Assembly (NCBI GenBank): GCA_944324405.1
Contig: CALUWF010000012.1
Span: 1-41,049, forward strand
Reading direction: 5' to 3'
DNA from: Candidatus Gastranaerophilales bacterium
Lineage (GTDB): Bacteria; Cyanobacteriota; Vampirovibrionia; Gastranaerophilales; Gastranaerophilaceae
Length of the DNA stretch: 41,049 bases
The notes beneath the pieces are model-generated. The model saw nothing but the letters and a program-made list of their open reading frames with translations, was not told the origin of the DNA and made no database searches. The position numbers and the translations under genes are program-made. Positions 1 through 41,049 of the stretch are shown here, one piece after another; the first letter of the stretch is position 1, and each line of letters starts with the position of its first letter.

Positions 1-300
1 TCAGGGTCTTCCGGATATCTGAGGATAAGATGGGATGCAAGCGAACAGGAATGAAGTGAAGCTTGAAGGCATGGTGCTACTGCACCGCCTGAAAGCAAAC
101 GACCGACAGGATGTGAGAGCGTGACGGTTTTGCGAAGGCAAAAGCGGACAGCTCGACACTGGACTAAGAAGGCGTAAGCCGGGGTGAGCCTTAAGGGCTT
201 GCGATGAGCAAGACCGTAAGGCGCAACCATCGATAGGCGACGTAGGAGTTTTGGAACAAAACTCCACAGGAGCAATGCGCAAGATAGAACATACCAACAT
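1..300. other. GC-rich, hairpin-rich non-coding block
   Basis: This block is visibly richer in GC than the rest of the window and has no convincing gene. It carries several perfect hairpins: GGTGC/GCACC at 73-86, extended by AGGC/GCCT at 67-70 and 87-90; TTTTGC/GCAAAA at 128-143; and GGAGTTTT/AAAACTCC at 245-265. Its left end starts with TCAGGGTCTT (1-10), identical to part of the dispersed repeat at 39770-39779. An inverted copy of that repeat follows at 312-324. It could be a structured RNA, a composite repeat or a decayed element. The left boundary is outside the window and I cannot name the family. Confidence 0.4.
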
Positions 301-311
301 GCACCATTAAT

Positions 312-436
312 AAGATCCTGAAACACCAAGTAGGGGCGTAAAATCTCGTTTCGGCTTTGCCTCAACGGATTTTCCAGCCAGTTCAGGATGACGGTACATT
401 GGGTTCAGGATGACAGAATATCGAGTTCAGGACGAC
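312..436 (-). repeat. Dispersed repeat cluster with 3 x 22-bp tandem copies
   Basis: The unit GTTCAGGATGAC occurs at 381-392 and 403-414, and as GTTCAGGACGAC at 425-436. The period is exactly 22 nt, with a conserved 12-nt core and a variable 10-nt spacer. AAGATCCTGAAAC at 312-324 is the complement of GTTTCAGGATCTT. Read on the minus strand, the parts match those of the element at 39742-39792: GTCAYCCTGAAC followed by GTTTCAGGRTCTT. An imperfect hairpin (arms 340-350 and 364-373) lies between them. This looks like a known kind of dispersed palindromic repeat seen in many bacterial genomes. Its role is unknown. Confidence 0.65.
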
Positions 437-497
437 AGGTTGGCAAAAGAATATTTGCTCTAATGACATTAAAACCAATTTCGTATCTTAATTCTTT

Positions 498-555
498 CGG
501 GGCGCGCTCCAGGTAGGTATACAAAAGTATCTAGCAACTGTGCCCCGTTTTTTTT
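498..555 (+). terminator. Orphan intrinsic terminator
   Basis: CGGGGC (498-503) pairs with GCCCCG (542-547), followed by eight T residues (548-555). The long loop contains a second small hairpin, ATAC-AAAA-GTAT (519-530). No protein gene lies upstream in the window, so it may end transcription entering from the left or a small RNA from 300-500. Confidence 0.6.
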
Positions 556-576
556 ACTAAAATTTTTAAAAACTTC

Positions 577-606
577 TTGTTGTTTTAATTTTTTTTATGC
601 TAAAAT
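577..606 (+). promoter_or_regulatory. Promoter of tRNA-Arg
   Basis: A -35-like TTGTTG (577-582) is separated by 18 nt from TAAAAT (601-606). TG at 598-599 makes it an extended -10 (TGcTAAAAT). The predicted start lies about 10 nt before the mature tRNA at 622. Confidence 0.6.
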
Positions 607-621
607 TATTAAGCACCCGAT

Positions 622-698
622 GCGCCTGTAGCTCAGCTGGATAGAGTGTTTGGCTACGAACCAAAAGGTCAGGGGTTCGAATCCCTTCAGGCGCGCCA
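622..698 (+). tRNA. tRNA-Arg(ACG)
   Basis: A full 77-nt cloverleaf is visible. The acceptor stem GCGCCTG/CAGGCGC is followed by discriminator G and an encoded CCA (696-698). The anticodon stem TTTGG/CCAAA holds loop CTACGAA, giving anticodon ACG, which is normally read as ICG after A-to-I editing. The T-arm is AGGGG-TTCGAAT-CCCTT. It has its own extended -10 promoter upstream and a terminator directly downstream. Confidence 0.96.
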
Positions 699-699
699 T

Positions 700-735
700 A
701 AAAGAGCCCTATAGTATCCCCGGGCTCTTTTATTA
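700..735 (+). terminator. Intrinsic terminator between two tRNA genes
   Basis: AAAAGAGCCC (700-709) and GGGCTCTTTT (722-731) form a perfect 10-bp stem with a 12-nt loop. It starts 2 nt after the tRNA-Arg CCA end, so the two tRNAs are probably not simply co-transcribed. Confidence 0.75.
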
Positions 736-742
736 TAAACTT

Positions 743-815
743 GCCGATGTGGCTCAGTTGGTAGAGCAGTCGATTCGTAATCGACAGGTCAGGGGTTCGA
801 GTCCCCTCATCGGCA
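743..815 (+). tRNA. tRNA-Thr(CGT)
   Basis: A 73-nt cloverleaf: acceptor GCCGATG/CATCGGC, D-arm GCTC/GAGC, anticodon stem GTCGA/TCGAC with loop TTCGTAA (anticodon CGT, reading ACG), T-arm AGGGG-TTCGAGT-CCCCT, discriminator A. CCA is not encoded (GTT follows), unlike the neighbouring tRNA-Arg, so it needs CCA addition. The last nine bases overlap the 3' end of the oppositely oriented GNAT gene. Confidence 0.95.
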
Positions 816-1352
816 GTTTTTATATGGATTTTTTAGTGTATAAATCTTATGCTCGAGAGCTTTACCGTCGACATTTTTTATAAAACTTCCCGTTTCTTTT
901 GCACCGAGCCTCTTTGCGACTTTAATCGACTTTATATTTATCGGGCGTATTTCAAAAATTACTTTTTCTAAATTCATCAACTCAAAGGCTATTTTGCACA
1001 TGTGCTCTGCTGCTTCCGTTGCATAGCCCTGCCCTGTATATTTTTCGTTTAATATGTAGCCTGTTTCATAGACTATTTCACCGTTTATCGTGTCTTGAGA
1101 GAGTGAAATCTGCCCGATGATTTCATTTGTTTTTTTGTGCTGGATAATATAAAAACCTTCGCCGGTGCTTGAATATGAGCCCATGCAGTTTTCTATCCAT
1201 CTTTTAACATCCCTGTTTTTAAATTCTTTTTCCCAGATTTCGCGAACACTTTTTTGGTTCAGCATTTTTGAAATTTCATCAAAATCGCCGAGTTCAATTT
1301 TTCTAAAGTAAAGTCTTTTTGTTTGGCCGTAAGGGAGTGTTTTTTGTTTCAT
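807..1352 (-). CDS. GNAT N-acetyltransferase, RimJ/RimL type
   Basis: The 181-residue product fits the Acetyltransf_3 branch of GNAT enzymes, which move an acetyl group from acetyl-CoA to protein N-termini, ribosomal proteins or small amines. It begins with the typical TKRLYFRKIELGDFDEI segment. It then has a strand-rich core (residues 68-100) and an acetyl-CoA loop-like segment, NEKYTGQGYATEA (about 102-114). The C-terminal part, ending in AKRLGAKETGSF, is usual for RimL-like members. Length is normal. The substrate cannot be read from the sequence. Its final codons (NCR and TGA) lie inside the 3' end of the convergent tRNA-Thr gene, which is unusual. Confidence 0.8.
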   Translation of the reverse strand: MKQKTLPYGQTKRLYFRKIELGDFDEISKMLNQKSVREIWEKEFKNRDVKRWIENCMGSYSSTGEGFYIIQHKKTNEIIGQISLSQDTINGEIVYETGYILNEKYTGQGYATEAAEHMCKIAFELMNLEKVIFEIRPINIKSIKVAKRLGAKETGSFIKNVDGKALEHKIYTLKNPYKNCR

Positions 1353-1401
1353 ATAAGTTCACTTTGTTGTGTCATTTTACCCTGTTTTTGTTAATATATT
1401 T

Positions 1402-1407
1402 TATAAT
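1402..1407 (+). promoter_or_regulatory. -10 box of the YbaK-like gene
   Basis: A perfect TATAAT lies 20 bp upstream of the ATG at 1427. A strong Shine-Dalgarno (AAGGGAG, 1414-1420) sits between them. No good -35 is visible. Confidence 0.4.
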
Positions 1408-1426
1408 AATCGCAAGGGAGAGTAAA

Positions 1427-1897
1427 ATGTCTATACAAGCAGCAAGAGAATATTTAAAAGAATTTAATTTAGACGATAAAATTTTGGAATTTACAACCTC
1501 AAGCGCCACGGTTGAGCTTGCGGCAAAGGCTCTCGGGTGCGAAGGAAAACGCATTGCAAAAACTCTTTCTTTCCTTGTCGGGGATAAGCCCGTACTTGTC
1601 GTTGCGGCGGGGGATGCAAGGATTGACAACAAAAAATATAAAGAATTTTTCGGCGCAAAAGCAAAAATGATTCCGCTTGATGAGATTGAAAGTTACATCG
1701 GGCACAAGGCGGGCGGAGTTTGCCCTTTCGGGATAAAAGAAGGGGTGGATGTTTATCTTGATGTTTCACTTAATCGTTTTGATACGGTTTTTCCCGCCTG
1801 CGGAAGCGCAAACAGCGCAATAGAGCTGACATTGGATGAACTTGAAAAATATTCAAAAGCAATTTCAAGAATTGATGTCTGTAAGGATTGGCAGTAA
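1427..1897 (+). CDS. YbaK/EbsC-family aminoacyl-tRNA deacylase-like protein
   Basis: The 156-residue product matches the YbaK/prolyl-tRNA-synthetase-associated domain. Family members hydrolyse mischarged aminoacyl-tRNAs such as Cys-tRNA(Pro) in trans. Visible features are the N-terminal helix (AAREYLKEFNLDDKILEF), the GCEGKRIAKTLSFLV segment with its lysine, and the GGVCPFGI motif characteristic of the family. I chose the ATG at 1427 rather than the open frame from 1319. AAGGGAG lies 6 nt upstream of it, and the extra 36 codons encode an unrelated hydrophobic stretch that overlaps the GNAT gene. The downstream U32 gene begins 2 nt after this stop, so they form an operon. Substrate specificity is not determined. 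Confidence 0.85.
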   Translation: MSIQAAREYLKEFNLDDKILEFTTSSATVELAAKALGCEGKRIAKTLSFLVGDKPVLVVAAGDARIDNKKYKEFFGAKAKMIPLDEIESYIGHKAGGVCPFGIKEGVDVYLDVSLNRFDTVFPACGSANSAIELTLDELEKYSKAISRIDVCKDWQ

Positions 1898-1899
1898 TT

Positions 1900-3732
1900 A
1901 TGCCCGATTGTTTGAAGTCCGACAGACCCCTTGAGCTGCTTTGTCCCGCAAAGGATAAAAACTGCGCGATTGCGGCGATTAACTTCGGGGCGGATGCGCT
2001 ATACATCGGCGCCCCCGCGTTCGGCGCAAGGAAAAATGCCTCAAATACTTTATCTGACATTAAAGAAGTTGCAAGGCACGCGCATAAATTTTTTGCAAGG
2101 GTGTACGTTACGCTAAATACTATTTTAAAAGACGATGAGTTGGACGATGTGCAAAAAATGCTCTATGAGCTTTATGAAGCGGGCGCGGACGGCATTATTG
2201 TACAGGATTTTGCAATTTTTACGCTTGATTTGCCGCCGTTTTTGATTTCCGCAAGCACACAGTGTGACATAAGAGATATTGAAAAGGTAAAATTTTTTGA
2301 AAAAATCGGATTGGACAGGGTGATTTTGGCGCGGGAGCTTTCACTTGAGAAAATAAAAGAAATTTGCGGCGGGGTAAATATTGAAGTTGAAACATTTATC
2401 CACGGAGCGCTGTGCGTCAGCTACAGCGGACAGTGTTACCTAAGTTACGCTTTTGGCTCAAGAAGCGCAAACCGCGGGGAGTGCGCGCAGCCATGCAGAA
2501 AAAAATATACTCTTGTTGATGATGAGGGTAAAATTTATGCTAAAAATAAACACCTCCTGTCGCTAAAAGATTTTTGCGCGGCACCTTATTTAAAAGATTT
2601 GATTAACGCGGGCGTTGTTTCTTTTAAAATCGAAGGGCGGCTGAAAGATGAAAATTATGTAAAAAATACGACAGCGTATTATAATAAGCTGCTTGAGGGC
2701 TATAGGCGCATATCTTCGGGCAAGGTTTTTTATGATTTTGAACCTGATGTGAATAAAACCTTTAACCGCGGATACTGTACGTATTTTCTTGACGGAGCGG
2801 GAGAGGAGATATATAACTTTGATACGCCGAAGCAAACAGGCGAGTTTGCGGGTGTGGTTTTAAATGTTTCAAAGAATTTTATTGAGCTGAAAACGGATTT
2901 AAAAATTAACCCGCAGGACGGACTGTGTTATTTTGATAACGGTAATTTACAAGGGTTTCTGGTGAACAGAGTTCAGCGCGAAAAAAATACAGTGCGGGTT
3001 TTTCCAAATTCCATGCCGGAAATTAAAAAAGGAACAAAGGTTTTTAGAAATTTGGATTTTGAATTTGAAAAAGTTTTGAAAAATTCAAAAACAAAAAGGC
3101 AAATCGGGGTGCGCTTAAGTGTATTTAGGGATAAAATCATAGCGGCAGATGATGATTTAATATCCGCACAGGTTGAAATTTCGGGTGAAGAAGCCAAAAA
3201 TGCGAAGGTACAGCGTGATATTTACGAAAAGCAGCTTAAAAAAAGCGGCGAGAGTGATTTTTACGTTAAAAGCATTGAATTTAAGGATGAAAACTTACCT
3301 TTCTTAAAAATTTCGGATATTAATAATTTAAGAAGGAAATTGTTTAAAAGACTTATGGAAAATAGGCTTGAAGCGTACGAAAAAATGCGCGCTCAAAGAG
3401 CCTCAAAAAAAATCCGTCCCGCAAAATTTCCTTTAAAAAATAATGATTACAGGCTTAATGTGCACAATAAAAAAGCTTTTGAATTTTACGGCAAGTGCGG
3501 AGTGAAGTGTGCACAGGGTTCTTTTGAGAGCGGCGGAATAAAAGATATTGTGAAAGATAAAGCGGAACTTATGCGCACAAAACACTGCCTGAGGCGGGTT
3601 TTTGGGATTTGTACAAAAAAGTGCGGCGAAAGTTTAAAAAACAAAAAATTTTATCTTGTTGATGAGGGCAGCAGAAAATTAAACCTTGAATTTGACTGTA
3701 AAAACTGCGAAATGATTATCAAAAAACCTTAG
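1900..3732 (+). CDS. Peptidase U32 family protein with DUF3656-like region (RlhA-type)
   Basis: About 610 residues. It starts with the U32 signature (LELLCPAKDKN...GADALYIG) and carries the cysteine cluster SGQCYLS...GECAQPCR near residues 180-200. A middle region resembles DUF3656. The C-terminus ends with the family pattern of a cysteine pair and FDCKNCEM. Multi-domain U32 proteins of this length include RlhA, which with prephenate-dependent chemistry hydroxylates C2501 of 23S rRNA. Related U32 proteins act on tRNA or as collagenase-like peptidases. Based on domain order I favour RNA hydroxylation, without proof. The ATG at 1900 is preferred over TTG at 1888 because AAGGATTGG precedes it at suitable spacing. 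Confidence 0.85.
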   Translation: MPDCLKSDRPLELLCPAKDKNCAIAAINFGADALYIGAPAFGARKNASNTLSDIKEVARHAHKFFARVYVTLNTILKDDELDDVQKMLYELYEAGADGIIVQDFAIFTLDLPPFLISASTQCDIRDIEKVKFFEKIGLDRVILARELSLEKIKEICGGVNIEVETFIHGALCVSYSGQCYLSYAFGSRSANRGECAQPCRKKYTLVDDEGKIYAKNKHLLSLKDFCAAPYLKDLINAGVVSFKIEGRLKDENYVKNTTAYYNKLLEGYRRISSGKVFYDFEPDVNKTFNRGYCTYFLDGAGEEIYNFDTPKQTGEFAGVVLNVSKNFIELKTDLKINPQDGLCYFDNGNLQGFLVNRVQREKNTVRVFPNSMPEIKKGTKVFRNLDFEFEKVLKNSKTKRQIGVRLSVFRDKIIAADDDLISAQVEISGEEAKNAKVQRDIYEKQLKKSGESDFYVKSIEFKDENLPFLKISDINNLRRKLFKRLMENRLEAYEKMRAQRASKKIRPAKFPLKNNDYRLNVHNKKAFEFYGKCGVKCAQGSFESGGIKDIVKDKAELMRTKHCLRRVFGICTKKCGESLKNKKFYLVDEGSRKLNLEFDCKNCEMIIKKP

Positions 3733-3737
3733 CTCTT

Positions 3738-5420
3738 TTAGCCTCTTTGTCTTAGCAACTGTTCCATACGGACAATTTGCGAATTGTAGAAATCCGTTTT
3801 TTCTTTATCATTCATTTTTTGTGCAATATTTTTTGCTTGCCGCTTGTAGTTTATCTCGCCCGGGTCGATTTCAATCGCCTCTTTTATATAGAGCATGGCA
3901 TCTTCAAGATTTCCCATCGTTTCATAAGCGCGGGCCGCCTGAGCGTAGTATTTTGCCGGCATCGGATTTAGAGTAAGCGCTATTTTGAAATTTTCAAGCG
4001 CCGCTTCCGCTTGGCAAGTATCATTTTGTACAAGACCAAGAAAATAAAAGCCTTCTGCGTTATTTATATCAAGCTGATTTAAAATTTTGAGATTTTCAAT
4101 TGCGGCGTCGTAATTTTTGAGCCTGTAGTAAATCCTTGCAAAAGAGTTGTAGGTGCTCGGGCACTTTGGCGCTGTCTTTTCGAGTTGTTTTGTAAGTTCA
4201 AGCGCTTTGTCATACTGCTTATCGTCAATTAAAATATCAGCAAGTTCAAGCGCATAAAAAACAGAATTGGGATAATCTTCAAGTGCTTTTTCGTAAAGTT
4301 TTTGTGCATTTTTATACAGTTTCAGCTGTTTGTATATTTTCCCCAGAGATTCAATTAAAATAGGATTTTTTTGTTCATCGGAATTATTTAAATAATAATT
4401 TTCAAGAATTTCTTTTGCTTTTATGTAATTTTCTCCGTCCAAATTCAAAGTATTCTTTAGAATTTGTGCATTGGGGTACATTTTTGAATTTTTATCTATT
4501 AAATCAAGGTACAAAAGAGCACTTTTTGCGTCATTTTGTTTTGATAAAATCCAAGCAAGAAGAAAATGGTGTTCATCAAGCTTTGGTGAATATTCGTCTT
4601 TTAATTTTAAAATCGCTATGGAGCTTTTTATTGCAATTTGGGCCTCTTCGAGCCAATTTATATCAATATATGCCTTAGCAAGCTCAAAACAGCATTCGTC
4701 ATTTGACTTATCAAGCCTTAAACAGTCAAGGTAATTGTCAATCGCCTCAAAGAAATTTCCCTCAATGTGCTCTATAAGCCCTATGTAAAAATGTGCACGC
4801 GAATTTTTTTCAAGAGATAAAACGTGTTTAAAATATTCTTTTGCAAGCGGATACTTCTCTTCTTTATAATATTCAAGCCCTAAATCAAAATAAGCATTTA
4901 CGAAATTTTCATCCGCATCCGCAGCCCTTTTTAGGAAATCAAGCCGCGGGTACAGCCCGGTTTTAGACATTATATACAAAATTTGAGCATTGTTTTTCAA
5001 TTCATCACTAAATGTTTCATAGAGCTCTTTCATCTCGTCAAATTTACTTAATTTATAGAGAATTTGCAGATGGTTAATGTAATATTGCGCATCACTTGTT
5101 GCAGCCAAAAGTCTTTTTGAAACTTCAAGAGCTTTGTCATAACGTTCAAGAAGAAAATAAATTTTTACCGTTTCATTTAATGAATGCGTGTGATTTTTAT
5201 CTGTTTCAAGCACTCTTTCATATTCTTCAAGAGCACGGTCGTAGTTTTTTAAAAGTACATATAAATCAGCAATCTGAGAGATGATTTCGCTGTTTTCACC
5301 GGCTTCATCGCATTCAAGAGCCTTATAAAGCATTTCTATTGCTTCTTTGTATAATTTTGAGTTTTTTAGCTCAAAAGACTTTTTTATGTAATCCATCGAG
5401 CTTTCTTTATTTAAATCCAT
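3738..5420 (-). CDS. Large TPR-repeat protein
   Basis: A 560-residue protein made almost wholly of tetratricopeptide repeats. Units such as AYFDLGLEYYKEEKYPLAKEYF, PILIESLGKIYKQLKLYKNA and AEGFYFLGLVQNDTCQAE recur roughly every 34 residues. No signal peptide or membrane segment is seen, so it is probably a cytoplasmic scaffold for protein-protein contacts. The partner is unknown. The ATG at 5420 sits 6 nt after a perfect TATAAT and has no Shine-Dalgarno, which suggests a leaderless mRNA. An in-frame ATG eight codons later, after GAAAG, is the alternative. It is divergent from the GT2 gene and convergent with the U32 gene, with only 5 nt between stops. Confidence 0.85.
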   Translation of the reverse strand: MDLNKESSMDYIKKSFELKNSKLYKEAIEMLYKALECDEAGENSEIISQIADLYVLLKNYDRALEEYERVLETDKNHTHSLNETVKIYFLLERYDKALEVSKRLLAATSDAQYYINHLQILYKLSKFDEMKELYETFSDELKNNAQILYIMSKTGLYPRLDFLKRAADADENFVNAYFDLGLEYYKEEKYPLAKEYFKHVLSLEKNSRAHFYIGLIEHIEGNFFEAIDNYLDCLRLDKSNDECCFELAKAYIDINWLEEAQIAIKSSIAILKLKDEYSPKLDEHHFLLAWILSKQNDAKSALLYLDLIDKNSKMYPNAQILKNTLNLDGENYIKAKEILENYYLNNSDEQKNPILIESLGKIYKQLKLYKNAQKLYEKALEDYPNSVFYALELADILIDDKQYDKALELTKQLEKTAPKCPSTYNSFARIYYRLKNYDAAIENLKILNQLDINNAEGFYFLGLVQNDTCQAEAALENFKIALTLNPMPAKYYAQAARAYETMGNLEDAMLYIKEAIEIDPGEINYKRQAKNIAQKMNDKEKTDFYNSQIVRMEQLLRQRG

Positions 5421-5426
5421 AATGCT

Positions 5427-5478
5427 ATTATATTTTTTTATTTCATCATTTGCAACTGATTTACTTTACATCTAAAAT
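5427..5478. promoter_or_regulatory. Mirror-symmetric divergent promoter pair
   Basis: The palindromic hexamer TTGCAA (5450-5455) serves as -35 in both directions. Rightward, a 17-nt spacer leads to TAAAAT (5473-5478) and then 6 nt to the ATG at 5485. Leftward, a 17-nt spacer leads to TATAAT (read on the minus strand, 5432 to 5427) and then 6 nt to the ATG at 5420. The midpoint of the start codons equals the centre of TTGCAA. No Shine-Dalgarno is present on either side. Confidence 0.7.
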
Positions 5479-5484
5479 AAAAAT

Positions 5485-6273
5485 ATGATTAACGGAAAGA
5501 AAATTGCGGTTATTATGCCCGCTTACAATGCGGAAAAAACCTTGGAGATGACATTTGGCGAAATAAGCAAAAATGTCGTGGATAAAATTATTCTCGTTGA
5601 TGACAAATCAAGCGATAAAACGATTGAAGTTGCAAAAAAACTCGGAATTACAACCATTGTTCATAAAAATAACCTTGGCTACGGTGCAAATCAAAAATCC
5701 TGCTATATTGCAGCACTTAAAGAAAACGCCGACATTGTTGTTATGCTGCATCCGGATTATCAATATACACCAAAACTCATTCCCGCTATGGCTTCAATGA
5801 TAGCGTATGGCGAATATGATGCGGTTATTGCTTCAAGAATGCTTACAGGTTCCGCGCTAAAGGGCGGTATGCCAATGTATAAATACATCTCAAACAAATT
5901 TTTGACCATTTTTCAAAATATTTTGTGCGGCAAAAGATTATCCGAATACCACAGCGGTTTTCGTGCCTTTAGTGCCGAAATTTTAAAAACTCTGCCGCTT
6001 GGAGAATGTGATAATGATTTTATTTTTGACAATCAAATGCTGGCGCTTGTTTTATACTATGGTTACACTATCGGCGAGATTTCATGCCCGACAAAATATT
6101 TCCCAGATGCAAGCTCCATTAACCTTAAACGCTCACTAAAATACGGATTTGGCGTCTTGGGCGTGAGCATTGAATATTTACTTGCAAATTTAGGGATTTA
6201 TAAGTCAAAAATATTTATACAAAACGCCAAAAAGCTGGACTTAAATGCGCAGCTTGATTACTGTAGCAATTAA
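5485..6273 (+). CDS. Family 2 glycosyltransferase
   Basis: A 262-residue GT-A-fold transferase resembling dolichyl-phosphate mannose synthase-like GT2 enzymes. These move a sugar from a nucleotide donor to a lipid or polysaccharide acceptor. Visible signatures are the N-terminal VIMPAYNAEKTLEMTF, the donor-binding VDDKSSDKTIEVAKKLG, the metal-binding region around VVMLHPDYQYTP, and SEYHSGFRAFS near the acceptor site. No membrane helices are present at the C-terminus. The gene stands alone, so the acceptor cannot be named. Its promoter geometry predicts a leaderless transcript. The last 4 nt overlap the convergent GGDEF/HD-GYP gene. Confidence 0.88.
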   Translation: MINGKKIAVIMPAYNAEKTLEMTFGEISKNVVDKIILVDDKSSDKTIEVAKKLGITTIVHKNNLGYGANQKSCYIAALKENADIVVMLHPDYQYTPKLIPAMASMIAYGEYDAVIASRMLTGSALKGGMPMYKYISNKFLTIFQNILCGKRLSEYHSGFRAFSAEILKTLPLGECDNDFIFDNQMLALVLYYGYTIGEISCPTKYFPDASSINLKRSLKYGFGVLGVSIEYLLANLGIYKSKIFIQNAKKLDLNAQLDYCSN

Positions 6274-8129
6274 ACACTTGTTGACAGGCTCGGGGCAATA
6301 ATTATAAACTGTCTTACAAGCTCTTTATCCCATTGTACACCTGCGCCGAGTTTTAAAATCTCGCAGGCTTTTTCAACACTTAAGCCTTTTCTGTATGGTC
6401 TGTCGGACACAAGCGCGTGGTAAGCATCCGCAATAGATACTATTCTTGCATTAAGCGGTATTTCTTCGCCTTTTAGGCCGCAAGGATATCCTGTTCCGTC
6501 CCAGTGCTCATGGTGATATTTAACCATCGGGATTAAATCCCTGAGCGATTCGTTCGGGGCAAGTACTTTTTCTGCACCGATTACAGGGTGCTGCTTCATA
6601 ATCGCCCACTCATCGTCGTCAAGCATGGCCGGTTTTCTTAATACATTTTCAGGAATTCCTATTTTGCCTATATCATGCAATAGCGCACCGAGTTTAATGC
6701 GCTCAACTTCGGCTTCGGGCAGGTGAATTGCGCGCGCCAAGGCTTCGGAGTATCTGGAAACAAGGCTTGAATGACCTTTTGTATAAGGGTCTTTAGCATC
6801 AATTGTTCCTGCAAGCGAGGTTACAACCTCAAGCATATGTTTGCTTGATAAAATTTGCTCGTTGTGGAATTTATGAATAAGTTCTTCTTCAAAATCAACG
6901 CCGATTTGCGCATGTTTTTTGGTTAAGACTTCCGCGAAGCATTTAAGCGCCTCATCATCCCAGAAATTGTAATCTTCGGATGTTACTATAACGCAATTTC
7001 CGCTTTCGTAACATTTGCTTTTTGAAATATACATTGCTTGTTCTGCCAAAAGTACAAGCTTTTCGTGGTCTTTTGAAGTATACGGATAAGTTGCAATACC
7101 GCAGCTCAATTTAACAGGCCCTACATCGTCAATTAAAACGCATGAGAGTGCATAGGATAAATATTCGGCAATATATTTTGCCTCATCCGTTGATGTATTT
7201 GGCATAATAACGCCTATTTCATCTCCGCCGTAGCGTCCCGCAAAGTCCGTATTTCTGATATTTTGCTTAATCTTTTTGGCAACCGCTTTAATTATCTCAT
7301 CACCCTTAGCATGTCCCAATTCCCTGTTTATTTGAGAAATGTTTAATATATCAAAAATACAAACCGAAAGTTCTGAGTTAGCTTTGTTACAGCTGTCAAT
7401 TTGCCTTATCAATTCTTCCTGAAAACACTTATGGTTTGCAAGACCTGTAAGAGAGTCAATATCTGTATTTTTATCCACAAGTTCGGCAAGATTTCTGTTA
7501 TGGGCAAAAATTGCCATATAACTTGCCAAAAATTGATAAAGCTCAACACATGTGTTTTTATGGTTATCGCCCGTGATAAATACCCCGAGGCACTCCCCGA
7601 AAGAAACAAGCGGTAAAATTATACAAGGGGAATTATTTAAATAGTTTGCTTTTAAAAATTTATTATCATTACAATTTTGTATTGTTTTTGTCGTATAACA
7701 CTTAATAATCGGGTTTGTATCATCGTTAAGCATTATTTTAGTGTTGTAAATGGAGCCTATTTTGTCTATGAGTTTTACGTTGATACAGTTTGACTGCGAG
7801 TTTAGAAGCCCTATTGCACTAAAATTTGACTGCATATTTGCAGATAAAATATTATGCAACACATAAAACAGCTGTCCCAAATCAGTCTTTTGGGCAAATG
7901 CCTCATTTATAATTCTGAGCATCTGTTTATAGTTTATATTCAAATTTCCGGCGGTTAAATTGGAAGAATACCCGCCATAGAGCCTGTTTGCACTGGTTCT
8001 GTTGTTTTGCGGCATACTTTTTTGAGTATTTATGGGGTTGGAAAAAAGTATGCTTAATTTGCCATCTTCCGATTTTATGTTATTTTCGCCCGTCCGGTCT
8101 GTACTATGGGGATTTTTGTAAAAATTCAC
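6270..8129 (-). CDS. GAF-GGDEF-HD-GYP c-di-GMP signalling protein
   Basis: A 619-residue cytoplasmic protein. Residues about 65-210 look like a GAF-type sensor. A GGDEF domain follows (SLTGLANHKCF at 226-236, GRYGGDEIGV at 298-307). An HD-GYP phosphodiesterase domain ends the protein (HDIGKIGIPENVL at 485-497, HHEHWDGTGYP at 539-549). The HD-GYP motifs are intact, so c-di-GMP hydrolysis is likely. The GGDEF loop has isoleucine instead of phenylalanine, and the usual metal-site segment reads FDILNISQINRELGH, so cyclase activity is doubtful and the domain may be regulatory. The start is GTG at 8129, with GGAAGG 6 nt upstream. Confidence 0.92.
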   Translation of the reverse strand: MNFYKNPHSTDRTGENNIKSEDGKLSILFSNPINTQKSMPQNNRTSANRLYGGYSSNLTAGNLNINYKQMLRIINEAFAQKTDLGQLFYVLHNILSANMQSNFSAIGLLNSQSNCINVKLIDKIGSIYNTKIMLNDDTNPIIKCYTTKTIQNCNDNKFLKANYLNNSPCIILPLVSFGECLGVFITGDNHKNTCVELYQFLASYMAIFAHNRNLAELVDKNTDIDSLTGLANHKCFQEELIRQIDSCNKANSELSVCIFDILNISQINRELGHAKGDEIIKAVAKKIKQNIRNTDFAGRYGGDEIGVIMPNTSTDEAKYIAEYLSYALSCVLIDDVGPVKLSCGIATYPYTSKDHEKLVLLAEQAMYISKSKCYESGNCVIVTSEDYNFWDDEALKCFAEVLTKKHAQIGVDFEEELIHKFHNEQILSSKHMLEVVTSLAGTIDAKDPYTKGHSSLVSRYSEALARAIHLPEAEVERIKLGALLHDIGKIGIPENVLRKPAMLDDDEWAIMKQHPVIGAEKVLAPNESLRDLIPMVKYHHEHWDGTGYPCGLKGEEIPLNARIVSIADAYHALVSDRPYRKGLSVEKACEILKLGAGVQWDKELVRQFIIIAPSLSTSV

Positions 8130-8208
8130 GTCAACCTTCCGAATAAAAAATTCTTCACTTGTTTCTTATAAATCACATACAGATAAATAATTGCCTTTTT
8201 TGTTAAGA

Positions 8209-8217
8209 ATTATAACA
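8209..8217 (-). promoter_or_regulatory. Extended -10 promoter of the GGDEF/HD-GYP gene
   Basis: The minus strand reads TGTTATAAT (8217 to 8209), a perfect extended -10. The -35 region is weak. The predicted transcript has a leader of about 70 nt before the GTG at 8129. Confidence 0.5.
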
Positions 8218-8248
8218 TAAAATTTTAAAAAATGAAGTGTATACTTTA

Positions 8249-8569
8249 CTATTGTAAAGTTTTTGGGATAAAAAGTAACATTTTAAGAGATGATTTTTCT
8301 CCGTTTACAATTTTAATATTATTTTTAGGCAAATTCAAAATATCGCTTAGAAAACTTATTATTTCTTTATTTGCCTTGCCTTCAAGCGCCGGTTTTGAAA
8401 TTTTAAGCTTTATATAATCCTTTTGAAATTCAATTGAATTTTTCTTTGAATTTGCACTTACCTTAACCCGGATTTTAAAAGGGGCGGGGGAATTTTTTAT
8501 AAAATTTACAAAATCTTCTAAATTTTCAGGAGAAGGAGTTACAGCTGCTTTATTTACATCATTTGGCAT
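8249..8569 (-). CDS. DUF167 family protein (YggU-like)
   Basis: A 106-residue protein whose second half matches the small DUF167 fold: IRVKVSANSKKNSIEF, then LKISKPALEGKANKEIISFLSDILNLPKNNIKIVNGEKSSLK. This arrangement (V-x-P/A-x-A-K-x2, then P-x2-GKAN, then G-x-S-x2-K) is typical. The biological role of the family is unknown. It has about 35 extra N-terminal residues compared with the shortest family members. It is divergent from rel across 60 bp in which two opposite -10 boxes overlap (8605-8610 plus, 8609-8614 minus). Confidence 0.82.
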   Translation of the reverse strand: MPNDVNKAAVTPSPENLEDFVNFIKNSPAPFKIRVKVSANSKKNSIEFQKDYIKLKISKPALEGKANKEIISFLSDILNLPKNNIKIVNGEKSSLKMLLFIPKTLQ

Positions 8570-8604
8570 ATAGAAAAAAATACCTCAAAGTTGTAAAATT
8601 CCTA

Positions 8605-8614
8605 TATAATTATA
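8605..8614. promoter_or_regulatory. Overlapping opposite -10 boxes of rel and the DUF167 gene
   Basis: TATAAT on the plus strand (8605-8610) points to rel. TATAAT on the minus strand (8614 to 8609) points to the DUF167 gene. The two hexamers share two bases, so the two directions probably compete for polymerase. No strong -35 is visible on either side. Confidence 0.45.
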
Positions 8615-8629
8615 CATTAGAAAAATTGT

Positions 8630-10864
8630 ATGTCTTATCTTGTAATATTTGAAGAACTCAAAGAACTGTTAAAAAAGCAAAACCGCCCGAAGGAAGAAAT
8701 AACCGACATCGAGCGCGCTTTTGAATTTGCAAGAAAATTACACGAAGGACAATATAGAATATCTGAAGAGCCATACATTGTTCACCCTGTTGAAGTTGCA
8801 AAAATTCTGACCGAGCTAAAAGCGGATAAAAACAGTATTATTGCAGCTTTTTTGCATGATATTCTGGAGGATACGGACACAAAGCCCGAGGAAATAGAGC
8901 AAAATTTCGGTGCGGATGTTTTAAAGCTTGTACAGGGTGTTACAAAGCTCGGCAAATACCAGTTTAAATCAAAAGAGGAGCGTCAGGCGGAAAATTTCAG
9001 ACGAATGTTTATCGCAATGGCGCAGGATGTAAGAATTATTTTCCTAAAACTTGCGGACAGACTGCACAATATGCGGACTCTTGGCTATATGGCGGCAAAC
9101 AAACAAAAAAGAATTGCCCAGGAAACGCTTGATATCTTTGCTCCGCTTGCAAACCGCCTCGGTATCGGGAAAATTAAAGCGGAACTTGAAGATTTGTCAC
9201 TCAGGTACATTAACCCAGAAAAGTATTATGAAATCGCAAAGCTTGTGGCGCAGACAAAAAATGACAGAGATGCCGCAATATCCCTGCTGATTGATAATAT
9301 AAGAGCAAGTTTGGATGAAAACAATATAAAAGCTAAAATTAACGGCAGAGCAAAACACTATTACAGTATTTATAAAAAAATGGAGCGCTTAAACGTAACT
9401 TTTGACCAGCTTTATGACGTGAGCGCAATTCGGGTAATAGTTGATGATGAGAAAACCTGCTATGAAGTTTTGGGAATTATTCACTCAAAATTCAAGCCCA
9501 TCCCCGGCAGGTTTAAAGACTACATTGCAATGCCAAAAGGCAATATGTACAGGTCTTTGCATACTTCCGTCATAGGTTCCAAAAATAAACCCGTTGAAAT
9601 TCAAATAAGAACTTATGAAATGCATGAAGTGGCGGAGTATGGTGTTGCCGCGCACTGGAGATATAAAGAATCGGGCTCTGTTAAATCAGACAACAAATAT
9701 GATATGCAATTTTCCTGGATGCGCAAAATGATGGAAATAGACAAAGACTCTTCAAACGCAAGAGACTTTGTTGAAAGCGTAAAATTAGACCTCTTTTCGG
9801 ATCAAGTCTTTGCCTTTACGCCTGCCGGAGATGTTATAGATTTGCCCGCAAATTCCACCCCTGTCGATTTTGCATACAGAATTCACACCGAAGTCGGACA
9901 CAGGACGGTAGGAGCGCTTATAAACGGACGTATCGCACAGCTTGACACCAAGCTTAAAAACGGTGATATAGTTGAGATTTTAACTTCAAAACAATTTATG
10001 CCAAAAATTGACTGGCTTAACTTTGTCGTTACAAAAAGCGCAATTTCAAAAATACGCCTGTGGTTTAAAAAGTATAACAGAGAAGAAAACATTGAAATCG
10101 GGCGTGAAAATCTTGAAGTTTATATAACAAAACCCGTTTTTGATGAGCTTTTAAAATCAGGCGAAATTGAGCGAACCGCCCATGAAATGAACTATAAAAC
10201 ACAGGATGATTTATTTGCGGCAATCGGCTACGGAGAAACAACACTGCATAAAGTTGCAAATAAAATTAAAAAGCCTGCTTCGGCGACTCCTCCCGATATT
10301 AAAAATATTCCAGAAAGAACCACTCAAGACGGCCAAAAAAGAAGAAAAGATTCAAGAAAATATGATATTGTCGGGCTTGAGGATATGCTCTGGAGTCTTG
10401 CCAAATGCTGCACTCCAATCCCCGGGGAGCCTATTGTAGGCGTAATTACACGCTCCAAGGGAGTAAGCGTACACAGGCTTGATTGTAAGTGTCTTTATGA
10501 CGTTGAGCCCGAGCGGATGATGGATATAAAATGGGCTGATACCGTTTCAAAAGGCACTTATGTTGCCCATATCAGAATAGAAACCCAAGACAGACCGGGA
10601 CTTTTAAAAGATGTACTTTTAAAAATTGCAGATACAAATTTATCTTATGCAAACAGCTATTCAAAAAACAAAAAATTTGGCATAATAGATTTAGGCATTG
10701 AACTTGATAACATTGAAACGCTAAAAAAAGTAATTTCAAACATACAGTCAATTCCCGATGTTTACTCCGTCCGCCGTTTGCAGCAAAAAGAACAAAACTT
10801 CGGACAAAAGGCCAAAAAACATCCCAACAGACACAAGCCTAATCATCAGGATAAAAAACAATGA
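8630..10864 (+). CDS. rel: Bifunctional (p)ppGpp synthetase/hydrolase (RelA/SpoT family)
   Basis: A full-length 744-residue long RSH enzyme that makes and degrades the stringent-response alarmone (p)ppGpp. Domain order: HD hydrolase with intact HDILED (76-81); synthetase with RFKDYIAMPKGNMYRSLHT (294-312); TGS around 395-455; zinc-finger region AKCCTPIPG around 591-599; ACT at about 660-730. The RxKD form of the synthetase motif (RFKD), rather than the ExDD of monofunctional RelA, points to a bifunctional enzyme. The ATG at 8630 lacks a clear Shine-Dalgarno. The stop overlaps the start of ribF (ATGA), so the two are translationally coupled. It is probably the only long RSH needed in a small genome. 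Confidence 0.96.
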   Translation: MSYLVIFEELKELLKKQNRPKEEITDIERAFEFARKLHEGQYRISEEPYIVHPVEVAKILTELKADKNSIIAAFLHDILEDTDTKPEEIEQNFGADVLKLVQGVTKLGKYQFKSKEERQAENFRRMFIAMAQDVRIIFLKLADRLHNMRTLGYMAANKQKRIAQETLDIFAPLANRLGIGKIKAELEDLSLRYINPEKYYEIAKLVAQTKNDRDAAISLLIDNIRASLDENNIKAKINGRAKHYYSIYKKMERLNVTFDQLYDVSAIRVIVDDEKTCYEVLGIIHSKFKPIPGRFKDYIAMPKGNMYRSLHTSVIGSKNKPVEIQIRTYEMHEVAEYGVAAHWRYKESGSVKSDNKYDMQFSWMRKMMEIDKDSSNARDFVESVKLDLFSDQVFAFTPAGDVIDLPANSTPVDFAYRIHTEVGHRTVGALINGRIAQLDTKLKNGDIVEILTSKQFMPKIDWLNFVVTKSAISKIRLWFKKYNREENIEIGRENLEVYITKPVFDELLKSGEIERTAHEMNYKTQDDLFAAIGYGETTLHKVANKIKKPASATPPDIKNIPERTTQDGQKRRKDSRKYDIVGLEDMLWSLAKCCTPIPGEPIVGVITRSKGVSVHRLDCKCLYDVEPERMMDIKWADTVSKGTYVAHIRIETQDRPGLLKDVLLKIADTNLSYANSYSKNKKFGIIDLGIELDNIETLKKVISNIQSIPDVYSVRRLQQKEQNFGQKAKKHPNRHKPNHQDKKQ

Positions 10865-11772
10865 AGATTTTTAAGACAATTAACCATAATCCGGATTTAG
10901 CCCTGGCTCTGGGGTATTTTGACGGGGTGCACATTGCACACCAAAAATTAATCTCAAAAACGGTTGAATTTGCGCAAAAAAACAAAAAAAAGTCCGCCGT
11001 TATAACTTTTGACATAAATCCGGCCAATTATTTTGCAAAAGAAAAAATTTTAAATGTCTGCTCCAACGAAGAAAGGCTGGAGAGGATAGAAGCATTGGGT
11101 GTTGATTTTACATACGTTCTTGACTTTGAAGAGTATATGCAGATGGAAGCGCTTGAGTATCTTGAGGGCGTGCTTGTAAAAAATTTCAGCCCATGTTCAA
11201 TCACTGTAGGCTTTAACCACAAATTCGGCAAAGAAAAAAAAGGCAATACAAAGCTTTTATCCGAACAGGCAAAAAATTTCGGCTATCAATTTACGGAACT
11301 TGCTCCGCAAAAAATTCAAACCTGCCTTATAAGCAGTTCAAATATAAGAGAAATGATTTCAAACGGGCATATAAGAAATGCAAATCTGCTTTTAGGACAT
11401 TCGTTTTCGCTTAAAAATAACGTGGTTAAGGGAGATATGATAGCACGCAAAATGGGATTTCCGACCGCAAATATCTTCTGGCCCAATAATATTGTCCACC
11501 TGCCGCATGGGGTTTATTTCGGCTACGCCGTTGTTGATAAGACATATCCCGCAATTATCAACTGGGGCACAAGACCCACATTTGACGGCAATGATGAAGA
11601 AATAGTGGAAGTGCATATTTTAAACTTTGATTCACAGATTTACGGTAAAATTATCAGAGTACTGTTTGTTATGAAAATCAGAGATGAAATAAAATTTCCA
11701 AATATGGAAGCTCTTTCAAAACAAATCGAAGAAGATGTTGAAACGGCTAAAAAGCTTGCAAGATTATCTTAA
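10861..11772 (+). CDS. ribF: Bifunctional riboflavin kinase/FAD synthetase
   Basis: A 303-residue RibF. The N-terminal FAD synthetase (FMN adenylyltransferase) domain carries GYFDGVHIAHQ (18-28), TFDINP and ISSSNIREMISNGHI. The C-terminal flavokinase domain shows GDMIARKMGFPTANI, GVYFGYA and NWGTRPTF. Together they convert riboflavin to FMN and then FAD. Length is normal. It starts inside the rel stop codon (ATGA overlap), so its translation is coupled to rel. No FMN riboswitch is seen. A tiny possible membrane-protein gene on the opposite strand overlaps its last codons. Confidence 0.96.
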   Translation: MKIFKTINHNPDLALALGYFDGVHIAHQKLISKTVEFAQKNKKKSAVITFDINPANYFAKEKILNVCSNEERLERIEALGVDFTYVLDFEEYMQMEALEYLEGVLVKNFSPCSITVGFNHKFGKEKKGNTKLLSEQAKNFGYQFTELAPQKIQTCLISSSNIREMISNGHIRNANLLLGHSFSLKNNVVKGDMIARKMGFPTANIFWPNNIVHLPHGVYFGYAVVDKTYPAIINWGTRPTFDGNDEEIVEVHILNFDSQIYGKIIRVLFVMKIRDEIKFPNMEALSKQIEEDVETAKKLARLS

Positions 11773-11847
11773 TATAACATTTACAAGTACAAAAAATAAA
11801 ACATAGCAATAAAAAATATACACTCCGCACAATTTTGAAATACTCAT
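11764..11847 (-). CDS. Possible 27-residue single-pass membrane miniprotein
   Basis: A short open frame reading MSISKLCGVYIFYCYV, then a hydrophobic run ending VILR. It has a strong Shine-Dalgarno (AAGGAG, minus strand 11858-11853) 5 nt before the ATG at 11847. Nearly the whole product is one transmembrane helix, with a positive residue at each end (K5 and R27). Its last three triplets (LR and the stop) overlap the end of ribF on the other strand. The size and plan recall small accessory subunits such as KdpF, but there is no sequence match I can claim. The good ribosome site is the main argument. It could still be a chance frame. Confidence 0.42.
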   Translation of the reverse strand: MSISKLCGVYIFYCYVLFFVLVNVILR

Positions 11848-11858
11848 CTTTTCTCCTT

Positions 11859-12135
11859 AACAAAAATATATGTGTTTTTGATAACAATAAAATATTATCT
11901 AAGCTTTGGCATGTGAACCGCCCGGGCGGGTAATAAATTTTATTTTTTTACATAAGTTAATATATATTGAAAAATATTAAAATAAGTGTTACAATGACAC
12001 CCGCTCCTGTTTTAAGGAAAAAGTGACCATCACAAAATATTTTTGTAAAAAAACTACACAATAAAGGTCAAAAATAGCAATTTTTATTTTTTTTGTTTTT
12101 TGCAAGAGTATAAAAGTGTGGCAGATAGAGGTTAA
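11859..12135. other. Intergenic region with a GC-rich 12-bp palindrome
   Basis: AT-rich DNA without a gene. It contains the perfect palindrome CCGCCCGGGCGG (11918-11929), a strong GC island followed by AATAAATTTTATTTTTTT. This may be a poor terminator or a protein-binding site. TATAAA (12109-12114) and AGAGG (about 12127-12131) precede the gene at 12136. Confidence 0.4.
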
Positions 12136-14175
12136 ATGAAAGTTCAAGAAATTAAAATCGCGGCGAACAGCCAAAAAAGCTACAACAACAAAGCTTCAAA
12201 TGCGCAAAATTACAGCGCTTCAAATCAAACATCCTTTAAAGGCGTTACGGACGCACTCGTTAAATTTTGGGAAGGGGTCGACAGGGGCGGTCTTGCCGCA
12301 AGCTTTACCGTGCAGGATATGCTTGGCACCAATATCCCGAGAACCTGGGCTGCAAAAGACATAGGTAAAGATTTAACAGGCAAAAACAACTGGGGTGCCG
12401 TTGCGGAAAATGCCATCCGTGAATTTTTAACCGGGCCCAGCATGTTTGTAATCCCGGGAGCCGTACTCGCCGCTTCAAGCAAAATGGGCGGAAAATCCCA
12501 CGGGGTTCCCGTTCAAACAATAAAAGATTTTAGCGATATCATAAACAACTCTTCAATTGATACAACTTCACAGGAAACTTTTAAAAGAACGTTTTACAAA
12601 GGCGTGCTTGAAAAAGTTTTCTCAAACTTTGACGGCATAAAAGAAGGAGATGACCTTCTGAGCAAGGGTATTAATATTGAAGAATACATTGATAAAATTC
12701 TGCAATTTGAAAAAGCAAAATCCAAGGGTTTAAAGAAAAAAATTCTTAACACCCCGGCAGCAGGCTCAAAAGAAGACATTTTTGACGGCATTATAAATAC
12801 GTTTATAAAAAACAAAAAAGCAAATACCACAGGTTATCCGGACTTTTTAAAAGCCATGATAACCGATAACAAATACATAAAAGATTCTGAAAAAGCCGCT
12901 AAATTTGAAATTAAATTTTCCGATTTGATTGAAAGAATGGGTAAATATTCAGATGACTTTTTTGACTCTTTCAGCAAATCTTCTCAAAAGGATTTGAGTA
13001 CGTTTGTCGAAAACTTTACCCAAAAAAGAATGGGCGGCAGATTTGCCACAAACGTTGCAATGGGCATATTCACCGGTCTGTTTATGTGGTTTATACCAAG
13101 ATTGTATACAATTAACAAAACAAACCCTGAAACCGACCCTGTAAGACAAAAGGCATCCGAGTTAAAATCGGAAAACTCGGGCAATGTAAACTTTACTGGC
13201 GGAGGCATAAGTAAATTAATGAGCGATTTAGGCTCAAAAATTGACCCTGCAAACTTCAATAAAATGTCAAATGCTGCTGCAGCGTTAGAATCAAAAGGCA
13301 TTAACGTCGCACGCCCGTTATTTTATACGGTTATAACATCTTGCACACTTATACCGAGGCTTATTCAGTCTACAAAACGCGATATTGCAAGCTCCAAGAA
13401 AAATGGCGGTCCGGTACAATGGGATGAAACATCAAACATTTTAAGGCGTGATGTTACAACAATTTTAACAATCCTTTTTGCAATGGAAGGCCTGGGTTCA
13501 ATTATGGCGCACAAAGGCTCCAAAAAAAGCGGGGTTGTTTTAACAAGTAAAATTCTTGATAAAAACGACGGCTTCTTTAGAAAATTCATAGACTTTTTCA
13601 ATCCCGAAGGCGGCGTACAGGTTTTAAGCAAGCAGGAAAATACTGCGCAGATGTCTAATTTTGCAAATTTAGATGAGGTTATGCGTTACCTGCAAGATAC
13701 AGAAAAGAAAAACGGCAACTTGCACAAGCTGTTTAATGTGGGAAGCAAAAAAGGCGCAAAGAGCGAATTTTACAATGCTGCAAAAAAAGTGTTTGGTGAT
13801 GTCATAGACAATAAAGAGCTAACCTTTGAACAGCTGAGTGCTCAAATCGCAAAAGGCGGTTTAGATGACAAAGCAATTAGCGAGCTTTTGGATATTTTAA
13901 ATGACACCTCTAAAAACCCGCTTTTAGGTTTTGCAAATAAAATCAATGCAATATTCCAAACAGTTTCACTCGGAATTGTAACCGGATTTTTGGGCTTTGG
14001 CTTGCCAAAGATTAACGAGCTTATAATCAAAAATAAATACCTCAAAAAAGATTATGCGCTTAATCCTAAATACGAAGACCCGAATATGCACATACCCGAC
14101 TATAGCATATTAAACAGTTTAAAACCCGCAGAAAAACAAACATTCCAATATTTTCTCGGAAACAAAAATGCATAA
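12136..14175 (+). CDS. Hypothetical protein with N-terminal SFKG motif and hydrophobic segments
   Basis: A 679-residue protein whose family I do not recognise. The N-terminus is Asn/Ser/Gln/Lys-rich and ends in SFKG (33-36). I recall this short motif from lineage-specific proteins of gut Melainabacteria, but I cannot verify that here. No classical signal peptide is visible. Hydrophobic, possibly membrane-associated stretches occur around residues 96-115, 300-324, 394-409, 440-458 and 610-625, separated by Lys-rich helical regions. It has AGAGG upstream of the ATG and a terminator downstream shared with the next, convergent gene. That gene also has Gly/Ala-rich hydrophobic helices, so the two may belong to one envelope or intracellular structure. 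Confidence 0.75.
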   Translation: MKVQEIKIAANSQKSYNNKASNAQNYSASNQTSFKGVTDALVKFWEGVDRGGLAASFTVQDMLGTNIPRTWAAKDIGKDLTGKNNWGAVAENAIREFLTGPSMFVIPGAVLAASSKMGGKSHGVPVQTIKDFSDIINNSSIDTTSQETFKRTFYKGVLEKVFSNFDGIKEGDDLLSKGINIEEYIDKILQFEKAKSKGLKKKILNTPAAGSKEDIFDGIINTFIKNKKANTTGYPDFLKAMITDNKYIKDSEKAAKFEIKFSDLIERMGKYSDDFFDSFSKSSQKDLSTFVENFTQKRMGGRFATNVAMGIFTGLFMWFIPRLYTINKTNPETDPVRQKASELKSENSGNVNFTGGGISKLMSDLGSKIDPANFNKMSNAAAALESKGINVARPLFYTVITSCTLIPRLIQSTKRDIASSKKNGGPVQWDETSNILRRDVTTILTILFAMEGLGSIMAHKGSKKSGVVLTSKILDKNDGFFRKFIDFFNPEGGVQVLSKQENTAQMSNFANLDEVMRYLQDTEKKNGNLHKLFNVGSKKGAKSEFYNAAKKVFGDVIDNKELTFEQLSAQIAKGGLDDKAISELLDILNDTSKNPLLGFANKINAIFQTVSLGIVTGFLGFGLPKINELIIKNKYLKKDYALNPKYEDPNMHIPDYSILNSLKPAEKQTFQYFLGNKNA

Positions 14176-14200
14176 CACCCCTTTGCATACGATATGTGTA

Positions 14201-14238
14201 AAATAAAAAGCAGGACTTGTTTTAGCCCTGCTTTATTT
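14201..14238. terminator. Bidirectional intrinsic terminator
   Basis: AAAGCAGG (14207-14214) pairs with CCTGCTTT (14227-14234) around a 12-nt loop. A-rich and T-rich flanks on both sides allow it to end both convergent genes (12136-14175 and 14261-14719). Confidence 0.7.
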
Positions 14239-14260
14239 ATACTTGTGTTAAGTGATTATA

Positions 14261-14719
14261 TTATTCAACAACCTTTTGAAGTTTAGCTTTGTCGGTATAT
14301 TTTTGATCAATTTGACCGGCTTTAAATAAACACTGATTACCAATCATATAAGAGCTCAGCATCGCAAGTCCGCCACCCGCAAGAGCAATAGCTTTAGTGG
14401 AGCCGGGAAGCTTTTTAAAAGCGTCTATACCTTTTTTTACCAATTCTTTTGCTTGGGGTGCAAATGTTTTGTATGTATCAGTTTGTTTGATTTTATCAAG
14501 AGCAACTTGAACAAATTTATTTGCATGTTTTGACGTTGCCGCAAGGCCCGTAGCCGCTCCCAAACCAAGAGCAACACCTGTACCTTTAATACTTGCCTTA
14601 GCGGTGTTTGCTATTTGTTCTTTTCCGCAGTCTATTCTGTTCCCTATGCTGCCTTTTGTGTTATCTGTCAATGCATATGCTGCAGATGGCACACCTGAAA
14701 TAGTTGATCCTACGTTCAT
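14261..14719 (-). CDS. Hypothetical small Gly/Ala-rich membrane-associated protein
   Basis: A 152-residue protein of unrecognised family. It has two hydrophobic, small-residue-rich stretches that could be membrane helices: about 47-62 (GTGVALGLGAATGLAA) and 107-127 (STKAIALAGGGLAMLSSYMIG). Lys-rich amphipathic helices lie between them. Two cysteines are present. AAGGAG lies 5 nt before the ATG. The promoter region holds a strong compound palindrome (14741-14777) that overlaps the predicted -10. Half-sites of the same sequence lie next to the XRE gene at 14988, so this gene is probably a target of that repressor. Confidence 0.72.
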   Translation of the reverse strand: MNVGSTISGVPSAAYALTDNTKGSIGNRIDCGKEQIANTAKASIKGTGVALGLGAATGLAATSKHANKFVQVALDKIKQTDTYKTFAPQAKELVKKGIDAFKKLPGSTKAIALAGGGLAMLSSYMIGNQCLFKAGQIDQKYTDKAKLQKVVE

Positions 14720-14740
14720 AGTTTTCTCCTTTTTCTATTT

Positions 14741-14777
14741 TATAAATACTAATTCAAAACGTTTTGATGTATTTATA
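14741..14777. promoter_or_regulatory. Compound palindromic operator
   Basis: The inner perfect palindrome TCAAAACGTTTTGA (14754-14767) is flanked by TATAAATAC (14741-14749) and its inverted copy GTATTTATA (14769-14777). The minus-strand -10-like TATAAA (14744 to 14739) overlaps the left arm, and the -35 region falls in the inner palindrome. A bound protein would block the promoter of the gene at 14261-14719. Confidence 0.55.
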
Positions 14778-14900
14778 AAGAATTTTTATTTTTAAAAATT
14801 GCTTAAAATTTAGAAATAAAAACTCGTAAATATTAAAAATGTAGAATTTATAATGCATTTCAGCTTAACAAAACTTAATAAAATATTTTCATAAATAGAA

Positions 14901-14969
14901 GTATAAATACTTAAATTAGTAAAATTACCAATATTATTTCGTTATAAATAGGACAAAATGTATTTATAC
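14901..14969. promoter_or_regulatory. Probable autoregulatory sites of the XRE gene
   Basis: GTATAAATAC (14901-14910) and its exact complement GTATTTATAC (14960-14969) flank a TATAAAT box (14943-14949). They repeat the outer arms of the operator at 14741-14777. The right-hand site overlaps an upstream in-frame ATG at 14958, which argues that this stretch is a control site rather than coding. Confidence 0.5.
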
Positions 14970-14987
14970 TATTTTCTATGGTGCATT

Positions 14988-15314
14988 ATGAATGTAAAAA
15001 GACTATTAGGACGAAAAATTAAACAATATAGAGTTTTAAACGGCCTCACACAGGAGGAGTTGGCTGAAAAACTTAATATTTCACAGCGCACCTTAAGTGC
15101 AATTGAATGCGGGGCAAATTTCCTGAGTTCTCAAACGCTTGAGAAAATATTAGAAGTTTTTAATATAACTCTTGAGGATATGTTTTACTTTAACTATTTA
15201 AAGTCAAACAAAGAAATGGTAAACGAACTTATAGATGACATTAAGGCTAATGCGACAAACACCCAAAAATTACAGACAATATACAAAGTTGTAAAAGCAA
15301 TAATAAGAGATTAA
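14988..15314 (+). CDS. XRE-family helix-turn-helix repressor
   Basis: A 108-residue DNA-binding protein. The HTH covers about residues 8-62 (GRKIKQYRVLNGLTQEELAEKLNISQRTLSAIECG). The C-terminal helical tail (KLQTIYKVVKAIIRD) resembles that of the other XRE protein in this window at 39113-39430. I chose the ATG at 14988 because helix 1 follows directly. An in-frame ATG at 14958 would add MYLYYFLWCI and would place an inverted-repeat site inside the gene. That earlier start does have a weak AGGA 4 nt upstream, so it is not excluded. It probably represses itself and the divergent 152-residue gene. It is convergent with the TPR gene, with 1 nt between stops. Confidence 0.85.
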   Translation: MNVKRLLGRKIKQYRVLNGLTQEELAEKLNISQRTLSAIECGANFLSSQTLEKILEVFNITLEDMFYFNYLKSNKEMVNELIDDIKANATNTQKLQTIYKVVKAIIRD

Positions 15315-15315
15315 A

Positions 15316-16080
15316 CTATTTTACAATCCTTAAACCCGTTTCTTTGAACGGATTTTTTTCATATATTTCACAAATTCTTCCGACAAGCGATTTTGTTGTA
15401 TCCGAATGCGGTTTTCTTGCGATATATTTTTTATAGTACCTGATTGCGCGGGGAAATTTATTCATTTTATCAAAACAAATACCAAGGCCCAGATTTGCTC
15501 TGTAGTAAGCCGGGTTTATCTTTAAAATCTGATAAAACAACATTGCCGCTTCTCTGTAGCATTCAAGCGTAATATAGAGCCCTGCTTTATGGTTATATGC
15601 AGGTATATAGCGCGGATTTTCCTCAATAATTTTTTGATAAATGCCAAGCGCCATATCACTCTCACCTAAAAGCTCATGAGATATTGCAAGCTGGACTTGT
15701 GCATTTATATTTGAAGGATTTAGTTTTATTGTCCTTATAAAATTTTTTCTTGCCTCATCCGAATTTGCATTTAGAAGATGGTTAAGGCCGAGTTCATAAT
15801 ATATTTCCGAATCAAAGCGGCTTAAAACTTTGGCTTTTGCCAAATTATTTATTGCTTTATCGTAACATTTTATTTTCTTGTATGCTTTGGAAATTTCTTT
15901 ATATGTTTCAATATCGCCCTTTGAAAATATCATTGACATAAGATATTCTTTTATCGCCTGTCTGTAATTTTTTTGATGCATAAACTTTCTTGCAAGCTTA
16001 AAATGCTCGCACTCTTTTGCATATACGGGCCGGAGATATTTTTCCAGCTCTTGTTCATTATTTGTAAATTTTATCCCCAT
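15316..16080 (-). CDS. TPR-repeat protein
   Basis: A 254-residue protein with about six consecutive tetratricopeptide repeats (for example AIKEYLMSMIFSKGDIETYKEISKAYKK, SEIYYELGLNHLLNANSDEARKNF, ANLGLGICFDKMNKFPRAIRYYKK). It is cytoplasmic, with no signal peptide, and likely a scaffold of unknown partner. The ATG at 16080 is preferred over one 12 codons upstream because GAGGA lies 5 nt before it, and the extra residues (MQNKHKLNKEEN) encode no structure. It is divergent from the MscS gene. Confidence 0.85.
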   Translation of the reverse strand: MGIKFTNNEQELEKYLRPVYAKECEHFKLARKFMHQKNYRQAIKEYLMSMIFSKGDIETYKEISKAYKKIKCYDKAINNLAKAKVLSRFDSEIYYELGLNHLLNANSDEARKNFIRTIKLNPSNINAQVQLAISHELLGESDMALGIYQKIIEENPRYIPAYNHKAGLYITLECYREAAMLFYQILKINPAYYRANLGLGICFDKMNKFPRAIRYYKKYIARKPHSDTTKSLVGRICEIYEKNPFKETGLRIVK

Positions 16081-16166
16081 ATTTTCCTCTTTATTAAGTT
16101 TATGTTTATTTTGCAAAAAAAAGATTAACCTTACGGTTTATTTTTTATTTATCAAAAGGATTATTT

Positions 16167-16175
16167 TGGTATAAT
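16167..16175 (+). promoter_or_regulatory. Extended -10 promoter of the MscS gene
   Basis: TGGTATAAT (16167-16175) is a perfect extended -10. A strong Shine-Dalgarno (GAGGAGGGAG, 16191-16200) and the TTG start at 16207 follow. Confidence 0.55.
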
Positions 16176-16206
16176 AAAAAATATTTAAAAGAGGAGGGAG
16201 TAAAGA

Positions 16207-17040
16207 TTGGATATCTTTAAATTTATTGAACAGGTTAAACTTGTGAATATTTTAAATATACTTTTTACGCTTATATTTTATGTCTTTGCGACAAAATTTG
16301 TAAAAACCTTTATGCTTCATCTTTTTGAGCGCCTGAAAAAACGGGCGAAGGACATTGAAAGCGCAAAGAACTTTGACACTTTGTGTATAATTTCAATTAA
16401 TGCAATAAATTTTATAATCTTTATTTTTGTAGCGATTAACATTTTAAATCATTTAGGAGTTGATGTTCGCCCGATTATAACTGCCGCAGGGGTACTTGGT
16501 GTTGCAGTAGGCTTTGGTTCAAAAAGATTTGTGGAAGATTTGCTCTCCGGTCTTACAATACTTTTTGAAGGACAACTGAGAGTGGGCGACGTAGTTCAAA
16601 TTCAAAACATAACGGGAACGGTTGAAAAAATTACACTTTCGATAATTGTATTAAGAAGCATGGACGGCGCCGCACACTTTATCAGAAACGGGCTTGTTGA
16701 TATTATCACAAACCACACCCGCGGCTTTTCCTATTCGCTTGTTGATATTTCCGTTGCATACAAAGAAAACGTTGCGCATGTTATGGAAGTTTTAAGACAG
16801 GTAGGCGAAGATTTAAGACGGGAAGAACAGTATAAAGATAAAATCCTTGGCGAGATTGAAGTTTTGGGGTTGGACAAATTTAACGACAGTTCAATTACAA
16901 TTCTTACCCGCTTTAAAACCCTTCCGCGCCATCAATGGGAAATAAAGAGGATTTTTAACCTGAGAATTAAAGAAAAATTTGACGAACTTGGAATTGAAAT
17001 GCCGTTTAATCAGCTTGTAATAACGGAGAATAAAATATAA
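16207..17040 (+). CDS. Small-conductance mechanosensitive channel (MscS family)
   Basis: A 277-residue inner-membrane channel that would release solutes on osmotic downshock. Two N-terminal membrane helices (about 12-32 and 57-80) precede the pore helix TM3 with its Gly/Ala pattern (ITAAGVLGVAVGFGSKRFVED, about 90-112). The beta domain (LFEGQLRVGDVVQI...GTVEKITL) and the alpha/beta C-terminal cage (about 180-270) follow. Length is typical of E. coli MscS. The start codon is TTG at 16207, supported by a near-perfect GAGGAGGG 7 nt upstream. No ATG would keep the first helix. Confidence 0.93.
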   Translation: MDIFKFIEQVKLVNILNILFTLIFYVFATKFVKTFMLHLFERLKKRAKDIESAKNFDTLCIISINAINFIIFIFVAINILNHLGVDVRPIITAAGVLGVAVGFGSKRFVEDLLSGLTILFEGQLRVGDVVQIQNITGTVEKITLSIIVLRSMDGAAHFIRNGLVDIITNHTRGFSYSLVDISVAYKENVAHVMEVLRQVGEDLRREEQYKDKILGEIEVLGLDKFNDSSITILTRFKTLPRHQWEIKRIFNLRIKEKFDELGIEMPFNQLVITENKI

Positions 17041-17042
17041 AA

Positions 17043-17068
17043 AACAGGGTGCTTTTGTGCACCCTGTT
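17043..17068 (-). terminator. Intrinsic terminator of pepA
   Basis: AACAGGGTGC (17043-17052) and GCACCCTGTT (17059-17068) form a perfect 10-bp stem with a 6-nt loop. On the minus strand it is followed by a T-rich run, so it serves pepA and the operon upstream. It may also slow the convergent MscS transcript. Confidence 0.75.
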
Positions 17069-17076
17069 ATAATAAA

Positions 17077-18573
17077 CTATATCGACATAATATAATTTGT
17101 AAGCGTTCTTATTAAAACACCCGTAGCACCTTTGTTTAATTCTTTATAAGGCTTATCTATAAAGGCGGTTCCCGCTATATCAAGGTGCACCCAGTTTTTG
17201 CATTTCGTAAAGTTTTGAAGGAAACGTCCCGCAACGCTTGCGCCGGCAAATCTTGAACCGGTGTTTCGCATATCGGCTACATCGCTTTTTAACATTTCCT
17301 GCATATCGTCAAAAATCGGCAATTCCCAAAGTGCTTCGCCGCATTCTTTTCCTTTTTCAATAATTCTCTTGATTTGTTCAGGGTTATTACCCATAATGCC
17401 CGTGATATTTTGCCCCAATGCCACAATGCAGGCACCTGTAAGTGTTGCGATATCAATAACTTCATCCGCTTCAAGCTCATCTGCGTACGTTAAAACATCC
17501 GCAAGTGTCAGCCTGCCCTCTGCGTCAGTATTGTCTACTTCAATGGTTTTGCCGTTTTTAGCGGTAATTATATCACCCTGTTTATAGGATGTGCCGCTGG
17601 GCATATTTTCGCAAAGCGCGCTCAGCGCATGGACTTCAACATCTGGTTTCAGTGCCGCTATGGTTTGAATTATACCCAAAACGGTTGCACAGCCCGACAT
17701 ATCGGTTTTCATTGTAAGCATGGAATTTGCAGGCTTAATATCAAGTCCGCCAGAGTCAAAAGTAATGCCCTTACCTATTAGAACAATTTTTTTCCTTGCT
17801 TTTTTTGCAGGTTTATAAACCAAGTGAATAAATTTAGGCTCGCGTTCGCTGCCCTGTGCAACAGCCAAAAATGTATTAAAATTCATATTTTCAAGCTGTT
17901 TTTTATTATAAACCTTAATACTTAAATTAAGCTCTGTAGCCAAATTTTTTGCAATTTCGCTAATTGTTTCAGGTGTTGCACTTTGCGCCGGTTCATTAAT
18001 TAAATCTTTTGTAAAATCCATTGCCGAGCAAATGATTTTTGCATTGCTGACGCCGGCTTTTGCCGCTTTTTCATCTTTTGGATTATCCAGTGCAATTCTC
18101 ACTTTTTTAATTTGCGGTGTTGATTTTTTATTTTTGTATTTGTCAAAATCATACAGGGAAAGCAAAATTCCTTCCGACATTGCCTGTGCACATTTATTAG
18201 CGTCAAAATTGCCGCAATGCAAACCCAAAAGTTCAAGACATATATTTTTAACATTTAAAGCCTTATCGAGTTGTTTTGCAATTTTTGCACAAAGTTCGGT
18301 TAATTTTGTGCAGTCGAATTCTCTTTTTTTGCCTAATCCCACAAGCATAATCTTATCCGAAGGTATTTTAAGATAAGTCGGGACAATTTCACTGTCCGCA
18401 AATTTAGCTTTAAAGCCTTCTTTTTTAATCAAATAATCGCTTATTAAGCCGCCCACAGACGAGTCAAGCTTTTTTTGCGAAGGGGTTAGTGTTTTATCAT
18501 CTTCAAAAACCCCGATAACAAGCATATTACACAAGATGCTTGTCAAATCCTGATGTTTAGCAGAAATATCCAT
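17077..18573 (-). CDS. pepA: Leucyl aminopeptidase, M17 family
   Basis: A 498-residue cytosolic two-metal aminopeptidase that removes N-terminal residues from peptides. The catalytic C-terminal domain shows GKGITFDSGGLDIKP (K268, D273), MKTDMSGCA (D291) and the hallmark NTDAEGRL (348-355), which supply the zinc or manganese ligands and the catalytic arginine. The N-terminal regulatory domain is present, so it is full length. Its start overlaps the end of trmFO by 17 nt, making it the last gene of a three-gene operon (HD-GYP, trmFO, pepA). Confidence 0.95.
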   Translation of the reverse strand: MDISAKHQDLTSILCNMLVIGVFEDDKTLTPSQKKLDSSVGGLISDYLIKKEGFKAKFADSEIVPTYLKIPSDKIMLVGLGKKREFDCTKLTELCAKIAKQLDKALNVKNICLELLGLHCGNFDANKCAQAMSEGILLSLYDFDKYKNKKSTPQIKKVRIALDNPKDEKAAKAGVSNAKIICSAMDFTKDLINEPAQSATPETISEIAKNLATELNLSIKVYNKKQLENMNFNTFLAVAQGSEREPKFIHLVYKPAKKARKKIVLIGKGITFDSGGLDIKPANSMLTMKTDMSGCATVLGIIQTIAALKPDVEVHALSALCENMPSGTSYKQGDIITAKNGKTIEVDNTDAEGRLTLADVLTYADELEADEVIDIATLTGACIVALGQNITGIMGNNPEQIKRIIEKGKECGEALWELPIFDDMQEMLKSDVADMRNTGSRFAGASVAGRFLQNFTKCKNWVHLDIAGTAFIDKPYKELNKGATGVLIRTLTNYIMSI

Positions 18574-19885
18574 TTCTTATCTCCTTTATGTATTCTAGCG
18601 CAATGCTTGAAAGCAAGGCGCCTTTCTCCTCTTTATTTTTCTTTATTTGGTCAAATCCTTGCGGCTTTTTAATTATACCCCAATTTGAATTAACGGGCTG
18701 AAAAGATTTATGCCCGTCAAAGGTGATATAATCCAAAAGTGCGCCAAGCATAGATTTTGGCTCAAGCTCAATTAATTTTTCACCCTTTAAATATCTGTAC
18801 ATATTAATACCTGCAAAAAGCCCGGTAGCAATACTTTCGCTATATCCTTCCACACCCGTTATTTGTCCCGCAAAAAACAAATCCTGATTAAATCTTGCCT
18901 GTAATGTTTTATTTAAAATTTTCGGACTGTTTATAAAAGTATTTGCATGCATTACGCCATAGCGCACAATTTGAGCATTTTCAAGCCCTGGGATTGCGGC
19001 CAAAAGGCGCTTTTGCTCGCCCCATTTTAAATTTGTTTGAAATCCGACGAGGTTGTACAAATCCGCTTCCTTATCATCTTGTCTTAACTGTACAACAGCA
19101 TAAAACTGATAATTTTTATGCTCCCGTTTTCTTGTTCTTTTATCAAAAAGTCCGACCGGTTTCATAGGGCCAAAACGAAGAGTATCCTTTCCGCGGCCGG
19201 CAAGAACTTCAACCGGCATACATCCTTCAAAATATTTTGCCTCAAAACTTTTTAGAGGAATTTTTTCAGAGTTAATTAAAATGTTATAAAAATTTTCGTA
19301 CTCTTCTTTTTCAAGAGGGCAGTTTATAAAATCGGCATCACCCTTATCCCAGCGGCTTGCATAAAATGCTTTGTCAAAATTTATCGAGTCTTTTTTAACA
19401 ATCGGTGCAATTGCGTCAAAGAAATGAAAATTGTCCTCACCCGTGATATTTTTAATTTCAGTGCATAAAACATCTGATGTCAAAGGCCCTGTTGCAATAA
19501 TTGCAGGTGTATTTGGAATGTGCGTTAATTCTTCTCTTATTATTTCAATATTCGGATGCTCTTCAATTATTTTTGTAATGGCAGCACTAAAACCCCGCCT
19601 GTCAATGGAAAGAGAGTTTCCCGACGGTACTTTTGATTTATACGCCTGCTCAATAAGAATAGAGCCTAACTGTCTTGCTTCTTCCTTTAAAAGCCCGGAA
19701 GCGCTTTTTACATCTAGTGCACCAAGGCTGTTTGAGCAGACAAATTCTGCAAAATCAGAGCTTGTGTGTGCTCCTGTTGTTTTATTCGGGCGCATTTCAT
19801 AAAGCTTTACTTTTACACCTTTGTTTGCAAGGTATAATGCCGCCTCGGAGCCTGCCAAACCGCCGCCTGCAACAATTACGTTCAA
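18557..19885 (-). CDS. trmFO: Methylenetetrahydrofolate-tRNA uracil-54 methyltransferase
   Basis: A 442-residue folate/FAD-dependent enzyme that makes m5U54 (ribothymidine) in the T-loop of tRNAs. The FAD-binding Rossmann motif GGGLAGSEAAL lies at residues 7-17. The family-specific YEMRPNKTTGAHTSSDFAEFVCSNSLG follows, then IATGPLTSDVL and GQITGVEGYSESIATGLFAGIN near the C-terminus. Length is normal. It overlaps the upstream HD-GYP gene by 4 nt and the downstream pepA by 17 nt, so translation is coupled along the operon. Confidence 0.95.
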   Translation of the reverse strand: MNVIVAGGGLAGSEAALYLANKGVKVKLYEMRPNKTTGAHTSSDFAEFVCSNSLGALDVKSASGLLKEEARQLGSILIEQAYKSKVPSGNSLSIDRRGFSAAITKIIEEHPNIEIIREELTHIPNTPAIIATGPLTSDVLCTEIKNITGEDNFHFFDAIAPIVKKDSINFDKAFYASRWDKGDADFINCPLEKEEYENFYNILINSEKIPLKSFEAKYFEGCMPVEVLAGRGKDTLRFGPMKPVGLFDKRTRKREHKNYQFYAVVQLRQDDKEADLYNLVGFQTNLKWGEQKRLLAAIPGLENAQIVRYGVMHANTFINSPKILNKTLQARFNQDLFFAGQITGVEGYSESIATGLFAGINMYRYLKGEKLIELEPKSMLGALLDYITFDGHKSFQPVNSNWGIIKKPQGFDQIKKNKEEKGALLSSIALEYIKEIRNGYFC

Positions 19886-20874
19886 AATTTAAGCTCCTCA
19901 AATGAAGTTGTATCGCCATAACTTAGCATATGCACAAAAGCATAAAGCGGTTTAGGGGAAAATGCTCTGCTGCCGGCTTTTAAGAGTGCTCTTAGCGCCT
20001 CTCGGAAATTTGAAATTTCAAGATTAGTGGCAGAAGAAGTCATATTATCAAAATGGTTACAAACCGCAATAATTTGAGCATATTCACTAATCATGGTAGA
20101 TGAAATACCATAAGGCCAGCCCATGCCATCCATTCTTTCATGATGCTGCAAAGCAACGCGCGCAATGTTTTCGCTTAGTTTAAGCTCAGTTTTTATAAGC
20201 CTATGTCCGATTAGAGGATGTTTTTTATATGCATACTCTTCGTCTTTTGTCATTTTTGAAGTGTCTGTAATTTCGCCCGTGAGTTTTATTTTGCCAATAT
20301 CATGTAAAAGTGCGCTCAGTGCAATTTCCATAATCTGCACTTCGTTATATTCAAGCTTATTTGCAAGGAAAACACTAAAGATAGCTGTATTTAGGGGATG
20401 AATGTTTTTATGCTCACCAAGCAATTTAAGTTCCGAAAAAAATTGCACATTTTTTCTGATTAGCTGCGAATCTTTTATAATTCTGTCCCTAATCTCAAGA
20501 ATCATCGACTTTGCACGCATAACATCACTTTGGTTAAAAGCGCCCATTGCGTTAATATAACCTGACTTTAATTCAATTTGAGTTTCAAAATCTATTTTCG
20601 ATTTTTTATTAAAAGGGCCGTATTTTTTTACATTCTCCTGGGTTTCAACATAATTTTCACCGGAAGCCTTTTTTACACTTGTTTTTTGCGTATCATCGCT
20701 TTTTTGCGTGCTTTTATCTTCTTTTCTGTAGAGTACTTCATGGTTTCTGACAAGCAAAATTTTACCGGGAGTCAAAATTTCACCGGCTTCAAGAATTTTT
20801 GTACCCTTTTCATCATATAAATCATAAGGGAGTATTTTTTGTGAAATTATTTCTTCACTCGATACAACTATCAT
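19882..20874 (-). CDS. HD-GYP-type phosphodiesterase-like protein
   Basis: A 330-residue protein. The N-terminal 50 residues form a short strand-rich module (KILPYDLYDEKGTKILEAGEILTPGK), often seen before HD-GYP domains. The HD domain follows with intact HDIGKIKLTGEI (191-202) and HHERMDGMGWPYG (244-256). The usual GYP is GWP here, so c-di-GMP hydrolysis is likely but not certain. It heads the operon with trmFO and pepA. Its ATG is 6 nt downstream of a perfect TATAAT with no Shine-Dalgarno, which predicts a leaderless mRNA. It is divergent from rlmN. Confidence 0.87.
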   Translation of the reverse strand: MIVVSSEEIISQKILPYDLYDEKGTKILEAGEILTPGKILLVRNHEVLYRKEDKSTQKSDDTQKTSVKKASGENYVETQENVKKYGPFNKKSKIDFETQIELKSGYINAMGAFNQSDVMRAKSMILEIRDRIIKDSQLIRKNVQFFSELKLLGEHKNIHPLNTAIFSVFLANKLEYNEVQIMEIALSALLHDIGKIKLTGEITDTSKMTKDEEYAYKKHPLIGHRLIKTELKLSENIARVALQHHERMDGMGWPYGISSTMISEYAQIIAVCNHFDNMTSSATNLEISNFREALRALLKAGSRAFSPKPLYAFVHMLSYGDTTSFEELKF

Positions 20875-20880
20875 TTCTCA

Positions 20881-20935
20881 ATTATATCGCCTTTTTTTAA
20901 AAATACACACGCTATATGTATGATTATGGTACAAT
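20881..20935. promoter_or_regulatory. Divergent promoters of the HD-GYP operon and rlmN
   Basis: The minus strand reads TATAAT (20886 to 20881), ending 6 nt before the ATG at 20874. The plus strand reads TGGTACAAT (20927-20935), an extended -10 ending 6 nt before the ATG at 20942. The two are mirror-placed around position 20908. The -35 regions would overlap there and are weak. Confidence 0.6.
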
Positions 20936-20941
20936 TTTACT

Positions 20942-21958
20942 ATGGAAACACTTGTGAAATATACTTACGAAGAACTTGAAAATTATATTATATCGTCGGG
21001 GGAACAAAAATTCCGCGCAAAGCAGCTATACTCCTGGATATATTCAAAATCAGCCCGCTCTTTTGATGATATGAGCGATATCAAAAAGGATTTCAGGGAA
21101 AAATTAAAAATAAACGCGCAGATTTTAGATACGAAAATCAAAGCAAAACAAATTTCAAAAGACGGAACAATAAAATATTTAATTGAATACCATGACGGAA
21201 ACTGTGCGGAAACAGTGCTTATGCGCTTTGATAACCGTACAAATTTAAGCGCCTGCGTAAGCTCGCAAATTGGCTGCCATATGGGCTGCGACTTTTGTGC
21301 AACCGCAAAATGCGGCTTTGTAAGAAATTTAGAACCCTATGAAATTATCAGCCAGATTTTAACAATACAGCAAGACACCGGACTTAAAATCACAAATGTT
21401 GTTTTTATGGGCCAGGGCGAACCTCTAAATAACTTTGACAATGTCTGCCAAGCAATAGAGCGTATAAATAAGGATTTAAACATCGGAATAAGAAGAATAA
21501 CAATATCCACCTGCGGAATTGCACCCAAAATAAAACAAATATGCAATTCTAAACTTATCCCGACGCTTGCGATATCTCTACATTGTGCAGACAGCAAAAC
21601 AAGAAAAGAAATAATGCCGGTTGAGAAAAAATACAATCTGGAGGAACTTAAAGACGCGCTTAAATATTACTGTGAAAAAACGGGCAAGAGAGTGACTTTT
21701 GAATACATTCTAATAGGCGGTTTAACGGATACTCCGGATATGGCGGCTTTATTGTGTGATTATATTAAAGATTTAAAATGCAATATCAATTTAATCCCAT
21801 ATAACCCGATAGGAATTGATAAATACAAAAAACCTGCAAAAAAAGATATTATGCTTTTTAAATATTTGCTTGAAGAGCAAGGTAAAAAAGTGACAATAAG
21901 GCTTGAACGGGGGGCGGATATTGATGCTGCCTGCGGACAGCTTGCCGGGAAAATTTAA
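20942..21958 (+). CDS. rlmN: Dual-specificity RNA methyltransferase RlmN (m2A2503 of 23S rRNA, m2A37 of tRNA)
   Basis: A 338-residue radical-SAM enzyme. The Fe-S cluster cysteines sit in CHMGCDFC (C112, C116, C119). The SAM-binding MGQGEPLNNF and ISTCGIAP follow, and the C-terminal segment ERGADIDAACGQL holds the second catalytic cysteine that forms the methylated-adenine intermediate. The N-terminal helical domain (YTYEELENYIISSGEQKFRAKQLYSWIY) is complete. A single-gene unit, probably leaderless because its extended -10 ends 6 nt before the ATG and no Shine-Dalgarno is present. Confidence 0.96.
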   Translation: METLVKYTYEELENYIISSGEQKFRAKQLYSWIYSKSARSFDDMSDIKKDFREKLKINAQILDTKIKAKQISKDGTIKYLIEYHDGNCAETVLMRFDNRTNLSACVSSQIGCHMGCDFCATAKCGFVRNLEPYEIISQILTIQQDTGLKITNVVFMGQGEPLNNFDNVCQAIERINKDLNIGIRRITISTCGIAPKIKQICNSKLIPTLAISLHCADSKTRKEIMPVEKKYNLEELKDALKYYCEKTGKRVTFEYILIGGLTDTPDMAALLCDYIKDLKCNINLIPYNPIGIDKYKKPAKKDIMLFKYLLEEQGKKVTIRLERGADIDAACGQLAGKI

Positions 21959-21970
21959 GCATTTTAAAAA

Positions 21971-21999
21971 GCGCCTCTCAATAAATATCCAAGAGGCGC
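21971..21999 (-). terminator. Intrinsic terminator of fliD
   Basis: GCGCCTCT (21971-21978) and AGAGGCGC (21992-21999) form a perfect stem. On the minus strand it is followed by TTTTTAAAAT, so it ends fliD transcription and may also act on rlmN. Confidence 0.72.
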
Positions 22000-22030
22000 C
22001 CTTTGTGCTTTATTTATGGGATGAGGTTGT

Positions 22031-23779
22031 TTAGCTTAAGAATGATGCATACTGTTGTTGTAGTTTTGAAATCATCTCATCCATATACTGAAATTGTTTT
22101 GTAAGCTGTGCTTCATAGGTGTCAAGGCTTTCATAAGCCCTTGTAATTCTGTCTTCCTGAAGCGAGATTAGTCTTGAAACAGAGTCGCTTTTTGTTGTAA
22201 ACATTCCGTTAACCGGGTCAAGCGCATTTTCAACTTTTGCAAGCATCTGGTCAAATATACCCGTATCATCCCCGGTATAGCCGCCGGAGATTAGGTTTTT
22301 AACAGATTGAGAATCTCTCGCCCAGGCTTCATCAAACGCTTCTTCGTCAAATTTAAGAGTTGTAGCGGAATCTGAAACATCAAGGCCTGCCTCACCTGTT
22401 GAAATACCTATTTGCGATAACATTCCAAATGCGCCGTTATCACTTACAATTGCACTTGTAAGAGTTCTTAGCTGGTCTTTTATGCTTCTTAAATTGATAT
22501 CCATTTCAAGATATCCGTCTTGCTCGGTTGCTTCCGTAATCTGATTACTTACCGTATTATAAGCGTCAACAAAGTCTTTAAGAGCTTCCTTGACGTCAGT
22601 TAAATCACTTTTGGCATTCAAAGTAACTTCGCTTACCGGTTCATCACCGCTGCCATCCGTTACTTTATGCGCATTAATTGTAAGTCCGTTAATACCCGTT
22701 GTTTCGCTTGTAACCGTATTTGAAGAGGATACAATTCTGTTTCCGTTAACTTCAAGTATTGCATTTTGGCCAAGAGTTTGTGAACCCTCTGCCAATGCAC
22801 CGTCTTTCGTTAAGCCGAAAACTTCAAAGAAATTAGTGTCTTGCGCTTCCAGGCTTATATTAAATTCGCCTGTTTCTGTTGAAGTAAAAACTAATTTATT
22901 TGTAAGCGTATCGTATTTTGCGCTTACTTTTGCTTCTTCGGTTGAGTTTATTTCGTTAATTAAATCCTGCAAAGAAGTTGATGAATCAATTTCAAAATCA
23001 ACACCGTTGATTGAAATTGTACCTTCGCTTACAAGTTCACTGAGTCCGCTTTCTTCACTTGTCAATGGTTTATTTGTTAAAAATGAAGTTTGGACATAGG
23101 CACTTTTTGCGCTTGTATCTGTAGTATCGGTAAGTTTCATTATGCTTGCAAAATTTGAAGTATCTGAAAATGCACCGATTGAAAGCTTTTCACCGCCTGT
23201 TGTCGATATTTCAAAAGTACCGTCGTCATTAACTTTTGCTTCAACCTTACCTTCTGCCGCATCGTTGATTTTTTGCGCAATGTCGCCAATTGTATCGTTT
23301 GCTTTGTCAATTTCTATTTCGTATCTGCGGTTGTCGACATAAAAAGAAAATGTACCGTCTTTTGCCTGGTTGTTGCCGACTTCCGAGTATTTTGTGTCAG
23401 CGGTTATTAATTTACCGGGGTTAAGCGTACCTTGTGCCACGGTATTTGTTGCAAGCTGTTGTACCGAAACTTTAATATCTCCTGTTGCAAGCCCGCTTGT
23501 ACTTGTTGCACTTACATAGCTTTCCTCGCTTGAAGTTACGTTTGTCTTACCCCAAATATCATTACTGGTACCGGAAATTATATCCGTAAAAACCTTAAGA
23601 GCACTTTGAAGCTCACCAAAAGAAGTTTTTATGGTGCTCAGTGCACTGCTTTGATTTTGAAGTTCACTTAATTTTGTTTCAAGGGGAGTAACCGTGGATG
23701 TCTGCTTAGCTGCAACGAGCTGCTCAATCCACGACATATAGTCCATTCCGGAGCCTAAACCGCTAAATTGTATACTCAT
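22031..23779 (-). CDS. fliD: Flagellar hook-associated protein 2 (filament cap)
   Basis: A 582-residue FliD, the cap that folds flagellin at the filament tip. The N-terminal D0 region MSIQFSGLGSGMDYMSWIEQLV is diagnostic, with a heptad-rich helix after it (TPLETKLSELQNQSSALSTIKTSFGELQSAL). The middle holds Thr/Ser-rich beta domains, including flagellin_IN-type motifs (GTISINGVDFEIDSSTSLQDLINEIN). The C-terminus has the long coiled coil ending LDTYEAQLTKQFQYMDEMISKLQQQYASFLS. Length is in the normal range. AAGGAA lies 9 nt before the ATG. fliS and the FlaG-like gene lie upstream on the same strand but are separated by the CDF gene. Confidence 0.95.
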   Translation of the reverse strand: MSIQFSGLGSGMDYMSWIEQLVAAKQTSTVTPLETKLSELQNQSSALSTIKTSFGELQSALKVFTDIISGTSNDIWGKTNVTSSEESYVSATSTSGLATGDIKVSVQQLATNTVAQGTLNPGKLITADTKYSEVGNNQAKDGTFSFYVDNRRYEIEIDKANDTIGDIAQKINDAAEGKVEAKVNDDGTFEISTTGGEKLSIGAFSDTSNFASIMKLTDTTDTSAKSAYVQTSFLTNKPLTSEESGLSELVSEGTISINGVDFEIDSSTSLQDLINEINSTEEAKVSAKYDTLTNKLVFTSTETGEFNISLEAQDTNFFEVFGLTKDGALAEGSQTLGQNAILEVNGNRIVSSSNTVTSETTGINGLTINAHKVTDGSGDEPVSEVTLNAKSDLTDVKEALKDFVDAYNTVSNQITEATEQDGYLEMDINLRSIKDQLRTLTSAIVSDNGAFGMLSQIGISTGEAGLDVSDSATTLKFDEEAFDEAWARDSQSVKNLISGGYTGDDTGIFDQMLAKVENALDPVNGMFTTKSDSVSRLISLQEDRITRAYESLDTYEAQLTKQFQYMDEMISKLQQQYASFLS

Positions 23780-23890
23780 AATTTTGATTCCTTATCGATA
23801 AAAAATGCTTTAATAAAATCCTTTTATATTTTAGTATATTCCACGATTTGAGATTTTTAATCATATAAAAACCGTAAATGTAACTTTTTG

Positions 23891-24784
23891 TTACTTTTTT
23901 AAACAAATACAATACGGTTCCGCATGTATCATTATATCACAATTTCTGAGATTTTCCCTAATTTTTGTTTCAATTTTGTCACAAATATCATGCGCTTCTA
24001 TAAGAGTCATGCCGGAGGGAAGGTAAATAATCATCTGAATAAGTCTTTTCGAGCCTGATTTTGATGTTCTGATTAGCTTTACCCCAATTACACCGTGCGC
24101 CTTAAAAGCATCCAAAACTTTATCTATCTTGTTTTTGTCCTCTTGAGGAAGTGAGCCGTCAAGGAGATTATTTGAACTCTGTTTTGTAAGTTTTATTCCT
24201 GTTCTGAATATTATTGCAGCGACAAAAACCGCAATTATGGGGTCTAATATATTAAGACCGGTTATGTGAACCGCTACAAGGCCGGCTATAATACCTAAAG
24301 ATGAATATATATCCGCCCTTAAGTGCTCAGCATCCGTTTTTAGAGCAATAGAGTCTGTTTTTAGGGCAATTTTATAGAGATATGCGCTAACCGCCCAGTT
24401 TACAACAACGGATAAACACATTATGGAAATGCCGATTGTAGTGTGAATTTCTGTATTTGCGCCTTTTATGATTTTTTCACAGGCAACAATTAAAATGTAG
24501 ACAGCCGTTAAGATTATAAGTATAGCCTCTATAAATCCTGCCAAGTCCTCATATTTTCCATGTCCGAAGGGATGATCCTCGTCAGCCGGTTTTGAGGACT
24601 TTGAAACAGAAAAATAAGCAAGACAGGAAGCGCCAAGATCCGCAAGTGAGTGCAGAGCTTCGGACAACACGCTTATACTTCCCGATAATACTCCTGCCGT
24701 GAGTTTTATCAGAATTAATATAAGATTTGAAATTACGGACAATGCCGCGCTTTTTTTCTTTTCCGATATTTGAATGCTGCTCAT
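23891..24784 (-). CDS. Cation diffusion facilitator (CDF) metal transporter
   Basis: A 297-residue inner-membrane antiporter expected to export Zn2+, Fe2+ or a similar divalent cation using protons. The six-helix membrane domain carries the two-metal site HSLAD (H45-D49) in TM2 and DAEHLRAD in TM5. The cytoplasmic C-terminal metallochaperone-like domain occupies about residues 210-295. The segment DEDHPFGHGKYE between TM2 and TM3 is typical. Which metal is carried cannot be told. It overlaps the FliT-position gene by 1 nt (TAATG-type junction), so it is transcribed with the flagellar genes, an odd pairing. Confidence 0.92.
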   Translation of the reverse strand: MSSIQISEKKKSAALSVISNLILILIKLTAGVLSGSISVLSEALHSLADLGASCLAYFSVSKSSKPADEDHPFGHGKYEDLAGFIEAILIILTAVYILIVACEKIIKGANTEIHTTIGISIMCLSVVVNWAVSAYLYKIALKTDSIALKTDAEHLRADIYSSLGIIAGLVAVHITGLNILDPIIAVFVAAIIFRTGIKLTKQSSNNLLDGSLPQEDKNKIDKVLDAFKAHGVIGVKLIRTSKSGSKRLIQMIIYLPSGMTLIEAHDICDKIETKIRENLRNCDIMIHAEPYCICLKK

Positions 24785-25158
24785 TATTCGTGCACGTCTA
24801 TTATTGATGAGGGTTTTTCAGGAATTGAAGCCATATATGCTTTTGTTATTTTTTTACCTTTTGAAACTCTTTGCAGTTCCTTTTTAAGGTCTTCTCTCCT
24901 ATGCTCCAGAAGTTCAATGTTTACTTTTTCAAATTCTTCTATTTTTTTCCTCAATTCAAGTCTTTTTGCTTCTTCTTCCTCATTTGTTTTAACGGTTTTT
25001 TCAAAACGCAAAATGCTTTTAAATACTTCGCCCTTAACCCTTAAAATATCATCAAGGTCTTCTATTTTTCCGTTTTCAATTATGTCTTTAGCCTGGGCGC
25101 AAATTTTATAAGCCCTTTCGTAAAGCATCATAAGGTGGTTAAAATTTTTATTGGTCAT
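24784..25158 (-). CDS. Small coiled-coil protein in the FliT position of the flagellar cluster
   Basis: About 124 residues, helical and charged, with a heptad-like segment (EEEEAKRLELRKKIEEFEKVNIELLEHRREDLKKELQRVSKGKKI). It lies directly after fliS, where many bacteria have fliT, and its size and helical plan fit a FliT-like export chaperone. The sequence alone does not prove this. I set the start at the ATG at 25158, preceded by GAGGAAG and overlapping the end of fliS by 11 nt. An open frame extends 23 codons further upstream, but only with a Lys/Arg/Ala-rich stretch. Confidence 0.65.
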   Translation of the reverse strand: MTNKNFNHLMMLYERAYKICAQAKDIIENGKIEDLDDILRVKGEVFKSILRFEKTVKTNEEEEAKRLELRKKIEEFEKVNIELLEHRREDLKKELQRVSKGKKITKAYMASIPEKPSSIIDVHE

Positions 25159-25636
25159 CTTCCTCGTCTTCTTCGCTGCTGCTCTCGTATTCGTCTTCGC
25201 AGTCTTCTTCATCCTCGCTGTTATCACTCAAGGATTTTGCCTTTGAAATAAGCTCGGTTCTTTCCTTTTGGGCTATTGCAATCGCCTGTTCCCAGGTGGC
25301 TTTCAAGTCTTTTAGAAATTTTAAAACCTCATCGACCGGTTCGATTTGATGTTTCATATTCGCCTGCACAAGTCTTGTTATAAAATATTCATACAGGTTT
25401 ATTAAATTTTGTGCAAGCTCGGGATTTGGCTCCTTATCAATTGTATTTATAAACTCTTCAAGAATTCTCTGCGCACCCATAAGATTATTATGTGACTGCT
25501 CCCAGTTTTTCTCACTCAGTGCAATTTTAGCCTTGTTTAAAAACTGTATTGCACCATCATAAAGCATAATTAATATTTTTTCATTAGATGCTGTTTCTAC
25601 CGTTGTTTTTTGATATTGTTTAACGTATTGGTTCAT
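25148..25636 (-). CDS. fliS: Flagellar export chaperone FliS
   Basis: A 162-residue FliS, the cytoplasmic chaperone that binds the C-terminus of flagellin before export. The N-terminus YVKQYQKTTVETASNEKILIMLYDGAIQFLNKA matches the family closely, as does the four-helix bundle with EEFINTIDKEPNPELAQNLINLYEYF. The last 30 or so residues are an unusual acidic, low-complexity tail (EDEEDCEDEYESSSEEDEEDDQ) beyond the normal 125-130-residue fold. It follows the FlaG-like gene by 4 nt and overlaps the next gene. Confidence 0.93.
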   Translation of the reverse strand: MNQYVKQYQKTTVETASNEKILIMLYDGAIQFLNKAKIALSEKNWEQSHNNLMGAQRILEEFINTIDKEPNPELAQNLINLYEYFITRLVQANMKHQIEPVDEVLKFLKDLKATWEQAIAIAQKERTELISKAKSLSDNSEDEEDCEDEYESSSEEDEEDDQ

Positions 25637-25640
25637 TGCC

Positions 25641-26072
25641 TCATATCCTTTTATTCACAAGTATGCCGCCCGGATTTTTAAGATTGTCGACAAGACTCGA
25701 TAGCTCAACAGGTGTAATTTCCCCCACGGGTTTTTGCTCTTTTTTATTGTAGATAGTAAGCGAGTTTGTGTCTTCGTCCACTTTTATTTCATACAATTCT
25801 TTATTTGAAAGGTCAATCTTTTCAATTTCAACGGAAGGATTGTTGTCATCCGTTTCTTCTTCATTTTCTTCTGTTGCGCCGGAGCTGTCGCCTCCGAAAA
25901 AGGAAGTATTTTCTTTGTCATCAGTATCAATTGCGCTCTTTTTATCAAGCGAATTGACGCTTTTTGAGTCACTGTTTCTGTTTACCAGAAAATCTGAGTT
26001 GATGGCATTTTCTCTTGAAGTATTTTCAGGTGTTATCCTGAGTTGATTAACGGATATTCCGTCCAGTCCCAT
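25641..26072 (-). CDS. FlaG-like flagellar protein
   Basis: A 143-residue protein. The first 90 residues are Asn/Ser/Asp/Glu-rich and probably disordered. The C-terminal 50 residues (LYEIKVDEDTNSLTIYNKKEQKPVGEITPVELSSLV) match the usual FlaG pattern of a strand pair followed by an I-P-x-E helix. FlaG influences filament length in some bacteria. Its place just before fliS supports the call. The product is longer than typical FlaG because of the disordered N-terminus, so the assignment is moderate. Confidence 0.7.
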   Translation of the reverse strand: MGLDGISVNQLRITPENTSRENAINSDFLVNRNSDSKSVNSLDKKSAIDTDDKENTSFFGGDSSGATEENEEETDDNNPSVEIEKIDLSNKELYEIKVDEDTNSLTIYNKKEQKPVGEITPVELSSLVDNLKNPGGILVNKRI

Positions 26073-26165
26073 AGTTTATCTTTCGCTGTATACAATTATA
26101 TTTTATATTATCTCATAACTTTTCAATAAATTAAATGGTGTATTTTATTTATTTTTATTATAAAC

Positions 26166-26171
26166 TATAAT
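26166..26171 (+). promoter_or_regulatory. -10 box directly before the gene at 26177
   Basis: A perfect TATAAT ends 5 nt before the ATG at 26177. No Shine-Dalgarno and no clear -35 are visible. It fits the leaderless pattern seen at other genes in the window. Confidence 0.45.
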
Positions 26172-26176
26172 CAAAC

Positions 26177-26953
26177 ATGATAAATAGCGGGATAAATTTT
26201 GTGGAACTGCAAAAAAATTCAGAACTTTTCCTAAATAATATATATGCTCTGCCTCTGTGGGTACGACAGGTGGTTTATTTAAAGACGGAACAAAAGCTTT
26301 CTGAAGAATTGGATGATTTTTTGGAGCTTTTAAATCCAAAAGAACCGCTGCAATTTTTAGTTCCTGAAATTACTTTCAAAGGCAAACGCGAACTTGAAGA
26401 AAGAGCCGGTAATTTTAGTGATCAATTTTACGTCTTTTTAGAAAATTGTCTTCAAAAATTTGACATCTTTGAAATAACTCTCAGAAATTTTTGGACACTG
26501 TCTGAAACGTCGTCTTTATTTGTACGCGCCATTGAAAAAGAATTTATCGAGCTTCCGAAATGCGAGAGTAATTATGTAATCATTCAATTCCTTGCAAATA
26601 AAATCAGAACCGGTGAACTTTTAAAAAGGCTGGGCAAAATTGACGTTATACAGCTTGAAAATGCAATTCGCGAACAAAAAAGAAGACTTGAAGCCGGAAA
26701 TAATATACGGATAGCCGATGTTATGATAGAGCTTGGCTACATAACGGAAAGAGATGTAAAAATTATCCTTCTGTTTAAAGATGAATCCAAAAAGCGCTTT
26801 ATTATGGGCTTAGGACTTGCTTCACTGAAAATGGACAACCAGGCCACGGTTGCACAAGTTTACCAAAACATGCAGCGTGAGCTTAAACGCTTAGAACATG
26901 AAAACCGCATTTTAAAAGCACGTTTGAGAAAACTTTTAAATATTAAAGAGTAG
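26177..26953 (+). CDS. Hypothetical protein with an MshEN-like module and C-terminal coiled coil
   Basis: A 258-residue protein not recognised as a whole. Residues about 142-200 (KIRTGELLKRLGKIDVIQLENAIREQKR...RIADVMIELGYITERDV) resemble the N-terminal module of type II secretion/type IV pilus ATPases (T2SSE_N, MshEN), which can bind c-di-GMP. The C-terminal 35 residues form a coiled coil (QNMQRELKRLEHENRILKARLRKL). There is no ATPase domain, so it could be a stand-alone c-di-GMP or pilus-related adaptor. This is speculative. A GTG at 26201 is an alternative start. It overlaps the asparaginase region, indicating one operon. Confidence 0.65.
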   Translation: MINSGINFVELQKNSELFLNNIYALPLWVRQVVYLKTEQKLSEELDDFLELLNPKEPLQFLVPEITFKGKRELEERAGNFSDQFYVFLENCLQKFDIFEITLRNFWTLSETSSLFVRAIEKEFIELPKCESNYVIIQFLANKIRTGELLKRLGKIDVIQLENAIREQKRRLEAGNNIRIADVMIELGYITERDVKIILLFKDESKKRFIMGLGLASLKMDNQATVAQVYQNMQRELKRLEHENRILKARLRKLLNIKE

Positions 26954-26958
26954 TGCAT

Positions 26959-27912
26959 ATGCTTGCGCCTTTTAAACCCTTATACTTTCCGCTTGTTTAT
27001 TCAACAAGGAAACAGGTGATTGACGAAGTTTATTTTGGCTGTGCTTTTTTGTTTGATGAATTTTCACTTTTAAAAAAATTCGGAGATGATGCACAAAAAA
27101 GTTTCTTTATGCGTTCTTTGTCAAAACCGGTACAGGCCAGCATAATTGCCGATTTCAACCTTATATCACGGCTGAATTTAACCGATGAAGAAATTGCGAT
27201 TTGCTGCGCTTCACACACCGGCACAAAAACTCACACAGCGCTTGTGCGCTCAATTTTAAATAAAGCCGGGCTTGATGAATCCTATCTTAAATGCCCTTGC
27301 GCAATACCCCTTGATACATACGATTTTGACGGGATTAAAAAACCCATTTACCACAATTGCAGCGCAAAACACGCACTTATGCTTGCAATTTCAAAGATAA
27401 ATAATTGGGATACTTCCTCCTATCTTGAAATATCGCACCCTGTGCAAAAATTAATACAAAAAAGACATCTTGAGCTTAGTGGCGCAAAAGAAACACAAAT
27501 ATCGCTTGATGGCTGCGGGGCACCTGTTTTTTCTTTTAAAATTAATGAAATTGCAAAAATGTTTTTCAATCTTTTCAATGATCAAAAATTCTCTTTTATA
27601 AAAAATGCCATGGTAAAAAATCCTTATATCGCAGGAGGCTCAGGCAGATTGGACAGCGAAATAATGGTCTGCGGAAAAGGAAATCTGGCGGCAAAGGTGG
27701 GAGCAGGCGGTTTTGTCTTAATTTACAACATTAAAGAGAACAAAATATTAATAATTAAAATGTCGCAGAATAACAATCTTCCAAGAAGAATTGCGGCGCT
27801 AAATGCGCTTTATGAACTTAAATGGATTGATAAAAATCCCGCTCCCGTGCATTTTTACAACGATTGGGGCGAGAAAATCGGGAATTACGTGTGCAATTTT
27901 TCTTTTTTGTAA
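26959..27912 (+). CDS. Asparaginase II family protein
   Basis: A 317-residue protein matching the asparaginase_II family (PF06089-type), which differs from classical AnsA/AnsB. Family hallmarks are RSLSKPVQASII, then CCASHTGTKTHTALVRSILNKAGL, HNCSAKHALMLAI (the usual CSGKHAGML, here altered), ISHPVQKLI, LDGCGAPVFSF and KVGAGGF. The expected reaction is L-asparagine to aspartate and ammonia, although substrate proof in this family is limited. The ATG at 26959 is preferred over GTG at 26953 because AAAGAG is placed 8 nt before the former and only 2 nt before the latter. Confidence 0.87.
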   Translation: MLAPFKPLYFPLVYSTRKQVIDEVYFGCAFLFDEFSLLKKFGDDAQKSFFMRSLSKPVQASIIADFNLISRLNLTDEEIAICCASHTGTKTHTALVRSILNKAGLDESYLKCPCAIPLDTYDFDGIKKPIYHNCSAKHALMLAISKINNWDTSSYLEISHPVQKLIQKRHLELSGAKETQISLDGCGAPVFSFKINEIAKMFFNLFNDQKFSFIKNAMVKNPYIAGGSGRLDSEIMVCGKGNLAAKVGAGGFVLIYNIKENKILIIKMSQNNNLPRRIAALNALYELKWIDKNPAPVHFYNDWGEKIGNYVCNFSFL

Positions 27913-27942
27913 CATAATGTGGAAAAATTTTCATATACGCGC

Positions 27943-27948
27943 TAAAAT
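27943..27948 (+). promoter_or_regulatory. -10 box directly before the FtsB-like gene
   Basis: TAAAAT ends exactly 6 nt before the ATG at 27955, with no Shine-Dalgarno. It has the same spacing as at 5485, 5420, 20874 and 20942. Confidence 0.45.
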
Positions 27949-27954
27949 TTCTCT

Positions 27955-28419
27955 ATGCAGTTAGAAAACGTAAAAACGCTAAATAGTGACAATCTGCGGC
28001 AAAAAGTAAGAAAAAACCGCAAAAACAAAAGTACGAGAGTAAGATTTTATCATTCTTTTTTGACCATTGTGCTTATTTTGTGTGTATTTCAAATTAGCTA
28101 CAGCGCACTTTTAAATATTTCAAAAATTGTTATCTACCACGGCAAGATAGTTAAATCTAAAGAACTTCTTGCATCAGCTCAAAAGAGAAACGAAACGCTT
28201 AAAAAAGAAGTTGAAAATTTTAATTCGCTAAAAAAAGTAGAATCTATTGCAAGAAACAACTTAAAAATGGCTGCAAAAAACGAAGTTCTTGTAATTATCA
28301 ATGAACCCGAGCAGGTAAAACACAAGCCAAAGACTCTAAAAGAAAAAGTCATCTTTTATTTTGAGCAAAATATTGCAAGCAAATTTAATCTTAACGAGAA
28401 CAGCACGGTTACAAATTAA
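27955..28419 (+). CDS. FtsB/DivIC-like septum formation initiator protein
   Basis: A 154-residue bitopic membrane protein. A basic cytoplasmic N-terminus (about 1-31) is followed by one membrane helix (33-55), a coiled coil (58-92) and the family-like segment KVESIARNNLKMAAKNEVLVI (94-114). A further 40 residues lie beyond it. This is the plan of FtsB/DivIC, which joins FtsL and FtsQ in the divisome and couples septal wall synthesis to division. FtsL-like proteins share the same plan, so the exact paralogue is open. The gene stands alone with a probable leaderless promoter. Confidence 0.72.
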   Translation: MQLENVKTLNSDNLRQKVRKNRKNKSTRVRFYHSFLTIVLILCVFQISYSALLNISKIVIYHGKIVKSKELLASAQKRNETLKKEVENFNSLKKVESIARNNLKMAAKNEVLVIINEPEQVKHKPKTLKEKVIFYFEQNIASKFNLNENSTVTN

Positions 28420-28425
28420 CTTTGC

Positions 28426-28581
28426 TTATTTGATAATCATAATATTTGGCGCAAAACCAAGCTGTGTATTTATTGAGCTTATGGCGCCGGCAGCAAGTCT
28501 GCGGCGTTTTTTAGCGCCTTTAAGCATAAGCTCTACGCATTCAAGAGTATTACACACCGGTTTTTTGCACTTTTTAAGCAT
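28426..28581 (-). CDS. Possible 51-residue basic, cysteine-containing protein
   Basis: An open frame starting MLKKCKKPVCNTLECVELM. Three cysteines lie within the first 15 residues. A basic stretch (KGAKKRRR) follows, and the end is hydrophobic (GFAPNIMIIK). AAGGA lies 10 nt before the ATG. It fills an otherwise empty 240-bp gap, and its codon use resembles that of the neighbours. No family is recognised. The C-x5-C-x4-C spacing could bind a metal, but this is only a possibility, and the frame may be fortuitous. Confidence 0.38.
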   Translation of the reverse strand: MLKKCKKPVCNTLECVELMLKGAKKRRRLAAGAISSINTQLGFAPNIMIIK

Positions 28582-28661
28582 AAAATAAACATCCTTATCC
28601 TATAGCTTAAACATCGGCACAAACCGCGCAGGCTTTAACTATTGTTACAAAAATTAACAAA

Positions 28662-28913
28662 TTAAAATTTCAATTTACCATCTTCAACAGCACTTGCTAA
28701 ATCGCTCCAGCCGCCTATTCTTTTGCCGTCTATTATTATCTGCGGAACGGTAACATCGCCGTTTATGTTAAACATTTCGCCGAGTTTTTTGCGCCAGGAG
28801 GCTTCATCGTCATCAATTCTTATGCGGTTATATTTAACGTTGTGCTCATCAAAAAACGCCAGAGCTTTTTTGCAGTAAGGGCAATAGTCAGCAGTGTAGA
28901 TTTCGACATTCAT
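28662..28913 (-). CDS. Glutaredoxin (GrxC type)
   Basis: An 83-residue dithiol glutaredoxin. The thioredoxin fold is complete. The active site CPYC is at residues 11-14, the cis-proline motif TVPQIIIDG is near residue 55, and the glutathione-binding GGWSDL follows. It reduces protein disulfides and glutathione mixed disulfides in the cytoplasm. The ATG overlaps the stop of the upstream TPR gene by 4 nt, so the two form an operon. Confidence 0.93.
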   Translation of the reverse strand: MNVEIYTADYCPYCKKALAFFDEHNVKYNRIRIDDDEASWRKKLGEMFNINGDVTVPQIIIDGKRIGGWSDLASAVEDGKLKF

Positions 28914-29371
28914 TTTTCCATCCTTTTTAAAACTTTTTCAACGCTCTCTTTTTCATCAGGTGCTATGTCAAGTTTCAGATAGTCGCTAAAGTATTCTTTT
29001 GCACTTTCCATATCGCCGCGCGCCATAAAAAGCATGCCGAGTTTTTTATATGCAAAAGGAAATTTTTCATTTGCAACGGTAGCCCTCAAATACGCCCCTA
29101 TTGCCTTATCAAGCTGATTATTGCACTCGTAGGCTTCACCCAGATTGTAGTAAATTATTGCACTCTTATGGTGTTCAATAAGTTCTTCATAATTTGCAAC
29201 CGCGCTTGCATAATCCCCGAGTTCAAACTGAAGCCTTGCAAATTCATAAAACAACTCCCAGTTATCAGGCTCTTTTTCCTGTGCGATTTCAAGCGCTTCT
29301 AACGCTTCATCGTATCTGCAATCGTTAATAAGTTCTCTTATGTAATCTATTCTTGAAAGTTCGTTTTTCAT
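28910..29371 (-). CDS. Small TPR-repeat protein
   Basis: A 153-residue protein with about four tetratricopeptide repeats (YDEALEALEIAQEKEPDNWELFYEFARLQFELGDYASAVANYEEL and further units). No signal peptide. It shares an operon with glutaredoxin through a 4-nt overlap. Its promoter -10 (TATAAT on the minus strand, 29385 to 29380) overlaps the opposite -10 of yebC and ends 8 nt before its ATG. Partner unknown. Confidence 0.85.
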   Translation of the reverse strand: MKNELSRIDYIRELINDCRYDEALEALEIAQEKEPDNWELFYEFARLQFELGDYASAVANYEELIEHHKSAIIYYNLGEAYECNNQLDKAIGAYLRATVANEKFPFAYKKLGMLFMARGDMESAKEYFSDYLKLDIAPDEKESVEKVLKRMEK

Positions 29372-29379
29372 ATGGTTTA

Positions 29380-29387
29380 ATTATAAT
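29380..29387. promoter_or_regulatory. Shared palindromic -10 (ATTATAAT) for yebC and the TPR/glutaredoxin operon
   Basis: The sequence ATTATAAT is its own complement. It gives TATAAT on the plus strand (29382-29387, towards yebC) and on the minus strand (29385 to 29380, towards the TPR gene). Only one direction can be opened by polymerase at a time. Confidence 0.5.
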
Positions 29388-29413
29388 GCAAACAGGCAAA
29401 ATAAGGAAATAGC

Positions 29414-30208
29414 ATGTCAGGACATTCTAAGTGGGCTAATATTAAACATAAAAAAGCAAAAACGGACGCCGCAAAAGGTGTGAGTTTTGCCAAATTTTCA
29501 AGAGAAATAATAATTGCCGCAAAAATTGGCGGCGGGGATATTAACGGTAATTTCAGACTAAGAACCGCGGTAGAAAAAGCAAAAGCCGGCGGTCTCCCGA
29601 ACGATACAATTAAAAGAGCTATTGAAAAAGGAGCTGGCGGCGCAAGCAGTGAAAATTACGAAGAAATAACCTATGAAGGATACGCAGCTGGCGGAGTTGC
29701 GGTATTTATTGAGGCTGCAACCGACAACAGAAACAGAACGGCAGGGGATGTCAGGAGCTATTTTACAAAATTCGGCGGAAACCTTGGCGAAACAGGCTGT
29801 GTAGGATGGGTATTCGAGCCTGTGGGTGAAATAGTCATAGAAAAACCGAAAGCGCCCGATAAAAAGTCTAAAGAAGAAGTTAAAATGTTTACTTTTGACG
29901 AGCTTTTTGAGGACTGCATGGACTTTGACCCAAAAGACGTTGTGGAAGAAGATTTGGAATATAAAATTACAACCACCGTTGAAAATTTTCAAAGCACGGT
30001 AGAGGGGCTTGAGGCTCTCGGCTACAAACTGAAAAGTTCGGAACTTACGCGTATTCCTTCCAATTCATGCGAGGTGAGCGACCCTGCTATTGTAAGGAAA
30101 GTGTTGCTTTTGCTTGATAAGCTTGAAGAACATGACGACGTGCAAAATGTATATTCAAACTTTGAAGCGGACGAAGATTTGATTAATCAGGTGAGCCAAA
30201 GTCTGTAA
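29414..30208 (+). CDS. yebC: YebC/PmpR-family protein (TACO1 homologue)
   Basis: A 264-residue protein. The N-terminus MSGHSKWANIKHKKAKTDAAKG is the near-invariant family signature. RTAVEKAKAGGLPNDTIKRAIEKGAGG and the three-domain layout follow. Members were named transcription regulators; recent work on the family links them to the ribosome and to translation of difficult proline-rich sequences. AAGGAA lies 6 nt before the ATG. The product is a little longer than most (about 240-250). The last 26 nt overlap the convergent comEC. Confidence 0.94.
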   Translation: MSGHSKWANIKHKKAKTDAAKGVSFAKFSREIIIAAKIGGGDINGNFRLRTAVEKAKAGGLPNDTIKRAIEKGAGGASSENYEEITYEGYAAGGVAVFIEAATDNRNRTAGDVRSYFTKFGGNLGETGCVGWVFEPVGEIVIEKPKAPDKKSKEEVKMFTFDELFEDCMDFDPKDVVEEDLEYKITTTVENFQSTVEGLEALGYKLKSSELTRIPSNSCEVSDPAIVRKVLLLLDKLEEHDDVQNVYSNFEADEDLINQVSQSL

Positions 30209-32666
30209 ATTTGCCTCTTTGCGCGCTGAAATGTTCAACTCTGCACAGATGATTTGAACATTTTGAAAATTTTATTGCACCCGAGTCCTTTGTACTGTAG
30301 GTGTTAATGTTATATTTGCTTAATATTTCAAGCGTGCTCCTGTCGGGGTGTCCGTAGATGTTATATCCGCTTGAAATTACTGCGTATTTCGGTTTAAGAG
30401 CATTTAACATTTCATAATCAAGAGTGCGTTTTGCGCCGTGGTGACCGACTTTTAAGATATCAATTTCAGGCATAAATTCTTTTATTTTTCTATAAGCCAA
30501 AGTGCCTGAATCACCCATAAAAAGTGCATTTACATCGCTTGATGTTAAAAGGGTTATAACGGAGTTTTCATTATCTTTAACATCGCCCTTAAGTTCGTTT
30601 TTAAAATTTGCACTGAACGTTTTAATCTTAAAATCGTCCTCAGTGTATATTGTTTCGTTGTTTTTTGCGGCGTAGTGTTTTATGTTTTTATTTTTTAGAA
30701 TTTGCATAATTTCAATACCTTTTGGCTCTTTCGGGTCAAGGTTTTGCAGATAGACTTTATTTACTTTCATATCATTTAAGATGTCTTTTGCACCGCCGCA
30801 GTGGTCAATGTCAAAGTGCGTGATAATGAGTATTTCAAGCTCTTTTATGTTTTTATCCTTAAAATACTCTTCCATTATTGTTTTTGCATTTGAAATACCG
30901 CGATACGGCGCCATTGCCGTATCTATCATTATATATTTGCCTCTTGGTGATTTTAAAAGGATACAGTCAGCATTACCCGTATCAAATACAAGCATTTCAA
31001 AATCCTTTTGCGGGAGTTTTATAAATGTTGCGAAAAATATGACAGCAACCGTAAAAACCGCGGCAAGAAACTTTTTATTTTTAAAATTCGCCTTAATATT
31101 TTCAACAAGTAAAATCAAAAAAGTCCAAAATAAAACAAGCTGCAAGACACCGGGAGAAGGCGTTGTAATCACTGAATATTCAAAGCCCGAAAAGAAATTT
31201 GAAATATTTACAAGGAGCACAAGCAGCGGATTTACAACAAAATCAAAAAGAACTATTATTTTATCCCCCAAATAAGGAATAGCGCCCAAGATTGAACTTA
31301 CAAACCCTAAAAAGCTTATAATTCCTATAAAAGGTACAACACAAAGATTTGCAAAAAGGCTCCATGGGGTGAACGTATTAAAATAATACATTTGAAGCCC
31401 GGCTACATAAAGCTGGGCGCATAACGGCACAAGAAACGCAGCCATAAGCGCTTTTGGCGAAATTGAAAAAAGAAAAATCCTCAACAGATACGGTCTTGAC
31501 TTTACTTTGTCAATAAAACTTTTCTGAATAGTGTTTAATTTCTCATTTATCGGCTCGATTGTCACAATAAGCCCTATGGTTACAACAAAAGAAAGCTGAA
31601 AACCGACATCGCAAAACATTAAAGGTTCAAAAAGCAGCATTAAAAATCCGACAAGAAATACAAGCGCCACGGGTTTAGAATCCCTGTCAATCAGCTTGCC
31701 CAAAAGTACAAACAAAAGCATTATTGCCGCCCTTAAAACAGAGGGCGGGAAACCTGTCATAAATGTATATAAAATTATAAAAAACACTCCGCCCCAGATT
31801 GAAACAATATAAGGCAGCCTTAAATTTTGCGCTAAAAACCACCATATACCGAAAATCAATGCGACATTCAACCCGCTTGCCGCAAGCAGGTGCAAAAGTC
31901 CCGAGTTAATAAAACTCTGCTTTATTTCATCGGGCGGATTTATCGCCTCATTTCCGAAAACTATTCCTCCTAAAATCTCTATTTGCGGACTTTTTATGTA
32001 CTTTGAGTGCTTATTTATTATCTCTTTTCTTGTTTTATCAGTCTTTTGCAGTATGTACCACCAAAATTCGTCGATGGTTTTAAATGCCTCAGCCTTTGAT
32101 AATATTTTATAATTTTTACCCTCTGAATATAAGATTGAAAAGGTGTCTTTATGTTTTAAATATTTTGCGTAATCAAACTGCGAGGGGTTTGTGGCATTCT
32201 TTGGAGGTCTTAAATTTCCGCATACACTTATCATATCTCCGATTTGAATATTATTAAAACGCTTTTTGGTATCATTTATTACAACAAGAGTTTTTGCATC
32301 TTTAAAATCGTATTTCTGTCCGTTTGCAAGTACACTTTTGACATCGAGGTAAAATTTTGCCCTTGTCCCTTCTTTTGAAATTTGCGAAATAGACAAAACT
32401 CTTCCCGTTGCGCAAAAATCATTTATTCTTACATTGTATAATGCATCATAATCTTTTATTGAACTCCCTGCATTATAAAAACCCGTACAAAATATTAAAA
32501 AGAGCAATATCATATGCCTTGGTTTAATAATTTTAAAAAACGACATTAAAATCACGCAAAACGCACACAAAAGAGCAAAAGCCTCCGCGTGATTGTAAAG
32601 CTTTGCACAGATACCAAAAACATAAGATATTGAAATTGATACAATTAAAACGGTTTTTAAATTCAT
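30183..32666 (-). CDS. comEC: ComEC/Rec2 DNA uptake channel
   Basis: An 827-residue inner-membrane protein that takes transforming single-stranded DNA into the cytoplasm. N-terminal helices and a DUF4131-like region come first. The Competence domain then carries the diagnostic SGLLHLLAASGLNVALIFG and many membrane helices (about 230-540). A C-terminal metallo-beta-lactamase-like domain follows (LVFDTGNADCILL, ITHFDIDHCGG, VGHHGAKRTL, YGHPDRSTLEILS), which may be the nuclease that degrades the other strand. All three parts are intact, so the gene looks functional. Only a pilin-type gene (39635) and no comEA is seen nearby. Confidence 0.94.
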   Translation of the reverse strand: MNLKTVLIVSISISYVFGICAKLYNHAEAFALLCAFCVILMSFFKIIKPRHMILLFLIFCTGFYNAGSSIKDYDALYNVRINDFCATGRVLSISQISKEGTRAKFYLDVKSVLANGQKYDFKDAKTLVVINDTKKRFNNIQIGDMISVCGNLRPPKNATNPSQFDYAKYLKHKDTFSILYSEGKNYKILSKAEAFKTIDEFWWYILQKTDKTRKEIINKHSKYIKSPQIEILGGIVFGNEAINPPDEIKQSFINSGLLHLLAASGLNVALIFGIWWFLAQNLRLPYIVSIWGGVFFIILYTFMTGFPPSVLRAAIMLLFVLLGKLIDRDSKPVALVFLVGFLMLLFEPLMFCDVGFQLSFVVTIGLIVTIEPINEKLNTIQKSFIDKVKSRPYLLRIFLFSISPKALMAAFLVPLCAQLYVAGLQMYYFNTFTPWSLFANLCVVPFIGIISFLGFVSSILGAIPYLGDKIIVLFDFVVNPLLVLLVNISNFFSGFEYSVITTPSPGVLQLVLFWTFLILLVENIKANFKNKKFLAAVFTVAVIFFATFIKLPQKDFEMLVFDTGNADCILLKSPRGKYIMIDTAMAPYRGISNAKTIMEEYFKDKNIKELEILIITHFDIDHCGGAKDILNDMKVNKVYLQNLDPKEPKGIEIMQILKNKNIKHYAAKNNETIYTEDDFKIKTFSANFKNELKGDVKDNENSVITLLTSSDVNALFMGDSGTLAYRKIKEFMPEIDILKVGHHGAKRTLDYEMLNALKPKYAVISSGYNIYGHPDRSTLEILSKYNINTYSTKDSGAIKFSKCSNHLCRVEHFSAQRGKFTDFGSPD

Positions 32667-32708
32667 TTTACAAAAACCATTTTAATTTTAATTCAAATTT
32701 TAAACAAC

Positions 32709-33608
32709 TCAGTTAATTATTGTAACGCCCAGGCCACCCGATGCAGAGTTTAAATCTTTATAATACTGCCCATCGGTATAATACATTTCATCTCCGCTGT
32801 TGTCCTTAAAAATGTCCTGGAAATAATTGTTATTATTTGGCGCGGGATAATAGAAATTCTGCCCCCGGCCTTGTTGTGCGGCATTATTATAATACGGCTG
32901 ATTATTCCAAACACCGTTATATGGATTATTATAAGCGCTGTAGGGTTGATAATTAGGATAAGTCATAGAATTAACGGGAGGCGAAAAACCCGTCAGGGTA
33001 CCCGGATTTGCACCGCCAAAAATATTTCTTATTGCGTTTTTAAGGCCATTTTGCGGCCGGTAAGGATTTTGAAAATCTTGGTAACTCTGCTGTACGCGCG
33101 CAAGCTCTCTGGATTGATTTTCAAGACTGGAACTTGCCACCTTAAGAGTTTCAATGCGAGAGTTCAGATTTCCGCTTTGATTTGCACCAAGAACCGACTT
33201 TTCAAGTCTTTTAATGCGCGTTTGAATGTCTTCATTTTGATAGGTTTTGTTGAATATTTTTTTCTCCAAATTTGCAAGAGTGTTTCTCTCTTTTTTGCTT
33301 ACACTTTTCTCATCAAGAGTATTTTCAATTGCTTCAACTCTTTGGGCCAGCGGCATATTTGAATAGTCTTTGCGATAGAGCCTGCTCTCTAGGCGGTTTA
33401 ACCTTATTTCAATTGGCTCATCCTCAAAAGTCTTTGAAAAAACAAGCTGTTCCATTTGACTTATTTTAGGATAACTTGCACTATTTGGCACAAATTCCGT
33501 ACCATCAGGATTTCTGAATTTAACCTCGGGAAGTTTATCTATAATAATTTCGCAGTTTGCACACTGCATAAAAGATATGAGCGTTAATGATAAAATAATT
33601 TTTTTCAT
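32709..33608 (-). CDS. Secreted protein with repeated RL-x-RLE motifs
   Basis: A 299-residue protein with a signal peptide (MKKIILSLTLISFMQCANC). It then has three or four copies of a helical repeat of the form LE-x3-F-x-K-x-[FY]-x-[DN]-E-x2-[IL]-x-x-R[LI]-x-RLE (around residues 52-140). A Tyr/Asn/Pro/Gln-rich, probably disordered C-terminal half follows. Similar repeats occur in secreted proteins of cyanobacteria-related lineages, as far as I recall. It has the segment NPDGT, also found in the next secreted protein (33647-34378), so they may be related in role. Function unknown. Confidence 0.75.
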   Translation of the reverse strand: MKKIILSLTLISFMQCANCEIIIDKLPEVKFRNPDGTEFVPNSASYPKISQMEQLVFSKTFEDEPIEIRLNRLESRLYRKDYSNMPLAQRVEAIENTLDEKSVSKKERNTLANLEKKIFNKTYQNEDIQTRIKRLEKSVLGANQSGNLNSRIETLKVASSSLENQSRELARVQQSYQDFQNPYRPQNGLKNAIRNIFGGANPGTLTGFSPPVNSMTYPNYQPYSAYNNPYNGVWNNQPYYNNAAQQGRGQNFYYPAPNNNNYFQDIFKDNSGDEMYYTDGQYYKDLNSASGGLGVTIIN

Positions 33609-33646
33609 ACCCTGATGTTATGACATAAAACAAATTTTACATCACG

Positions 33647-34378
33647 CTACTGGGCATTACCTATTTCAAATATAGTTCTGTCGATTTCATCCAAAAGTGC
33701 AGCCGACTTTGCTTTTATATTATTAGGAGAATAAACGCTGTCTTGCAGCGGCATATAACGCGAATAAAAATTAGCATCATATTTTAAATTCCCGAGAACT
33801 TTTGCGCTATAGTTCACGTGTCTTATTGCATAAAAACTGTTTGACTGAGCATAAGCGCTGTATTGATATTTTCTTTCAAGATTTGTTGTTTGCAGGTCAA
33901 GCACATTTACATTTGCGTTAAAAAATTGTATTGAAGCATTATCGTTTATACACTGTCTTAGGCGTTCAAGGGTTTCTTTTATTTTAACAATATCATTTAC
34001 GTAGTCAGATGTTTTTTCTTTTTTTATTATTACATCCAAAAACAAAGGGTCATTGAGAGGCGCATCGAGCAAAAGCCCGTCTTGTAAATCTTTTTCGCTA
34101 TACTGCCTTTTAGGCGTTGTGTCGCTTGATTCTCTTCTGTATTCAAAATCTGTATTTATATCCGGCAGCTTTCCGTAATATCCCTTGCCCTGCATATCCT
34201 GCGGAGTTTTTTTATCTCTTTTGAAAAAATTTTTAATTTTATCGATAATGCTTTCTTTTTTCGGCTGGTTATATGTGCCGTCAGGGTTGATTATAGTGCC
34301 GCTTTCATTACAATAAACCGGCATGCAAAATGCAAATGCCAGAATAACTATTAAAACCCCGGAAAAAATCTTTTTCAT
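33647..34378 (-). CDS. Secreted protein of unknown function
   Basis: A 243-residue protein with a clear signal peptide (MKKIFSGVLIVILAFAFCMPVYC). The segment INPDGTYNQP follows, then a basic region (KNFFKRDKK), then a mostly helical domain to the end. NPDGT recurs in the neighbouring 32709-33608 product. It has no recognised family. Its promoter is good: TTGTCT, 16 nt, then TATAAT on the minus strand, with the -10 ending 7 nt before the ATG and no Shine-Dalgarno. Confidence 0.75.
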   Translation of the reverse strand: MKKIFSGVLIVILAFAFCMPVYCNESGTIINPDGTYNQPKKESIIDKIKNFFKRDKKTPQDMQGKGYYGKLPDINTDFEYRRESSDTTPKRQYSEKDLQDGLLLDAPLNDPLFLDVIIKKEKTSDYVNDIVKIKETLERLRQCINDNASIQFFNANVNVLDLQTTNLERKYQYSAYAQSNSFYAIRHVNYSAKVLGNLKYDANFYSRYMPLQDSVYSPNNIKAKSAALLDEIDRTIFEIGNAQ

Positions 34379-34385
34379 ATTTTAA

Positions 34386-34413
34386 ATTATACTTTTTAAT
34401 TTTAAAAAGACAA
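34386..34413 (-). promoter_or_regulatory. Promoter of the 243-residue secreted protein gene
   Basis: The minus strand has TTGTCT (34413 to 34408), a 16-nt spacer, TATAAT (34391 to 34386) and 7 nt to the ATG at 34378. The -35 end touches the edge of the pth terminator. Confidence 0.55.
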
Positions 34414-34442
34414 AATATTAAAAAAGCGGCATATGCCGCTTT
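34413..34442 (-). terminator. Intrinsic terminator of pth
   Basis: AAAGCGGCAT (34423-34432) and ATGCCGCTTT (34433-34442) form a perfect 20-bp palindrome. On the minus strand it is followed by TTTTAATATTTTG, giving a clear terminator after pth. Confidence 0.75.
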
Positions 34443-34457
34443 AATTTTTGTATAAAA

Positions 34458-35012
34458 TTAAAAATGTTTTTTATTATATTTATTTTGCACCGTTTGAATA
34501 TCTGTTTTTAAATAATCTTCAATGCTATCCGCCGCAAGCGGAATAATTTTATTCAGAGTTTCAAGCTCATCATCCCTAAAATTGCTAAGTACAAAATTTT
34601 CAACCGAAATATTTTTCTCAAGAGGCCCAATGCCCACTTTTAATCTGTCAAAGTCAGAGGAGCCGATAAGATTTATTATTGATTTTAAACCGTTATGCCC
34701 TCCGTGTGAGCCGTCTTTTCTAAAGCGAAGGATACCCAAATCAAGCGTAAAATCATCACAAATCACAATAAAATCGCGCACATTAAGCTTATAAAAATTC
34801 ATTAATTCAACAACCGCACGCCCGGATAAATTCATATAAGTTTTTGGCAAAAGGTATAAAATATCATTATCTTTTGCAAAAAAGGACTGAAATTTATCGC
34901 AAAGTGTTATATTTTTTCTTTTTAAAAGCTCATCAATAACCATAAAACCGATGTTATGACGGGTTTTTATATACTTAACTTCAGGATTTCCAAGCCCGAT
35001 AAGCGCTTTCAT
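34458..35012 (-). CDS. pth: Peptidyl-tRNA hydrolase
   Basis: A 184-residue enzyme that frees tRNA from peptidyl-tRNA dropped off the ribosome. The N-terminal GLGNPEVKYIKTRHNIGF holds the catalytic His19. LLPKTYMNLSGRAV, the DDFTLDLGILRFRKDGSHGGHNGLKSI loop and FDRLKVGIGP complete the family pattern. Size is standard. A Shine-Dalgarno (AAAGG) precedes the ATG. It is a single-gene unit ended by a strong hairpin. Confidence 0.96.
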   Translation of the reverse strand: MKALIGLGNPEVKYIKTRHNIGFMVIDELLKRKNITLCDKFQSFFAKDNDILYLLPKTYMNLSGRAVVELMNFYKLNVRDFIVICDDFTLDLGILRFRKDGSHGGHNGLKSIINLIGSSDFDRLKVGIGPLEKNISVENFVLSNFRDDELETLNKIIPLAADSIEDYLKTDIQTVQNKYNKKHF

Positions 35013-35116
35013 TTTTTACCTTTCTTTATATTCCCCCTTTTATGTATTCTCTTTACCAATTAAAAAAAAGAGCTTTGGGGTTATCTGTAAAATATCATAT
35101 TAGACGGAGTTGAATT

Positions 35117-35689
35117 ATGTCAATAAAAAATAAACCTATAGTAAACGAAAAAAGCTCTCAAAAAGTGGCAAAGTTCCTTGAAAAAAACAATCTCCATAAA
35201 AAAGACTTTGCCCAGATGATAGGCGTTACACTCTCATACGTTTATAATTTAATTGATGAAACAATTCCTTTTTCTTCACGTGCAACAACTCTTGAGCGCA
35301 TTGCAACCGTTATGGATATCAGGCCGGAGGATTTTATTGAATATCAAATCCCCCAAGACCCGCCCGTTTACAATGAAAACCTCGAATTTTTAAAAGACAC
35401 TATTAAACACAACGGGCTTAGCACGGTTGAATTTTTAAAAATGTTTGAAAGAAAAAAACGGCTTAATTTAGTCGACATTTTAAGAGGTGCAAAGCCGATA
35501 CAAATTGATTTTTCGGAGTTAAAAAATATAGCGGACGTGCTGAATATGAGCAATGACGAACTCTATGAACTTTGGAAAAGAAGAATGCTTGAATTTTTTG
35601 AAGAGGGCGGCTTTAACGTGGAAAAAAACAGAAAACTCGCAGATGCCATCTTTGAAGGGGCAAAGAAATATTTAAAATCGCAAGATTAA
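35117..35689 (+). CDS. XRE-like regulator with two HTH-type modules
   Basis: A 190-residue protein. Residues about 14-75 form a lambda-repressor-like HTH (KVAKFLEKNNLHKKDFAQMIGVTLSYVYNLID). Residues about 92-160 look like a second, more degenerate copy (FLKDTIKHNGLSTVEFLKMFERKKRLNLVDILRG, then a helix matching the end of the first copy). This suggests internal duplication. The C-terminal helix could mediate dimer contact. GGAG precedes the ATG. Its targets are not evident from the sequence. Confidence 0.78.
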   Translation: MSIKNKPIVNEKSSQKVAKFLEKNNLHKKDFAQMIGVTLSYVYNLIDETIPFSSRATTLERIATVMDIRPEDFIEYQIPQDPPVYNENLEFLKDTIKHNGLSTVEFLKMFERKKRLNLVDILRGAKPIQIDFSELKNIADVLNMSNDELYELWKRRMLEFFEEGGFNVEKNRKLADAIFEGAKKYLKSQD

Positions 35690-35782
35690 TTTGTAAATTT
35701 TTATAATGTTGTATTTGTAACATTCTTGACTTTAAGGTAACTTTTCAAATAACATGGCAAGTGTAAAAACTTAAGAGGTAAT

Positions 35783-36355
35783 ATGAATAGTTCAACCTTA
35801 CACAGAGCGGGTTTATCGCGTGAAAACATGTCTGCACTTGAAAGCTCAAGATCTTTTGACTTAGACAGAAGCGAATATTCCCGTTACTCAAAACCTTCCC
35901 CTTCAAAAACTTCCGAGCTTGATGTGCTCTGGAGAAGTGTAGGTAAGACAAGTGCTGACACAAGAGTTGCCAAGCAAAAGGCTCCAGGTGTTTATCTTTT
36001 AATCGGTTTTATATGCGGAGCTTTGTTTATGGGGGTTATATCCGCCATTGCAGGATTTTCTAATCTTGCCGGCAGCCAAAAAACCGAAGAGATTATTGTT
36101 CAACAAGCACCAAAGGCTAATGTTGCAGTAATCGGCCCGGATACACAAGCACCTGTTGAAGCGGTTTCTGTTCCAAGCGAAGAAAAATACGAAGTAAAAA
36201 GCGGCGATACACTTGATGGTATTGCATACAGATTTTACGGCAAATATGACGTGGAAAAAATTGAAGCAATTCAAAAACTTAACAATATAGTCGATCCATC
36301 TTCTTTGCAGATAGGACAAGTAATTTTAATCCCTGTTGACACAAGAAGGCAGTAG
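35783..36355 (+). CDS. Single-pass membrane protein with periplasmic LysM domain
   Basis: A 190-residue type II membrane protein. A Ser/Arg-rich cytoplasmic segment (1-67) is followed by one membrane helix (69-91), an Ala/Pro/Val linker and a C-terminal LysM domain (about 136-185: YEVKSGDTLDGIAYRFYGKYD...LQIGQVILIP). LysM binds peptidoglycan N-acetylglucosamine, so the protein likely tethers the inner membrane to the cell wall. There is no catalytic domain. AGAGG lies upstream of the ATG, and TTGACT (35726-35731) may serve as -35. A strong terminator follows. Confidence 0.87.
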   Translation: MNSSTLHRAGLSRENMSALESSRSFDLDRSEYSRYSKPSPSKTSELDVLWRSVGKTSADTRVAKQKAPGVYLLIGFICGALFMGVISAIAGFSNLAGSQKTEEIIVQQAPKANVAVIGPDTQAPVEAVSVPSEEKYEVKSGDTLDGIAYRFYGKYDVEKIEAIQKLNNIVDPSSLQIGQVILIPVDTRRQ

Positions 36356-36375
36356 GACTTTTAAATTTATGTAAC

Positions 36376-36411
36376 AAAATTGACCCAATGGTTTGCCATT
36401 GGGTCAATTTT
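36376..36411 (+). terminator. Strong intrinsic terminator after the LysM gene
   Basis: A perfect 16-bp stem (36376-36391 with 36396-36411) closes a TTTG loop and ends in TTTT. It is the strongest hairpin in the window and isolates the symporter operon. Confidence 0.8.
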
Positions 36412-36457
36412 ATGCGAATATAGACAAGGTCTTTTTATAAAGTAGAGAGTGGTTTTA

Positions 36458-38002
36458 ATGATTAGTCGATTATTTTTAGTATTAGCAACAATGTTTCTTA
36501 TTCCCCAAAGTGTTTTTGCACTTAGCGTGAGTGATTGTGTGGACAAGTACTTTGCTCCCTTTTCAGACGCATTTTCGGGAGCAATTTTTACCTCGGTTAC
36601 AATTGCGGGCACAAAAGTGCCGGTTATAATTCTGTTTTTGATTTTATCAAGCATATTCTACACAATTTATTTAAGATTAATAGGCATATGGGGTTTCAAG
36701 CACTCTTTAAAACAGCTTTTCGGAAAATATCATAAAGAACATGACAATGATCGCGATGGCGAAGTAAGCTCTATGGGCGCTTTTGCAACCGCTTTATCAG
36801 GCACGGTAGGACTCGGAAATATTGCGGGCGTTGCAATAGCAATATCTATAGGCGGCCCCGGAGCTATGTTTTGGATGATATTCGGCGCACTTTGCGGCAT
36901 GGCTTCAAAATTTTTGGAATGCACACTTGCCGTTAAATACAGAAGGTTTAATGCGGACGGCTCAGTATCAGGCGGCCCTATGTTCTACATTGCGCACGGT
37001 CTTACAAGAAAGGGTTTGAGATGGCTCGGGCAGCCGCTTGCACTTATTTTTGCACTTATGTGTGTTCCGGGTGCTCTTGGCGGCGGAAATATGCTGCAAA
37101 TAAACCAGGCAACACAGCAGGTAATAAATATTACAGGCGGAGAAAGCAGCTTTTTTGCGGCTCATAGTTGGGTATTCGGCTTAATCGTTGCAATTATCGT
37201 AGGCTTGATAATCGTTGGCGGTATTAAATCCATAGCTAACGTAACTTCAAAAATCGTTCCCATTATGTGCGGCCTGTATTTGTTTGCCGCTGCGGCAATT
37301 ATCCTTATGAATTTTCAACACATCCCGCATGCGATATATGTAATAGTAAAAGAAGCCTTTATGCCTCAATCTGTTGTCGGCGGCATTATAGGTACGATTA
37401 TAATAGGTTTCAGACGCTCAGTACAATCTAACGAAGCAGGCTCCGGCTCTGCGCCGATTGCATACGCTGCTGTTAAAACAAACGAGCCTATTTCACAAGG
37501 TTTTGTTTCATTGATGGAGCCGTTTTTGGATACGGTTATTATATGTTCTCTGACTGCGTTTGTAATTATTATAACGGGCGAATATCTGAACTATCGCGAA
37601 GGTATAACAGGCGTAGAGCTTACTTCTGCGGCTTTTGGCGGAACAATTTCATTCTTCCCCTATGTGCTTGCGGTAGTCATAATACTTTTTGCAATTTCCA
37701 CTATTATAAGCTGGGCATATTACGGTCAGAAAGCATGGAGCTACCTTTTTGGAGAAGGTTTTAAACGTACAAAAGTTTACCAGATAATGTTTTGTATATT
37801 TATCGTAATCGGCTCTTGCATGAATCTTCAAAGTGTTATTGACTTTACGGACGCTACAATGCTTGCGATGGCTGCACCCAACCTTATTGCAATATTCATT
37901 CTCTTACCCGAAATTAAACAAGATTTGATTGCCTATTGCAAAAAATATAAATTAATAAATCCATTAAATAAAATATGGTTCAGTGATGAAAAATCCATAT
38001 AA
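36458..38002 (+). CDS. Sodium:alanine/glycine symporter (AGCS family)
   Basis: A 514-residue inner-membrane transporter that imports alanine or glycine with Na+. Family hallmarks are SSMGAFATALSGTVGLGNIAGVAIAISIGGPGAMFWM (about residues 103-140), DGSVSGGPMFYI, and RRSVQSNEAGSGSAPIAYAAVKTNEPISQGFVSLMEPFLDT. The usual NEAGMGSAP reads NEAGSGSAP here. The N-terminus resembles a signal peptide (MISRLFLVLATMFLIPQSVFA), which is somewhat longer than usual. I prefer the ATG at 36458, with GAGAG upstream, to GTG at 36449. Its end overlaps the bioF start, so the two genes are translationally coupled. Confidence 0.93.
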   Translation: MISRLFLVLATMFLIPQSVFALSVSDCVDKYFAPFSDAFSGAIFTSVTIAGTKVPVIILFLILSSIFYTIYLRLIGIWGFKHSLKQLFGKYHKEHDNDRDGEVSSMGAFATALSGTVGLGNIAGVAIAISIGGPGAMFWMIFGALCGMASKFLECTLAVKYRRFNADGSVSGGPMFYIAHGLTRKGLRWLGQPLALIFALMCVPGALGGGNMLQINQATQQVINITGGESSFFAAHSWVFGLIVAIIVGLIIVGGIKSIANVTSKIVPIMCGLYLFAAAAIILMNFQHIPHAIYVIVKEAFMPQSVVGGIIGTIIIGFRRSVQSNEAGSGSAPIAYAAVKTNEPISQGFVSLMEPFLDTVIICSLTAFVIIITGEYLNYREGITGVELTSAAFGGTISFFPYVLAVVIILFAISTIISWAYYGQKAWSYLFGEGFKRTKVYQIMFCIFIVIGSCMNLQSVIDFTDATMLAMAAPNLIAIFILLPEIKQDLIAYCKKYKLINPLNKIWFSDEKSI

Positions 38003-39131
38003 TGCCTATCGAAATGCACTTCTTGAAAAGAAAGAAAGCCTTAATTTCCGCTCATTAAATGCACTTGAAATTGAAGGCAAATATGTAATACAAAACAACA
38101 GAAGGCTTTTAAACCTCTCATCCAATGACTATCTTGGAATTAGCACCTATGAAGATATCAGGCAGGAATTTTTAAAAAATTACGACAAGCCGCTCAGTGT
38201 GCCCTCTGCAAGGCTTTTGTGCGCAAATACAACTTCGTATGAAAAACTTGAAGTGCTATTGAGCCAAAAATTTAAAAAGGAAGCCACACTTTTATTTAAC
38301 AGCGGCTATCACGCAAATGTCGGCATATATAGTGCCCTTGCCAAAAAGGGCGATGTTGTGTTTTGCGATAAGTTAAACCATGCGAGTATAATTGACGGGA
38401 TACGCCTTGGCGGCGCGGATTTAATACCTTTTAAACATGTTAATTATGAGGACTTGGAGTCAAAGTTAAAAAGATACGCTTCTAAATATGAAAATGTAAT
38501 TATTGCAACAGAGGCTCTTTTTTCAATGGACGGTGATTTTTGTGACATAAAAAAACTCACTGAATTAAAAGAGAAATACAACGCAATTTTAATTGTTGAT
38601 GAAGCACACTCTTTTGGCGTGTATGGCGGCGGTTTGGGCTTTTGTGCTCAAGAAAAAATGCTCGATAGTGTTGATTTGATTATGGCGACTTTCGGCAAGG
38701 CTGTCGGGTCTTACGGAGCTTTTTGTGTCGGGCGCAGGGTTTTGATTGATTATTTAATAAATTTTTCGCGCTCTTTTATTTTCTCGACGGTTTTTCCTCA
38801 AATAAGCGCCGAGTTTGCATATTTTGTGCTTGAAAATTACATTTTTAAATCAGATAACCTTGCAAAAAAACTTTTAAGCTTAAAAGACTATATGCACAAA
38901 AACCTCTGCGGCCTTGATATTCTTGGCTCAAGCTATATTGTTCCGATAATTTTTGGCGAAAATAAAAAAGCTCTTGACGCCTCTAAAAAATTATACGAAA
39001 ACGGCTATTACTGCCTTCCGGTAAGGTATCCGACAGTTGCCAAAAACTCCGCCAGATTAAGAATTTCCCTTAATGCCGCACTTAATGAAGCAGACTTGGG
39101 CGGACTTATAAATCAAATAAAAAAATTGTAA
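37986..39131 (+). CDS. bioF: 8-amino-7-oxononanoate synthase-like (BioF/Kbl family)
   Basis: A 381-residue PLP-dependent alpha-oxoamine synthase. In biotin synthesis BioF condenses pimeloyl-ACP/CoA with L-alanine. The relative Kbl uses glycine and acetyl-CoA. Visible features are NLSSNDYLG (43-51), HASIIDGIRLGGA (132-144), the PLP-contact IVDEAHSFGVYG (203-214) and the Schiff-base lysine in ATFGKAVGS (K238). BioF is favoured over Kbl by overall pattern, but the acyl substrate is not proven. It overlaps the symporter gene by 17 nt. No other biotin gene is in the window. Confidence 0.85.
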   Translation: MKNPYNAYRNALLEKKESLNFRSLNALEIEGKYVIQNNRRLLNLSSNDYLGISTYEDIRQEFLKNYDKPLSVPSARLLCANTTSYEKLEVLLSQKFKKEATLLFNSGYHANVGIYSALAKKGDVVFCDKLNHASIIDGIRLGGADLIPFKHVNYEDLESKLKRYASKYENVIIATEALFSMDGDFCDIKKLTELKEKYNAILIVDEAHSFGVYGGGLGFCAQEKMLDSVDLIMATFGKAVGSYGAFCVGRRVLIDYLINFSRSFIFSTVFPQISAEFAYFVLENYIFKSDNLAKKLLSLKDYMHKNLCGLDILGSSYIVPIIFGENKKALDASKKLYENGYYCLPVRYPTVAKNSARLRISLNAALNEADLGGLINQIKKL

Positions 39132-39430
39132 ACTGCTTTGTAAAATGTTCGCAACTCCTTATCGCTGAGGCGATTAAGTATATTTAAAATATCTTTTATT
39201 ATTTCTTTTCGCGATTTTAACGTCTGAGTCTGAAAAAAATCCCCCAAATTAACTTCAAGCGCGGTGGCAATTTTGTCCAAAGTTTCCAAAGTCGGCATTG
39301 TATGACAGTTTTCAATGCGATTTATCGTGCGATGATTCATTGAAATCATCTCGGCAAGCTTTTCTTGCGAAATTTTTTTTGCCCTTCTTATCTCTTTTAT
39401 TTTTTCGCCAACCAGCGCAATTTTACTCAT
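39113..39430 (-). CDS. XRE-family helix-turn-helix repressor
   Basis: A 105-residue repressor. The HTH spans about residues 9-65 (GEKIKEIRRAKKISQEKLAEMISMNHRTINRIENCHTMPTLETLDKIATAL). A helical tail (ILNRLSDKELRTFYKAVYNFF) resembles that of the XRE protein at 14988-15314, so they are probably paralogues. AGAGG precedes the ATG. It is divergent from the prepilin gene, whose promoter lies under a long palindrome (39509-39545) that is the obvious candidate operator. Its 3' end overlaps bioF by 19 nt on the opposite strand. Confidence 0.88.
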   Translation of the reverse strand: MSKIALVGEKIKEIRRAKKISQEKLAEMISMNHRTINRIENCHTMPTLETLDKIATALEVNLGDFFQTQTLKSRKEIIKDILNILNRLSDKELRTFYKAVYNFFI

Positions 39431-39499
39431 TTATACCTCTTTAAAGTATTGTAGTATCTTTATTTTTCAAAAACTATGCATATGCAAGTGCTTATTTTA

Positions 39500-39528
39500 T
39501 TGACAATGCGTATAAACATGTCTATAAT
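39500..39528 (+). promoter_or_regulatory. Consensus sigma-70 promoter of the prepilin gene
   Basis: TTGACA (39500-39505), a 17-nt spacer and TATAAT (39523-39528) match the consensus at all 12 positions. The predicted start is near 39535, giving a leader of about 100 nt before the ATG at 39635. This is the only perfect promoter I noticed in the window. Confidence 0.85.
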
Positions 39529-39545
39529 GTTGACATCTTTATACG
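39509..39545. promoter_or_regulatory. Palindromic operator over the prepilin promoter
   Basis: CGTATAAA (39509-39516) is inverted as TTTATACG (39538-39545). Inside them ATGTC (39518-39522) is inverted as GACAT (39532-39536). The arms are 14 nt with one mismatch, around a 9-nt centre that contains the -10 box. A bound repressor would block the promoter. The divergent XRE gene is the natural candidate. Confidence 0.65.
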
Positions 39546-39634
39546 AAAAAACCTGGAAATTTATAGCTGCATGTCTAACTAAGATACAGCTTGGTTCGGA
39601 TACCTTATTCTAAATAAAATAGAAAGATACGAAA

Positions 39635-41049
39635 ATGAAAAAATTATTTTTTAACCGCATCCGCGGTCAAAGGCATGCTTTTGCCACCGGTACTTTTGCT
39701 GCGCATAAACCCGCTTTTACCATTTCGGATAAAAACAATTTAGTGTGCAATTGTCACCCTGAACTCGTTTCAGGGTCTTATAAGTGCACACTGAAAAACA
39801 ATAATAAACAGCATAAAAAATCCGCATTTACTCTCGCGGAATTATTAACGGCAATTCTTATAATCTCAGTCATCATGGTAGCCTTAGCACCAGTTATTAC
39901 AAAAAGAATGAAAGACTCTATTGCAGTAACTACTGATAATAAAAAAGGTTTAGAAATATTTACAAACCCCGGTACTTATACTTTTGATGTCCCAATCGGA
40001 ATAAACACATTATTTATTCAAGGCTCCGGCGGAGGCGGTGGAGGAGCGGGAGCAAACGAAGCAGCATCTAAAACAGACTCCTATACTTCCAATTCAACTT
40101 GGACTGTTCCAAACGGTGTTAATAAAATTACACTTGAAATCATAGGTGCCGGCGGAGGCGGCGGAGGAGCAAATGGCAGCAAGACACCTAGTATAAATGA
40201 AAAAAACCCATATGTATATAATGACAAATGTTTGAGTGATGAATTTTTAGCCATTCGTGGCTCAAATGATGAAACTGATTTATGTATTGTTAATCACAAT
40301 GTTTCAATGCCAAATATCATTGGAATATTCCCATTGAATACCAGATGTGATACTGACACTTGTTGCTGGGAGGCCGAACCACCAGGCTCGCATTGTAGTC
40401 CGCCAAAACAGGGCGATGCCGCAACGGGTTGCAGCAGAATAGTTTGCACATATCAAGGTGCTGCACAAATGGTGGCTTATTACAAATATAATAATAATAG
40501 AGATTATATGTATGTCTATAGGTTGCCTGATGAAATTGAGGGCAACAAAATAATAAAATATCTTGATGACTGGTCAATAAATGCTGGGTCAAAAGGATTA
40601 CAGCTTTGCTCGTATAATGATGTGTATAGTTGTACTTATAATGAGCCTGATACTGTTCCAATATGTGCCGCGCATTATGGCTGTATAGGCTCTGTAAATG
40701 GTCAGTGTGCGTCACACGTAGTATTGCTTGCAAATGAAAAGAGGTTTGATTGGGGCGGTTCATGCAACAAATATGTAGTTGATAACAATAATTATACTGG
40801 CAGTGTACGCCCAGTTCGCTCTCTTAATCGTTACAATCGCTTCTCCGCCTCAGGCGGAGCATCAGGAGCAATCATGGAAAAAGAAATTAATGTATTACCT
40901 AATGATAAGTTAGAAATATCAATAGGCTCCGGAGGAGATGGAGGAAAGTATGGAACAAATGCAAATAATGGCATATCTTCTCGAAGCGGGAACGGAAAAC
41001 AGGGAGGACAAACTAAGGTAGTTCATAAAAGGGGAAGTACAACTCTTGG
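39635..41049 (+). CDS. Prepilin-like protein with glycine-rich domains (3' end outside window)
   Basis: An open frame with no stop for 471 codons, cut by the window end. Residues 63-90 hold a type IV prepilin-like signal, SA then FTLAELLTAILIISVIMVALAP. Cleavage is expected after Ala64, with Glu at +5. The leader before it is about 64 residues, far longer than usual, and part of it (residues 37-53) is encoded by a palindromic repeat. Two modules of the form F-x-x-PGTYTFDVP...GSGGGGGG (to 140) and TWTVPNGVNKITLEIIGAGGGGGG (to 178) follow. A cysteine-rich region (about 200-370) and another Gly-rich stretch (431 on) come next. It is probably a surface or pseudopilus component. The Shine-Dalgarno is weak. 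Confidence 0.82.
   Translation, partial: MKKLFFNRIRGQRHAFATGTFAAHKPAFTISDKNNLVCNCHPELVSGSYKCTLKNNNKQHKKSAFTLAELLTAILIISVIMVALAPVITKRMKDSIAVTTDNKKGLEIFTNPGTYTFDVPIGINTLFIQGSGGGGGGAGANEAASKTDSYTSNSTWTVPNGVNKITLEIIGAGGGGGGANGSKTPSINEKNPYVYNDKCLSDEFLAIRGSNDETDLCIVNHNVSMPNIIGIFPLNTRCDTDTCCWEAEPPGSHCSPPKQGDAATGCSRIVCTYQGAAQMVAYYKYNNNRDYMYVYRLPDEIEGNKIIKYLDDWSINAGSKGLQLCSYNDVYSCTYNEPDTVPICAAHYGCIGSVNGQCASHVVLLANEKRFDWGGSCNKYVVDNNNYTGSVRPVRSLNRYNRFSASGGASGAIMEKEINVLPNDKLEISIGSGGDGGKYGTNANNGISSRSGNGKQGGQTKVVHKRGSTTL
39742..39792. repeat. 51-bp palindromic repeat inside the prepilin gene
   Basis: The outer arms AGTGTGCA (39742-39749) and TGCACACT (39785-39792) are perfect inverted copies. The inner hairpin CCCTGAA (39757-39763) and TTCAGGG (39769-39775) closes a 5-nt loop. 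The inner core matches the repeats at 1-10 and 312-436. Its length is a multiple of three and it is read in frame, giving the peptide CHPELVSGSYKCT. Confidence 0.75.

Follow-up and report, generated by a model that had tools for sequence, protein, structure and literature searches.

A divergent XRE-family gene and a palindrome over a prepilin promoter: a proposed private repressor in a Gastranaerophilales pilin repertoire

Overview of the locus

Our analysis of a 41,049-nucleotide stretch of DNA from a Candidatus Gastranaerophilales bacterium (contig CALUWF010000012.1, hereafter the window) indicates that a small XRE-family regulator probably represses the divergent promoter of a prepilin-like gene through a palindrome lying between the two genes, and that this prepilin is one of many variants, each of which could be controlled separately. 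The view of this XRE protein as a private repressor for the window prepilin is well supported by sequence comparison, and involves the following features.

39113-39430, minus strand: XRE (Cro/CI-type HTH) gene, 105 aa, type X10, divergent to the prepilin gene; proposed private repressor
39500-39505, plus strand: -35 box TTGACA, retained at all three orthologous loci
39509-39545, no strand assigned: 37-bp palindrome spanning the spacer, the -10 box and the predicted start; proposed operator
39518-39536, no strand assigned: operator core with half-sites ATGTC (39518-39522) and GACAT (39532-39536), retained with X10-type XREs in other genera
39523-39528, plus strand: -10 box TATAAT, retained at all three orthologous loci
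39635-41047, plus strand: prepilin-like gene (N_methyl, Gly_rich_2), incomplete, running into the contig end at 41049
39827-40045, plus strand: shared N-arm from FTLAE onward, the predicted leader ending just before 39827
40163-40846, plus strand: hypervariable Cys-rich domain, probably with a C-type-lectin-like fold (alignment, structural model and structural matches)

The XRE gene lies on the other side of the promoter, where a preliminary description of the sequence had placed it, and its product scored 56.9 bits against HTH_3 (cut-off 23), identifying a Cro/CI-type HTH protein; its score against the RstR family (NF041951), 50.3 bits, was below the curated cut-off of 80. Orthologs in two genus mates (G002 and G008) are 90% and 87% identical, and the HTH segment MN(H/T)R(S/T)I.R(I/L)EN is common to all 12 aligned X10-type proteins and different in seven paralogs. 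Another XRE-like match (34% to the window XRE) is found outside the prepilin pairs at 15000-15293 on the plus strand, and is retained at the corresponding place of the syntenic G008 contig.

The prepilin-like gene carries the N-terminal cleavage and methylation motif of type IV prepilins with its hydrophobic helix (PF07963, 22.3 bits, cut-off 21.2; TIGR02532, 16.5 bits, cut-off 16.3) and a Gly_rich_2 match of 29.2 bits. The Gly before the cleavage site is absent, with Ala in its place (KSAFTLAE), and is present in the G002 and G008 orthologs (QKGFTLAE). Modelled alone, the variable domain reached a pLDDT of 88.5, and its structural matches belong mostly to the C-type-lectin/FGE group. The best structural Z scores were 7.6 (Lcl, whole model) and 7.2 (domain), which are middling, and the best Foldseek E was a weak 0.14; the C-type-lectin-like fold is therefore graded as only probable. 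Two short repeats accompany the leader. The palindrome ACCCTGAACNNGTTTCAGGGT (39756-39776), encoding a leader peptide of the HPELVSGS type, has 15 copies in the window genome (reversed control 0), each in or adjoining a prepilin leader as compared by eye. The second, GATACGAA, lies directly upstream of the prepilin start (39626-39633). Of 101 loci, 33 carry it no more than 700 nt upstream of FTLAE and none has it in the control stretch further upstream; it is possibly a shared leader or a conversion boundary.

The promoter and its palindrome

The preliminary description had reported an exact TTGACA-17-TATAAT promoter and a 37-bp palindrome with inner ATGTC and GACAT covering the -10 box, and both were recovered by our analysis. 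The two promoter boxes (39500-39528) match the consensus at 12 of 12 positions across a 17-nt spacer and form the top-scoring promoter-like site within 37000-41049, their spacing predicting a transcription start near 39535. The palindrome has the layout CGTATAAACATGTC-TATAATGTT-GACATCTTTATACG, with 13/14 pairs in the arms and 15/18 over the full 37 bp. When the 204-nt intergenic region was shuffled 2000 times with its dinucleotides preserved, 0.35% of the shuffles reached an equal palindrome and 0.15% contained a 12/12 promoter.

By itself, the promoter is ordinary: the 1.8-Mb genome contains the exact pattern twice, and because the reversed control pattern is equally frequent (also twice), exactness alone carries no signal, which comes instead from conservation. 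The other exact occurrence (L164, C21:13092-13120 of the same genome) holds a palindrome, AGTTAGATATCTAACT, in its spacer. The window palindrome is single-copy in the genome, allowing up to three mismatches, and the promoter region likewise has neither a duplicate nor an inverted version there.

Association of the site with the XRE type

The exact 12/12 promoter is retained at all three orthologous loci of the genus, and the palindrome, whose conservation in relatives the preliminary description had proposed as a check, is also present in both genus mates. In G008 the site reads GCATAAAGATGTC-TATAATGTT-GACATCTTTATGC and is fully paired (13/13); one position is altered on both arms relative to the window, and the C-C mismatch of the window is paired. 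The G002 palindrome is weaker, with 13 of 18 pairs.

A survey of 288 genomes of the family yielded the window XRE at E 1e-20 or better in 17, three of them from this genus, and we examined the loci of nine of the other 14, where identity to the window XRE is 54-63%. Both half-sites are present at seven of these nine distant loci: six (L242, L243, L245, L246, L247 and L249) have [AG]TGTC-N10-GACAT around TATAAT, and L248 has ATGTC-N11-GACAT inside a palindrome with 16/16 pairs. One half-site was found at L250 and none at L244. The gene divergent to these distant X10-type XREs is a glycosyltransferase in all five cases scanned (L242, L243, L246, L248 and L250); no glycosyltransferase-like reading frame was seen at L244. 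The exact core ATGTC-N9/10-GACAT was absent from all 64 intergenic regions of prepilin pairs with other XRE types, and turned up at three places in the 842,704 bases fetched from other loci. A shared regulon motif was rejected as an explanation of the operator, since the zero-mismatch core in 15 genomes of the genus is confined to the three X10 loci, the remaining matches to the core pattern all having two mismatches.

These comparisons establish the pairing of XRE type with site at the level of sequence. Since the half-site accompanies the XRE across genera, a repressor-operator pair is the best reading, and the change of target from prepilin to glycosyltransferase while XRE and site stay together is the best support for binding short of experiment. 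We infer binding itself, repression rather than activation, surface display of the pilin and a release signal; the variants may or may not be expressed one at a time. The 39113-39430 protein, presumably as a dimer, would bind ATGTC...GACAT over the -10 box and start, keeping RNA polymerase off the prepilin promoter, and its release would allow a strong burst from this near-consensus promoter, producing one prepilin variant with a lectin-like domain. The genome would hold about 16 such sites, each with its own regulator and many with a visibly different operator, and recombination between copies would keep the coding arms alike while the regulators remain distinct.

One regulator per prepilin copy

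The window prepilin is one of about 19 paralogs in its genome (21 matches, 19 loci read). Across seven genomes, 68 close prepilin loci (E under 1e-30) comprise 43 with a divergent XRE, 19 with another divergent regulator, four linked to lepA and two outside these classes, of which one is HTHb-like. This set gives the fair rate, whereas the 67 of 101 loci with an XRE in the wider collection are an unfair figure because some of those loci were chosen partly for an adjoining XRE match. Within the four genomes of best coverage, a private divergent regulator accompanies 55 of 59 close copies; the remaining four are lepA-linked copies, one in each genome. Twelve types, each with 2 to 10 members, were distinguished among the XREs of prepilin loci, and the other regulators include MerR, S24 (one type carrying an S24 domain, as in CI/LexA proteins) and three small HTH-like types (HTHa, HTHb and HTHc). 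HTHa scored below cut-offs and HTHb and HTHc matched no Pfam HTH family, "HTH-like" being a judgement by eye; non-XRE types were assigned by motif string. No regulator type was found more than once in a genome, and an arrangement in which each copy has a regulator of its own would allow the variants to be controlled separately. This layout is shown by sequence comparison across the genomes, and such a pilin repertoire is unusual.

The lepA-linked copies (L070, L100, L117 and L118) have no regulator. In three genomes the copy is preceded by TTGACT-17-TATAAT but by no palindrome; in the window genome it has a leader insert there, with no promoter in the stretch scanned. The lepA-linked copy may be constitutive.

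Relatives of the N-arm are sparse over the family: a search of 60 genomes at E 1e-6 found them in 9, of which two belong to this genus. In a genome of another genus (G050), the prepilins have a different helix (FSLVEMLMALL), and an XRE-like gene lies divergently upstream at 11 of the 15 loci read, two of these having a nearer small HTH-like gene; the G050 and G035 regulators were assigned to X6, X9, X2, HTHb and HTHc by eye. Prepilin genes are often broken at contig ends in these metagenome assemblies, probably because their 3' arms are repeated.

Type-specific conserved dyads are also visible at other pairs (X2, X5, X6, X8, X9 and X11, besides X10). Those of X6 and X11, of X10 in two of three members, and of the X8 and X9 of the window genome exceed shuffles; X2 is borderline and X5 too short to tell. 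No palindrome beyond chance was found by shuffling for X0, X3, X4 or X7, so that an own palindrome for every pair is not general. In G050, the X6-like pair retains TCACGTTC-AC-GAACGTGA and the X9-like pair TTACTGGA-CTATA-TCCAGTAA; the palindrome scan found none at the X2-like XRE of G035 (L239). Summed over 18 groups, the prepilin-facing promoter score was 181 against 157 for shuffles (maximum 166 of 200), and the XRE-facing strand, with a sum of 153, had no promoter better than chance; comparison thus shows, from sequence, that the promoters are oriented toward the prepilin.

Concerted evolution of the coding arms

In G008, 14 prepilin copies with 14 different upstream arrangements share a 73-aa N-arm that is identical in protein and encoded by 12 distinct DNA sequences, with similar C-arms and a hypervariable middle. 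Similarity among copies begins at FTLAE, the leader end; leader and upstream DNA are mostly locus-specific, and leaders are shared in G008 by the pairs X10 with lepA and X6 with HTHa. Trees were calculated without the four of 62 N-arm rows that have a different arm. For genome labels, the N-arm tree (36 loci) required 8 changes and the XRE tree (39 loci) 27; for regulator labels the numbers were 30 and 11, respectively. The N-arms therefore cluster by genome and the XREs by type, indicating that the arms are homogenised within genomes while the regulators stay put. Concerted evolution of the coding arms is thereby shown at the level of sequence comparison.

A reverse transcriptase locus lies elsewhere in the window genome (L262/L265, C1, about 336.7-349.8 kb), where a bAvd gene and the reverse transcriptase adjoin a prepilin paralog with an Lcl_C-like stretch. 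Thirty-two tandem cassettes of about 265 nt each (C1:341,282-349,539) encode a lectin-like segment, the array resembling either a pilS-type archive or a DGR with many templates. The neighbouring prepilin, broken in frame, holds a cassette copy with the same boundaries and 212/215 identity, both substitutions being at cassette A positions. When the DNA of the 32 cassettes was compared with the 19 prepilin loci, they matched this prepilin (C1:340k) only and not the window gene, leaving DGR diversification of the window gene unsupported.

Alternative explanations

Adjacency of the XRE gene is no proof of binding, and the palindrome might belong to another, global regulator beside which the XRE merely lies. 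We consider this improbable, as the full site in the genus is found at X10 loci only and its core accompanies XREs of this type in other genera, where the target gene differs. Slightly less improbable, and still unlikely, is that the XRE acts as an activator, or that the site serves mainly to control the XRE's own gene. Divergent regulators often control their own genes, and the analysis located no promoter for the XRE gene; however, the site lies across the -10 box and start of a promoter already at consensus, an arrangement that fits repression. The site begins 78 nt upstream of the XRE start codon, and the XRE-facing strand lacks a promoter better than chance.

The XRE and palindrome could also be the remnant of a prophage repressor-operator region with no role in pilin control, given the weak, below-cut-off RstR likeness and the S24 domain of one regulator type. 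This is very improbable: the regulator types recur once per genome with upstream DNA conserved across species, and no phage genes stood out on reading the window's long ORFs. Palindromes can also serve as recombinase sites, and the prepilin family recombines, which would be consistent with a recombination site or an invertible promoter switching phase by DNA inversion. An invertible promoter was rejected on the single copy of promoter region and palindrome in the genome, and the core is also retained at loci whose target gene is of another kind, so that we give this explanation the least credence of all. The earlier suggestion of a strong promoter held by a tight repressor in a switch-like or phase-dependent gene is well supported, by comparison, in its divergent XRE repressor; its switch or phase component is conjectural.

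Comparison with known systems and implications

Repression by the window XRE would resemble that of Cro/CI-type repressors in the HTH_3 protein, the divergent layout and the dyad over the -10 box, but here many apparently non-interchangeable pairs occur per genome, each presumably guarding one member of a surface-protein family. In Neisseria, a single expressed locus, pilE, is fed by silent pilS copies. The pilin copies described here are similar in their conserved arms, variable parts and signs of exchange between copies; instead of one expressed locus with promoterless silent copies, however, we found copies with upstream promoters and regulators of their own. The probable lectin-like variable domain and the RT and bAvd locus recall DGR targets with a C-type-lectin fold, whereas the repertoire varies, gaps included, across the entire domain, and the RT-side cassettes match one prepilin locus other than the window's. 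MrpJ of Proteus lies inside a fimbrial operon and acts on motility genes; MrpJ-type regulators likewise pair XREs with many pilus loci per genome, but here the regulator is divergent and has a local site. The C-terminal domain of Legionella Lcl is among the best structural matches of the variable domain (Z 7.6 and 7.1), although these Z values are middling and the domain here lies in a prepilin between Gly-rich arms.

The portion of the literature that was searched, PMC5877343 included and most subscription papers and bioRxiv preprints outside its scope, holds no report of such a repertoire in Gastranaerophilales or Melainabacteria. A more speculative picture, which we hold only tentatively and consider rather doubtful as a whole, would be a dispersed library of lectin-tipped pilins with a dedicated repressor and an orthogonal operator for each variant, one or a few variants being displayed independently per cell; gene conversion would keep the scaffold uniform, and the RT locus with its 32-cassette archive would be the source of new binding surfaces for another pilin. 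Most known systems of antigenic variation work by switching a single expression site or by inverting promoters. If each variant does possess a different repressor, this common and little-studied gut lineage would exemplify a further way of selecting a surface ligand. The repertoire would also provide natural XRE/operator pairs that appear orthogonal and whose sites are legible from conserved intergenic regions, so that repressor-operator specificity is directly testable.

Follow-up and report, generated by a model that had tools for sequence, protein, structure and literature searches.

Prepilin leaders as a probable permissive sink for a CGTC-like palindromic repeat in Gastranaerophilales

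Introduction

How can a palindromic repeat that lies mostly between genes come to be translated within a protein, and why would that protein survive it? The question is raised by a locus in the genome of a Candidatus Gastranaerophilales bacterium (1.80 Mb in 48 contigs, 99.6% complete; G000), at the end of its contig 12, which was analysed over its whole length of 41,049 nucleotides and is called the window below. Here the repeat is read in frame within the leader of a prepilin-like protein. Prepilin leaders are hydrophilic, vary in length, lie in the cytoplasm and are removed after a Gly or Ala residue by prepilin peptidase (PMC10191384). In-frame palindromic elements are known from Rickettsia (RPE) and Wolbachia (WPE) (PMC2229807). 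The original prediction, made on the window alone, likened the repeat to the Rickettsia elements and proposed that it is tolerated because the added residues would be lost on maturation.

Results

The element and the gene that carries it

Folding of the window sequence at 39742-39792 gave -24.2 kcal/mol (shuffled sequences, -9.6±2.2 kcal/mol), and the two nested inverted repeats that had been claimed there are indeed present: an outer stem of AGTGTGCA and TGCACACT, and an inner stem and loop of ACCCTGAA-CTCGT-TTCAGGGT. The features of the locus are as follows.

39742-39792, forward strand: 51-bp nested palindrome with the in-frame peptide VCNCHPELVSGSYKCTL (fold z=-6.7; inverted repeats I2 and I6)
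39755-39776, forward strand: repeat core CACCCTGAACTCGTTTCAGGGT, with TGTC tag, 8-bp stem and 5-nt loop (26 genome copies with at most three mismatches; reversed control, none)
312-390, reverse strand: non-coding long form of the element, with about 40 bp replacing the loop (from sequence and alignment; in-frame equivalents in L032 and L037)
400-436, reverse strand: two half-copies of the element, GGTTCAGGATGAC and AGTTCAGGACGAC (direct-repeat family D1)
39619-39637, forward strand: start codon ATG at 39635, preceded by AGAAAGATACGAAA; both are retained in syntenic orthologues (as aligned with L166 and L181)
39635-39826, forward strand: expanded, net positive prepilin leader (MKKLFF...HKKSA; 64 codons), whose last residue is the Ala of the predicted cleavage site (from the open reading frame, which has no stop, and syntenic leaders)
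39827-41047, forward strand: predicted mature prepilin-like protein with FTLAELL N-terminus, hydrophobic helix and glycine-rich domain, running off the contig end (Pfam N_methyl and Gly_rich_2)

The open reading frame from 39635 reads through the element and yields the peptide CHPELVSGSY, as originally stated. The reported match to a non-coding cluster at 312-436 is real but partial: that cluster consists of half-sites and a long form, in which the arms are the same but about 40 bp stand where the 5-nt loop would be. The long form is also read in frame, as HPELAEKSVEAKPKRDFTPLLG[VI]SGSYK, in two other pilin leaders of the genome. The sequence of the element is open in three of its six frames, and two hydrophilic frames cover nearly all cases.

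A class III signal was taken as a hydrophilic leader ending in Gly or Ala and followed by a hydrophobic stretch, usually with Glu at +5. The window gene has Ala followed by FTLAELLTAILIISVIMVALAPV, and both of its Pfam matches exceed the cut-off (N_methyl, 22.3 bits, at residues 60-84 of the open reading frame; Gly_rich_2, 29.2 bits). Cleavage is predicted between A and FTLAE, the F being encoded at 39827, and the element thus stands before the site, where the original prediction had placed it. One prepilin peptidase gene (Peptidase_A24) is found in the genome. The window pilin gene diverges from an upstream gene of the Cro/CI-like HTH type (39113-39430, reverse strand). At least five other pilin paralogues (L029, L032, L034, L037 and L038) have weaker relatives upstream, an arrangement that hints at a regulator paired with each pilin.

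Copies in the genome form modules shared by paralogous pilins

Since the core occurs 26 times in the genome and its reversed control not once, the repeat is not a chance one. Ten of the copies are non-coding. The remaining 16, retrieved by the proposed search for copies inside genes, all share one frame (HPELVSGS) and one orientation, and all lie ahead of the cleavage site, in ten paralogous prepilin-like genes; an eleventh expanded gene (C47) has the long form only. The leaders of these 11 genes comprise 52-204 codons, and three more close paralogues (C18, C48 and C1_193k) have short leaders and no element.

The expanded leaders are built of a module of the type KKSAFTLAxKxxxTxxCHPELVSGSYKxxxKxNNxQ, which spans 37 codons and is sometimes repeated in tandem, with copies 111 bp apart in four genes; up to three short copies occur in one leader together with a long form. 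Parts of the sequence that surrounds the cleavage site recur within the modules, which are common to several genes, and from this we infer duplication or recombination among the paralogues. The window copy, then, is probably not a fresh insertion of its own but part of a module shared in this way. Many contigs end 0.5-1.5 kb into a pilin gene (for example the window at 41049, and also C1, C11, C21 and C46); the assembly is therefore probably interrupted by near-identical pilin N-termini, and our count of family members may be too low.

Orthologues of the expanded genes have short leaders

Orthologous pilins were then aligned, as had been suggested, in three sister species (G002, G008 and G013), each with 17-18 matches to the pilin query and with zero copies of the repeat. 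With about 500 bp upstream of each start as the query, a syntenic counterpart was found in at least one sister species for 11 of 11 expanded loci. The best matches were 76-84% identical, and the leaders of the counterparts comprise about 5-23 codons, versus the 52-204 of the window genome. Upstream of the window gene, the sequence is syntenic with G008 and G013 over several kb as far as the start region, and synteny sets in again at 39827; G013 also has the start codon with GAAAGATACGAAAATG. Its 64-codon leader compares with 20 codons in the syntenic gene of G013 and with 21, counted from the conserved ATG, in that of G008 (L181), where an alternative upstream ATG, the first in frame, would give 56. 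The element had been expected to add 17 codons without breaking the frame. The frame is indeed open, but, as the 51-bp element belongs to a larger module, the difference from the orthologues exceeds 17 codons. An ancestral leader carried by all orthologues as conserved protein sequence, which the original prediction had named as the finding that would speak against it, is contradicted by these short-leader orthologues.

The repeat recurs in leaders of other genera, in both orientations

We scanned 288 genomes of the family for copies of the element that lie 0-61 bp ahead of FTL[AS]E and found 39 places in 14 genomes of six genera (reversed control, none), with 21 sense places in seven genomes and 18 antisense places in seven others. 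Every inspected place was open through the element, reading HPELVSGS (or HPEFISGS) in the sense orientation and [IT]LK[RQ]VQ[DG]D in the antisense one; once the reading was VTLNSFQG, with a later ATG. In G028, a genome of another genus with 186 copies, the leaders concerned belong to a different pilin type and carry the element the other way round (for example MKEKIKNLTILEKTVRSENGKILKRVQDDRHA before and FTLAEVLITLGIIG after the cleavage site). A variant starting with ATGCTGAAA gave nine more places, eight of them in frame before FTLAE, and in this variant the element itself offers a possible start codon; one match, L341, is out of frame and not pilin-like and was dismissed as due to chance. 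The association of repeat and leader arose separately in several Gastranaerophilales relatives, in both orientations and in other pilin families.

Some of these leaders (L393-L401 of G149, L262 and L271) also contain other repeat peptides (RHSERSEES, EGATHVD and ATQRICTRVSEAKLVPKTTLL), so that prepilin leaders seem to gather repeats of several unrelated families. In L340, L344 and L269, FTLAE is followed by GATHVD and, in two of them, then by a second AFT-type site, an arrangement that resembles the FTLA duplications of the window genome but belongs to different genera.

A census by position places genic copies almost only in leaders

Both pattern scans demand a pilin motif and are thus biased toward pilins; copies were therefore also taken by position, with genes called simply as open reading frames by codon usage. 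In 741 kb of G028, 70 of 88 copies were intergenic, 15 lay in pilin leaders, none in mature pilin sequence and three in short open reading frames, which on inspection turned out to be fragments (remnants) of pilin leaders. Leaders make up 0.9% of coding bases there, and the binomial probability of 15 out of 18 is about 2e-28, a value that in truth is weaker given the shared ancestry of the copies. The 27 copies examined in G149, a genome first noticed through the pilin scan, were divided between intergenic sequence (18) and pilin leaders (9), with none elsewhere. G014, of the same genus, had 43 intergenic copies out of 44, one in another gene and none in a pilin leader; the outcome therefore depends on the lineage. 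Taken over the four genomes (G000, G028, G149 and G014), 43 of 44 genic copies lie in prepilin leaders or their remnants and none in mature pilin, counts that exaggerate the number of independent events since leader copies are related by gene duplication. This distribution supports the proposal that the leader's removal is the reason for tolerance.

Is the leader translated, and is it under selection?

On sequence grounds, translation of the leader is well supported. The main rival reading treats the leader as a 5′ untranslated region and the element as an ordinary intergenic REP or mRNA hairpin, with translation beginning nearer the cleavage site. A warning that many 5′-end REPs may be non-coding has been given (PMC3733652), and most of those in P. 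putida, C. koseri and S. maltophilia are inferred to be so in the same work; in some relatives, moreover, an ATG follows or lies within the element (L260, L265, L270, L274 and the ATGCTGAAA variants). In the window gene, however, no ATG, GTG or TTG follows the element ahead of the cleavage site. Its near-start codons are a GTG at 39743, inside the element, and a CTG at 39791, at the element's end, and a true start downstream of 39792, the other finding that would have spoken against the original prediction, was rejected; the distal ATG at 39635 and the sequence upstream of it are, instead, conserved in the syntenic orthologues. Over the 11 expanded leaders the frame contains 0 stops in 1,241 codons, whereas the two remaining frames of that strand contain 40 and 156. 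Many distal ATGs are preceded by a Shine-Dalgarno-like GGAG or AGGA, and in G028, genes such as L267 carry AAAGGA ahead of the distal ATG and lack a later one. An untranslated leader is thus disfavoured in the window species, and we consider it quite improbable.

A translated leader could still owe its arrays to selection, if the repeats served recombination or gene conversion among pilin paralogues or if the hairpin tuned translation. The spread to 11 paralogues, the regular tandem spacing, the stacking of copies in one leader and the sharing of modules between genes would all fit such a role, as would the low pN/pS of the core (0.23) among 16 module copies, for which the overall value is 0.60 (values are pairwise and not independent). 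The low value in the core may, however, stem from homogenisation or from the palindrome itself and not from constraint on the protein, and the flanks reach 0.70 (5′) and 0.45, the former suggesting weak constraint. The sister species, moreover, keep the same pilin family without any element, and other genera use the other orientation with different flanking sequence; selection for the arrays seems to us unlikely. Scarcely any chance is left to the idea that the leader is an ordinary ancestral protein domain that merely resembles an intergenic repeat: the uniform frame and orientation of all coding copies in the window genome would agree with it, but the short leaders at syntenic loci in three species, the non-coding copies in the same genome and the opposite orientation in other genera do not.

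Discussion

The reading we favour, with a probability of roughly 0.8, is that a CGTC-like REP element finds a permissive sink in the cleaved, hydrophilic prepilin leader, and that its survival within genes is almost confined to this leader. A small REP-like palindrome with a CGTC or TGTC tag would spread through Gastranaerophilales genomes, mostly between genes, and would survive within genes almost only in the leader part of type IV prepilin-like proteins, from the start codon to the cleavage site. Translated in that position, it would yield a hydrophilic peptide, HPELVSGS one way and [IT]LK[RQ]VQ[DG]D the other, which would stay in the cytoplasm and be removed by prepilin peptidase together with the remaining leader. 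If the leader is removed, its length and sequence would matter little while the frame stays open, and an in-frame insertion need only avoid stops and hydrophobic stretches. In the window species, one such leader may have been captured along with part of the KKSAFTLA sequence, giving the 37-codon module, which would then have spread by recombination to at least 11 paralogous pilins and multiplied in tandem. Translation in vivo, near-neutrality and the recombination route we infer from sequence; cleavage is predicted, and leaders of up to 204 codons are very long, which counts against the explanation.

According to PMC3733652, CGTC REPs have a terminal CGTC (TGTC or CCTC in many), a stem of 8-9 bp that almost invariably starts with AT, a loop of 4-5 nt and, in most, a CCA-fitting tail; RPE-4 and RPE-6 are classed among them. 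Our element is likewise small and mostly intergenic, with a TGTC (window and G028 copies) or CGTC (G004 copies) tag, an 8-bp stem and a 5-nt loop. The first stem bases are AT in CATCCTGAA copies and AC in CACCCTGAA copies. Its tail, unlike the CCA consensus, is CTTA in most copies, and we therefore call the element CGTC-like rather than a member of the CGTC REPs.

The proposed likeness to the in-frame palindromes of Rickettsia holds for the coexistence of copies between genes and copies translated in frame within genes (PMC3733652, PMC2229807), a comparison by description; the genic copies are, in addition, absent from orthologues. It fails for the range of hosts. RPEs occur in many different genes and are kept in the product (for example, guanylate kinase), whereas here one functional class is affected, in a part that is predicted to be removed. 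Closer in another respect is YPAL/RU-2, an enterobacterial MITE-like repeat that supplies part of a targeting peptide in YPO1552 (PMC2229807); that case, however, concerns a single hydrophobic export signal and not a recurrent hydrophilic class III leader with tandem modules.

As to a mobiliser, the window genome has one REP-associated tyrosine transposase (RAYT; NF047646, 135.5 bits; L085, 1357-1887, reverse strand, on contig C3). No element copies with at most three mismatches lie on that contig, and no Y1_Tnp was found in other sampled members of the window genus or in the repeat-rich G004, G014 and G028; the presence of a RAYT does not track repeat number, and its role as the driver seems doubtful. 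A known RNA family was discarded, an Rfam search of three sampled loci having given only a tRNA. In a limited literature search we found no paper with HPELVSGS or 15-mers of the core, and no description of such repeats confined to prepilin leaders. Protein-coding palindromes are already known as RPE and WPE.

A wider interpretation, possible but doubtful, would make leaders a general and repeatedly used refuge for mobile palindromes in Gastranaerophilales and, at the same time, make the modules of the window species cassettes for recombination, by which about 14 close pilin paralogues would swap leader and N-terminal sequence, a process that would help to diversify a surface filament family.

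Why proteins survive translated palindromes has been a puzzle since Rickettsia, and here the answer looks readable from the distribution of the copies: the peptide is predicted to be removed. The repeat thus provides a natural insertion-tolerance experiment on prepilin leaders, in which repeats of both orientations have entered one site in several genera, and which suggests that leader length may range from about 5 to more than 200 residues.
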